NCBI GenBank assembly: GCA_021785265.1
Contig: JAJYFY010000006.1
Location: 1 to 44,013, forward strand
Length of the DNA stretch: 44,013 bases
From: Pseudomonadota bacterium
GTDB lineage: Bacteria; Pseudomonadota; Gammaproteobacteria; JAKAQQ01
Direction: 5' to 3'
Shown: positions 1-44,013 of the stretch, piece by piece
How the letters are laid out: each line of letters begins with the position of its first letter
Position numbering within the stretch: position 1 is the first letter of the stretch
Notes under the pieces: generated by a model
What the model saw: the letters and a program-made list of their open reading frames with translations, nothing else
Database searches by the model: none
What the model was told of the DNA's origin: nothing
Position numbers and translations under genes: made by a program

Positions 1-300
1 CGGCTTGGAGAGTTCAAACTGGCTGTTCCGGACCATTGCCAAGAGGCGCTTGGAGCTTTCCGCGAGATTCAGGACCTGCTCCTGATCGGAAATCTTCCGC
101 CCGCCGATGGTCACGCCATCCAGCAGCGTCTTGACCTCCGGGAAGGTAAAGGGATTGCCTTCGAGCACCGATGCATCCCAGACGAACTCAGGCAGCATCT
201 TGTGAAAGCGGAAACAGACCCGCTCAATCGAGTGAGAGGGGACAGAAGCCGGAACTGCCGACCTGTCCCATCGGAAGCCAAGCGAATCAAACAGGGTCAT
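1..300 (-). CDS. Fic family protein, N-terminal part (runs off the window)
   Basis: The reverse strand from an ATG at 300 encodes 100 residues and is still open at base 1, so only the N-terminal region is present. It reads MTLFDSLGFRWD at the start. Around residue 61 it has WDASVLEGN, followed by the PEVKTLLDGVTIGG and SDQEQVLNLAE segments. This is the N-terminal helical region of Fic/DOC-type AMP-transferases, where an S/T-x-x-x-E-G/N-like helix inhibits the active site; here the pattern is A-S-V-L-E-G-N, a slight deviation. The catalytic HPFxxGNGR motif would lie outside the window and cannot be checked. Fic proteins act as stand-alone regulators or as toxins. The gene follows a core gene cluster in the same orientation and has repeats in its leader. 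Family assignment is firm; function is not. Confidence 0.8.
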   Translation of the reverse strand, partial: MTLFDSLGFRWDRSAVPASVPSHSIERVCFRFHKMLPEFVWDASVLEGNPFTFPEVKTLLDGVTIGGRKISDQEQVLNLAESSKRLLAMVRNSQFELSKP

Positions 301-322
301 GTTGTCGCACGCCATCAACCAT

Positions 323-374
323 TGAACACGGTTTTATGATAAGTGAACACTCGCGTGCGGATCAATCATAAAAC
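323..374. promoter_or_regulatory. Direct and inverted repeats in the Fic leader (operator candidate)
   Basis: Two copies of TGAACAC lie at 323-329 and 344-350, 21 bp apart, which is two helical turns. A perfect 10-bp inverted repeat, GTTTTATGAT at 331-340 and ATCATAAAAC at 365-374, overlaps them with a 24-nt spacer. All lie 23-74 bp upstream of the Fic start at 300. The arrangement suggests a regulator binding site. No regulator gene is visible, and a hairpin in the leader RNA is the alternative. Confidence 0.4.
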
Positions 375-455
375 ACACTTTCGTAGCGGCGCACACCCAG
401 CACGATGGAACGGCATATCAATCACAAAAAACGGATAGCTGATTTGTCAAGCGGG

Positions 456-490
456 CAGGAGAGCTGTCAACCCAGTTCTGAAATGTTCCT
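456..490 (-). repeat. Dispersed ATTTCAGA-N2-TGGGTTGA motif, copy 1
   Basis: On the minus strand 484-467 reads ATTTCAGA, two bases, TGGGTTGA. A near-identical copy lies at 7863-7880 before the TumE toxin gene and a looser one at 8712-8731. Here it ends just before the stop of the TIGR04282 gene and reads towards the Fic gene. It contains a TTGACA hexamer (470-465) that could serve as a -35 box. It may be a remnant of an IS terminal repeat. Confidence 0.45.
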
Positions 491-493
491 TCC

Positions 494-1141
494 TCAGACC
501 GGATCCCGCCCCTCCTGACCGGATGTCCCAGACTTTTCCCCGGCCCAGAGGGCATAGTCGGCCGCAGTATCGAGATCGCGTTCGGGTGGGAGGAGTCTGC
601 AGGTGAGAGCCTGTGCGTCCATCCGTCGCAACGTCTCGGCACAAACCCCCTCTGTTCCCCAATCGAGGTCCCGAAACAATTGAGGACACGGCTTGCGGAG
701 CCCGATCAGCACATAACCCCCATCCACGCTCGGCACGAGAACAGCCTCCGCCGTTCCGCGGGTGAGGAGTTCGGCCGCCGTGCGGAAAAGTCGGGGGGTG
801 GGATGACAGAGGTCGGTTCCTGCAAGAAGTACTGCCGCATGTTGGTTGAGCGACACGCTCAAGGCATGATCCATCCGCTCACCCAGATCTCGGCCTTCCT
901 GCGTTCGCAACTCCACTCCATGATCCCGGCTCATGCGGGCAAAGAAGGGATGTAAACAGTCGGGCGTTCCCCAGAGAGAAACGGGGCCGGTCCGGGACGC
1001 CACGGCCGCCGCGATACAGGTCGCTGCGAGCTCTTGGGTCAGCCGGGCTGCCCCTTCCGCACCGAGGACAGGAATGAGCCGGGTTTTGACGCGGCCCGGC
1101 ACCGGGGCCTTGGCAAAGAGCAGGATCGGGACCGGATCCAT
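494..1141 (-). CDS. TIGR04282/DUF2064 family glycosyltransferase-like protein
   Basis: This 215-residue soluble protein opens with MDPVPILLFAKAPVPGRVKT, the signature start of the DUF2064 (TIGR04282) family, which has a nucleotidyltransferase/GT-A-like fold. The later segments GTDLCHP, VPSVDGGYVLIGL and a final W also fit. The start at 1141 shares one base with the stop of the upstream hydroxylase gene (TGATG), so the two are translationally coupled. It lies next to its usual partner, a TIGR04283 glycosyltransferase, two genes upstream. Members are thought to transfer or activate a sugar for an unknown lipid or polymer, but substrates are not established. Family assignment is confident and activity is inferred. 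Confidence 0.85.
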   Translation of the reverse strand: MDPVPILLFAKAPVPGRVKTRLIPVLGAEGAARLTQELAATCIAAAVASRTGPVSLWGTPDCLHPFFARMSRDHGVELRTQEGRDLGERMDHALSVSLNQHAAVLLAGTDLCHPTPRLFRTAAELLTRGTAEAVLVPSVDGGYVLIGLRKPCPQLFRDLDWGTEGVCAETLRRMDAQALTCRLLPPERDLDTAADYALWAGEKSGTSGQEGRDPV

Positions 1142-1956
1142 CAGGGATCCGGTGAATGCCCGGATCCGAGGATCCGAAATCCGCCCGCCGCACGGCGGCG
1201 GATCGGTTCGATCAAAAGAGCCCAAAAACCAAGCCGCACCCGCCCTTGGTCCGGCAGGCCGACCGGCATCTCTCCCGGCGCTTCGGATCGCGCACGATAG
1301 GTTCCGAACCAGTGGTCCCACCAGGGAAAATTGAAACCGAAATTGCAATCCAGTTCACCCGGCCAGGCCGAATGGTGGATTTCATGCATGTCCGGGGTGA
1401 CCACCATCCTCCGGAGCCAGCGCTCGGTCACCGGACCCAGAGCGAGGTTACTGTGATTGAAAATCGACGTGGCATTGAGCAGCAGCTCGAAAAGAAGCAC
1501 GGCCAGGGCCGGAAGGCCCAGGGCTGCGATCACGGCGAGCTTGATCAGCGCGGAAAGGGCAATTTCCCCCGGATGAAAACGAACCCCGCTCGTGGCATTG
1601 AGATCGAGATCGGTATGGTGGACCCGGTGCAGGCGCCAGAGCCAGGGTACGCGGTGAAACAGGCGATGCTGGAGGTAGATCGTGAGGTCGAGGACGAGGA
1701 TCCCGGCGAGGAGCGCCGGCAGGCGGGGCACACCCAGCCAGGGAAACAATCCTCCCGACCAGTCCGCCGCGAAGACCACGAGCCCGGCCGGAACGAGAAG
1801 ACGCGCAATGAGCGAGCCCACTGGCGCAAGACAGAGGTTCACGATCCGGTTCCCGGGCCGACTGCTCGATCGCCTCGGATAAAGCCATTCCAGAACGGAA
1901 AAAGCAAGCAGTGCGCCCAGGAAAACACTGATCCGCACCAGGGTGAGTTCGTTCAT
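1141..1956 (-). CDS. Sterol desaturase/fatty acid hydroxylase superfamily membrane protein
   Basis: A 271-residue integral membrane protein with hydrophobic segments near residues 5-25, 45-65, 75-95 and 135-160. Histidine clusters of the di-iron hydroxylase superfamily are visible: HRLFH (HxxxH), HRVHH (HxxHH) and HEIHH (HxxHH). The family inserts hydroxyl groups or double bonds into sterols, hopanoids, carotenoids or fatty acyl chains using O2; the substrate here is unknown. An in-frame TTG at 1962 exists. The ATG at 1956 is preferred because AGGG lies 7 nt upstream of it. It sits 9 bp after a glycosyltransferase gene and overlaps the next by one base, so it probably belongs to the same operon and may modify the lipid handled by those enzymes. 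Confidence 0.88.
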   Translation of the reverse strand: MNELTLVRISVFLGALLAFSVLEWLYPRRSSSRPGNRIVNLCLAPVGSLIARLLVPAGLVVFAADWSGGLFPWLGVPRLPALLAGILVLDLTIYLQHRLFHRVPWLWRLHRVHHTDLDLNATSGVRFHPGEIALSALIKLAVIAALGLPALAVLLFELLLNATSIFNHSNLALGPVTERWLRRMVVTPDMHEIHHSAWPGELDCNFGFNFPWWDHWFGTYRARSEAPGEMPVGLPDQGRVRLGFWALLIEPIRRRAAGGFRILGSGHSPDP

Positions 1957-1965
1957 GGCCAATCC

Positions 1966-2673
1966 CTATTCGCGCGGGTAGTCCGGGTCGTAGTGCGCAA
2001 CGAGACGGGCGGGCGAGACCCCCAGCGCGTAGGCGATCCGTAATCTCCACATCCGGAGGACAAGCCGCACGGGGCGAACCTGTTCAAACCGGCGGGTGGT
2101 CGTGAGAACCGGTCCGGGCAGGATGAGGGGCGGGCCGAGTGGCCGCAAGCGCTTCGAGATCTCGATATCTTCCATGAGGGGGATTTCGGGGAATCCTCCC
2201 ATCCGTTCGAAACACTCGCGCCGGACCCAGAGCGCCTGGTCGCCGCTCACAATCCCGGTCAGACGAGCCCGCCCGTTGATTCCGGCAGCAATCAGACGGT
2301 ACAGCAGGCGATCGGAATCAAAACGGAGACGGAAGCAGCCCCATTCCGCGCGCTTGGGCAAGGCTCCTCCCTCGATCCACCACTCGAGGCTCCCCTCCGG
2401 CAGGCGGGCATCGGCATGCAGGAAACACAACCAGTCGGATCGGGCCAGCCGGGCCCCCGCATTCATCTGCCGGGCACGGCCGGGCCGGCTTTCGATGAGG
2501 TGGGTGGCGCAGCGACGCGCGACGTCCGCGCTATCATCCCGACTCATGCCATCCACGATGATGATCTCGCATTCCCGGTCACGCCAGGCCGCCAGGGAGG
2601 ACGCGTGACCCGCCAAAGCTACCGCGTCATTCCGGACCGGAACGATGATCGAGAGCGGCGGAGGGCGACTCAT
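1966..2673 (-). CDS. TIGR04283 family arsenosugar-type glycosyltransferase
   Basis: This 235-residue family 2 glycosyltransferase starts MSRPPPLSIIVPVRND. It shows the GT-A landmarks: IIIVDG after the first strand, GRARQMNAGA, a FLHADARLP metal-binding DxD-like strand (H-A-D), and GDQALWVRRE followed by PLMEDIE, where E-D is the likely catalytic region. The C-terminus runs on to HYDPDYPRE. TIGR04283 proteins are usually found with TIGR04282 proteins, as here. The ATG at 2673 overlaps the stop of the upstream TVP38 gene by four bases (ATGA). The transferred sugar and acceptor are not known. There is no membrane segment, so it probably works at the inner face of the membrane with its membrane-protein neighbours. 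Confidence 0.88.
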   Translation of the reverse strand: MSRPPPLSIIVPVRNDAVALAGHASSLAAWRDRECEIIIVDGMSRDDSADVARRCATHLIESRPGRARQMNAGARLARSDWLCFLHADARLPEGSLEWWIEGGALPKRAEWGCFRLRFDSDRLLYRLIAAGINGRARLTGIVSGDQALWVRRECFERMGGFPEIPLMEDIEISKRLRPLGPPLILPGPVLTTTRRFEQVRPVRLVLRMWRLRIAYALGVSPARLVAHYDPDYPRE

Positions 2674-3383
2674 CCGGCCGCTGTCCCCTTGCGGGAGAGG
2701 GATCGAGCTTTCCAGCTCCGGTAGGCCAGGGGCAGAAGGGTGATCAGGACGACTAGGCCGAGCGCGGTGAGGTTTCCTGCGGTCCACGGATCACCCAGGC
2801 GGAAGTGCCTGAGGTGCGCCCCGAAGTTCACAAACACGAAACTGCCCGGAATGATCCCGAAAAAGGTGGCGAGGAGGAAATCCCGGCTCCGGATCGTGGT
2901 CATGGCGGGCACCAGGTTGACCAGCCAGAAGGGAAAGAGGGGAATGAGGCGCAGGAGAAGAAGATAGTGAAACGCGTGACCCTCGAACCCGCGGGCCAGA
3001 ACCGCCGCCTGGGGCCTCCGTTCCAGCAGCCCCCGCAACCAGCGACCCACAAACCAGCGCGCGAAGGCGAAAAGCACAAAGGCCCCCATCGTGGCTGCGG
3101 CGATGACGATCGCGGTTCCGAGCCACGGACCGAAGAGAAAGCCGCTCAGGATCGACAGGTACACCGCGACCGGCAGGCTCAGAATCGTGACCAAAAGGTA
3201 GAGTCCACCCATGAGGAAGGCGGAGCGGAGGGTGTGCTGGCGCACGGCTTCGCGCAATCCGGCCAAAAGCCGGCTGGGGTTAAGGATACCGAGCTTCTCC
3301 AAAAGGCCAAGCCGCCATGCACCGGCCACCAAGAGGGCGAGCGCGGCAACCACCCCGAAACGGACGGCCAGTCGGCGGTTCAC
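2670..3383 (-). CDS. TVP38/TMEM64 (DedA-like VTT) family inner membrane protein
   Basis: The protein has 237 residues if translation begins at the GTG at 3383 (VNRRLAVRFG), which falls just past the stop of the upstream gene at 3427 and follows a G-rich stretch. It has about six hydrophobic segments and the VTT/SNARE-associated core: LSILSGFLFGPWLG, LLRLIPLFPFWLVNLV and FLLATFFGIIPGSFVFVNFG. VTT proteins resemble DedA and are linked to lipid scrambling or transport, including of polyprenyl carriers, although this subfamily has no assigned substrate. It overlaps the glycosyltransferase downstream by four bases, so the two are probably expressed together, possibly moving a glycosylated lipid. 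Confidence 0.85.
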   Translation of the reverse strand: MNRRLAVRFGVVAALALLVAGAWRLGLLEKLGILNPSRLLAGLREAVRQHTLRSAFLMGGLYLLVTILSLPVAVYLSILSGFLFGPWLGTAIVIAAATMGAFVLFAFARWFVGRWLRGLLERRPQAAVLARGFEGHAFHYLLLLRLIPLFPFWLVNLVPAMTTIRSRDFLLATFFGIIPGSFVFVNFGAHLRHFRLGDPWTAGNLTALGLVVLITLLPLAYRSWKARSLSRKGTAAG

Positions 3384-3426
3384 GAACCGGGCGCCCCACC
3401 CCGTGGGCGGGTGAACCGATGGGACA

Positions 3427-4323
3427 TCAACTGCTACGCAGTCGGGCCTTGAGCTGTCGCATGAAATGTTCCACCCGGGAGGCGTTGTGCCCGATGTCCG
3501 AGAGCCCGATGCGCGATTCCGAACGCATGTCGATCCGCACCCCGCCGGGCACTTTTTCGATCCGGATCGCGACATCATCCTTGAAACCGAACCAGGCGGT
3601 GCGTGCGACCGCCTCGATCCGTCCCGTGCCCGGACTGGCAAAGGCAACCCGCCAACCCCGCTTCCGGACCAGCGCGAGGGCCTTGTCGTAGGCATCCGAC
3701 CGGGTCTCACCGTTCACGATCAGGGGACGGACCATCGGATAATAGACTTCCTGAACCGTAAACAGGCAACGGGCATCCCAGTGTGCACAGCTTTGGACCA
3801 CTTGGGCCGCGTGCGGGTTGATCCGTCCATGCCCGCGGGTGGCAAAAGCCATCACGGATTCCCGCTCGACCCGGCGGGCCTGAGCGTTACCCCCGCCGTA
3901 AACCGGGCTGTTCGGCACGTGCTTGAGGCGGGGCATGAGCGCGGTAAAGGCCGGTGGGTGCAGCGGATCGGTCGTGATGTCATGGATGGGCGGGACGGAT
4001 TCGGCCTTGAGCAGCCAGAAAAAGGGTACGCCGAAGCAAAAGACCCCCGCGAGGGCCAGAACCACATTGCCCAGAAGGAGCTTGGTGCGATGGGCGTAAA
4101 CCGAGGCAATGGCAGAGATGATGCCAAAAACGAGTGTGAGGATCCCCACATAGGCACCGTCGCGGATGGACTGGAATGCGCCTCCGAGGGACAGCCAGTG
4201 GGCTCGGTAGAGAGGTCCCGGCAGGATCGTGAGTCCGGCGGCCAAGAGGGCCAGGGCCAGGGTAATCACGGACAGCCAGAAGGCCGTCATCTGGGAACGC
4301 TTGGAGGCAACGGGTTGGATCAT
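3427..4323 (-). CDS. DUF1499 domain membrane protein
   Basis: A 298-residue protein with three hydrophobic segments in the first 110 residues (about 13-35, 55-75 and 84-107) and a soluble C-terminal domain matching DUF1499. That domain contains the LKHVPNSPVYG and CLFTVQEVYYP regions, the RTAWFGFKDDVAIRI strand pair and an RIDMRSESRIGLSDIG ending, typical of the family. The start at 4323 has GAGGAAG 5 nt upstream. It is the first gene of the minus-strand cluster that continues with TVP38, two glycosyltransferases and the hydroxylase. The molecular role of DUF1499 is unknown. The visible topology places the domain on one face of the inner membrane. Confidence 0.82.
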   Translation of the reverse strand: MIQPVASKRSQMTAFWLSVITLALALLAAGLTILPGPLYRAHWLSLGGAFQSIRDGAYVGILTLVFGIISAIASVYAHRTKLLLGNVVLALAGVFCFGVPFFWLLKAESVPPIHDITTDPLHPPAFTALMPRLKHVPNSPVYGGGNAQARRVERESVMAFATRGHGRINPHAAQVVQSCAHWDARCLFTVQEVYYPMVRPLIVNGETRSDAYDKALALVRKRGWRVAFASPGTGRIEAVARTAWFGFKDDVAIRIEKVPGGVRIDMRSESRIGLSDIGHNASRVEHFMRQLKARLRSS

Positions 4324-4404
4324 GGGTGCTTCCTCGGAACAAGGGCCCTATCTTAGCGCGACTTTCGGTCCTGGGCGATCCACTCCCGCACCGGGGTGTC
4401 CGGG

Positions 4405-5748
4405 CTAGCCGGTCTCTTCGCCCTCCCGGCGCGGCGACGCATCCTGCGGGGCTTCGTCCACCGTCACCGCCTCCTTCCGGACCCGGACCCGGACAATCCG
4501 GTGTTTCTGCATGGCCAGGATTTCGAAGTGGAAACCCATCACCTGACAGCTGTCCCCGGCCTTGGGAATCCTCCCGAAAGTCTGTAACAGGAAACCGGCC
4601 AGGGTGCGATAGTCACTGTTCGGCCGGGGAGCGAAGCCCGGCGTCTTGAGCAGCTCGGCAACCCGCTCGAGCGCCAGCTGACCACCCAGCACCCAGATTC
4701 CGGGGGATTCCTCGACGGCGTCCCCGATGCGCGCGGCATGGGAGGGCAGGAGCCCGACAATGGCCTTGAGCAGGTCGTAGCGCGTGACGAGCCCCTCGAT
4801 ATCCCCGTATTCATCCACGATGAGCGCCACATGCTGCTGCTCCCGCTCGAGCAGTTCCCAGAGGTTCAAGGGCGAGGCGGTGCTCGGGAGATAGAGCGCC
4901 GGTCGCAGCAGCCGGGGAATGGAGGCGGCCTCGACCGGGAGTCCCCGCCGCACGAAATCGCGCCGGTCCAGGATGCCCAGGATATGCTCCAGACCATCCC
5001 GACAGACCGGAAAGGAGTTATGTCGTGACTCCATCAAGGTCTCACGTGAGAGTTCGAAGGGTCCGTTGAGGTCGATCGCTGCAATGTCGACGCGGGGCGT
5101 CATGATGGGGGTCAGGTCCTCGTCGTCGAGCCGGAGAACACTGGCCACGAGCGCCGGTTCGAACGGGGCGAACACACCCGCGAGGCTGCCCTGCTCAAGG
5201 AGGGAACGGAGTTCTTCCGGAGTGACTCCGGGATCCGCGGCCCGACCCTTGGGCAGGGTCCAGTACAAAGCCAGGTTGCTCACGCGGTTCAAGGTATTGG
5301 CCACCGGAGAGACGACCCGTGCCAGGAAATGAAGCGGTCGGGCCACCCAGAGCGCGGCCCGCTCCGGGTTGAGCAAGGCCAGGCGTTTCGGGATGAGTTC
5401 CCCGAACAGGATCGAGAGAAGAGTGATTCCGGTGATGAGGAGGGCCAGGCCGAGACTGGGGGCAACGGGGGCCACCCAGGGGATCCGGAGCAGGAGTTCC
5501 GTGACCCGGTGGGACAGGCCGCTTTCTCCAAACGCACCGACCAGGATGGTGATGGCGGTGATCCCGATTTGGATCGCCGGAAAAAACCGCCCGGGCTCGG
5601 TGACGAGCACGATGGCGGAGCGGACCCGCCGGTCGTCACGTCCCAGACGTTCCAGGCGATGCCGCCTCGAGGCCACGATCGCCATTTCGGCGAGCGAGAA
5701 CCAGCCGTTCAGAAGAATCAGGACGGCCAGAACAAAAAGCGTGATCAA
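4405..5748 (-). CDS. CNNM-CBS-CorC/HlyC family membrane protein (hemolysin family)
   Basis: This 447-residue protein has an N-terminal CNNM transmembrane region (residues 1-175) with the landmarks NGWFSLAEMAIVASRRHRL and LLSILFGELIPKRLAL. Paired CBS domains (about 205-325) include MTPRVDIAAID and VDEYGDIEGLVT. A C-terminal CorC/HlyC domain (about 345-425) carries YRTLAGFLLQTFGRIP. The start is TTG at 5748, chosen because AGGAAG lies six bases upstream. The family includes magnesium and divalent cation exporters; the older name hemolysin is misleading. Length matches full-size members. It stands alone, 71 bp downstream of the rubredoxin gene on the same strand. Confidence 0.9.
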   Translation of the reverse strand: MITLFVLAVLILLNGWFSLAEMAIVASRRHRLERLGRDDRRVRSAIVLVTEPGRFFPAIQIGITAITILVGAFGESGLSHRVTELLLRIPWVAPVAPSLGLALLITGITLLSILFGELIPKRLALLNPERAALWVARPLHFLARVVSPVANTLNRVSNLALYWTLPKGRAADPGVTPEELRSLLEQGSLAGVFAPFEPALVASVLRLDDEDLTPIMTPRVDIAAIDLNGPFELSRETLMESRHNSFPVCRDGLEHILGILDRRDFVRRGLPVEAASIPRLLRPALYLPSTASPLNLWELLEREQQHVALIVDEYGDIEGLVTRYDLLKAIVGLLPSHAARIGDAVEESPGIWVLGGQLALERVAELLKTPGFAPRPNSDYRTLAGFLLQTFGRIPKAGDSCQVMGFHFEILAMQKHRIVRVRVRKEAVTVDEAPQDASPRREGEETG

Positions 5749-5819
5749 AGCCGTCTTCCTGCGGCAGTCAAAACCCGGAAGCGGGAGGTCTGGTGGGGTT
5801 CGGGGTCAGGATCCACGAT

Positions 5820-5984
5820 TTAAATTTCGATCATCTCGAAATCTTCCTTGCGGGCACCACAGTCGGGACAGGCCCAAGTCTCGGGAACATCCGCCCAAGG
5901 GGTTCCTGGTCCAATCCCGGATTCGGGATGGCCTTTTTCTTCGTCGTAGATGAACCCGCAAATCACGCACATGTACGCTTTCAT
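5820..5984 (-). CDS. Rubredoxin
   Basis: A 54-residue protein with two rubredoxin knuckles, CVIC (CxxC) near residue 6 and CPDC (CxxC) near residue 39. Between them lie the [26 protein letters not shown] signature residues. Four cysteines bind one iron atom that shuttles single electrons in the cytoplasm to partners such as alkane hydroxylase, peroxide or NO reductases; the partner here is not evident. Length and spacing are canonical. The gene is divergent from thiD, an arrangement common in Gammaproteobacteria. The TTGACA hexamer on the minus strand at 6050-6045 and TAATTG at 6028-6023 form a plausible promoter. Confidence 0.95.
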
Positions 5985-6022
5985 ACCCGCCTGTTCGAGG
6001 AATTTGCACTTTCGGGAAAACT

Positions 6023-6050
6023 CAATTAGTATTCCACATTCGCCTGTCAA
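6023..6050 (-). promoter_or_regulatory. Predicted rubredoxin promoter
   Basis: The minus strand has TTGACA (6050-6045), 16 bases, then TAATTG (6028-6023), about 38 bp upstream of the rubredoxin ATG. The -35 is a perfect match and the -10 is mediocre. A short CTGTC-AAAA-GACAG hairpin overlaps the -35. Confidence 0.4.
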
Positions 6051-6090
6051 AAGACAGCCTGCCGGACTGGGTCCGGATCGTTTTCCATCC

Positions 6091-6888
6091 ATGCTCGCTG
6101 CCACCCCGCCCGTCGCACTCTTCATCGGGGGTCACGACCCTTCGGGTGGCGCCGGCCTCGTCGCCGACATCCAGACCGCAAGCCAGCTCGGGGTCCATCC
6201 CCTGACCCTGGTCTCCGCACTCACTGACCAGGATACGGAAAACGTCTTCGAGATGCGGCCCGTGGATCCCCAGTTCCTGGAGACCGCCTTCGCTCGGATT
6301 TTGGCGGACTGCCCTCCCGCCTGCCTCAAGATCGGGCTCATCGGATCCCCCGCCCTGATCGAGACCCTCGCGCGACTGCTCGCGGAGCATCCGGATCTTC
6401 CGGTGGTCTTCGATCCCGTCCTCCGCGCCAGCGGGGGATTCGAGTTCGGCCGGATCCCGGAATGGGTCGAGGCCATCCGCTCAAGTCTGCTCCGGCACAT
6501 CACACTCCTCACCCCGAATCTGGCCGAACTCGCAGCGCTTGCGCCCGATGCCGCAACTCCCGAAGCGGCTGCGCGAGCGCTCCAGGACCTGGGCACCCGG
6601 GCGATCCTCGTCACCGGGGCGGACCACGAACCCGGCTCACCGGAGGTCATGGCCTCGCTCTACCGCGATTCGGCTCCTCCCAAGATCTGGCGAGACCTCA
6701 GGCTACCCGGCGCCTTCCACGGCTCGGGCTGCACGCTCGCCGCCGCCATCACGAGCCTTTTGGCCCGTGGCTTTCCGCTTGAGCGGGCCATCGGGACGGC
6801 TCTCCACTGGACCCACGTGAGTCTTCTCCATGCCAGAGCACTCGGCCGGGGCGGACAGATCCCCTTCCGACTTTCCCTCTTCCGATGA
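6091..6888 (+). CDS. thiD: Hydroxymethylpyrimidine/phosphomethylpyrimidine kinase
   Basis: This 265-residue ribokinase-fold enzyme of thiamine synthesis phosphorylates HMP and HMP-phosphate to HMP-pyrophosphate in the cytoplasm. The N-terminal [12 protein letters not shown] substrate loop, [18 protein letters not shown] and the C-terminal [12 protein letters not shown] anion-hole motif with its catalytic cysteine region are all present. The ATG at 6091 begins the family-typical sequence; longer upstream readings lack homology. Its stop overlaps the start of thiE by four bases, so the two consecutive thiamine enzymes are coupled. Its product is a direct substrate of ThiE. A rubredoxin gene is divergent upstream. 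Confidence 0.93.
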
Positions 6889-7538
6889 AAGCGCCGGCGC
6901 GCGGCCTGTACCTGATTGTGGATCCGGAAGCTCATGACCGCCACGGCCAGGAAGACCTCCTGGACCGGATCTTGGGCGCGGGCGTGGCCTGTGTGCAACT
7001 GCGGGACAAGGAGCGGATCCCGGCCCGATCCACGGCCTTTGCCCGCCGTCTCCTCGAACTCTGCCGGGACCATGGTTTACCCCTCCTCATCAATGACGAT
7101 CCCCATTGGGCTCGTGATCTCGGTGCTGATGGCGTTCATCTCGGACAACATGATGGGGCGATCCGTGAGGCCCGCAAACTGCTCGGACCGGACGCCTGGA
7201 TCGGGGCCTCCGCATACGCCGACCTGGACCTCGCCCGGAAAGCCCTCCGTGAAGGAGCGGATTACGTCGCTTTCGGAAGTCTCTTCCCGTCCGTGACCAA
7301 GCCCCACGCCCCCCGCGCAACGCTGGACCTCCTCCGTGAGGCCAGCCAAACACTCGCGCATCCGATCTGTGCCATCGGCGGTATCCGCCCGGACAATGCC
7401 CGATCCGTCATGAACGCCGGGGCGGACTGGGTGGCGGTCATCTCAGCCGTCTGGAATGCACAGGATCCCCTGGCGGCCACGCGGGCCTTGGTCTCAGCCT
7501 GCTCGGCAGAGCGGGGAGAAGACGCGGGCGATCCCTAG
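6885..7538 (+). CDS. thiE: Thiamine phosphate synthase
   Basis: A 217-residue TIM-barrel enzyme that joins HMP-pyrophosphate with hydroxyethylthiazole phosphate to give thiamine phosphate. Visible motifs are VQLRDK, the NDD pyrophosphate/Mg site (LLINDDPHWA), GVHLGQHD, IGASAYADLDLA, FGSLFPSVTKP and the phosphate-binding CAIGGI and VAVISAV segments. The ATG lies within the thiD stop (ATGA). In many Gammaproteobacteria hemL follows thiE directly. Here it is about 3.4 kb away, separated by a toxin-antitoxin insert and an ABC transporter, which suggests later insertion between the two. Confidence 0.94.
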   Translation: MKAPARGLYLIVDPEAHDRHGQEDLLDRILGAGVACVQLRDKERIPARSTAFARRLLELCRDHGLPLLINDDPHWARDLGADGVHLGQHDGAIREARKLLGPDAWIGASAYADLDLARKALREGADYVAFGSLFPSVTKPHAPRATLDLLREASQTLAHPICAIGGIRPDNARSVMNAGADWVAVISAVWNAQDPLAATRALVSACSAERGEDAGDP

Positions 7539-7862
7539 CGCTTTGCGGAAACGCCATTTTCCGTATCTCCGTGACACGGCCTCGAGTTTCCGAGCAAGCG
7601 AGTGTGTGGCCCTCGTCGGGTCGAGGGAGGCAGACATGGACTGGTTCAGATCGGCTGCTCACGACCCAATAAAGCGCTTGAGCGCCCCGTCGAGTGGGCC
7701 GGTCCGACACAAACCGAGGATATCGGCAACTTTCCTTTCAAGTCTGGGTCGTTCGAGGCCCCCTCGCGCTCAAGGCGATGGGATTTTGGACCCTACTTCC
7801 ACCACGCTCATCCTTGTCTCATCCCCCAAAACCACCCTGATCCACACCCTCCAAAAGAGGAC
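7539..7862. other. Gene-free stretch after thiE, possible IS remnant
   Basis: I see no convincing gene here. A weak hairpin (CGGAAA at 7546-7551 with TTTCCG at 7558-7563) follows thiE but has no U-tract. The rest looks like decayed coding DNA without recognisable homology and ends at a copy of the dispersed ATTTCAGA motif. It may be the remains of a mobile element. Confidence 0.4.
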
Positions 7863-7880
7863 ATTTCAGAATTGGATTGA
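7863..7880 (+). repeat. Dispersed ATTTCAGA-N2-TGGATTGA motif, copy 2
   Basis: ATTTCAGA at 7863-7870 and TGGATTGA at 7873-7880 match copy 1 (484-467, minus strand) at 15 of 16 conserved positions with the same 2-nt spacing. It immediately precedes the tumE promoter. A looser copy at 8712-8731 lies beyond tumA in the same orientation, so the toxin-antitoxin pair is bracketed by direct repeats. Confidence 0.45.
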
Positions 7881-7887
7881 CATCTCT

Positions 7888-7926
7888 GTTGTCATAATTG
7901 ACAACGCCGTGCTCGGTTGTTATGGT
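7888..7926 (+). promoter_or_regulatory. tumE-tumA promoter with palindromic operator
   Basis: GTTGTCA (7888-7894) and TGACAAC (7899-7905) form a perfect inverted repeat with a TAAT centre. The right arm overlaps a TTGACA -35 box (7898-7903), which is followed after 17 bases by TATGGT (7921-7926) as -10. The coding start is at 7935. Such an operator over the -35 fits autorepression by the antitoxin, as in most type II modules. Confidence 0.55.
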
Positions 7927-7934
7927 TATTCCTA

Positions 7935-8219
7935 ATGTCCGCAACTCTCGTATATCGCCATCGCGAAGACTTCGATGATGGGGCGATCCTCGAGATGGTG
8001 ATCTGGCGGATGCCGAAGCCTATCACGGGTTCGCAGCATCCATACAAGTACCGTCTGTTCTACGGACGGGCGGGCCAGCGCGAGGTCGGCTACGACAACG
8101 AACGCCCGAAGGGCGATCACCGACGCTATGGTTCTCGCGGGGAGCCCTATCGGTTCGAGAGCCCAGAGAGACTGGTCGATGATTTTCTGCGCGATATTGC
8201 ACAGAGGAGGGCCCGATGA
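7935..8219 (+). CDS. tumE: TumE-like (DUF6516) toxin
   Basis: A 94-residue basic protein of the DUF6516/TumE family. Its hallmarks include an early DDGAILEMVIWRMP strand, the HPYKYRLFYGR segment, VGYDNE, KGDHRH-like GDHRRYG, and a C-terminal PYRFESPERLVDDFLRDI helix. Members are the toxins of TumE-TumA type II systems, and their precise cellular target is not settled. The ATG at 7935 is preferred over an upstream in-frame codon at 7917 because it starts at the usual family N-terminus. The stop overlaps the next gene by four bases. The toxin precedes the antitoxin, an order typical of this family. Confidence 0.8.
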   Translation: MSATLVYRHREDFDDGAILEMVIWRMPKPITGSQHPYKYRLFYGRAGQREVGYDNERPKGDHRRYGSRGEPYRFESPERLVDDFLRDIAQRRAR

Positions 8220-8587
8220 CCCAGCGACGCATTGCCACCATCCATATCCGCAAGGCGAGCGATGGCCTGACCGCCGCCCGGGTGGGCTTTCTCTCGACGT
8301 GGAAGAGCGGAAAATACACCGGCGAGCACTTCGATTTTGAATCTCCGGCGGCGCTTTTTCGAATCTTGACCCCGAAGCGATGGGAGCTCATCGAGCGCCT
8401 GCAGCACACCGGGCCCATCGGAGTGCGCGCCTTGGCGCGCGAGCTCGAGCGTGACGTGCGGCGCGTGCACGACGATGCGACCGCCATGATCGAGTACGGC
8501 CTTGTCGAGAAAACCCCTGACGGCAAGCTCTGCGTGCCGTTCGATGAGATCCGCGCCGACTTTGTTTTGAAACCTGCGGCTGCGTGA
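8216..8587 (+). CDS. tumA: TumA-like (HVO_A0114 family) winged-helix antitoxin
   Basis: This 123-residue protein has a C-terminal winged helix-turn-helix (about residues 55-110). The segment TPKRWELIERLQ is followed by GVRALARELERDVRRVHDD as the recognition helix region and YGLVEKTPDGK as the wing. This is the HVO_A0114/TumA antitoxin family that pairs with DUF6516 toxins. It should bind and neutralise the toxin and repress the operon through the palindrome at 7888-7905; both roles are inferred from the family. The ATG is in the toxin stop (ATGA), so translation is coupled. The DNA around it is accessory, with an IS1634 remnant 170 bp downstream on the opposite strand. Confidence 0.8.
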   Translation: MTQRRIATIHIRKASDGLTAARVGFLSTWKSGKYTGEHFDFESPAALFRILTPKRWELIERLQHTGPIGVRALARELERDVRRVHDDATAMIEYGLVEKTPDGKLCVPFDEIRADFVLKPAAA

Positions 8588-8711
8588 AAAAGCTGCAGCA
8601 ACGGTTGCGGCGGCATGTTGACCGCTGTGTCTGGACCGTACCCCATCACGCCCACCCGGGTGTTCACCGGACATCGAAACCGAAGTTCTTACCCCGTGGG
8701 TCAAGGATCAG

Positions 8712-8731
8712 ATTTCAGATCAGTGGGTTGA
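8712..8731 (+). repeat. Dispersed ATTTCAGA / TGGGTTGA motif, divergent copy 3
   Basis: ATTTCAGA at 8712-8719 and TGGGTTGA at 8724-8731 repeat the two halves of the motif, with a 4-nt instead of a 2-nt spacer. On the minus strand it lies 27-46 bp after the stop of the IS1634 transposase tail, where an IS end would be expected. That is the best clue to its origin. Confidence 0.35.
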
Positions 8732-8757
8732 GGGCACATGGGATGTCTGCGGGCTGG

Positions 8758-9084
8758 CTACACGGTGATCCGCGGCAGGAGCTGCAGCGCCCGCTGTTGA
8801 TGCGCATTCGCCGTAGTGACGATCTGGAAAACCGGCGAGGGAGTCTTCGCCGAGCGCGTCACGCAAGTGTTGCGCACGATGGCGGCGAGCTCCTCGAGCA
8901 GCGTGCGGACGCTGTGTACAGGCGAACCGTCCTCGAGCGTGCGCCCGGTGATCTTCCGTAGCGCTTCGGGTGAGCGCTGGGCGGGAGCGACCGGATCGCG
9001 ATGCTGCTGGGCTTCGAGATCTTCGTCCGCGAAGAGCAGCTCGCGCCATCGCACAGCGGCTCGACCGCTGCCCCTGCTGCGCAC
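8758..9084 (-). pseudogene. IS1634-type transposase, C-terminal remnant
   Basis: About 108 codons on the minus strand match the tail of IS1634-type (DDE, IS4-related) transposases. The visible segments are WRELLFADED, PVAPAQRSPEAL, TLEDGSPVHSVRTLL, EELAAIVRNTC and a final QQRALQLLP. The catalytic part is missing: upstream in frame the family match is lost within about 12 codons and a stop follows at 9114-9116. It is therefore a truncated, dead copy. It lies between the tum module and the ABC transporter, and it marks this stretch as acquired DNA. Confidence 0.75.
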
Positions 9085-9120
9085 GACCCATGACCAGGCG
9101 AAACTTGTGACTCAGTAAGA

Positions 9121-9945
9121 CTAGCCGAGCCGCCGGTTCAGCCAGATCCCGATCACGAGCATCGGCAGGAGGGCCAGTAGTGCGATCAGACGCTGCCGAC
9201 GTGTCGCCCGGTCCTCCTTTTCCCAGCGGAAGAGAACGCTGCCGATCACGAGGCACAAAAGGCCGGTTACGATGAGCCCGGTCAGTTCCGGCCAGAGTCT
9301 CCAGAGGGGAACGTGCCCCTTCATCAGGTGCTCGAAGGAAAGCACCATGAGAGTGGGCGGGAGAAAGCGGCCAAAGCCCTGGATGAAAACGGGCAGATGC
9401 GAAAACTCGATCGAGGCCCCTGAAAAAAACAGGCAAACGAGGAACAGCAGCTGGAAGACGATCTGGGCTTCCTGCATGTTGTTCATGAGGCTCGCGATGA
9501 TCGAACCCAGACTGGCGATTGAAAATGCCCCGATGCTGTAGACGACCCAGAGATCGAAGACGGACGTTCCGACCGGCATGTGATAGAGCGTGCGCGCAGC
9601 GATCAGCATGATGGCCCCGACCCCGAGCGAAGTCAGATAGTTGGAGAGGATGCGGCTCACGATCCACTGCCAGGCCGTGAGTGGGGTCAGATGGTAGGGC
9701 CGGAGCATGCCACGCTCACGCATCATGACGGTGGTGGCGCCGTTCCCGAACAATCCGTTGGTGAGCGCCATCAGGGTCAGCACGGGGCCGAACAGGGCCG
9801 CGACTTCGAGTGGTCGGCCGTGGGCAAAAACCCCGGCGTAGAGAAAAAAGAATCCAAGAGGGAAAAACACCACGAAGAAAAAGGCGATCGGGGTCCGCCA
9901 GGAGAGTTTGAGACTGTTCCAGGTCAAAAGGAGCATGGCTTTCAT
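9121..9945 (-). CDS. ABC-2 type transporter permease
   Basis: This 274-residue membrane protein has six hydrophobic segments (around residues 17-40, 50-70, 95-120, 130-155, 160-185 and 220-240, with a short one at the end). Its profile matches ABC-2 permeases, including the GMLRPYHLTPLTAWQWI loop between the second and third segments. Such permeases export lipids, polysaccharides, drugs or antibiotics; the substrate here cannot be told. The start ATG overlaps the stop of the ATPase gene by four bases, so both subunits come from one transcript. It lies directly next to the IS1634 remnant, and its reverse-strand stop is at 9121-9123. Confidence 0.87.
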   Translation of the reverse strand: MKAMLLLTWNSLKLSWRTPIAFFFVVFFPLGFFFLYAGVFAHGRPLEVAALFGPVLTLMALTNGLFGNGATTVMMRERGMLRPYHLTPLTAWQWIVSRILSNYLTSLGVGAIMLIAARTLYHMPVGTSVFDLWVVYSIGAFSIASLGSIIASLMNNMQEAQIVFQLLFLVCLFFSGASIEFSHLPVFIQGFGRFLPPTLMVLSFEHLMKGHVPLWRLWPELTGLIVTGLLCLVIGSVLFRWEKEDRATRRQRLIALLALLPMLVIGIWLNRRLG

Positions 9946-10895
9946 GGTTCGATCCGACTCCCGGTGAGGGTCAGGTAGGCTTCCTCGAGTGAAGGCCGAC
10001 GGATCCGGGCTTCCTCAAGCCCGATCCCGCGCGGGGTGAGATCCAGGACGAGATCGACGAGGAGGCGTTCACCCTGCTCGCCGTGAAACCGGTAATCCGG
10101 GCTGTTGCTTCCGGAGACCGGGGCGAACTGAAAACGCCTCTTGAGATCGATCTCCTCCTCGGGAGAGAATCCCCGGTTCAACCGGACCTCGAGATGCTGT
10201 CCGTCGGTAAAGCGTTCGACCAGGGCCTTTGGTGTGTCCACGGCGCGGATCCGGCCCCCGAACAGAATGGCCACGCGCGTGCACAGCTTCTCGGCTTCCT
10301 CGATGTAGTGCGTGGTCAAAAGCAGGGTCTTCCCCATCCGGCTGAGTTCGAGAATGATGTCGTGGAGCTCATGCCGGATCTTGGCATCCAGCCCGGTCGT
10401 AGGCTCATCCAAGACGATGAGATCGGTATCCCCCACGAGGGCCAGGGCGAGGGCGAGCCGCTGTTTCTGCCCGCCGGAGAGCCGTTCGTAGAACTCCTGG
10501 CGCTTTGGGTCCAAACCGACCAGGGCGAGGAGTTCGTCGACCGGCCGCGGATGAGGATAGAGGGTGGCAAACAGATGGAGCAGCTCCTCCACCCGGATCT
10601 TGTCAGGAAAAGGCGAAATCTGGAGCTGGCCGCAGATGAGTTCGCGGATCTGGCGGGGCGCCGTCTCCGGATCGACGCCGAGAATGCGGACCTCACCCCG
10701 GTCCCGGTGCTTGATACCGAGCAGGATCTCGACGAGCGTGGTTTTGCCGGCACCGTTTGGTCCCAGAAGGCCGAAAATCTCACCCGGCCGGATTCCGAAC
10801 GAGGCTTCCTGAAGGGCCGGGTTGTGTCCGTAGGATTTGCTCACGTCGACGACTTCGACGGCCCACTCGGGGCGCTGGGCGGGGGGCACCGGCAT
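9942..10895 (-). CDS. ABC transporter ATP-binding protein (ABC-2 exporter type)
   Basis: A 317-residue ATPase with Walker A GPNGAGKTT at residues 45-53, the RLSGGQKQRL signature, Walker B LIVLDEPTTG, and the TTHYIEEAE switch histidine. A C-terminal extension of about 90 residues is typical of drug/lipid exporter ATPases. It energises the permease encoded just downstream. An in-frame ATG at 10922 would add nine residues; neither start has a strong ribosome-binding site, and 10895 gives the usual family start. The gene is divergent from hemL, with 78 bp between the two starts. Confidence 0.9.
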   Translation of the reverse strand: MPVPPAQRPEWAVEVVDVSKSYGHNPALQEASFGIRPGEIFGLLGPNGAGKTTLVEILLGIKHRDRGEVRILGVDPETAPRQIRELICGQLQISPFPDKIRVEELLHLFATLYPHPRPVDELLALVGLDPKRQEFYERLSGGQKQRLALALALVGDTDLIVLDEPTTGLDAKIRHELHDIILELSRMGKTLLLTTHYIEEAEKLCTRVAILFGGRIRAVDTPKALVERFTDGQHLEVRLNRGFSPEEEIDLKRRFQFAPVSGSNSPDYRFHGEQGERLLVDLVLDLTPRGIGLEEARIRRPSLEEAYLTLTGSRIEP

Positions 10896-10973
10896 GGCTC
10901 GAGGCTCAGGGAACGGGTGCATTATGATAGCGGAAGACCAACTCAGCGCCGAAAACCCTGTATGGAGCCTCCG

Positions 10974-12254
10974 ATGACCGATGCCGATCTGATGGAACAG
11001 GCCCGCCGCGTCCTGGTCGGAGGGGTCAACTCCCCGGTTCGGGCCTACCATGCCGTCGGCGGGGTTCCCGTGTTCGTCGCGCGCGGGAGCGGAGCCGAGA
11101 TCTGGAGTGTCGATGGAACCCGCTACCTGGACTGTGTCGGTTCCTGGGGAACAGCGCTCCTCGGCCACGCGGATCCTGATGTCGTGGCCGCAGTGGTGCG
11201 GGCGGCGCGTGACGGCCTGAGCTTCGGGGCTCCCACTCCCGGCGAGACCGAGCTCGCTCGAAGACTGGTCGAACGCGTCCCGGGCATCGAACGGGTCCGC
11301 CTCGTGAGCTCGGGCACCGAAGCCACCCTGAGTGCCATCCGGCTGGCCCGGGCCGTGACGGGACGGGATGGGCTGATCAAGTTCGCCGGCGGCTACCATG
11401 GACACGGTGACAGCCTGCTCGTCGAGGCCGGTTCTGGCGCACTCACGGGCGGCCATCCGAGTTCGCCGGGCGTACCGGCCGAACTGGCCCGCCTGACCCG
11501 GGTCCTGCCCTACAACGATGCCGCGGCACTGCGGGACCTGCTTGACCGAGAGGGTGAGCGGATCGGTGCGGTCATCGTGGAAATTGTCGCTGGCAACATG
11601 GGCTGCGTGCCGCCCCACCCCGACTTTCTCGCGGCACTCACGGAAGCGACCCGTGCGCGGGGCGTGCGCCTCATCGCCGATGAGGTGATGACGGGCTTCC
11701 GGGTCGGACCCCAAGGGGCTCTGGGACGCTACGGCCTTTCAGCCGATCTCGTCACCCTGGGCAAGATCATCGGCGGTGGGCTCCCCCTGGGTGCCTTGGC
11801 GGGGAGGGCGTCCGATCTCGATGCGCTCGCCCCTGTCGGACCGGTCTATCAGGCCGGCACCTTGTCCGGCAATCCCCTTTCCGTAGCCAGCGGAGTGGCC
11901 ACCCTCGACAAGCTGGGCGACCGTGGGGTCTACCAGCTGCTCGAAGAACGGACCGACCGGCTTGCGAACGGCCTCGAGGCGCTCATCCGGGAGACCGGTA
12001 TCGAGGCCACCGTCCACCACGTCCCCGGTATGTGGAGCGTGTTTTTTTGCACTCCTCCGGTTGACAACCTGACCGATGTCCGGCGCAGCCGGGTGGAACA
12101 CTTCCGGCACTTCTTCCACCACCTGAAGACGCAAGGCATCCTGCTCCCCCCCTCCCCTTACGAATCCGCCTTCCTGTCCCTCGCCCACGAAGACCACCAC
12201 ATCGACCGGATTCTCGAGGCGGCGCGCCAGGCGCTGCGGACACTGCCGGCCTGA
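10974..12254 (+). CDS. hemL: Glutamate-1-semialdehyde 2,1-aminomutase
   Basis: A 426-residue PLP enzyme converting glutamate-1-semialdehyde to 5-aminolevulinate in the C5 pathway of heme synthesis. Landmarks are GGVNSPVRA near the start, SSGTEATLSAIRLAR (112-126), GGYHGHGD, DEVMTGFR (236-243) and the PLP lysine at about 264 in TLGKIIGGGLP. GGAG lies six bases before the ATG at 10974, which favours this start over an in-frame ATG at 10962. Length equals that of typical HemL. Further heme genes (hemC, hemD, hemX, hemY) lie about 23 kb away on the same strand. Confidence 0.95.
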   Translation: MTDADLMEQARRVLVGGVNSPVRAYHAVGGVPVFVARGSGAEIWSVDGTRYLDCVGSWGTALLGHADPDVVAAVVRAARDGLSFGAPTPGETELARRLVERVPGIERVRLVSSGTEATLSAIRLARAVTGRDGLIKFAGGYHGHGDSLLVEAGSGALTGGHPSSPGVPAELARLTRVLPYNDAAALRDLLDREGERIGAVIVEIVAGNMGCVPPHPDFLAALTEATRARGVRLIADEVMTGFRVGPQGALGRYGLSADLVTLGKIIGGGLPLGALAGRASDLDALAPVGPVYQAGTLSGNPLSVASGVATLDKLGDRGVYQLLEERTDRLANGLEALIRETGIEATVHHVPGMWSVFFCTPPVDNLTDVRRSRVEHFRHFFHHLKTQGILLPPSPYESAFLSLAHEDHHIDRILEAARQALRTLPA

Positions 12255-14234
12255 ATGCTGTTTCACCGCTTCATTCCGCTTTTGATCCATTGGGTGAGTG
12301 GACATCCGCTCTGGGGAGTCGTTGCAGCCTTCGCCATCGCCTTCTCGGAAACCCTGGCCTTCATCGGGTACACCGTCCCGGCCTTGTTTTTGCTGTTCGG
12401 CCTGGGCACGCTCCTTGGAAGTGGTCTCCTGCCGTTCTGGCCGGTTTGTGCCGCACTCGCCGCGGGAGCCTTCCTCGGGGACACCTCGAGTTATCTCCTG
12501 GGTCGCTTTTTCCGCGGCCGGAGTTCCCGCTGGATCGGGCATCGGGGAATCCGCCGGAACCTCGAACGGGGACAGCGCTTCTTTCAAAACCATGGTGGAA
12601 AAAGCATTCTCATGGGCCGCATGATCGGCGCCTTGCGGCCGATCGTTCCCGTCGTGAGCGGGATTGCGGATTTTCCGCTACTGCGTTTTGTCTGGATCGA
12701 TGCCCTGGCGGCCGTGCTCTGGGCTCCGCTTTATCTCCTGCCCGGGATGATCTTCGGGGCGTCCGTCGGCCTGGCGGCGGCCGTCAGTTTGAGGCTCGCC
12801 CTCATCCTCACCCTGGCCATCGCCCTCCTCTGGGCCGGTCACTTCTTCCTGCGCTGGGGCTTCGGACGCTTGGCCCCTTTCGAACAACGTCTGCGCAGGC
12901 TCTGGTTCCGTCTCTGGGAAGGCAGCGAGCGCTGGTCGGCTCTCGACCGGTTCACGGGACCCAGGGACGACCCGGGGGACATCTCCGTGCTCATCCTGGC
13001 CGGGTTATTGCTCGTCGGCATACTCTGGTTGTTCAACCATCTCATCCTCGGCTTTGTGGGTGACCGCTGGCCCGGATTCATCGATGCCATGGCGCTTTCG
13101 GCCATGGAGCGGATTCCCCAAAACCCGTGGCGGGATGTCGCAGGCCATCTCATGCTCTGGGTGGCTCCCGCCGGGTGGCTGCTCTACGGCATCCTGGCGC
13201 TTCTCGTGCTCGGTTTCCGCCGATCCTCGCAGCCCATGCGCTATCTCGGCTCGGCTCTCCTGTTCGGTCTCGCCTGTGACCTCCTCATCCGCACCGCCTT
13301 CGCCCATTGGAACGGCAGTCTCGCGTTGCCGGACAGCATTGCCGGCGCGCTCTCCGTCTACGGGGTCGGTGCCGGGATCATCGCCACCGACTGGCCACGG
13401 ATCCGACGGTTCGCCGTCTATGGGCTCTTCGCCTTGCCGATGATCCTCGCGATCGTCGGCTCACTCATGGTCGGCGCCCTCTGGCTGGGCAACGCGATCG
13501 GGACCGGACTCCTCGGGCTGATCTGGGCTGCTCTTCTCGTCATGGCCTATCGCCACCATCCCCATGGCCCGCCGCCGCGTCGTCTGCTCACCTTGCTGTT
13601 CTTGGGCAGCCTGACCGCTCTGACCGCCTGGGCCGTACTCACGGGCTGGCGACCGCCCGAGACCCCCTCCCTGGGGCTGCCAAGAAGGGCCTGGCTGGCC
13701 GGGCGCTGGCCGGGGTTCGGGAACCGCGAATCCTTCGCCCGGCGCTGGCCCACTGATTTCAACGTCGAATACGAGGGACCGCTCAAACCCCTGAGTCGTG
13801 CTCTCGAAACCGCCGGCTGGACGGCGCCTCCCCGCCTGACCCCGAAGAACGCCCTGTCCTGGCTCATGACCCGTCCTCCCGTGAACCGGCTTCCCCTGTT
13901 TCCCACCCTTCATCATGGACGCTTCCCGGCCCTGGCCCTGCTCCAGACGACAGGTCACAACCCGTCGCGCGAGACGGAATGGGTCCTGAGACTGTGGCGG
14001 AGTTCCTACATCCTGGAACCGGGAGGACAGACCCTGTGGCTCGGGCAGATGAGTCCCTTCAAGACACGGGAACACCTGGCCCTGATTGCACTGCCCCGCA
14101 ACCAAGGCAGCCAAGGAAGGGGTCTCGTCCGCCTCGCCCGATCCTTGGCCGGCCAGACGGGCTTCCGGCTTTGGTCACGCCGGATCGGCCACCAGCCGAT
14201 CCTCCTCATCGAATCGCGCCATCCGAAACGCTGA
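12255..14234 (+). CDS. DedA - degenerate PAP2 - LssY three-domain membrane protein
   Basis: This 659-residue protein begins directly after the hemL stop. The N-terminal ~200 residues form a DedA/VTT domain, with ETLAFIGYTVPA, FLGDTSSYLLGRFFR and the GRMIGALRPIVPVVSGI motif. A middle ~250-residue, six-helix region has the layout of a PAP2 lipid phosphatase. Its catalytic motifs are lost: where PSGH is expected there is LPDSIAGALSVYGVG, and where SRxxxxxHxxxD is expected there is SLMVGALWLGNAIG. The C-terminal part (about 460-659) is an LssY-type domain. The family is linked to envelope lipid handling. The PAP2 part probably has no phosphatase activity. It overlaps the convergent CtaG-like gene by 29 bp. 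Confidence 0.82.
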   Translation: MLFHRFIPLLIHWVSGHPLWGVVAAFAIAFSETLAFIGYTVPALFLLFGLGTLLGSGLLPFWPVCAALAAGAFLGDTSSYLLGRFFRGRSSRWIGHRGIRRNLERGQRFFQNHGGKSILMGRMIGALRPIVPVVSGIADFPLLRFVWIDALAAVLWAPLYLLPGMIFGASVGLAAAVSLRLALILTLAIALLWAGHFFLRWGFGRLAPFEQRLRRLWFRLWEGSERWSALDRFTGPRDDPGDISVLILAGLLLVGILWLFNHLILGFVGDRWPGFIDAMALSAMERIPQNPWRDVAGHLMLWVAPAGWLLYGILALLVLGFRRSSQPMRYLGSALLFGLACDLLIRTAFAHWNGSLALPDSIAGALSVYGVGAGIIATDWPRIRRFAVYGLFALPMILAIVGSLMVGALWLGNAIGTGLLGLIWAALLVMAYRHHPHGPPPRRLLTLLFLGSLTALTAWAVLTGWRPPETPSLGLPRRAWLAGRWPGFGNRESFARRWPTDFNVEYEGPLKPLSRALETAGWTAPPRLTPKNALSWLMTRPPVNRLPLFPTLHHGRFPALALLQTTGHNPSRETEWVLRLWRSSYILEPGGQTLWLGQMSPFKTREHLALIALPRNQGSQGRGLVRLARSLAGQTGFRLWSRRIGHQPILLIESRHPKR

Positions 14235-15108
14235 CGGGGGCGGGAAGAGGGCCGGCCACTCCTCCACCCGACCGGCGTCGGGCATCGTCATGGATCCAGC
14301 GGTGAAAGATGATGAGCGCCCCGAGCACATGAACCAGCGATCCCGGAATCCAGAGTAGAAGTCCGCCTAACTGCTGATCAACCCGCTCCGGCAAGCCCCA
14401 GCTGCGGCTCGTCAGGTCGTAGACCGGATAGAGGTTGTGCGCCGTCATCGTGATATAGGCCGCGATCACGATGAAGAAATTCATGAGCACCATGAGGACG
14501 ATGAAATGGACCAGGTAGTCGCGCGGCCGGCGGGTTCTCGGATCCAAGACCATCCACCAGAAGAACAATCCAACAATGAGCAGGGTCGCATGGCAGAGGT
14601 CGTCGGTGGTTCCGGAAAGCACGGTGGCCGTGAAGGGACCCGGGAGGAGCCAGAAACCGCAGACGCCGGCGAACATCAAGGCCGCTCCCAGAGGGTGGAT
14701 CCAGGCCCGATAGAGCCTCTGGAGCGGACGATTGCGGGTGAGGGGGACGAGGAGGCGGTGACGGAGCGTTTGAGGAAGGCCTGCAATCAAGGGGGCAAGC
14801 GGGGCACCGAGCGCGAGACAGAAGGGTGCCACCATCTCGAGCAGGAAATGCTGAAACATGTGCACGACATAGAGGGAATCTGCCACCGAATCGATCGGCG
14901 GGATCACGGCCAGGAAACCGATGAGGATCCCTGTCCGGGTCCAGAACCGGCGCGCGGCAGGAACCGGGTGGATGTGGGACGCGAGCGTCCGGACACCCCG
15001 CTGGTACCACCACCAGACCAGGCCGGTGAGCAGGGCCATCCACCAGGGCCAGATCGTATGCGGGGGGAAAAACCATTCGGCGAGGGACATCGAAAGCGGG
15101 GAAAGCAC
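14206..15108 (-). CDS. CtaG-like cytochrome c oxidase assembly protein (caa3_CtaG family)
   Basis: This 300-residue protein has about seven transmembrane segments and the caa3_CtaG family pattern: WPWWMALLTGLVWWWYQRGVR, the DSVADSLYVVHMFQHFLLEM histidine pair, FCLALGAPLAPL, DDLCHATLLIVGLFFWWMVLDP and GSLVHVLGAL. The family helps insert copper into heme-copper oxidases from the membrane. No oxidase operon is nearby; only the broken cyoA remnant at 16849 is. The start is a GTG at 15108 without an obvious ribosome-binding site, and ATG at 15090 is an alternative. The 3' end overlaps the convergent LssY gene. Confidence 0.82.
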   Translation of the reverse strand: MLSPLSMSLAEWFFPPHTIWPWWMALLTGLVWWWYQRGVRTLASHIHPVPAARRFWTRTGILIGFLAVIPPIDSVADSLYVVHMFQHFLLEMVAPFCLALGAPLAPLIAGLPQTLRHRLLVPLTRNRPLQRLYRAWIHPLGAALMFAGVCGFWLLPGPFTATVLSGTTDDLCHATLLIVGLFFWWMVLDPRTRRPRDYLVHFIVLMVLMNFFIVIAAYITMTAHNLYPVYDLTSRSWGLPERVDQQLGGLLLWIPGSLVHVLGALIIFHRWIHDDARRRSGGGVAGPLPAPVSVSDGAIR

Positions 15109-15120
15109 GGGTCGGAGGGA

Positions 15121-16491
15121 TCAGGGCCAGGAGCGATCGGCCAGGAAAGTCCGCAGTCCGGAGAAGAGCTCCTCCCGGCTCCCCGCGAAATCTCCGTTGC
15201 TCAGGAACACGACCTGGTCTCCCGGGCGGATCTCCTTCCGCAGCGCCCCGAGAATCTCGCGGGGCTCGTGGAAGATCCGGGCCGAGGATCCAAGCACGTC
15301 ACCGATTTTCCAGTCGAGTCCCGGATCGTAGGCATAAAGCACATCCGTGGCTCCAAACGCTGCCGCCAGGGTGTCCGCATAGACTCCGCGCTTCATGCTG
15401 TTCGAGCGGGGCTCGAACACGGTGATGAGACGGCCGGCGGTCTGCTCCGCGCGAAGAGCCCCGAGCGTGGCGGCGATGGCGGTCGGATGATGGGCAAAGT
15501 CATCGTAGACCCGGATTCCGCCTCCTTCGGCGACGACCTCGAGTCGGCGCTTCACTCCCCGGAAATGCTCGAGGGCCGGAGTCAGCCGGGCAGGATCGAT
15601 GCCCGCGGCCCCGGCCGCAGCCAGGGCGGAGACGGCGTTCGCGAGATTGTGGCTTCCGCGGAGCTTCCAGCGAACGGGACCCACCTCCCCGTTGGGATAA
15701 ATCACCCGGAAGCTCGCGGCGGCCTCATCCAGCACCTCGACCTGCCAGGCTCCGGGACCGGTGAGGCAACGCGTGAGGGGCGTATGGCACTCGCGGGCCA
15801 GGACCCGGGCCAATGCCGGATCCCCTCCATTCACGATGAGGTGACCGGCTGTGGGGAGACTCCGGACGAGCTCATGGAAAACCGCCTCCAGGCTTTCCAG
15901 ATCCGGATAGAGATCGGCATGATCGAACTCCAGGTTGTTCAGCACCGTGATCCAGGGTCGGTAGTGAAGAAACTTCGGTCGCCTGTCGAAAAAGGCGGTG
16001 TCGTATTCGTCGGCTTCGATCACGAACCAGCGACCACATCCAAGCCGGGCCGAGACCGGGAAATCAAGCGGTACCCCGCCTATGAGAAAACCCGGGTCGG
16101 CTCCCGCCTGATCCAGGAGGTAGGCGATGAGGGCGCTCGTCGTGGTCTTGCCGTGGGTCCCGGCCACGGCGATGACGCGATGCGAACGCAGCACGGTCTG
16201 ACCGAGCCAGGCGGGTCCCGATTCGTAAGGCAGGCGACGGTCCAGGACGGCCTCGAGTTCGGGATTGCCCCGAACCAGTGCATTGCCGACCAGGACGAGG
16301 TCCGGTGCGGGATCGAGGTTCTCGGGCCGGTAGCCCACAGGACAAAGCCGCACCCCCGCCCGGTCGAGTTGCCCACTCATGGGCGAGACGTACTGGCGAT
16401 CGGATCCGGACACCTCGTGGTTGAGGGCCGAGGCCAGCTGCGCCACTCCCGCCATGAAGGTGCCACAGATACCGAGAATGTGGATGCGCAT
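15121..16491 (-). CDS. mpl: UDP-N-acetylmuramate:L-alanyl-gamma-D-glutamyl-meso-diaminopimelate ligase
   Basis: This 456-residue Mur-ligase family enzyme attaches the recycled tripeptide L-Ala-D-Glu-meso-DAP to UDP-MurNAc in the cytoplasm. It starts MRIHILGICGTFMAG, the Mpl/MurC-type Rossmann start. ATP-binding GTHGKTTT is at 111-118, followed by ADEYDTAFFDRRPKFLHY, LNNLEFDHADLYP and YDDFAHHPTAI. The last of these is diagnostic of Mpl and MurC, and MKRGVY favours Mpl. The ATG at 16491 is chosen because upstream codons belong to a recombinase remnant. The gene marks the left core boundary of the recombination-rich segment 16497-20482. Confidence 0.93.
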   Translation of the reverse strand: MRIHILGICGTFMAGVAQLASALNHEVSGSDRQYVSPMSGQLDRAGVRLCPVGYRPENLDPAPDLVLVGNALVRGNPELEAVLDRRLPYESGPAWLGQTVLRSHRVIAVAGTHGKTTTSALIAYLLDQAGADPGFLIGGVPLDFPVSARLGCGRWFVIEADEYDTAFFDRRPKFLHYRPWITVLNNLEFDHADLYPDLESLEAVFHELVRSLPTAGHLIVNGGDPALARVLARECHTPLTRCLTGPGAWQVEVLDEAAASFRVIYPNGEVGPVRWKLRGSHNLANAVSALAAAGAAGIDPARLTPALEHFRGVKRRLEVVAEGGGIRVYDDFAHHPTAIAATLGALRAEQTAGRLITVFEPRSNSMKRGVYADTLAAAFGATDVLYAYDPGLDWKIGDVLGSSARIFHEPREILGALRKEIRPGDQVVFLSNGDFAGSREELFSGLRTFLADRSWP

Positions 16492-16496
16492 GGGAT

Positions 16497-16778
16497 TCAC
16501 CACGGGCCAGTTGTGATTATAAGCCCGGTGGGCATGCTGCACATGGACCAGAACACGGTGAGCCATTCAAAGAGGGCTTTGTCGTTCTTCCAGACTATAT
16601 GAGTGGGGGCTGCCGCCGAAGATCCTAAAGCCAGCTCGCAAACGCGAAGCGCCTCAGCTTTGGTGCGGAGCGTCAACTCGGCATAGCGGTTGGTGGTGTC
16701 GAGGCTGACGTGCCCGAGCCAGGTGCGGATGACGTTGATCTCAATGCCCAACTCCAGCAGGTGCACTACGGCAGCGTG
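16497..16778 (-). pseudogene. Tyrosine-type integrase, C-terminal remnant
   Basis: On the minus strand the frame reads HAAVVHLLELGIEINVIRTWLGH, then SLDTTNRYAEL. This is the final catalytic box of phage-type integrases: the H of HxxR is missing, LGH is present, and the nucleophilic Tyr is in NRYAEL. A tail with ALFEWL, usually the C-terminus, runs on without the usual stop into the mpl leader. Upstream the match stops at about 16778, exactly at a 9-bp inverted repeat, and there is a stop after a few more codons. There is no start codon and no N-terminal DNA-binding part, so it is dead. Confidence 0.75.
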
Positions 16779-16808
16779 ACAGTTACCACGCTGGGTAGAT
16801 AACTGTCA
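16777..16808. repeat. 9-bp inverted repeat at an integrase breakpoint
   Basis: TGACAGTTA (16777-16785) and TAACTGTCA (16800-16808) are perfect inverted repeats with a 14-nt spacer. The integrase remnant loses homology on its left edge. The cyoA remnant begins 41 bp to the right. It may be a recombination or IS end; there is no U-run to suggest a terminator. Confidence 0.4.
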
Positions 16809-16848
16809 TCACACCGCAGTCATCGCGCATGGCATCGGAATTGGACGG

Positions 16849-17476
16849 TTGTTCAGAATTTCCCTAGCCGTCATCTTCCTCGGCGGCATCGCCTGGATCG
16901 GCTCTCACGATCTCGACCCGGCTAAGCCCCTGCTTTCCCCGGATCCCCCCTTTAACATCCAAGTGGTGTTGATGGATTGGAAGTGGCTCTTCATCTATCC
17001 CAAGCTCGGAATCGCGAGCGAACAGACTCAGGGTTCCCACCGGTGTGCCGCTGCACCTCTCCCTGACCTCGGCGACCGTGTGGAACGTCTTCTGGATCCC
17101 GCAGCTCGGCACCATGATCTACTGCCTGAGCGGCATCGCCGACACCTCTATCTGGGGGTGAGCCATCGCGGCGTCTATCGCGGCGAATCCGCCATGATCA
17201 ATGGCAACGGGTTTCCGCAGATGCATTTCAACACCCACGCGGTGTCACGCGATCGCTTCGACGCCTGGGTCGCGGCCACCCGCGGGCGGCGTAGGTTCGG
17301 TGCTCGATGAGCAAGCCTGCCGCAGATTGCTGCACCAGGGAGCACCGCACAAGCCCTATGCCTACCGGTCCGTGCAACCGGGTCTCTTTTCGGACATCGT
17401 GATGCTGCAGCTGCCGCCGGGCTACGGCTCGGCCGGCCCCGGGTCTGGCGTCCAGCCGAATCCATACTTCCCATGA
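16849..17476 (+). pseudogene. cyoA: Cytochrome bo3 ubiquinol oxidase subunit II, truncated and frameshifted
   Basis: Three frames together encode the periplasmic part of a CyoA-type protein. The second transmembrane helix (AVIFLGGIAWIG) is followed by LSPDPPFNIQVVLMDWKWLF and YPKLGIAS. After a frameshift near 17025 come VPTGVPLHLSLTSATVWN and FWIPQLGTMIYC. A shift near 17145 returns to YLGVSHRGVYRGES and MHFNTHAVSRDRFDAW. A third shift near 17285 leads to SVLDEQACRRLLHQG and the end at 17476. The lipoprotein signal and first helix are missing. WDWKWLF-type residues of quinol oxidases rather than copper-binding ones are seen. An ATG at 17473 overlapping the stop may be what is left of cyoB. 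It cannot give a working subunit. Confidence 0.85.
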
Positions 17477-17587
17477 GTCCTCCTAACGGTTTTCACATTG
17501 ATTGCAGACCTTGTTCCTTAATTCAGCCTGTCCCCGCATCATTCCCAAGGGGAATGGAATGGCACGACAGACGGTTTCCAGCAGCCG

Positions 17588-17950
17588 CTAAAAGGTGATC
17601 ACTTGATATCCGCTTGCGATCAGCTGTCTGAAGCTGGGGTGTCCGTCGAAATCGGCACTGAGCGGGGTGCCGCTGGACTTTACCGCGGCATGCACGCCAA
17701 ATGCGTTCGCGCAGTAGTCACACACCCCGGCGACCCTGTCTTCCACCGCTGCGTAGAGTTTGTGCAGTTTGTGTTCTGGCATCAGAAGCTCAGGGACCCA
17801 CGCTACGCCGGCTCCATCAAAAACGAGCCGTACGTCATCCCCACCCTCGCTGAATTCCTTAACCGCTTCCAGGGCATTGACGACCCGCGCGAGACTCTCA
17901 TGCGTGTCGGTGCCCGCAAGAATTACAATTGCAACCTTTGCGTGTGCCAT
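17588..17950 (-). CDS. DsrE family sulfur-relay-like protein
   Basis: An intact 120-residue soluble protein of the DsrE fold. It opens AKVAIVILAGTDTHESLARV and continues with VRLVFDGAGVAWVPEL, the CDYC pair (Cys77, Cys80) near VAGVCDYCANAFGV, and a GHPSFRQLIASGYQVITF end. DsrE-like proteins carry persulfides on conserved cysteines in sulfur oxidation or tRNA thiolation; whether this one does is inference. The ATG at 17950 follows a GGGGGG-rich leader. It is 49 bp downstream of a small membrane-protein gene on the same strand. It is one of only two genes between mpl and tRNA-Arg that look intact, which suggests selection or recent arrival. Confidence 0.85.
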   Translation of the reverse strand: MAHAKVAIVILAGTDTHESLARVVNALEAVKEFSEGGDDVRLVFDGAGVAWVPELLMPEHKLHKLYAAVEDRVAGVCDYCANAFGVHAAVKSSGTPLSADFDGHPSFRQLIASGYQVITF

Positions 17951-17999
17951 AGGGCGCGCCCCCCGAAGCTTCTGATGAAGAGGTCGATGCAAAATACGC

Positions 18000-18131
18000 C
18001 TAGAACCAGTGGAACACCCAGTGACCCAGGGCGCCTGCAACGATCACGATCACCATAGCCACCATCATCTTTTCATGGATACACATACCTTGCTTGGCAG
18101 TGCACGCGGTTTTCGAGCACATCATGGACAT
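18000..18131 (-). CDS. Small Cys-rich single-span membrane protein, unrecognised
   Basis: A 43-codon frame starts at 18131. Its GAGGAG Shine-Dalgarno sequence lies 9 nt upstream (18146-18141), which strongly supports translation. The N-terminal half has Cys5, Cys10 and Cys17 plus His19 (C-x4-C-x6-C-x-H). A hydrophobic helix spans about residues 22-36, and the end is H-W-V-F-H-W-F. I do not recognise a family. It precedes the DsrE gene by 49 bp on the same strand, so both probably form one transcript; metal or persulfide binding is a guess. A short AACGT/ACGTT inverted repeat (18153-18167) lies just upstream. Confidence 0.55.
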   Translation of the reverse strand: MSMMCSKTACTAKQGMCIHEKMMVAMVIVIVAGALGHWVFHWF

Positions 18132-18269
18132 AGCAGTATGCTCCTCGTGTTGAACGTTATTGACGTTACTCAGACATTTAGTCGGCAGGGACACCCTATT
18201 CTTACAGGATGGTCCGGCTGAGATTGGCCGCACGGGCCACGCACTCGGCGGTTCATGGGTTCGGTTCGA

Positions 18270-19046
18270 CGGGCCGGCGAAATCGGTGCAAGCGAAGTTC
18301 GCGCCGGTCACTCATTCGCATACCGCACGTGGCCCGATGTTCGGGGTGACCATCGACGATCAGGAACACCAGGCGTCGTTGACCGCACATCAGTCGTTTG
18401 AGGAGTTCGACGAACACCCGACGCCGATCCCGCCTTTGACGATCATGAAGCGTAACGCCCCCCGTTGGCTTACCGCCGAGATCCTGTTCAGACTGGATCG
18501 CTGCCCCGTGACCCGCACGATCGGAGGCCCACCGCGCACCGCTCAGGTGCGGCGATTGTGAAAATCTGACCGTACCTCGGACTCGTCCGCGAAGAATGTC
18601 TCGGCTTTCTCCCGTATCGCCAGCGCACGGATCCGCGGATACTCGCGCTTCAGCCATTGCTCGACCGATGCCAAGCTCAAACGTACACCGCAGCACTTGC
18701 GGATTAGATTCTGGATCATCCGGCACGTCCACAGTGCGAACGAAAAGCCCGGCTGCAGCGGATTCTTCCCGGTCACCGTCCGACACACCCACTGCAAATA
18801 CCGAGCCGAGCGCTTCTTCGGCCGACCTGGTATCTTCCTAGCCTTGAAGGCATCTCAGCCACTCGTTCGGTACACCGCCAACCAGCTGTAGATACATCGG
18901 CGGGAATAACCAACCCCCGAATAACCTCTTCCGGACTTTCGTCCGCTTGTACTTGCTGCACCGCTCGGACTCGAATCGCCTCCAGCGCTCCGGAGTCCAG
19001 CTTCCGCGCATCTTGCGGGCTCGGTCCAAAGGGCGTGCCAAATGAT
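18270..19046 (-). pseudogene. IS630 family transposase, multiply frameshifted
   Basis: Pieces of one IS630-type transposase are found in order on the minus strand. First comes PSPQDARKLDSGALEAIR with VQQVQADESPEEVIR (about 19030-18930). Next are GRPKKRS, TGKNPLQPGFSFALWT and GVRLSLASVEQWLKR (about 18830-18650). These run on to EYPRIRA and FADESEVRSDFH, skipping about 25-30 residues that normally lie between. In a shifted frame follow VRVTGQRSSLNRISAVS and LRFMIVKGG, and after another shift FVELLKRLMCGQ and LVFLIVDGHPEHRA, the second DDE region. At least three frameshifts and one deletion are needed, so it is inactive. Confidence 0.8.
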
Positions 19047-19077
19047 CGAGCTCTCGCCTTCGACGTACTACTCCGCG

Positions 19078-19783
19078 CGGATTCCGTGAGCGCGAGGACG
19101 CCGAACTGCGTGACGCCATCGAAGCGGTCCAAATGGACTTTCCCAGCGCCAGCTACCGCACGGTACAGGTGTGCCTGCGACGGTGCGGGCGGTGGGTGGG
19201 CGAGCGGCGGATCCGGCGGATTATGCGGCAATTCTCGCTCCATTGTGCACACGACCGACTCCAACCATTCACACCGGGTTTATCCGAATCTGCTGCCGGG
19301 AAGACGTTTGACGGACGTGAACCAGGCCTGGGGCGCCGATTTCACGTATATCCGCATCGCGAACGGCTTCGTGTATCTGGCGGTGATTCTCGACCTGTTT
19401 TCGCGCCAAGTGATCGGTTGGGCGATCTCGAAACATGGCGACGCAGAACTCGCCCTGGCGGCGCTCCGGCAGGCCATTGCGCAACGCCGGCCGGTTGCCT
19501 CCATCATTCGGACAGGGGCGTGCAGTATCTGGGTCACGACTATGTGGTGTTGCTGAATGAACACAAAATGGCCATCTCCAACTCCGCCAAGGGCAACCCG
19601 TACCACCATGCCTTCGTGGAGAGCTTCATGAAGACGCTGCAGCAGGAAGAGGGGTATCTCGCGAACGACGAGACGGATGTCGATGTCCTGGAAAACTGGC
19701 CCAGCTTCATCGAGGAAGTGTATAACGAGAAACGCTTACACTCGGGGATCGACTATCTGACCCCGAGTGAATTGGAGGAATAA
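19078..19783 (+). pseudogene. IS3 family transposase (orfB type), frameshifted
   Basis: Three frames carry successive parts of an IS3-type integrase-like transposase. The N-terminal part is ELRDAIEAVQMDFPSASYRTV, through RRIRRIMRQFSL. After a shift near 19250 comes the rve core GADFTYIRIANGFVYLAVILD (first D). A second shift near 19500 leads to CLHHSDRGVQY (second D), then AFVESFMKTLQQEE (E) and a clean end at NEKRLHSGIDYLTPSELEE with stop at 19783. All three acidic catalytic residues survive, but in different frames. No orfA is seen upstream; the IS630 remnant begins instead, so the element is nested or fused with it. Confidence 0.8.
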
Positions 19784-19870
19784 ATCCGAATCGATCCATC
19801 AACAGCCAACCGGTCCGTGCTTGAACTATGATCGGCTTACGCTATCCAATTTACCGCCCGCACTCCAGTA

Positions 19871-20419
19871 ATGCACGCGCACCAAACCTCAAACTTGAGC
19901 GCTGACTTACCCTTGGCCGGTGCCGACTTCTGCGGCGACTGCGAGACGCCTCTGACTGCGTACTGGTCAAAGGGACGGAACAACCATCACCCCTACTACC
20001 TGCGCCCCAAGCGTGGCTGCGAGTCCTGCGGGAAGTCGATCCGCCGCAACGTGATTGAGGAGGAGTTCGAGCAACTGCTGCACACCATGCAGCCTTTCGC
20101 GACTCTATTCAAGGCCGCCCGCGAGCTGTTCAAAGACCTTTGGGACCATCGCCTTGCGTCGAGCGCGACTGTGCCGTCCGTCATCGCCGCCTACGAGACG
20201 CGCATCAAGGCGCTGGAGGATCGCAAGATAGTTCTGGCCGTAAAGATCATCAGGACCGGGCGACCGGTTCGCAGCTTCGACGACACAGTTAGAACCACAA
20301 TCGAGTTCCTCGCAAGTCCTTGGCAGCTATGAACTTCTGACCGCATCGAGGATAAGCGCACGGTCCTCAAGCTGGCTTTCGCGGACCGTCTGGCGTACAC
20401 GAAAAAAACAGGGGTTTAG
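19871..20419 (+). pseudogene. Large serine recombinase, C-terminal remnant with internal stop
   Basis: The frame encodes the zinc-ribbon and C-terminal region of a resolvase/invertase-type large serine recombinase: FCGDCETPLTAYWSKGR, PYYL, GCESCGKSIRRNVIEEEFEQLL, FKDLWDHRLA, SVIAAYETRIKALE and [23 protein letters not shown] at 20330-20332 interrupts the frame where Trp is usual. The same frame then continues with [25 protein letters not shown] to 20419. The hinge between DHRLA and SVIAAYE is shortened. The N-terminal catalytic domain is absent. It ends 62 bp before tRNA-Arg, the location typical of this family, so the tRNA neighbourhood was probably its integration site. Confidence 0.78.
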
Positions 20420-20481
20420 AACCCAAGCTTTTTACTTTAGCTTCAAGGTGTTAGTTCACTTCGAACGGCAAGATTTCGAGA

Positions 20482-20558
20482 TGGCGCGCCCGACAGGATT
20501 CGAACCTGTGACCCCAGCCTTCGGAGGGCTGTACTCTATCCAACTGAGCTACGGGCGC
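20482..20558 (-). tRNA. tRNA-Arg (anticodon CCG)
   Basis: On the minus strand the acceptor GCGCCCG (20558-20552) pairs with CGGGCGC (20492-20486), followed by discriminator G and an encoded CCA. The anticodon loop CTCCGAA between CAGCC and GGCTG gives CCG, and the T arm contains GGTTCGAATCC. The length is 77 nt with CCA. It reads CGG codons and bounds the accessory segment on the right. Confidence 0.96.
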
Positions 20559-20605
20559 ACCCGGAACGGGCATAGTTTAACGGTTTGTACCAGAGCGGGT
20601 CAGAC

Positions 20606-20639
20606 AGGGCCATTTCTCGGTACGGTACAAGATGGCCCT
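20606..20639. terminator. Possible hairpin between tRNA-Arg and the TonB-plug gene
   Basis: AGGGCCAT (20606-20613) and ATGGCCCT (20632-20639) form a perfect 8-bp stem with an 18-nt loop, followed by TTTCCTTCTT. It lies upstream of tRNA-Arg (transcribed leftwards) and before the rightward gene at 20735. It could end a transcript entering from the left, or serve as a protein-binding site. Confidence 0.35.
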
Positions 20640-20646
20640 TTCCTTC

Positions 20647-20675
20647 TTGACAGTTCGGTCGAACTGGCGTAGAAA
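20647..20675 (+). promoter_or_regulatory. Promoter with palindromic spacer for the TonB-plug gene
   Basis: TTGACA (20647-20652), a 17-bp spacer and TAGAAA (20670-20675) lie 60 bp upstream of the ATG at 20735. The spacer contains AGTTCG-GT-CGAACT (20652-20665), a perfect 6-bp inverted repeat positioned where a repressor would block RNA polymerase. Confidence 0.5.
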
Positions 20676-20734
20676 ATAATGGATCCGCCCGTCTTTGGCG
20701 GAAGTCCCAGCGTTCGCATGGGAGGTCTACCGGA

Positions 20735-21709
20735 ATGAACAGGCATTCAGGCATGCATCAAGGGCAAGTCCGCTTTCTGGCCGCTGTACTGGCCACCTGC
20801 CTCCTCTCAGTCCCCGCCCTGGCGCAGCCCCGTCCGGATTCCGGATCACCGGCTGGACTGGATCCCCATGCCACTCTCCCGGGGAGGCATACGACTCCAT
20901 CTCTCATTGTTCTGAGCCCGGGAGAACTCCGGCTGCGCGGCAATATCGCGCGGGGCCACCTCCTCGAATCGATTTCCGAGTATGGGGCACAGACCAGGCA
21001 GGCAGCCTCTGTGCTGCGCCACATGACAGGAGAGCAGCCGCGCCCTCTGATTCTTGTCAATGGTCACCGCTGGCTCGCGGATTCCGGAACTCCCGTGGGC
21101 TCAAGTCTCTTGATCCCGGCCTCGACCATCTCCAAGGTCGAGATTCTCCCGCCTGCAGCGGATCCGCCGGGCGCTCCGGGCGATTCCTCCGGGGGCGGGG
21201 TGATCAACGTCATCACCAGACAGACCTGGTCTACGGCTACGGCAAGCGCCTTCCTCGGGGTCTATGAAACCCCGGGCCATTGGGGGGGGGTGACCCAGGG
21301 CTATAACGTGGGTTTTGCGGTCGGTAACGACCGGGGCAGTGTGATCGTGAGTGCGGGCTACCTGAACGGGCAATCCTACAATACGCCAGGATTCGGATAT
21401 CCCGGCATGAACCAGTGGTATTTCTACACCCAGGGGAACTACTGGATTAACCGGCATATCGAGCTTTCGGCCTCGGTGTTCTACAGCCGGACGTCCGGTT
21501 ATGGGCCATTTGGTTATCCCTATGGCTATGGAGGCTATGGATATGGTTATGGATTCGGAGGGTATGGATATGGGGCTTTTGCCCCATGCATGATGTCCTC
21601 CGCATGTCCCGAATCGGTGGAGACGGCTCCGGCTCCCGCACCCGAGAAACCCGTGGACTGGAACCCGGGCCTCATTCGGGGGCGACCTCCCATCAACATC
21701 CGACACTGA
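20735..21709 (+). CDS. Secreted TonB-receptor-plug-like protein with Gly/Tyr-rich tail
   Basis: An uninterrupted 324-residue protein. A signal peptide (residues 1-30, ending SVPALA) is followed by a region (about 70-163) that matches the plug of TonB-dependent receptors: PRPLILVNGHRW, LIPASTISKVEILPPAA and GGGVINVITRQ. Then come four to six likely outer-membrane beta strands (166-254). The next ~27 residues (255-281) are almost only Gly and Tyr with a few Phe and Pro, and a Pro-rich end completes it. Full receptors have 600-800 residues and 22 strands, so this is less than half. The clean promoter and stop argue against simple decay. The ligand is unknown, and it might be a truncated receptor, an adhesin-like derivative or a regulator. 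Confidence 0.6.
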   Translation: MNRHSGMHQGQVRFLAAVLATCLLSVPALAQPRPDSGSPAGLDPHATLPGRHTTPSLIVLSPGELRLRGNIARGHLLESISEYGAQTRQAASVLRHMTGEQPRPLILVNGHRWLADSGTPVGSSLLIPASTISKVEILPPAADPPGAPGDSSGGGVINVITRQTWSTATASAFLGVYETPGHWGGVTQGYNVGFAVGNDRGSVIVSAGYLNGQSYNTPGFGYPGMNQWYFYTQGNYWINRHIELSASVFYSRTSGYGPFGYPYGYGGYGYGYGFGGYGYGAFAPCMMSSACPESVETAPAPAPEKPVDWNPGLIRGRPPINIRH

Positions 21710-21811
21710 AGCGGGTCACCCCATCGCCTCTGGCGAGACCATGACTTTCGGGGAGGCCTGCGGATGGGTTCCGCTTGGGATTTTTGCCGAGAGAGGGGGA
21801 CGTTTTTCGAA

Positions 21812-21900
21812 TGGCGGAGAGGGTGGGATTCGAACCCACGTGGCGTTGCCGCCCATCCGATTTCGAGTCGGCGCCGTTATGACCGCTTCGGTACCTCTCC
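21812..21900 (-). tRNA. tRNA-Ser (anticodon CGA)
   Basis: On the minus strand the acceptor GGAGAGG (21900-21894) pairs with CCTCTCC (21822-21816), followed by discriminator G and encoded CCA. The anticodon loop CTCGAAA gives CGA, a long variable arm (GGGCGG-CAA-CGCC region) is present, and the T arm has GGTTCGAATCC. At 89 nt including CCA it is a class II tRNA and reads UCG codons. Confidence 0.95.
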
Positions 21901-21947
21901 CCCACCTGAGATCTTAACATGCCGAAACGCGTTTCCGGCAGCGTGAG

Positions 21948-22874
21948 TCAGTGGACAAGCGTGTAGTTGAGGACGATGCCGGCGAAGACTGCAGCGCCAA
22001 ACCAGTTGTTGTTGAGAAAAGCACGGAAGCAGCCTTCCGGACTCCGTTTCCAGGCGAGCGCCTGCTCGTAAATCGCGAAACATCCTGCAGCCCCGAGACC
22101 GGTATCGTAGATCCAGCTCATTTGCAGATCGCGGCCGAGGAGATACAAGCCGAGCAAGAGAAGCACCTGGAGCAGAAATACGACGAGCCGATCGTATTCG
22201 CCGAACAGGATGGCCGTCGAGCGGATCCCGATCTTGCGATCCCAGGGCCGATCCGCCATGGCATAAAAAGTGTCGTAGACCGTGGCCCAGAGGATGTTGG
22301 CCACGAATAGCAATGCGACCGTGGCGTCCAGCTGTCGGCCGACTGCCACCCAGGCCATGGGAATCCCCCATCCGAAGGCGAGGCCAAGATAAGGCTGGGG
22401 AAGGGATATCCACCGTTTCAAGAAGGGGTAGCTCACCATGAGGGCCACGCCGATGAGCGCGAGCCAGCGATCAAGGGTTGGCAGTAGGGCTAGGAGAAAT
22501 GCGGACGGGATTCCGAGGAGGAGTGCCACGAGCCAGGCTTCCCAGGGGTGCAGGCTTTTCTGGGCAAGGGGTCGGTTCTGTGTTCTCGGTACCCCTCCGT
22601 CGAAGTGGCGGTCGGCAAAGTCGTTGATGGCGCATCCGGCACTGCGGGTCAGCCAGACTCCGGCTACGAAGATGAAAAACAGGCGGGCCGGGGGATGTCC
22701 CCGGCCCGCGAGCCAGAGCGACCAGAGCGTGGGCCAGAGCAGGAGCAGGGCACCGATCGGGCGGTTCAGGCGGGTCAGCCGTGCATACAGTCCAAGCCGC
22801 CGGCCTGTGGCCACCAGGGTGGGGTGGGTCAGGATGGCTTTCCCGGCTCGCCGCAGACGGCGGGAGAGCCTCAT
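21948..22874 (-). CDS. ubiA: 4-hydroxybenzoate polyprenyltransferase
   Basis: A 308-residue inner membrane prenyltransferase that joins 4-hydroxybenzoate and a polyprenyl diphosphate in ubiquinone synthesis. It has RLNRPIGALLLLWPTLW, the first Mg-diphosphate motif NDFADRHFD and the second region YDTFYAMADRPWDRKIGI. E. coli has DRDDD in the second region and here it is DRPWD, so the outer aspartates of DxxxD are kept. Eight to nine hydrophobic helices are visible. Length is typical (about 290-310). It lies between tRNA-Ser and a TIGR03032 gene. Another ubiquinone gene, ubiK, is at 28560, so the cell makes ubiquinone. Confidence 0.93.
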   Translation of the reverse strand: MRLSRRLRRAGKAILTHPTLVATGRRLGLYARLTRLNRPIGALLLLWPTLWSLWLAGRGHPPARLFFIFVAGVWLTRSAGCAINDFADRHFDGGVPRTQNRPLAQKSLHPWEAWLVALLLGIPSAFLLALLPTLDRWLALIGVALMVSYPFLKRWISLPQPYLGLAFGWGIPMAWVAVGRQLDATVALLFVANILWATVYDTFYAMADRPWDRKIGIRSTAILFGEYDRLVVFLLQVLLLLGLYLLGRDLQMSWIYDTGLGAAGCFAIYEQALAWKRSPEGCFRAFLNNNWFGAAVFAGIVLNYTLVH

Positions 22875-23058
22875 CGCGTGTCTTCGGTCCGGTTGCCCCC
22901 GGACAGATGGGATCCATCCCGGTGCTGAGGTGCGTCCTTCCGTCTTCGCTGACTGCGAACTCTGGCGTATTCAGGATTCACGGGATCTCTCCCTCCGACC
23001 CGTCAGGATTATACGGGAGCGGGTCACAGGGTCGCGACTTTGTCCCGGGTTTTCCGGA

Positions 23059-24189
23059 TCAATCCTTGATGACGTTTTCCGGGCGCAACCAGTAATGGCA
23101 TTCGGCTAACGCAATCGCCTCTTTCGCATCGGGACTGTCGATGTGAACGATGGCGGGCCGAACCTCTCCCTGGAGTACCCTGAGGTCGAACAGTTCACTG
23201 CAGCCCGAGGTGATCTCCAGGAAACCCGAGGGGCGGCCGGTACGGAGATCCACGAGCGCAATTCCACACAAGAGGCGTTCTCCGGTTTCGGTAACCGGCA
23301 TGCCTCCGAAAAGAGCGGTCTCCCGTGCTTGGCACAGACCGACCAGCGCATGGGGACCGTGAAAGCTGAGCCCTCGGAGGTATCCCGTCAAGCGGCAGAT
23401 GACTTCCCGAGATCCATCCCGGGGGTTGATCCGGAGGAGTTCACCTGAACCGGAGTTCAGCACATAGAGTGCGCCCTCATACCAGCGTGGAGAGTGCGGC
23501 ATGGACAGCTCACGAGCCACGACTTCCCGTGATTCGACCTCGATCACAACCCCCCCCCTTGCTTTATGATCACGCCAGCCCCCGGCAGTGTTCGTTTCAG
23601 CCAGCGCGGTGACGAATGCCGGCTTGCCATCCCGCATGGCCAATCCGTTCAGGTGACAGCGATCCTCCGGGACGAGATCCGTGATGAAAGGGGGGAACCA
23701 ACGGGGTTCGAAGGTCATCCGGTCGCTCGGATAGGAAAGGCAGTTGAAACGCGTGTTGACCATCCAGACCGAGTCAGGCACGAGGCCCACGTCATGCACA
23801 TGGAGATCCGGGTAGTGGTAGCTCGCCCGGGGGAGATAAAGGGCATCGTACTGACCGTGTTCACGGAACCGTCGGGCCAGTACCGGGGCGTTGGCATGAA
23901 TCACGAGTGCATGGCGGGTCGCGACCACGAGACGGCCCCCATCCCAATCAAGTCCCATGACTTTTTCAAAGCGACGCAGGAAAACGGAGATTTGCGTTCC
24001 GTTCCACGAAAAAAAGGCCAGAACCCCCGCCTGGTAGGTGCTGACCGCTACGGTGCTCCGGGATTGCAGAAGCCAGCGACTGAACCCACTGTCGGCCCGG
24101 GCCTCAAAGGGAATCGTGGCGAGTGAGGATTCCGGACCGGTAGTGCCGCTGGTATACAAATCGGAAATATCCTGAGGCCTGCTGAGCAT
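23059..24189 (-). CDS. TIGR03032/DUF4915 family protein
   Basis: A 376-residue soluble protein without a signal peptide, matching the TIGR03032 family. It shows WLLQSRSTVAVSTYQAGVL near the start, FEKVMGLDWDGGRLVVATR, PRASYHYPDLHVHDVGL, WMVNTRFNCLSYP, DRCHLNGLAMRDGKPAFVTAL and a late PHSPRWYEGALYVLNSGSGEL. It looks like a six-bladed beta-propeller-type repeat protein. The biochemical function is unknown; some relatives sit with TPR proteins or cell-surface clusters. No ribosome-binding site is evident at the ATG, but a 7-bp inverted repeat lies 11-34 nt upstream. It follows the cytochrome-porin gene by 111 bp on the same strand and may be read through from it. Confidence 0.82.
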   Translation of the reverse strand: MLSRPQDISDLYTSGTTGPESSLATIPFEARADSGFSRWLLQSRSTVAVSTYQAGVLAFFSWNGTQISVFLRRFEKVMGLDWDGGRLVVATRHALVIHANAPVLARRFREHGQYDALYLPRASYHYPDLHVHDVGLVPDSVWMVNTRFNCLSYPSDRMTFEPRWFPPFITDLVPEDRCHLNGLAMRDGKPAFVTALAETNTAGGWRDHKARGGVVIEVESREVVARELSMPHSPRWYEGALYVLNSGSGELLRINPRDGSREVICRLTGYLRGLSFHGPHALVGLCQARETALFGGMPVTETGERLLCGIALVDLRTGRPSGFLEITSGCSELFDLRVLQGEVRPAIVHIDSPDAKEAIALAECHYWLRPENVIKD

Positions 24190-24199
24190 GGTAGCAATA

Positions 24200-24223
24200 A
24201 ATCGCGATTTTCATTCCGCGATT
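24200..24223. promoter_or_regulatory. Inverted repeat before the TIGR03032 gene
   Basis: AATCGCG (24200-24206) and CGCGATT (24217-24223) are perfect 7-bp inverted repeats with a 10-nt spacer, 11-34 nt upstream of the start codon at 24189. It may be an operator or a leader hairpin hiding the start, which lacks a Shine-Dalgarno sequence. Confidence 0.3.
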
Positions 24224-24300
24224 GGGAAACACCGGAAGTCCGTTTGCCCAGGATCCACGGATCGAAGCCAATTCCCTGTCCAGCCAGGCGACTGATGGAT

Positions 24301-25746
24301 CTAGAAAGAGAGCCACATGAGGAAGGAGAGGAAGTTGTTGCTGCTCGCATTCCGGCCCTGGCCGTTGTAGTTCGAGCTCGCTCCGAGGTAGCGGTTGAAG
24401 TCAGTGTATTGGAGTGAAAGCTCCACGTTCTGGGCCTCGAGGTAGTCCAGTTCGAGGAGGAACCCGTTGGTGTCCGGACTGCCATTGGCGCTCACAAGGC
24501 CTGCAGGATTGCCGGTCGCGGGCCCATAGAGGGCGGGATCCGGATTGCCCCAGACCCAGAAATAGCCCAGGCCGGCACCATAGCGATGCCGGAGCAGGTA
24601 CTGGCCGTTGACCCTGACCGTCTCGAGGGTGTCTTCTGCGTTGGGCTTGAAGCTGAGTGACGGAACCGGTTCCCAGTACTGGTTTTCGCCGATCCAGCTC
24701 ACATGCGCCGTCCAGATCTGATTGCCGGTCAGTCCCAGATACTGGATCTGGCTGTCGAGCCCGTAGTCGAGAAGACGATCGCTTGCCCCGGAGGCGACAG
24801 TCGTCGGGTAGACGTTGGTATCCATGCCGAGGGCGCCCACCTCCCAGTTCCAGGCTGCATAGTTCTGTTCGAAGGCGATCCGGAGGTAGGGAGCAATGTT
24901 CTGGATCGGGCCGAAGCTATAGGGACCGTAGACCTGGTTCGTGCCGGCGCCGATGCCGACAGCAGACCGGTAGAGATCGGCCTCAAGATAAAGCCAGTGG
25001 TCCTGGCCCTGGCCGAACAGATAGGCCAGATATCCGCCCAGTCCGGCAACCGGTTCACTGGCACCACTGGCCTGGACGATGTAGGGTGCCGGGATATCCC
25101 GGAGTGGCGAGTAGTTGGAGGAGTAGAAAGGCCAGTCCCAGTCGGGTACTGAATTCCACGGATCCGGTTCGGTCGGTGTGTTGTTGATGTCGATGCCGTA
25201 GATGAGGGTGCTGCCGTCCGGCCCGGCTTGGTGTTCGGCCCAACGGATGTCGGAATCATCCTGACCGAAAGCGCCGGTATGCGTATAGGTGAGGTGGAAA
25301 AACGCGCCGATGTGGCTCGCGATCCGTCCCGCATAGAAGAGACTCACCTGTTCAGGAAACTCGACGGAACCCTGACCCGTGGTTCCGCCCGATCCGAACT
25401 GGTTGGCCCCCCCCCCCTGGATGAACGAATCCGAGGCCTGGATGAAGATGGACAGTGGCGGGTCCCGATCCAGTGCCAGGGGAGCCATCCGCCGAAGCTT
25501 CTGCCGGAGCTGCTGCATGCCGGCCAGATTGGACGTGGTATACCCCCCCAGCTTGAACAGTCGGCCGATCGGGGTGAGTTGCGGGAACATCGTGTGGCAA
25601 ACCGAGCAGGACCAGCCCGTCTGCCGGGCGAAGCTCGGGATGGCATGGGCCGGACGGGGAGCGGTGAGGGTCGCGAGAGCCAGAAACGCAGCCAGGACGA
25701 GACTGCGCCCGGGATGATGTCTGGAGGGGGTGGCTCGCGTGTTCAT
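24301..25746 (-). CDS. Fused monoheme cytochrome c - outer membrane beta-barrel protein (Cyc2-like)
   Basis: A 481-residue exported protein. A signal peptide (about 1-35, ending PAHA) is followed by IPSFARQTGWSCSVCHTMFP. In this segment CSVCH (47-51) binds one heme c, and LTPIGRLFKLGGYTTSN follows. The rest consists of alternating aromatic/polar beta strands ending in Phe (FLMWLSF), the usual C-terminal signature of outer membrane proteins. The architecture equals the Cyc2 cytochrome-porin of iron oxidisers, which is about 480 residues. The same fold also occurs in uncharacterised methanotroph and sulfur-oxidiser proteins, so iron oxidation is inference. It is 52 bp downstream of a diheme cytochrome gene, a plausible periplasmic partner. 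The heme axial second ligand is not obvious. Confidence 0.75.
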   Translation of the reverse strand: MNTRATPSRHHPGRSLVLAAFLALATLTAPRPAHAIPSFARQTGWSCSVCHTMFPQLTPIGRLFKLGGYTTSNLAGMQQLRQKLRRMAPLALDRDPPLSIFIQASDSFIQGGGANQFGSGGTTGQGSVEFPEQVSLFYAGRIASHIGAFFHLTYTHTGAFGQDDSDIRWAEHQAGPDGSTLIYGIDINNTPTEPDPWNSVPDWDWPFYSSNYSPLRDIPAPYIVQASGASEPVAGLGGYLAYLFGQGQDHWLYLEADLYRSAVGIGAGTNQVYGPYSFGPIQNIAPYLRIAFEQNYAAWNWEVGALGMDTNVYPTTVASGASDRLLDYGLDSQIQYLGLTGNQIWTAHVSWIGENQYWEPVPSLSFKPNAEDTLETVRVNGQYLLRHRYGAGLGYFWVWGNPDPALYGPATGNPAGLVSANGSPDTNGFLLELDYLEAQNVELSLQYTDFNRYLGASSNYNGQGRNASSNNFLSFLMWLSF

Positions 25747-25798
25747 GAGACTCTCTCAGGTGGGGGGACCGGGATCCGGCCGGGTTCGGGGATTTCAC

Positions 25799-26425
25799 TC
25801 AGAGGGTGGTGAGATATTCGGCGACTGCCCGGATCTGGCGGTCCGTCAGGTGGATGGCGATCATGTGCATGATGTCGGCGTTCTTGTCATGGCGAACACC
25901 GCTTTTGAAGAACCGCAGCTGCTCTTCCAGGTATTCCACGTTCTGCCCCGCGAGCCGGGGATAGATGCCGCTTCCGGCAGCATCGGGCCCATGGCAACTC
26001 ATGCAGGCCGGAACATCCTGCTTCAGGATCCCTTGGTGAAAGATGACCTTGCCGGCCGCACTGAGCCGTCCACCCAGATGGGGCTTCGGGGCCGGCTGGG
26101 AAGCATACCAGCGGGCCACCGCCACGATTTCCCGGTTGCTGAGCGCCTCGCTCACCGGCCACATGTACATCACGCCCGGCGGATCCGAGCGGCTGCCGTC
26201 GCGAAAGGCCTTGAGCTGCTCCTCGATGTAGACCTCGCTCTGGTGGGCAAGACGGGGGATGAAGCCAAAACGCGGGTCGCTACCGTGGGTGCTGTGGCAC
26301 ATGTAGCAGCTGGTGAGCACGCGGGAGGGGGGAGGGACAGGTGTCGGTGGGGTTGCAGCGGAGGCCGTTTCCCCAAAACAGAACAGGAAGAAGATGAGGG
26401 CGGATCCAATGACGAGGCATTTCAT
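25799..26425 (-). CDS. Periplasmic diheme cytochrome c (c4-type)
   Basis: A 208-residue exported protein with a signal peptide (about 1-24). Two cytochrome c domains carry CYMCH (40-44) and CMSCH (141-145). Each is followed by the c4-type features PRLAHQSEVYIEEQLKAF and PRLAGQNVEYLEEQLRFF, and Met ligands near VMYMWPVSEAL and IMHMIAIHLT. It should carry two electrons in the periplasm, for example between an outer-membrane donor and an oxidase. GGAGGT lies 5 nt before the ATG at 26425. It is the first gene of a transcript with the cytochrome-porin. An FNR/CRP-type palindrome at 26491-26504 lies 66 bp upstream. Confidence 0.92.
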   Translation of the reverse strand: MKCLVIGSALIFFLFCFGETASAATPPTPVPPPSRVLTSCYMCHSTHGSDPRFGFIPRLAHQSEVYIEEQLKAFRDGSRSDPPGVMYMWPVSEALSNREIVAVARWYASQPAPKPHLGGRLSAAGKVIFHQGILKQDVPACMSCHGPDAAGSGIYPRLAGQNVEYLEEQLRFFKSGVRHDKNADIMHMIAIHLTDRQIRAVAEYLTTL

Positions 26426-26490
26426 GGGTGACCTCCAAGGAACTGGGCCATCCGGTCTCAACATGCTAAACGGTTTTCGAGGATGGTGTT

Positions 26491-26504
26491 TTGACTTATG
26501 TCAA
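26491..26504. promoter_or_regulatory. FNR/CRP-family palindrome upstream of the diheme cytochrome
   Basis: TTGAC-TTAT-GTCAA is a perfect palindrome fitting the TTGAY-N4-RTCAA pattern of FNR/ANR-type regulators. It overlaps the stop codon of the malic enzyme gene and is the last sequence before the cytochrome leader. A weak -10-like TTTAGC (26470-26465, minus) lies at a distance consistent with class II activation. Oxygen- or NO-responsive control of the cytochrome pair is inferred. Confidence 0.55.
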
Positions 26505-27814
26505 GGAGCTTTCCGATTGGCGGCCTGGCTGACCGCCTGGGCCACGGCCGCATGTGTCGCGGGGTCGAGGACATCCGGCAGAATCTCCCCGTCAGATGCG
26601 AGTTCAGCCATGCGGTAGGAGGCCGCCAGCAGCATCTCCCGTGTGAACCTTCGGGCCCGGGCATCGAGAGCGCCCCGGAAGAGGCCAGGGAAACCCAGGG
26701 CGTTGTTGACACTGCGTCCATCGGTGGCAAAGGCCGCTCCCGCTTCAAGCGCACGCCGGGCTGAGATTTCCGGCTCGGGATTGGACAGTGCGAAAATGAT
26801 CTGGCCGGACTGGATGGAGGTGGGATCAATGAGATCTTTGACCCCGGTGGTGGCGATCACGATCGATGCATCGTGCATGAGTTTTTCCAGGGTGACGAGG
26901 GTTCCGCCCAGATGCTCGAATTCGATGCGGGCCTCGGGCCGGAGGTCCGTTCCAATCAGGTCACGCACGCCGAAGTCACGAATGAGCCGGGCGATCCCGA
27001 TTCCTGCCGCACCAAGCCCCACCTGGCCCACGACCGCCGCATGAAGGTTGGTCCCGGTCTTGCGAACGGCCGAGAGAAGGGCTGCCAGCGTGACCACGGC
27101 GGTTCCGTCCTGGTCATCATGGAGGATGGGCTTCTCGAGCGCCTGTTCGAGGGCCCGGGTCACGGTGAAACAGGCTGGTGCCGCGATGTCTTCGAGATGG
27201 ATCGCGGCAAAACTCCCTTCGATGGCCAGTATGGTGTCCACGATTTTTTCCGGATCGGTTTCGCGGAGCAGGACCGGGATTCCCGAGAGACCGACCATTC
27301 GGCTGTAGATCATGGATTTTCCTTCCATTACAGGCAGCCCGGCCTGAGCCCCGATCGCGCCCAGTCCCAGGATGGCTGTTCCATTTGTAACGATGCCGAC
27401 GCTATTGCCGTAGTTGGTCCACTCCCGGATCTTTTCAGGATTGTCCCGGATGGCCAGACAAACGCGGGCCACTCCCGGGGTGTAGAGGTCGCGCAACTGC
27501 TGGAGCGAGTCGAGCGGAACCTTGGCCACCATCTCAATCTTGCCGCCCCGGTGACGATCGAAGACGCGGTCCGATTTGCCGACGAGACGGGCGTTCGGCA
27601 AGGTCGCCAGCCGTTCGGTGACCTGCCGCCCGGTTTCCTCATCGATCTCGATCGTGATCTCCCAGACGGTCCGATCCTGATGGCGGCGGACGGCGGTCAG
27701 GTGGTCAATCACAACGCCACACTCACCGATTGCAGTGAGGATGCGGCCCAAGCTGCCTGGCCGGTGTTCCGATTCGACAAGAAGGATTTCCGGGATCTGC
27801 ATGCATTTGATCAT
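26501..27814 (-). CDS. NAD(P)-dependent malic enzyme with N-terminal ACT domain
   Basis: A 437-residue enzyme. Residues about 6-85 form an ACT domain (EILLVESEHRPGSLGRILTAI), a small-molecule sensor. The rest is a short bacterial malic enzyme that decarboxylates malate to pyruvate. It has YTPGVARV, WTNYGNSVGIVTNGTAILG, GLPVMEGKSMIY (catalytic Lys), HLEDIAAPACF, ILHDDQDGTAVV (metal Asp), the Rossmann GLGAAGIGIARL, and a FALSNPEPEI end. An amino acid or other ligand probably regulates activity through ACT; which one is unknown. The ATG at 27814 has no clear ribosome-binding site, and 27802 is an alternative. It is divergent from the cytochrome gene at 27977. Confidence 0.92.
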   Translation of the reverse strand: MIKCMQIPEILLVESEHRPGSLGRILTAIGECGVVIDHLTAVRRHQDRTVWEITIEIDEETGRQVTERLATLPNARLVGKSDRVFDRHRGGKIEMVAKVPLDSLQQLRDLYTPGVARVCLAIRDNPEKIREWTNYGNSVGIVTNGTAILGLGAIGAQAGLPVMEGKSMIYSRMVGLSGIPVLLRETDPEKIVDTILAIEGSFAAIHLEDIAAPACFTVTRALEQALEKPILHDDQDGTAVVTLAALLSAVRKTGTNLHAAVVGQVGLGAAGIGIARLIRDFGVRDLIGTDLRPEARIEFEHLGGTLVTLEKLMHDASIVIATTGVKDLIDPTSIQSGQIIFALSNPEPEISARRALEAGAAFATDGRSVNNALGFPGLFRGALDARARRFTREMLLAASYRMAELASDGEILPDVLDPATHAAVAQAVSQAANRKAP

Positions 27815-27933
27815 GGGGCAGAAATGGCGAGGATACTATAAAGCCCCAGCTATCCGGATTCCCACCCGGTCTCAGGGGTGATCTGGAAGACTGGTACCGG
27901 GCCGGAAGCGGGCAGCGGCAACGGGCTTGCCCG

Positions 27934-27939
27934 TATAAT
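27934..27939 (+). promoter_or_regulatory. -10 element TATAAT before the membrane-anchored cytochrome c
   Basis: A perfect TATAAT lies 37 bp upstream of the ATG at 27977. No good -35 is found 16-18 bp upstream, so an activator or an alternative element may be needed. Confidence 0.4.
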
Positions 27940-27976
27940 TGCCGACGATCCCTTACCTGTTTCCGTGGAGCCCGGC

Positions 27977-28534
27977 ATGGATCTTCAAGATCGCAAGTTC
28001 ATTCAGACTTTCTCCATCTTCCTGCTGGCGCTGCTGGTCGTTTCGGTTGTCCTGATCTTTCTAGCGAATGGTCTCGCCATCCAGTCGCGTGATGAAAGTT
28101 TTGGGGGTTCCCGTTTGGCCGAGCGGCAGGCCTACATGCGGTTGCGGCCGGTGGGCCAAGTCCGCCTCGAATCAAAATCCCAGCCGGGTGTACCCGCCAC
28201 GGCGCCCATGACGGCAACCGTCAAGGGCCCTGCTCTCAAGACACCGGCCGAGATCAAACATTTCATGACAGCCCAGGGCTGTTTCGCCTGTCACGCCATC
28301 GACAGTAAGGTGGTGGGGCCGGCCTATGCCTGGGTGGCTTATCGGTTCCGTGCACAGGTTGCGGCAGCCACCGTAAAACTCGCCCACAAGATCATTGCGG
28401 GTGGCACCGGCTACTGGAATCCTTGGACAGGTGGGATTGCCATGCCGGCTCACCCCAACCTGACCTTGGCCCAAGCCGAAACCTTAGCCCGCTGGGTGCT
28501 TGCCCGGCATCCTCTGGCGCCACCCAAGCCCTGA
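27977..28534 (+). CDS. Membrane-anchored monoheme cytochrome c
   Basis: A 185-residue protein with an uncleaved N-terminal helix (about 11-33) that anchors it to the inner membrane, facing the periplasm. It has a linker of about 60 residues and a class I cytochrome domain with CFACH at 102-106. KVVGPAYAWVAYRF follows the heme site, GGIAMPAHP carries the Met ligand, and the C-terminal helix LTLAQAETLARWVL resembles c-551/c-5 cytochromes. A GGAG sequence precedes the ATG. It likely passes electrons between the quinol-oxidising complex or soluble cytochromes and a terminal reductase, but no partner gene is adjacent. It converges with ubiK, with 25 bp between their stops. Confidence 0.88.
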   Translation: MDLQDRKFIQTFSIFLLALLVVSVVLIFLANGLAIQSRDESFGGSRLAERQAYMRLRPVGQVRLESKSQPGVPATAPMTATVKGPALKTPAEIKHFMTAQGCFACHAIDSKVVGPAYAWVAYRFRAQVAAATVKLAHKIIAGGTGYWNPWTGGIAMPAHPNLTLAQAETLARWVLARHPLAPPKP

Positions 28535-28559
28535 CCCTTGAGGAGTCGTCTTCTCTGGA

Positions 28560-28847
28560 TCAGTGGCGGGAAGTCTTACGGGGAGGTTCCCCAGACCCGG
28601 ATTTTTCGAGACCGCCGAGCGCCTCGAGCCGGGCGGTGAGCGCCTCGATACGTTCCGAAAGCCGCGTGGCCAACTCACGTTGGGCCTCAAACTCGTCGCG
28701 TGTCACCAGGTCCAGACGATTCAAAGCGCCGTTGACGCGGGCCTTCAGGTTTTTCCTGAGGTCCCGACCGAGGTCCTCGAGATCGTCGGGAAGTGACTGC
28801 CGGATCTTACACAACACCGAGTCGAGCGAGTCTGAGAGCGTAGCCAT
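28560..28847 (-). CDS. ubiK: Ubiquinone biosynthesis accessory factor UbiK (BMFP family)
   Basis: A 95-residue, mostly helical protein of the BMFP/YqiC family. An amphipathic N-terminal part (LSDSLDSVLCKIRQSLPDDLEDLGRD) is followed by a coiled coil (TRDEFEAQRELATRLSERIEALTARLEALE-like), the trimerisation region. In E. coli UbiK binds UbiJ and aids the soluble ubiquinone synthesis complex. GGAG lies seven bases upstream of the ATG at 28847. The gene diverges from the PII gene with about 90 bp between starts. This neighbourhood is common in Gammaproteobacteria. Confidence 0.9.
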   Translation of the reverse strand: MATLSDSLDSVLCKIRQSLPDDLEDLGRDLRKNLKARVNGALNRLDLVTRDEFEAQRELATRLSERIEALTARLEALGGLEKSGSGEPPRKTSRH

Positions 28848-28898
28848 CTTCGTACTCCGGTCCTGTCGGTTGGGAAACGGGAAGAGTATATAGTTTAA

Positions 28899-29279
<381 letters not shown>

Positions 29280-29280
29280 G

Positions 29281-29748
29281 ATGAGGCGGAAACTCGTTCT
29301 GGCCGTGATCGGTGTCGGGGCGGTGGTTCTGGTGTCAGCTGGGGTTCAAGCCCATGGAGTTTACCGCTGGGTTGGACCTCATGGCACCGTCCACTACTCG
29401 GATGTGCCACCGGTCGGCCTGAGTTACCACCGAGTCGAGCTCGCGGCGCCTTCGGGTTTTGGCCGCGGCAACACCCCGAAGGCCTCCGTCAAGATGCCAG
29501 TTGGGAAAAAAGGCAAGCCCGCACCCCAGGCCCGCAAGGTGCCCGGTTTGACACCGGCCCAAGCGCAAGTGTTTTGCCAGGTGGCCCGGAAGCGGTACCA
29601 ACACCTCGAACCGGTTCGCCGGCTCCAGCTCGTTCAGCCGAACGGTAAGAGCCAGTATCTCAGTGGAGAGAATCTGGTCCAGTACAAAAACAATGCGCGG
29701 GCCCGTATGCAACTCTTCTGTAAGAAGGCTTCACCGGCCTCAGGTTAA
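29281..29748 (+). CDS. DUF4124 domain exported protein
   Basis: A 155-residue protein with a signal peptide (about 1-24, ending GVQA) and the DUF4124 signature directly after it: HGVYRWVGPHGTVHYSDVPP. The rest is basic, with a Lys-rich linker and a C-terminal part containing CQVARKRYQ and MQLFCKK, two cysteines that could form a disulfide. DUF4124 proteins are periplasmic and of unknown function, common in Gammaproteobacteria. It begins one base after the PII stop, so it is probably co-transcribed with it. It converges with speE, with two bases between the stops. Confidence 0.85.
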   Translation: MRRKLVLAVIGVGAVVLVSAGVQAHGVYRWVGPHGTVHYSDVPPVGLSYHRVELAAPSGFGRGNTPKASVKMPVGKKGKPAPQARKVPGLTPAQAQVFCQVARKRYQHLEPVRRLQLVQPNGKSQYLSGENLVQYKNNARARMQLFCKKASPASG

Positions 29749-29750
29749 GG

Positions 29751-30596
29751 TCAAAGAAGCCGCTGGTACAGCTCGGGCAGGCCACCGATCAGGCCACGGT
29801 GCAATCCGGTTGAATAGTAGCGGGGTGACGGGATGAGGGAGACCGGTGAACGGAAGGTGCCGAGCGGAGTGGTTGAGGATGCGAGGCTGACTGACCAGAC
29901 TCCGGAGGGGTAGGTGGGCTGGGAGAAGGGAAGAAGCAGGCGCTCCCGGAAGCCGGCCTCGGCGAGTCGTCCGTGAATCTGTTTCACGAGATCCGGGTAG
30001 AGGAAAGGGGACTCGCTCTGCAGCGCAAGGATCCCGTCCGCTTTGAGGCGGCTCCGACAGGTCGTGTAAAACTCGGTTTCAAAAAGCCCCTTGGCCGGAC
30101 CGACAGGATCGGTGCTGTCGATGCAAAGAACATCGATGCTGGCCGGTGGAGCCCGCTCAATCCAGCGCAGGGCATCCTCATAGTGAAGGTCGGCACGTGG
30201 ATCGTCTCCCGCGCGAGCCAGTTCCGGGAAATGACGTCGGGCGAGAGCCGTGACGGCCTGATCGATTTCGACCTGGACCGCGGACTCGACCTCAGGGTGC
30301 TTGAGCACCTCGGTCAGGGTGCCGCAATCCCCTCCCCCCACGATCACGACCCGTCCCGGTCGAGGATGGGTGAGAAGCGCCGGATGAACCAGCATCTCAT
30401 GGTAGATGAAGTGATCCCGCTCGGTCAGCATGATACAGCCATCGATCGCCATGAGACGGCCGAAATCATCCGTTTCGAAAATCTCGATCGTCTGGTAGGG
30501 ACTCTCGATACGTTCGAGCCGCTTGCGGATCCTGAGCCCGATTGAATACCCGGCTCCAGGGGCCGGTTCCACAAACCATTGGGAATCATCCATCAT
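29751..30596 (-). CDS. speE: Polyamine aminopropyltransferase (spermidine synthase)
   Basis: A 281-residue Rossmann-fold enzyme that transfers aminopropyl from decarboxylated AdoMet to putrescine. It shows QTIEIFETDDFGRLMAIDG, TERDHFIYHEML, the GGGDCGTLTEVLKH cofactor loop, VEIDQAV, CIDSTDPVGPAKGLF with the catalytic Asp, and QSESPFLYPDL. The usual GGGDGG appears as GGGDCG. An ATG at 30596 with an upstream AAGGT is taken as the start; a longer frame reaches 30632. It is divergent from speA, 34 bp away, so both polyamine genes share their upstream DNA. Confidence 0.92.
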   Translation of the reverse strand: MMDDSQWFVEPAPGAGYSIGLRIRKRLERIESPYQTIEIFETDDFGRLMAIDGCIMLTERDHFIYHEMLVHPALLTHPRPGRVVIVGGGDCGTLTEVLKHPEVESAVQVEIDQAVTALARRHFPELARAGDDPRADLHYEDALRWIERAPPASIDVLCIDSTDPVGPAKGLFETEFYTTCRSRLKADGILALQSESPFLYPDLVKQIHGRLAEAGFRERLLLPFSQPTYPSGVWSVSLASSTTPLGTFRSPVSLIPSPRYYSTGLHRGLIGGLPELYQRLL

Positions 30597-30630
30597 ATGG
30601 GTACCTTCGCCTGCCGAAAAGCGGACTGTC

Positions 30631-32556
30631 ATGCCGGTTGAATCACCTGCCCCAGATCTTCCCCTGTCAACGCCTGCGGGTGCGCCAGCACGATCCCGCT
30701 ATGGTCTGCCTCGTTGGGGAGAGGGCTTCTTCGATATCGATGCGAAAGGCCATTGTATCGTACGCCCCGACCGCCATGGAGACCGAACGCTCGATCTGGC
30801 CGGAATCACGGAGCAGCTTTTGGCCATGGGGCACCGATTCCCCATCCTGTTGCGCTTCCCGGAAATCCTACGGCAGCGATTGGCAGAGCTCACACTGGCT
30901 TTTGCGCGGGCACGCGACCGGGAGCGCTACACCGGGCAGTATCTTCCGATTTATCCGATCAAAGTGAACCAGGAGCGGGCTGTGGTCGAGGCGTTGGTCG
31001 AGACAGCCGGTTCCGGCATCGGGCTCGAGGCCGGCAGCAAGCCGGAGCTCGTCATGGCCCTGGCCCTGGCCCCACGGATGGGAACCATTGTGGCCAACGG
31101 GTACAAGGACCGGGATTACGTTCGTCTTGCCCTTCTCGCGTCTCAACTCGGGCACCGGGTCTATCTCGTGCTCGAGAAACCGACGGAACTCGGTCACATT
31201 CTCGAGGAGTCCCGCGTCCTCGGCATCACTCCGCGACTCGGTATCCGAGTGCGCTTATCCAGCATTGCCGGGGGCAAATGGCAGAATACGGGCGGCGCCA
31301 AGTCCAAATTCGGATTTACTATTCCGGAACTCATCGAGACGGTCGACCGGCTCGAACAGTCGGATCTTAGGGGAACGCTCGAGCTTCTGCACTTTCACAT
31401 GGGTTCGCAGATCGCCAACCTGCGCGATATCCAGGAGGCGCTGCGGGAGGCCGGGCGCATCTGGACCGAGCTCAGGGGGCGCGGTATCGCGCTGGGTACG
31501 GTGGATGTCGGGGGCGGACTGGCGGTGGATTACGATGGGACCCGTTCGCGCGGTGATTGTTCGATGAACTACTCGATCGGACAGTATGCCGAGGTGATCG
31601 TACGTACGTTCAAGGAGGCGGCCCAGGCGGCAGGTTGTCAGGAACCCGATCTCCTGTCGGAGTCGGGTCGTGCCCTGAGTGCCCACCACGCGCTCCTGGT
31701 CACGGATGTCGTCGAAACCGAACCACCCTCAACCGAGGCTCTGCCGACCCGGTCAGCCCAACCGGACTGGGCGCTCGGCGAGTTGTGGTCACTTTACGAG
31801 CAAGAAGCGGCGCAGTCACCGCAGGAGGCCTATCAGGAAGCCGTGTACTGGCTGGCCGAGGTGCATGCCCGTTTCAGTCGCGGACAGATCGGGCTGGAGG
31901 GCCGCGCCGAGGCCGAACGCCTGTTCCAGCTGATCCTGCGCCAGGTGGAGCGGCGCTGGGCGCACTCTGTGCATGCCGGGGCACCCGATCTTCACGCCGA
32001 GCTTGAGGAACGCCTGGCCGGAAAGATATTCTGCAACCTCTCGATTTTCCAGTCCATGCCCGACATCTGGGCGCTCGACCAAGTCTTTCCGATTGTGCCG
32101 CTCACGGGACACAATCGACCTTTTATCCGCCGGGTCCGGCTCTATGACCTCACCTGTGATTCCGATGGCCGGATTGATCAGTACGTCGGCTCCGACTGCC
32201 TGATGCCGAGCCTTCCGGTCCCCGCGGCCAGTGGACAGTCACTCCCCTGGCTTGGGTTTTTTCTGCTCGGTGCCTACCAGGAAATTCTCGGAGACATGCA
32301 CAATCTGTTCGGAAGCACGGATTCAGCCGTCATCGAGTCGAGCGAGAGCGGGTTTCGGGTTACATCTCGGCACCGAGGAGACTCAGCCCGTGATCTCTTG
32401 GGCCATGTTCACCTTGAGGTGTCCGAAATCGAGCGGCGGGTTGCCGACAAGTTGGCCCATGCCGCCTGTCCGGAGCAAACTGCCCGGAGCCTCATGGCGG
32501 AACTTTTACATATTCTCGAGGGCTCGACTTACCTGACGGGAGATCTGCCACCATGA
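30631..32556 (+). CDS. speA: Biosynthetic arginine decarboxylase
   Basis: A 641-residue fold III PLP enzyme converting arginine to agmatine, the first step of putrescine synthesis by the agmatine route. It has YGLPRWGEGFFDID near the start and YPIKVNQERAVVE (PLP Lys). GLEAGSKPELVMALAL, GTLELLHFHMGSQI, VDVGGGLAVDYDG, NLSIFQSMPDIWA and LGAYQEILGDMHNLFG follow. Length agrees with the family (about 630-660). It is divergent from speE, next enzymes of the agmatine route are not in the window, and its stop overlaps the next start by four bases. It opens a nearly continuous run of plus-strand genes to hemY. Confidence 0.94.
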   Translation: MPVESPAPDLPLSTPAGAPARSRYGLPRWGEGFFDIDAKGHCIVRPDRHGDRTLDLAGITEQLLAMGHRFPILLRFPEILRQRLAELTLAFARARDRERYTGQYLPIYPIKVNQERAVVEALVETAGSGIGLEAGSKPELVMALALAPRMGTIVANGYKDRDYVRLALLASQLGHRVYLVLEKPTELGHILEESRVLGITPRLGIRVRLSSIAGGKWQNTGGAKSKFGFTIPELIETVDRLEQSDLRGTLELLHFHMGSQIANLRDIQEALREAGRIWTELRGRGIALGTVDVGGGLAVDYDGTRSRGDCSMNYSIGQYAEVIVRTFKEAAQAAGCQEPDLLSESGRALSAHHALLVTDVVETEPPSTEALPTRSAQPDWALGELWSLYEQEAAQSPQEAYQEAVYWLAEVHARFSRGQIGLEGRAEAERLFQLILRQVERRWAHSVHAGAPDLHAELEERLAGKIFCNLSIFQSMPDIWALDQVFPIVPLTGHNRPFIRRVRLYDLTCDSDGRIDQYVGSDCLMPSLPVPAASGQSLPWLGFFLLGAYQEILGDMHNLFGSTDSAVIESSESGFRVTSRHRGDSARDLLGHVHLEVSEIERRVADKLAHAACPEQTARSLMAELLHILEGSTYLTGDLPP

Positions 32557-33446
32557 CGAAACCCGGGACACCCCACCAAGCCAGCTTCATCGGACTGGGC
32601 GCCATGGGTGGGCCCATGGCTGCCACGCTCGCACGAGCCGGCCGTCTCGCCGGGGCTTGGAATCGCAGTCCGGCTCGTGCCGAGCGTTGGGGTCGGGAAC
32701 AAGGGGCCCGGATCTTCGGCACTCTGGCCGAGGCCGCTCGTGCCGCGCCGATCGTCATCCTGTGCGTGAGCCGGGATACCGATGTGCTGGAGATCGTGGA
32801 CCAACTCCTCCCCCAGCTCACTTCGGGCCAGATCGTGATCGACTGTTCCACGACAGCCCCGGAGACAGCGCGGACTGCAGCGATGCGGCTCCGGGCCGGA
32901 GAGGTCTCCTTCCTCGACTGCCCGGTTTCCGGTGGTACCGAGGGTGCGGCAGCGGGCACGTTGACTCTCTTTGTGGGGGGCGATGCGGAGGTTGTCGAGC
33001 GCGCCCGGCCACTCCTCGCGTCCCTCGGGTCCCGGATTACCCACCTGGGGCCGACCGGCCAGGGACAGGCGGCCAAAGCGGTCAACCAGCTGATGCTGGC
33101 AGGCATCAATCAGGCGGTCTCCGAGGCATTGGCTTTCGCCATCTCCGAAAAGCTGCAGCTCCCGGAACTGATTGCCGCGTTGTCCCACGGGGCGGCGGCA
33201 AGCTGGTTTCTCGCCCATCGAGGCCCGCGCATGGCGGAGCGGCACTACCCTCTCGGGTTCAAGATGGCGCTTCATGCCAAAGACCTCTGCATCTGCCGTG
33301 ATATGGCCGCACGTCACGGGGTGCAACTCCCCCTTGTGGAAATGACCCTCCACCATTACGGTCGCCTGCCGGCGTGTATGGATCAAGACCTGTCGGCCCT
33401 ATTCGAGCTCAAGCGTGCCCTCTTCGAGAACCAGAACCCCGCCTGA
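32553..33446 (+). CDS. NAD(P)-dependent beta-hydroxyacid dehydrogenase
   Basis: A 297-residue protein of the 3-hydroxyisobutyrate/tartronate-semialdehyde reductase family. The Rossmann loop is FIGLGAMGGPMAATLARAG. DCSTTAPETART is followed by the substrate-binding DCPVSGGTEGAAAGTLTLFVGG, and GQAAKAVNQLML contains the catalytic Lys. The C-terminal helix domain has FKMALHAKDLCI. It oxidises or reduces small hydroxyacids, but the exact substrate cannot be told. It is coupled to speA by an ATGA overlap and overlaps the sensor kinase gene by 32 bp. Confidence 0.88.
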   Translation: MTKPGTPHQASFIGLGAMGGPMAATLARAGRLAGAWNRSPARAERWGREQGARIFGTLAEAARAAPIVILCVSRDTDVLEIVDQLLPQLTSGQIVIDCSTTAPETARTAAMRLRAGEVSFLDCPVSGGTEGAAAGTLTLFVGGDAEVVERARPLLASLGSRITHLGPTGQGQAAKAVNQLMLAGINQAVSEALAFAISEKLQLPELIAALSHGAAASWFLAHRGPRMAERHYPLGFKMALHAKDLCICRDMAARHGVQLPLVEMTLHHYGRLPACMDQDLSALFELKRALFENQNPA

Positions 33447-34521
33447 GGCCGACGCGCACAAAGAGGCCAAGCAGGCCCCTGCCGGCCAAGCGTCTTGGAG
33501 TTTCCTGCCCGAAATCTGTTCGGGGACCTCGACGCTGAGCCTGATCCTCATGGCCGAGTTCGTCGCCCTGGTCCTCACGCTGGTCCAGTCGGAATGGCTG
33601 GGTGCATTCTGGGTCGGCTGGGGATGGATCTCGCTTTATGTGCAGTGGATCACCCTGACGGGTGCCGGGCTACTCTGCGGGCTTCGACGCTGGGCCCCGC
33701 CCCTTCCACAGCCCGCCGCCCTGCTTTTGTCCTACGCACTCCTGCTGGCGACCGCGATCGGTATCGGCTGGGGGGTCGAGGCGCTGTGGCCACTCCCCGC
33801 GGAGCCGCTCCGGGGTTTCCTCTGGCGCAGTACGCTGGCTGCCGCCATTATCGACCTGTTGGTTCTCCGCCATCTTTATGTACTGGGGCGCTGGAAAAGT
33901 CAGGTCCGGGCCGAGGCGGAGGTCCGTCTCGAGGCCCTGGAGTCGCGCCTGCGCCCCCACTTCCTGTTTAACACGCTGAACTCCATCGTGGCCCTGGTCC
34001 GGGTGGCACCGGATGCAGCCGAACAAGCGCTGCTCGACCTGTCCGACCTGTTCCGCGCTGTGCTCAAGGAGCCCTCATCCCGTTCGACACTGGGGCAGGA
34101 ACTCGACTGGGCTCGACGCTACCTGGCTCTAGAGCAGATCCGGCTCGGTGACCGGCTTGAAGTCGCCTGGAAAACCCAGGCCCTGCCGACTGATGCGGAA
34201 GTGCCCCGCCTCCTTCTCCAGCCCATCGTGGAAAATGCGGTTTATCATGGGATTGAGGGGATGGCGGGTGGCGGGCGCATCGAAATTACGGGACAGTTGT
34301 CGGGAGGTCATATGGAACTCGTGATCAGTAATCCGAGATCTGGAGAGAGCCGAACGAGCCGGGGGCATGGCCTCGGGCTCGATATCCTGAAAAGTCGGCT
34401 GTCGCTGGCATTCCCCGACACGTTGGATCCGGTCCGGGTCGAGTTCGGTGACGACGGCCAGTTCCGGGTCCGCTTGCATCTGCCCTATGTGCCCGGACGG
34501 GGACGGGCCGCCGGTTCGTGA
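33415..34521 (+). CDS. algZ: LytS/AlgZ-type sensor histidine kinase
   Basis: A 368-residue membrane kinase. Four transmembrane helices lie at about 41-60, 66-90, 98-120 and 135-158. The His_kinase domain (PF06580) has the phospho-acceptor His182 in RLRPHFLFNTLNSIVAL, and an HATPase domain contains LLLQPIVENAVYHGIEG and GHGLGLDILKSRL. It lacks a periplasmic sensor domain of any size. The GTG start at 33415 lies inside the previous gene; the next in-frame Met (33553) would cut the first helix. Its order with algR-hemC-hemD equals that of Pseudomonas, where AlgZ-AlgR controls alginate and pili; the targets here are unknown. Confidence 0.85.
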   Translation: MPSSRTRTPPEADAHKEAKQAPAGQASWSFLPEICSGTSTLSLILMAEFVALVLTLVQSEWLGAFWVGWGWISLYVQWITLTGAGLLCGLRRWAPPLPQPAALLLSYALLLATAIGIGWGVEALWPLPAEPLRGFLWRSTLAAAIIDLLVLRHLYVLGRWKSQVRAEAEVRLEALESRLRPHFLFNTLNSIVALVRVAPDAAEQALLDLSDLFRAVLKEPSSRSTLGQELDWARRYLALEQIRLGDRLEVAWKTQALPTDAEVPRLLLQPIVENAVYHGIEGMAGGGRIEITGQLSGGHMELVISNPRSGESRTSRGHGLGLDILKSRLSLAFPDTLDPVRVEFGDDGQFRVRLHLPYVPGRGRAAGS

Positions 34522-35246
34522 CGGAAGTTCTCGTCGCGGATGACGAAGCCCTGGCGCGGGTGCGTCTCCGGCAGCTGCTTGAGATGGTCCTGCCGGGCGT
34601 GGAAATTATCGAGGCCTGTGACGGTCGTGAAGCCCTGCTCCTGCTGCAGGGTCGGCCAGTCGATTTGGTTTTTCTCGATATCCGGATGCCTGGGATTGAT
34701 GGCATCGAGGTGGTGAGACATCTGGCCGCTTTGGGTGTCGAGGCGCCGCGTGTCATTTTCACGACGGCCTACGACCGCTTCGCGATCCAAGCCTTCGAGG
34801 TCGGGGCTGTGGGCTATCTCGTGAAGCCCATCCGCCCAGAGCAACTGTCGATGACGATGGAACGGATCCAGCGTGGGTGGCCCCGGGTGTCGCTCACCCC
34901 CGACGGGGCGAGGCGGCGCTGGATTGTTTCCCGGTCCAGTGGCGAACTCCGGATGGTGGCGGTCGGGATGGTGCTCTATTTCGAGGCCCAGGACAAGTAC
35001 GTCCGGGCTGTCCACGCCCAGGGCCAGCTCCTCTTGAACGAACCTCTGGCCGCCCTCGAAACGGAGTTCGCGGATCGTTTCGTGAGGGTCCACCGGCGCT
35101 TCCTGGTGGCCCACGACCGGATCCACCGCCTGGTGCATGAACCGTCCGGCGACCGTTTTATCGAGTTGGTGGGCTATCCGGCGCGGATTCCGGTCAGTCG
35201 GCGCCTGGCCCCGGCCCTGCGGCGCAAAATTCTGGCCCCGGATTGA
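34518..35246 (+). CDS. algR: LytTR-type response regulator (AlgR-like)
   Basis: A 242-residue regulator. The receiver domain (1-120) contains the acidic pair in VADDEALAR, phospho-acceptor Asp54 in VFLDIRMPGIDG, Thr in FTTAYD and Lys in YLVKPIRPEQL. A LytTR DNA-binding domain (about 140-240) contains VLYFEAQDKYVRAV, LNEPLAALE and FVRVHRRFLVAHDRI. The GTG start is inside the stop of the kinase gene (GTGA), so the pair is coupled. LytTR proteins bind imperfect direct repeats. hemC follows 32 bp downstream and may be under its control. Confidence 0.88.
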   Translation: MTEVLVADDEALARVRLRQLLEMVLPGVEIIEACDGREALLLLQGRPVDLVFLDIRMPGIDGIEVVRHLAALGVEAPRVIFTTAYDRFAIQAFEVGAVGYLVKPIRPEQLSMTMERIQRGWPRVSLTPDGARRRWIVSRSSGELRMVAVGMVLYFEAQDKYVRAVHAQGQLLLNEPLAALETEFADRFVRVHRRFLVAHDRIHRLVHEPSGDRFIELVGYPARIPVSRRLAPALRRKILAPD

Positions 35247-35278
35247 GATCGGCCCCCTGCCTGTGTTCCAATTGGCGG

Positions 35279-36181
35279 ATGATCCTGAGACTTGCGAGCC
35301 GACGCTCGCCCTTGGCCCTGATCCAGACCCGGGAAGTCGCGGATCGGCTGCGCCAGATCGACTCTACCATCGAGGTTGAGATCGTGGCGCTTACCACCCG
35401 GGGTGATGAGGTGAACGACCGTTCGCTCGCACCCATCGGGGGCAAGGGACTTTTCATCAGTGCGCTCGAGGAAGCGCTGCAGGAGGGACGGGCCGATGCG
35501 GCGGTTCATTCCCTGAAAGATGTGCCGGTGGACCTTGACCCCGGGTTCGAGATCGTGGCGGTGCTGCCCCGGGCTGATCCCCGGGACTACCTAGTGGGTG
35601 CCGAAGGGCTGGACCAGCTGCCGGCCGGTTCCTGTGTCGGCACCTCGAGCCTGCGTCGTCAAAGTCAGATCCTGGCCCAGCGACCGGATCTGCGCGTCGT
35701 CCCGGCACGTGGAAGCGTGAATTCGAGGATCGACCTGATTGGGCAGGGCCTCTGCGAGGCCGTCGTTCTGGCCCGGGCTGGAATCGAACGGCTGGGGCTC
35801 CAACCGACCGGGCAGGCCCTTGATCCGGAAGCCCATGTGCCGGCCATCGGCCAGGGTGCAATCGCCGTGGAATGCAGGATCCCGTCCTCCCGTCACGGGG
35901 AACTGTTGCGGGCACTGCACGATCCGGACTGTGCCCGGAGTACTGCGGCGGAGCGGGCATTCGGCCGCGAGCTCGGCGTCGATTGCTCGGCACCGGTGGG
36001 GGCTTGGGCAGGATGCCGGGACGATGGAACGATTCGCCTGCTCGCGTTTGCTGGTTCTGTGGATGGCCGTCGGATCCACCGGGAGTCCCTGTCCGGCCAT
36101 GATCCCCAGTTGCTTGGAAGTCAGCTAGCCCAGAGGTTCCATGAACAAGGTATCCGAAACTACTTTGCGACGACGCCCTGA
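35279..36181 (+). CDS. hemC: Hydroxymethylbilane synthase (porphobilinogen deaminase)
   Basis: A 300-residue enzyme polymerising four porphobilinogens to hydroxymethylbilane. It has LRLASRRSPLALIQTREV, TTRGDEVNDRSL, IGGKGLFISALEEAL, DAAVHSLKDVP, VGTSSLRRQSQI and PARGSVNSRIDLI. The cofactor-bearing cysteine lies in LGVDCSAPVGAWAG; the usual GGC is VDC, but the Cys is kept. The ATG at 35279 starts the family's first strand. It overlaps hemD by 41 bp. It follows AlgR, which is the usual Pseudomonas order. Confidence 0.94.
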   Translation: MILRLASRRSPLALIQTREVADRLRQIDSTIEVEIVALTTRGDEVNDRSLAPIGGKGLFISALEEALQEGRADAAVHSLKDVPVDLDPGFEIVAVLPRADPRDYLVGAEGLDQLPAGSCVGTSSLRRQSQILAQRPDLRVVPARGSVNSRIDLIGQGLCEAVVLARAGIERLGLQPTGQALDPEAHVPAIGQGAIAVECRIPSSRHGELLRALHDPDCARSTAAERAFGRELGVDCSAPVGAWAGCRDDGTIRLLAFAGSVDGRRIHRESLSGHDPQLLGSQLAQRFHEQGIRNYFATTP

Positions 36182-36956
36182 ACCCAAGCCCCTAGCGGGG
36201 CTGGGTGTACTTTTGACCCGACCGGAGGGCCAGAACGACGCACTTGCGCAACGCATTGAGAACCTGGGAGGGCGTGTCTGTGCCCACCCGATCTTCACCA
36301 TTCGTCCGTTGTTCAAGACGACGGCCACGCCGGCGGTCCCTCACCCCAACCGTTATGACTGGCTGATCTTTGTGAGCCCGAATGCGGTGGAGCATGGCTT
36401 CAACGCACTGGGTCAGCGCTGGCCGCGCCGGGCCAAACTGGCGGCGGTGGGAGAGGGGACGGCCCGTCGTCTCCATGAATTGGGTGCCCGACAGGTCTAT
36501 GTGCCGAATGAGGGCTTTGGCAGCGAAGCTTTGGTGGACTCGCCGAATTTCAAGTCCGTTCGCGGGCACAAGTTTCTCGTCCTCCGTGGACGGGGAGGTC
36601 GGGACTGGCTGGCGAGCCAGCTGGCCTCGCGTGGGGCCGATGTGGAAACCCTTGAGATCTACGAGCGGGTGCGGCGCCCGACCGCGGGTGAACTCGAGGA
36701 AAAACTGTTCGAGGGTGACCTCGATGTCGTGACAGTGACGAGCGCGCAGACCCTCCTTGCCCTGATCGAGGGCCTGTCTGATGAGGGTGCGGTCCGGCTC
36801 CGTCACCTGCTTCTGTTGACCGCCGGCAGCCGGGTGGTTGAACTGGCCCGGGTTTTGGGTTTCGTGCGCCAGCCGCTCATCGCGACTGGTCCGGGCGATG
36901 AGAGTCTGCTCCGGACGCTCCTCGATTGGTGGACAGGGCCCGAGGAGGAATCCTGA
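36141..36956 (+). CDS. hemD: Uroporphyrinogen-III synthase
   Basis: A 271-residue, two-lobed enzyme that closes and flips hydroxymethylbilane to uroporphyrinogen III. Typical weakly conserved segments are LLTRPEGQNDALAQRIENLGG, YDWLIFVSPNAVEHGF, LAAVGEGTARRL, SEALVDSP, LVLRGRGGRDWLASQL, VETLEIYERVRR and VTVTSAQTLLALI. A short AGAGG precedes the ATG at 36141 inside hemC, so the genes overlap by 41 bp and are coupled. Position between hemC and hemX makes the call firm. Confidence 0.92.
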   Translation: MNKVSETTLRRRPEPKPLAGLGVLLTRPEGQNDALAQRIENLGGRVCAHPIFTIRPLFKTTATPAVPHPNRYDWLIFVSPNAVEHGFNALGQRWPRRAKLAAVGEGTARRLHELGARQVYVPNEGFGSEALVDSPNFKSVRGHKFLVLRGRGGRDWLASQLASRGADVETLEIYERVRRPTAGELEEKLFEGDLDVVTVTSAQTLLALIEGLSDEGAVRLRHLLLLTAGSRVVELARVLGFVRQPLIATGPGDESLLRTLLDWWTGPEEES

Positions 36957-36977
36957 CATGTACGAACTGCCTCGACG

Positions 36978-38027
36978 GTGCGGTGGATCTGGTCCGTGAC
37001 TAAGACGGATACCGGCATGGGCCCTCCGGAAACCATCCGGTTCCGGCGCCGGATAGTGTCCGCGATTGCGTATGGGATCGTTTTGGTTGTTGCTCTGGCC
37101 GCCCTGGCGGGTGCCTTCTGGACGTGGCGGGAGGGTCGTGCCACCCGGCGGGAGACCGGACGGATCGGGATGTCCATCGGCCAGATCAACGGCAGGCTCG
37201 AAAAGTTGTCCCGACAGATGGTGCCCCGCGTCGAGTGGTTGCGTCTCAAGGCCCGACTCGACCGGGAGCGCACGCGTGAGTTCGCACTGGAACAACGCCT
37301 TGGAGCCCTGGAGGGTCGTGTCGCATCGGACCGCGAGCAGGTCGCGCTCCAAGGGGCGAGTCTGCTTCTCCATGTGGGGGCCCGCCTTGCATCCCTGGAG
37401 CCGGAGACGCATTGGGTACGAGGCTTGCTCGTGACAGTACATGATCTTTTGGCCCCTTGGCCATCTGCCCGGCTCCTGCCGTTGCGCCGACTGCTCACGG
37501 CTGACATCCAGAGGCTCGATCACCTCTCCCAGATGCATGGGCCTCACCCGGGATCTGTCCTCGCGGCGCTGGCACTCGCTTCTCCGCATTGGCCGCTCAT
37601 GCTGCCCCACCCCCCCCCACCACGGATCCGGCGCCCGGCCGTTGTTCACGGGTTCTGGGCGAGAATCGGCGGGTGGATCACCCGCTTGTTCGGGAGTTTG
37701 GTCAGAATACGGACTCTGCCGGAACGCGTTCCACCTCCACCAGGCTCTCGGGAGGCCGCCCGTCTCCGTCTGCGGCTCGCCTTGGACCTCGCCTTGGCCC
37801 GGATAAACTGGTTCAGTGGACGCCGGGAGCAATATCAGGCGGATCTTGTGCTTCTCCATCGCTTCATCCTGCGCCACTATGAGTCCCGTGATCCGGTGGT
37901 GACGAACGGCCTGGACGAACTGTCGGCGATCCAGCATCCCCCTCTTCCCCTCCATTGGGCACCGCTCCTTGCCGCATTACGCGCTGTCCAGATCCCTGTG
38001 GTGGCCCCGGTCCGGGCTTCCCCATGA
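36978..38027 (+). CDS. hemX: HemX-like membrane protein
   Basis: A protein of up to 349 residues. After a short basic N-terminus one transmembrane helix (about 29-47) is followed by a coiled-coil stretch (GRLEKLSRQM to LEQRLGALEGRV) and a periplasmic domain with HVGARLASLE and LARINWFSGRREQYQADL, as in HemX. Older databases call this a uroporphyrinogen methyltransferase, but it lacks that domain, and it may tether heme-pathway enzymes. GTG at 36978, GTG at 36996 and ATG at 37017 are all possible starts. The stop overlaps hemY by four bases. The sequence is unusually Pro-rich near residues 210-260. Confidence 0.82.
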   Translation: MRWIWSVTKTDTGMGPPETIRFRRRIVSAIAYGIVLVVALAALAGAFWTWREGRATRRETGRIGMSIGQINGRLEKLSRQMVPRVEWLRLKARLDRERTREFALEQRLGALEGRVASDREQVALQGASLLLHVGARLASLEPETHWVRGLLVTVHDLLAPWPSARLLPLRRLLTADIQRLDHLSQMHGPHPGSVLAALALASPHWPLMLPHPPPPRIRRPAVVHGFWARIGGWITRLFGSLVRIRTLPERVPPPPGSREAARLRLRLALDLALARINWFSGRREQYQADLVLLHRFILRHYESRDPVVTNGLDELSAIQHPPLPLHWAPLLAALRAVQIPVVAPVRASP

Positions 38028-39223
38028 AGCTGCTGTGGTCACTGTGGGGCCTTACGGCGGGTGTCCTGCTCCTTTGGGTTTTGAGCGGGCTGTTTCCCGG
38101 GGGTTGGGTGGCCATCCGGATCGGGCACCGGGAAATCGAGCTGTCACTTGTCATGCTGCTTCTGATGATGATGCTGTTCTATGGATTCCTGTTGCTGCTA
38201 ACCACTTTTCTGTCTGGATTCGGCTGGTTCAGCCGCAACGTGCGGGATCCGTTTTCCTTGCGATGGCGGATTGGTCGCCGGCAGCTGGTCCGTGGTGTGA
38301 TCGAGCTGGCGGAAGGCCGCTGGATGCGGGCGGAGAAGCGGCTCGTCCGCTTTGCCCGGATGAGTGAGGTGCCTTTGGTCAACTATCTGTGGGCGGCGCG
38401 GGCCGCCCAGCTCAATGGGGCCGACGAGCGGCGTGACCAGTATCTCCGTCAGGCAGCGGAGAGCACGCCCGAGGCCACGTTCGCAGTTGAACTGACAAAG
38501 GCGGAACTGCAGCTGGCGCGAGGTCAGGCCGGGAAGGCGCGGACGATCCTTGAGCAGCTCGCAACGCAGGATTCCGCGAACCCGCAACGACTGCGTCTTC
38601 TAGCCCGTTCCCTGGAGGCACTGGGGGACTGGCGTGGGCTCGAAGCCCTCTGGTCAAAGCTCAGGCAGGAAAAAATCCTGAGGGAAGGGGAACGGATGGC
38701 CTTGGAACAAAAGCTGGTCATTGGCCGCATCCGCGAGGCCGCCCATCCCGGTGGGGCGGCTGGGGTGCTCCGGATTTTCCGGGAACTCAAGTCCGGACAA
38801 CGCCGCCAACCAGAGGTGGTGGATGCGGTGGTGGAAACCTTGGCCACGATCGGCGCTGCCCGTGCTGCCGTCGAGCAGTTGGCTGAATCTTTACCACAGG
38901 TCTGGAGCGAGGAGCGGATCATGCGTCTCGGCCGACTGGCCGCAGGTGCCGGTGCGGTCAATCTCCTAGTTGTGGCCGAGCCTTGGGCTGCGCACTATCC
39001 GGAAAGTGCCGGGCTCCACTATGTGCTTGGACTCCTGTGCGAGTCCCGGGGTCAGCGGGGCCGCGCCCGCGCCCATTTTGAGCGCAGCCTGTCGGTTCGG
39101 GCGGATCCTGAGGTCGCGCTCGCGCTTTCCAATCTTCTCGAGGAGCTCGGTGATCAGGAAGGGGCCAAGGAAAGGGCCCGAGAGGGGCTCCGCCAAGTCA
39201 TGGGTCTGGAGAAGGGAGCGTGA
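38024..39223 (+). CDS. hemY: HemY-like TPR membrane protein
   Basis: A 399-residue protein with two N-terminal transmembrane helices (about 4-24 and 40-64), and then the HemY N-terminal domain and TPR-type repeats: RGVIELAEGRWMRAEKRL, NYLWAARAAQLNGADERRDQYL, ELQLARGQAGKARTILEQL and, near the end, HYVLGLLCESRGQRGRARAHFERSL. It is not protoporphyrinogen oxidase despite the shared name. In the hemCDXY operon it is thought to aid late porphyrin steps at the membrane. The ATG is inside the hemX stop (ATGA). This ends the heme gene run. Confidence 0.88.
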   Translation: MKLLWSLWGLTAGVLLLWVLSGLFPGGWVAIRIGHREIELSLVMLLLMMMLFYGFLLLLTTFLSGFGWFSRNVRDPFSLRWRIGRRQLVRGVIELAEGRWMRAEKRLVRFARMSEVPLVNYLWAARAAQLNGADERRDQYLRQAAESTPEATFAVELTKAELQLARGQAGKARTILEQLATQDSANPQRLRLLARSLEALGDWRGLEALWSKLRQEKILREGERMALEQKLVIGRIREAAHPGGAAGVLRIFRELKSGQRRQPEVVDAVVETLATIGAARAAVEQLAESLPQVWSEERIMRLGRLAAGAGAVNLLVVAEPWAAHYPESAGLHYVLGLLCESRGQRGRARAHFERSLSVRADPEVALALSNLLEELGDQEGAKERAREGLRQVMGLEKGA

Positions 39224-39389
39224 GCCTTGGCATCGTTCCGGCATGGGCCCGGTCCAAATGGGCTCAAGCCATTCTTTGCGAGGAGTTTGGGAGGAAAAAC
39301 GGGGATGTCCGGAACGGGAAGGGGGTGCCGGGTCGTGCCGGAGGGAGGCAACAGGGTGGGTCGAATCCAAGGCATCTTTTGGAAAGTCG

Positions 39390-39755
39390 ATGAAGGCCGA
39401 ACCGATCTGGTTCTGGGTGGAGGGAGTGGGTTTCGGCGGGGCGCTCCTCCTCGGAGTGGGAATGGCATTTCATCTGCTCCGGGGTCGAATGCCGCGCATC
39501 GGTTGGGGCATTCTGCATGCCACACTGGCCACCATGGCCACGATCGTCCTCATCGTCTGGCTCTCTGGGCTACCCCGGCCGGATCTTCTCCTCGACGATG
39601 CCGCGCTGTTTTTCGCCATGGCCTTCCTGGGTGGCTTGACACTGGCTGGGCTCCAGCTCGCGGGCTACCGTGCGCCGGGCGTGATTGTCTTCCTGCATGG
39701 AATGTTCGCTGCCTTTGCCATGGTGCTCTTCGTGGTCGGTGCGAGCCGACTCTAG
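39390..39755 (+). CDS. Small four-helix membrane protein, unrecognised
   Basis: A 121-residue protein with GGAAAG three bases before the ATG at 39390. It has four hydrophobic helices (about 7-29, 36-58, 65-87 and 92-117) joined by very short loops, and charged residues H, R and D inside or next to the helices. I do not recognise the family. It lies between hemY and the oxoprolinase genes, 31 bp before pxpB. The preceding 166 bp (39224-39389) hold no gene or clear terminator. Confidence 0.65.
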   Translation: MKAEPIWFWVEGVGFGGALLLGVGMAFHLLRGRMPRIGWGILHATLATMATIVLIVWLSGLPRPDLLLDDAALFFAMAFLGGLTLAGLQLAGYRAPGVIVFLHGMFAAFAMVLFVVGASRL

Positions 39756-39785
39756 GCTGGCTTCGGGATGGGTTCAGGTGCCGGC

Positions 39786-40460
39786 ATGGCCGCGGCGGCG
39801 GGATCCCTCGAATACCTTCCGCTTGGCGAGTGTGGTCTCCTCATGCGCTGGTCGCAGGAACCCGCCCCGCGACTGTCGAGACGGATCCGGGCGTTGGGGG
39901 AAGCGCTCGATCGGAATCCGCCGCCGGGTTTCGTGGAATGGGTGCCGGGCCTCCGTTCGCTTGCGGTTCAGTTTGATCCGGACCGCCTGAGCCGCGCGGC
40001 GTGGGTCGGTACCCTGGCCTCGATTTGGGAGGTCTTGCCGGAAAATCCCGAACTGCAGATCCGGTCTTTCGTGGTGCCGGTCGTATATGGTGGAGACTAC
40101 GGCCCCGATCTCGCGGGTGCCGCGCACGCGGCCCGTTTGGATCCGGACCAGTGGATTGCGTTGCATGCCGGAGCCGTCTACGAAGTACTTCTGGTGGGTT
40201 TTGCCCCGGGATTTCCCTATCTAGCGGGGTTGCCAGAGGCATTGGCCGTGCCGAGACGGACCACGCCCCGGCTCCGTGTTGCTGCCGGCTCCGTTGCCAT
40301 CGCCAACCGCCTGTGCGGGATCTACCCGCGCGAGAGTCCGGGTGGGTGGTCTGTGATTGGCCGCACGGAGTGGGTTTGTTTCGACTCCGCCCGATCTCCC
40401 CCGGCCTGTTTTGCGATCGGGGACCAGGTCCGTTTCCACCCGGAGCCGTGGTCCAGATGA
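39786..40460 (+). CDS. pxpB: 5-oxoprolinase subunit PxpB
   Basis: A 224-residue protein of the KipI/allophanate hydrolase subunit 1 family. Landmarks are YLPLGECGLLMRW at the start, the VPVVYGGDYGPDL strand, LVGFAPGFPYLAGLP, VPRRTTPRLRVAAGSVAIA and GIYPRESPGGWSVIGRTE. With PxpC and PxpA it forms the ATP-dependent 5-oxoprolinase that returns 5-oxoproline to glutamate. AGGTG upstream supports the ATG at 39786; an in-frame ATG at 39768 is less likely. It overlaps pxpC by four bases. Confidence 0.9.
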   Translation: MAAAAGSLEYLPLGECGLLMRWSQEPAPRLSRRIRALGEALDRNPPPGFVEWVPGLRSLAVQFDPDRLSRAAWVGTLASIWEVLPENPELQIRSFVVPVVYGGDYGPDLAGAAHAARLDPDQWIALHAGAVYEVLLVGFAPGFPYLAGLPEALAVPRRTTPRLRVAAGSVAIANRLCGIYPRESPGGWSVIGRTEWVCFDSARSPPACFAIGDQVRFHPEPWSR

Positions 40461-41509
40461 CACGAAGCGGAGGGCTGGAGTCGGGGCGGGTTTTCGTGAC
40501 TGAAGCCCGGGGATGTGTAACCCTTCAAGACGGAGGTCGCCATGGGCTCCAACGCGTTGGTGTGGGGGTCGGGGGAGCCATGGATCCCCATGCTGCTGAG
40601 TTGGCCAACCTTCTCGCTGGCAACCCGGGGGAGGGGGTGCTGTTCGAGCTCGACGGATCCAGCCGACTGGCCTTGCGTTGCGAGATGGTAACCGGACTGG
40701 CTCTCGCGGGTCCCGCGGTCCCGGTCCGCCTGGATGACCATCCTGTGCCGTTCTGGGCACGCATCGAAACCAATCCGTCGCAGTCATTCACGATCAGGAT
40801 TGAGGCGGAGCTTGAGACTGGTCGTTGGAGATACCTGGCCCTGTCAGGAGGTTGCCGGCTAACCCCGGTGCTTGGTGGATTCGGGACCGACCTCCGCGCG
40901 GGATGGGGGGGGATGGAAGGTCGGGTGCTTCGGTCGGGTGACCGAATGACGCTGGGTGCAACCCCAGGTCGGCCGGTGGCGTATTCCGGTCGGGCCGGGT
41001 TTCGCATCTTGGGTCAGCTCTCGCCTCAGTTGAGGGCCCCCTCTGTGACCCAGGCACCGGTCCTGAGGATCCTGCCAGGAAGCCACTGGAGTGCCTTTCC
41101 GCCAGAGATCCGCCAGCGCTTTCTGGCCGCTCACTACCTCGTCACGAAAAACTCCGATCGCATGGGTTACCGCCTCTCTGGCCCCCCTCTCCATCCGGAT
41201 CGGCCTCTTGAGATAGACTCTGAACCGGTGACGTTCGGATCGATCCAGATTCCGCCCGATGGAGCACCGATTGTCCTCATGGCGGATCATCCGACACAGG
41301 GCGGCTACCCGCGTCTGGCCGAGATCATCGGTACGGACGTCGGGACTTTGGCACAATGCCGGCCCGGAGTGAAGGTGGAATTCCGCGAGGTTGACGAGCA
41401 GACAGCCCTTCAGGCTCGTCGGGAGTGGCGTCGAAGTCTGGCGCGCCTCGGGGTCGGGCTCGGTTCCGGGGAGCGGGATAGTTTTCGTGGAGCGGCGTTG
41501 CATGCGTGA
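40457..41509 (+). CDS. pxpC: 5-oxoprolinase subunit PxpC
   Basis: A 350-residue biotin-dependent carboxylase-like domain protein (allophanate hydrolase subunit 2/KipA type). Visible landmarks are TLQDGGRHGLQRVGV, GGAMDPHAAELANLLAGN, LSGGCRLTPVLGG, LRILPGSHWSAFP, KNSDRMGYRLSGPPL and IVLMADHPTQGGYPRLAEI. It pairs with PxpB to phosphorylate 5-oxoproline, and PxpA then opens the ring. The ATG is in the pxpB stop and the end overlaps pxpA by eight bases, showing tight coupling of all three subunits. Confidence 0.91.
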   Translation: MTRSGGLESGRVFVTEARGCVTLQDGGRHGLQRVGVGVGGAMDPHAAELANLLAGNPGEGVLFELDGSSRLALRCEMVTGLALAGPAVPVRLDDHPVPFWARIETNPSQSFTIRIEAELETGRWRYLALSGGCRLTPVLGGFGTDLRAGWGGMEGRVLRSGDRMTLGATPGRPVAYSGRAGFRILGQLSPQLRAPSVTQAPVLRILPGSHWSAFPPEIRQRFLAAHYLVTKNSDRMGYRLSGPPLHPDRPLEIDSEPVTFGSIQIPPDGAPIVLMADHPTQGGYPRLAEIIGTDVGTLAQCRPGVKVEFREVDEQTALQARREWRRSLARLGVGLGSGERDSFRGAALHA

Positions 41510-42278
41510 GAAACCGGAGACTGGATCATTGCGGACGATCGATCTCAACGCCGACCTCGGCGAGAGTTTCGGTGCGTGGCGGATGGGCGATGACGAGGCG
41601 GTACTGCCTTGGGTCAGTTCCGCGAATATTGCCACAGGTGCCCATGCGGGCGATCCACTGACGGCGGTGCGCACGTTGCGCTGGGTCAAAGCCCGGGGAG
41701 TGGCACCGGGAGCCCATCCCGGTTGGCCCGATCTCGCGGGGTTTGGCCGCCGTCCTCTGCTCTTTTCCCCAGACGAGACTTACGCGATCGTGCTCCACCA
41801 GCTGGGCGCACTTCAGGCACTGGCTCATGGCGAGGGACTCGCTCTCCATCATGTGAAACTGCATGGGGCTCTCTATCACCAGGCTGCCGGTGACGGGGTC
41901 TATGCCGAGCCTGTGGTGGAAGCCATCGCAGCGATTGATCCTGCCCTTTTCATCTATTGCCCTGACCCGAGCATCCTGTCGGATCAGGTGCGACGGCGGG
42001 GTTTGCGAGTCGTTGCCGAGGGGTTTGCCGATCGCCGCTATCGGCCCGATGGCCGGTTAGTCCCGCGAACCGAACCCGATGCGCTCATCCGGGATCCGGA
42101 CGAGGCCGGCCGCCAAGCCGTGGCGCTGGCCTTGCATCAAGCAGGAGATGCCCGCGCGGTGGCGACGATCGGACTTCATGGAGATGGTATCGAAGCTCCC
42201 CGCCTCGCCCGGCGCGTCTTTGAGGCACTGAATGGTGCGGGGGTCGTGATCGCCCCGCCGGACGCGGCCAGGGTGTGA
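41502..42278 (+). CDS. pxpA: 5-oxoprolinase subunit PxpA
   Basis: A 258-residue LamB/YcsF family protein with the family start TIDLNADLGESFGAW, then SSANIATGAHAGDP, GAHPGWPDLAGFGRR, HHVKLHGALYHQAA and AEGFADRRYRPDGRLVPR. A GGAGCGG lies upstream of the ATG at 41502. The subunit hydrolyses the activated ring in the 5-oxoprolinase complex. The order pxpB-pxpC-pxpA with overlaps on both sides is standard. A transporter gene follows with a 4-bp overlap. Confidence 0.93.
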   Translation: MREKPETGSLRTIDLNADLGESFGAWRMGDDEAVLPWVSSANIATGAHAGDPLTAVRTLRWVKARGVAPGAHPGWPDLAGFGRRPLLFSPDETYAIVLHQLGALQALAHGEGLALHHVKLHGALYHQAAGDGVYAEPVVEAIAAIDPALFIYCPDPSILSDQVRRRGLRVVAEGFADRRYRPDGRLVPRTEPDALIRDPDEAGRQAVALALHQAGDARAVATIGLHGDGIEAPRLARRVFEALNGAGVVIAPPDAARV

Positions 42279-43150
42279 GGCTCAAGCCGCTTATCGACCG
42301 GGCGCCGGCGGCCTGGCTCCTCGCCATGACCGTGATCTGGGGCTATACCTTCGTCGTGGTGCAGGACGCGGTAGCGCGTATCGGAGTAGTCGAATTCCTG
42401 GTGTTGCGCTTTGCGGTCGCGGCCTTGGCGCTCGCCCCCTGGGCGTTCCGCGAAACCCGGATCCACGAATGGCGTGTCGGCCTGGGCCTGGGTGGCACAC
42501 TGGCTCTGGGTTATCTGTTCCAGACCTGGGGGCTCGAGCGCATCACGGTCACCGAGAGTGGGTTCCTGACCGGACTGTTTGTGGTTTTTGCACCGATTTG
42601 GGCGGCGGTTCTCTACCGGGTACGCTTGGGTCGCCGAAATGTCATGGCCATCGTGCTCAGCATGGCCGGGCTGGGATTTCTTCTGGGGGGGTGGAATTTC
42701 CACCTCACGGCAGGCAGCCTCCTCACGATCGCCGGTGCCTTCTGTTTCGGATTGCAGATCGCGCTCCTTTCGCGCCTGGGACCAAGTTGCCGCACCGGTG
42801 CGCTCACCTTTTCCCAGATGGCGGCCATGACCTTCTGGCTCAGCCTGCTTCTCCCGTCCGGATCGCGTTGGCAGGACCCCCTCAGCGGGATGCTGGTTCT
42901 GTCCCTGCTCGTGACGGGTGTTGTGGCTTCGGCCTTTGCATTCTATGTACAAACCCGGGTCCAGCAACGCTTGTCGGCCGCGCGCACGGCCGTCATCCTC
43001 GTGACCGAACCGTTCTTCGCCGCACTCTTCGGCCACTGGCTAAACCATGACCCGTTGACCGGACCCGCAGTGATTGGAGCGGCCCTGCTTCTCCTCGCCA
43101 TGTTGGTCTCAGAGTTGGGTTTGGGCCCGTTTGGGCGCGCCCGGAAATGA
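42275..43150 (+). CDS. EamA/DMT family transporter
   Basis: A 291-residue inner membrane protein with ten hydrophobic helices in two EamA halves (first from LLAMTVIWGYTFVVVQDAV, second from GSLLTIAGAFCFGLQIALL). LGYLFQTWGLERITVTESGFLTGLFVVFAP and TRVQQRLSAARTAVILVTEPFFAALFG are standard for the family. Such carriers export or import amino acids and other metabolites. Its GTG start lies in the pxpA stop (GTGA), which suggests a link to 5-oxoproline or glutamate metabolism, though this is only inferred. Confidence 0.9.
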   Translation: MRLKPLIDRAPAAWLLAMTVIWGYTFVVVQDAVARIGVVEFLVLRFAVAALALAPWAFRETRIHEWRVGLGLGGTLALGYLFQTWGLERITVTESGFLTGLFVVFAPIWAAVLYRVRLGRRNVMAIVLSMAGLGFLLGGWNFHLTAGSLLTIAGAFCFGLQIALLSRLGPSCRTGALTFSQMAAMTFWLSLLLPSGSRWQDPLSGMLVLSLLVTGVVASAFAFYVQTRVQQRLSAARTAVILVTEPFFAALFGHWLNHDPLTGPAVIGAALLLLAMLVSELGLGPFGRARK

Positions 43151-43518
43151 CTGTTCCACAGCCGGCGTGAGTAGATGCGATCCGTAGCAGTGGATCAGGT
43201 TGAGAAGCTTCACCCGGTTTCCGAGTGGCCACGCATCGTGTTGTCGATGCGGTGTGCGGCTCCATGAGACAGGCCAGTCGCGTGTGATCGGGTTTTTTAC
43301 GATGCCTGGGTTGTGTCGTACGGATCCGCCATCGAAAGCACGGCAATCCGATACGATCATCAGCACCCCAAGACGACCGCAAACAAAATGCTACCGTGCG
43401 GTGGAGGGATATGGCCTGTTCTTCTGAATATCTATTAAGTAGTTGTTTTTAAACGGAAAATATAGATCCCATCCCGCATTCGGCCGGTTGGGGTAGAAAA
43501 AGATCATCCGCATGCTTC
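43151..43518. other. Long gene-free stretch before the tRNA-tuf operon
   Basis: About 370 bp with no recognisable gene. An inverted repeat GCATCG/CGATGC (43233-43250) is present but has no U-tract next to it. GGTTTTTTAC occurs at about 43288-43297. Bases 43425-43475 are AT-rich compared with the rest and could act as an upstream element for the tRNA promoter. Confidence 0.4.
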
Positions 43519-43548
43519 TTGACGAAGAAACGCATTTTGAGAGACAAT
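43519..43548 (+). promoter_or_regulatory. Predicted promoter of the tRNA-tuf operon
   Basis: TTGACG (43519-43524), an 18-bp spacer and GACAAT (43543-43548) lie 23 bp upstream of tRNA-Tyr. A strong promoter with AT-rich upstream DNA is expected for a tRNA-tuf operon. Confidence 0.5.
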
Positions 43549-43571
43549 ATCAGGCTTTCGCAGCCGAAGCC

Positions 43572-43657
43572 GGAGGGGTACCCAAGCGGCCAACGGGGGC
43601 AGACTGTAAATCTGCTGGCTTATGCCTTCGTAGGTTCGAATCCTACCCCCTCCACCA
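43572..43657 (+). tRNA. tRNA-Tyr (anticodon GTA)
   Basis: The acceptor GGAGGGG (43572-43578) pairs with CCCCTCC (43647-43653), followed by A and an encoded CCA. The anticodon loop CTGTAAA gives GTA. A long variable arm makes it class II at 86 nt with CCA. It is the first of a tRNA-Tyr, -Gly, -Thr, tuf cluster like the E. coli tyrU-glyT-thrT-tufB locus. Confidence 0.96.
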
Positions 43658-43676
43658 GATCCGTGGAAGGGGGGAG

Positions 43677-43750
<74 letters not shown>

Positions 43751-43768
43751 GCTTGCGCAGATGGGCGA

Positions 43769-43844
<76 letters not shown>

Positions 43845-43912
43845 GGTTCCGGCCGGGTGCCAACGATCCTCCCGGTGGCCTGACCACTGGGTTCACGATC
43901 AACGAGAGGTAG

Positions 43913-44013
<101 letters not shown>

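Follow-up and report, generated by a model that had tools for sequence, protein, structure and literature searches.

The gene cyc2 commonly serves as a marker for iron oxidation, and its product is recognized by the motif AXPXFAR[Q/K][T/Y] shortly before a CXXCH heme site, with PXL after it (PMC8406198). In the Zetaproteobacteria cyc2 is ubiquitous and often double (PMC7029218). In Acidithiobacillus ferrooxidans, the Cyc1B–Cyc2B pair increases during anaerobic growth on Fe(III) with S0 or H2, and Cyc2 has been proposed as a terminal Fe(III) reductase (PMC7735108, PMC8790237). Among genes controlled by FNR, E. coli ubiUV and ubiT are proven cases (PMC10470549). The present study suggests that a small acid-mine-drainage bacterium uses a cyc1–cyc2 pair when oxygen runs out, most likely dumping electrons on ferric iron. 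Specifically, a stretch of 44,013 nt of its DNA (contig JAJYFY010000006.1; hereafter the window) carries the pair behind an FNR-type box (Table 1). Cyc2, Cyc1 and FNR promoters were already known; what is new is a conserved class II FNR promoter on cyc1–cyc2 and its enrichment in one branch of the Cyc2 family, neither of which was found in the literature searched.

Table 1. Coordinates of the cyc1–cyc2 locus and its neighbors in the window
Feature	Position	Strand	Remarks
cyc2, fused monoheme cytochrome c and predicted outer-membrane barrel	24301..25746	-	481 aa
Cyc2 signal-peptide-like segment, residues 1-35	25642..25746	-	cleavage inferred from PRPAHA/IPSFARQ
Cyc2-defining motif AIPSFARQT	25618..25644	-	fits AXPXFAR[Q/K][T/Y]; motif definition, PMC8406198
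Cyc2 single heme c site CSVCH	25594..25608	-	sequence
cyc1, periplasmic diheme c4-type cytochrome	25799..26425	-	208 aa; best solved relative 1h1o
Cyc1 heme site 1, CYMCH	26294..26308	-	sequence
Cyc1 heme site 2, CMSCH	25991..26005	-	sequence
-10 hexamer TAGCAT	26463..26468	-	22 nt after box; inferred transcription start 26456
FNR-type box TTGACATAAGTCAA	26491..26504	-	centre -41.5 from inferred transcription start; conserved in L001, L002, L010, L093, L095
NAD(P)-malic enzyme with ACT domain, upstream of cyc1	26501..27814	-	syntenic with cyc1-cyc2 in two genera
Monoheme cytochrome c, N-terminal membrane anchor	27977..28534	+	divergent; synteny in L001, L002, L093, L095

The cytochrome–porin and its diheme partner

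The larger gene of the pair is cyc2 by the published signature. After a signal-peptide-like start its product reads AIPSFARQTGWS-CSVCH-TMFPQL, that is, AIPSFARQT, then GWS and the heme site, then TMF and the PQL that corresponds to PXL; CSVCH is the one CXXCH in the entire chain, which is longer than the at least 365–400 residues asked of a Cyc2. An outer-membrane barrel is predicted from family membership, from an amino-acid composition close to that of OmpF, and from the C-terminal aromatic residue: the last residue is Phe, and a C-terminal W-x-F/W/Y is conserved among Cyc2 homologs. Amphipathicity by itself separates the protein poorly from soluble controls, and the likeness to OmpF is one of composition and C terminus only. 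Profile searches with the region downstream of the heme gave no Pfam, NCBIfam, or PDB match and no barrel relative, as expected, since Cyc2 barrels are poorly conserved. An AlphaFold model of the barrel, built on a 3-sequence alignment, reached a pLDDT of 25 and was discarded.

The cyc1 gene lies first, on the same strand, with 52 nt between the two genes. Its open reading frame spans 26464–25799, and the ATG at 26425, with a ribosome-binding site and a signal peptide, is the preferred start. The encoded protein has two CXXCH sites and whole-chain homology to A. ferrooxidans Cyc1/c-552 (1h1o; 44% identity over residues 30–208, E 1.8e-44). Thus, the two assignments made in the initial annotation, a Cyc2-like protein and a diheme cytochrome directly upstream of it, both stand, and both proteins are predicted to load heme. 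In one genome (G008) cyc2 is apparently lacking, but cyc1 runs off the contig edge, which makes the absence unsafe. In another (G005), the intact gene is followed by the broken remnant of a second cyc2, interrupted by two stops (L093, 6352–6462), a trace of duplication.

A tree of 117 Cyc2 homologs drawn from the class, the phylum, and named plasmids has three branches. The main Cyc2 of family f207 falls in one and its second Cyc2 in another; judged by its ubiquitous, often double cyc2, f207 almost certainly represents the Zetaproteobacteria, and its two branches correspond to Clusters 1 and 3. The window Cyc2 groups with Cyc2 homologs with a support of 100*/99* and falls in the third branch, together with plasmid proteins from Acidiphilium, Burkholderiales, and Methylocystis. 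It is therefore Cluster 2 by elimination, in a tree without a characterized Cluster 2 sequence; A. ferrooxidans Cyc2 has been linked to taxa like these (PMC10654088). The tree placement proposed in the initial annotation, carried out in part, puts the protein inside the Cyc2 family and in neither Cluster 1 nor Cluster 3. Its remark that this subfamily extends to organisms that are not recognized iron oxidizers is borne out as well, the branch including Caballeronia, Paraburkholderia, Ideonella, Methylocystis, and Acidiphilium plasmids. The presence of the branch in bacteria for which no iron cycling is known would suit a conduit that is likewise switched by FNR but serves some other substrate, such as sulfide, humics, solid conductors, or partner cells, and a sequence cannot reveal the substrate. 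However, iron is the substrate of the Cyc2 proteins in published assays, and one heme is considered a good match for dissolved Fe (PMC8406198), which makes a non-iron substrate improbable in our judgment.

The FNR-type box and its putative regulator

The box ahead of both genes, TTGACTTATGTCAA, is an exact palindrome, and the TGA stop (26501–26503) of the upstream malic enzyme gene falls inside it. Taken by itself, within the window, it is only mildly unusual: 0.11 sites of the form TTGAY-N4-RTCAA are expected, and 10 of 100 shuffles contain at least one. In the 1.78-Mb genome there are 3 copies of the perfect TTGAC-N4-GTCAA, with ~1 estimated from base composition. Six genomes, from two genera, have a box before cyc1, often as TTGAT/GTCAA, and the forms found upstream of cyc1 in the family (TTGACATAAGTCAA, TTGATGCCGGTCAA, TTGATATTCGTCAA, TTGACACCGGTCAA, and TTGATCTTCGTCAT) have differing flanks. 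All six of these promoters have a TAnnnT hexamer at a distance of precisely 22 nt downstream of the box. The box is thereby centred on −41.5, where FNR sits in class II promoters. The region thus has the make-up of a class II FNR promoter, with TTGAY-N4-RTCAA at −41.5 from an inferred start site and a correctly spaced −10 element; a search for an activator-independent σ70 promoter for cyc1–cyc2 found none. It is the conservation of the palindrome seen in the initial annotation, at an invariant promoter spacing across six genomes, together with its genomic company, that marks it as more than chance.

The same arrangement extends beyond the family. With the window family excluded, a perfect box lies ≤450 nt upstream of 12 of the 45 same-branch cyc2 genes, where dinucleotide shuffles predict 0.1, and none of these genes has such a box with a spacer of 2, 3, or 5–8. 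In the other two branches the box precedes 3 of 62 cyc2 genes (Fisher p 0.0018 with kinship ignored), and among Cluster 1 genes it is rare (2/34). A −10 element at 22 nt after the box is over-represented beyond the family (4/15; nominal p 1.2e-5 for one of 30 offsets).

The genome of the window (G000) encodes a canonical four-cysteine FNR adjoining hemN (L014), with C-X2-C-X5-C plus a central Cys and the recognition helix E-T-V-S-R (E-x2-S-R); its best NCBIfam model is Fnr, at 218.9 bits just below the cut-off of 228. This protein would be expected to bind the box. The other intergenic FNR boxes that the family shares lie ahead of fnr/hemN, of ubiU/ubiT, and of a B12-dependent radical SAM gene, and this company places cyc1–cyc2 in a small gene set for life without oxygen. 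The radical SAM gene, of the DUF4070 B12-binding type, has an FNR-type box in front of it in several family genomes (L166, 4338–6278; L159, L165, and L141), and a relative of it lies near cyc2 on a Methylocystis plasmid (L135).

Were the box instead a chance palindrome or the site of another Crp-family protein, the pair would be constitutive or otherwise controlled. The genomic count of perfect boxes is near the composition expectation, the malic enzyme stop codon constrains part of the box in genus 1, and two additional, weak Crp-type HTH matches exist in G000. Yet box and exact spacing are conserved in two genera, and in genus 2 the box is positioned differently relative to the malic enzyme gene. 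Moreover, at least one Crp/FNR protein exceeds the Pfam cut-off in each of the six box-bearing genomes, whereas a sister-genus genome with a degenerate box (G006, 96% complete) has no such protein over that cut-off. Together with the recurrence of the box in same-branch genes of other families at one spacer length only, these observations make a fortuitous or foreign site very improbable. Of the oxygen or NO switch put forward in the initial annotation, the oxygen part is well supported by the box, its spacing, the four-cysteine FNR, and the company of other FNR boxes. Regulation by NO was rejected, as neither NorB nor a nitrate reductase was found in nine incomplete family genomes, in which the only heme-copper oxidase is of the CtaD type and the only PF00384 protein is NuoG, where read.

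Gene company, respiratory chain, and direction of electron flow

The two-gene operon could constitute a minimal conduit for extracellular electron transfer. Under oxygen limitation, FNR whose iron–sulfur cluster is intact would bind TTGAC-N4-GTCAA at −41.5 and activate the class II promoter, with its −10 element 22 nt downstream. Cyc2 would hold one heme c at the mouth of the outer-membrane barrel and Cyc1 would carry electrons through the periplasm, in a chain that may run from the quinol pool through c-type cytochromes, possibly including the anchored monoheme cytochrome next door, to Cyc1, Cyc2, and Fe(III) outside. Flow in the opposite sense, from Fe(II) inward, is conceivable in principle, and both the order of partners and the direction of flow are proposals. 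With a probability that we put just above even, cyc1–cyc2 is an FNR-activated low-oxygen conduit that more likely exports electrons to Fe(III) than oxidizes Fe(II).

Elsewhere, too, cyc2 keeps company with genes for heme and ubiquinone synthesis. In G155 (L073, 3338–7509), cyc2, a monoheme cytochrome, hemN, fnr, and a malic enzyme relative lie within ~5.5 kb, and an FNR box precedes cyc2. The cytochrome beside cyc2 there is a relative (52%) of the monoheme cytochrome of the window, which is a possible inner-membrane partner of the pair. On the conjugative plasmid pACRY03 of Acidiphilium cryptum JF-5 (L130, 1624–6293), cyc2 adjoins the ubiT–ubiU–ubiV operon for anaerobic ubiquinone synthesis, with a perfect FNR box, TTGATTTAGATCAA, at 4262, before ubiT; this strain is an Fe(III) reducer (PMC8790237). 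The same cyc2–ubiTUV stretch is present on a plasmid of A. ferrooxidans YQ-N3 (CP084173.1, L131), through either recent transfer or a contaminated assembly, and the Cyc2 of this plasmid was rejected as an A. ferrooxidans reference because it matches the Acidiphilium plasmid. In L002 the malic enzyme match is in three pieces and a TIGR03032 gene is a fragment (6325–7227 and 9580–9858), with cyc1–cyc2 intact; in the window, a recombinase zinc-ribbon fragment lies beside a tRNA gene (19871–20558; tRNA at 20485–20558, minus strand), possibly the edge of an integrated element.

The respiratory inventory covers nine family genomes that are 65–96% complete, so that single absences are provisional and agreement across all nine is what counts; for G000 itself, at 85% completeness, the reading took in only a portion of the DNA. 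Across the nine, cbb3 and NorB were not found, nor were nitrate, DMSO, thiosulfate, or arsenate reductases of the PF00384 family, each genome having one PF00384 protein, NuoG where read. The bd oxidase is present in six. No protein of the nine exceeds the TIGR03095 cut-off for true rusticyanin, and rusticyanin was accordingly rejected as a partner. In 328 kb sampled of G000, simple motifs revealed no bc1, hydrogenase, or RuBisCO.

The main competitor of the export reading is low-oxygen oxidation of Fe(II), in which the FNR-activated conduit of a microaerophilic acid-mine iron oxidizer would pass electrons inward via Cyc2 and Cyc1 to aa3. In A. ferrooxidans, Mariprofundus, and Leptospirillum, Cyc2 acts as an Fe(II) oxidase (PMC8406198), and the A. 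ferrooxidans protein, being characterized, counts against outward flow. Furthermore, A. ferrooxidans Cyc1 feeds an aa3 oxidase (PMC8790237), and aa3-type CtaD occurs in all nine genomes, where COX1, as far as read, is of this type only; the aa3 oxidase could still accept electrons from Cyc1. The named relatives, moreover, are metagenome bins. However, FNR works at very low oxygen levels, at which aa3 accepts electrons poorly, and cbb3 was not found in the nine genomes; coxA lies away from cyc2 and occurs also in family genomes in which no cyc2 was found; rusticyanin over the cut-off is lacking; and the pair is co-regulated with oxygen-independent ubiquinone and heme synthesis. We therefore regard inward Fe(II) oxidation as somewhat unlikely.

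The initial annotation had proposed a route from outside the cell to the periplasm. The Cyc1–Cyc2 conduit itself is supported, but three points argue that inward flow is not the likelier direction: the control by FNR, the shared regulation with genes that make ubiquinone and heme anaerobically, and the anaerobic Cyc1B–Cyc2B precedent. Outward flow is instead favored because HemN and UbiUT would make heme and ubiquinone without oxygen under the same conditions. Since the bd oxidase offers another low-oxygen outlet, membership of the FNR regulon alone is no proof of anaerobic growth. For the large Cyc2 branch as a whole (Cluster 2 by elimination), we suggest only tentatively that it belongs in good part to the FNR regulon and serves as an anaerobic outward conduit for Fe(III) respiration, alongside oxygen-independent ubiquinone synthesis.

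If this branch-wide reading is true, finding cyc2 in such bacteria points to iron reduction, or to iron cycling in both directions, instead of aerobic iron oxidation. If FNR activates the whole branch in the absence of oxygen, metagenome surveys that score these genes as iron oxidizers may be mistaken about which way the electrons move. An FNR promoter would also explain in simple genetic terms why Cyc1B–Cyc2B increases anaerobically in A. ferrooxidans, and the question of the acidophile Fe(III) reductase becomes testable with one promoter and the removal of one gene.

Relation to known systems

The locus is most reminiscent of A. ferrooxidans Cyc1B–Cyc2B (DN052_01245–01250), which, compared by description, is likewise a stand-alone pair of diheme cytochrome and cytochrome–porin outside the rus operon. 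A. ferrooxidans, however, also has rusticyanin, whereas the window family has none over the cut-off. In the rus operon of Acidithiobacillus, Acidiferrobacter, and Acidihalobacter (cyc2-cyc1-cup-coxBACD-rus), cyc2 and cyc1 are adjacent, as in the window, but here the order is cyc1–cyc2 and none of cup, coxBACD, or rus is a neighbor. The window protein shares its motif, single heme, and predicted barrel with the Cluster 1 Cyc2 of Zetaproteobacteria and Gallionellaceae (Cyc2PV-1) and yet falls in a separate, well-supported branch. Like the FNR-activated promoters of E. coli ubiUV and ubiT (PMC10470549), the putative cyc1–cyc2 promoter has a TTGAY-type site upstream, here at −41.5, in a genome that encodes a four-cysteine FNR. 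In contrast to those known cases, the target in the window is an outer-membrane cytochrome–porin.
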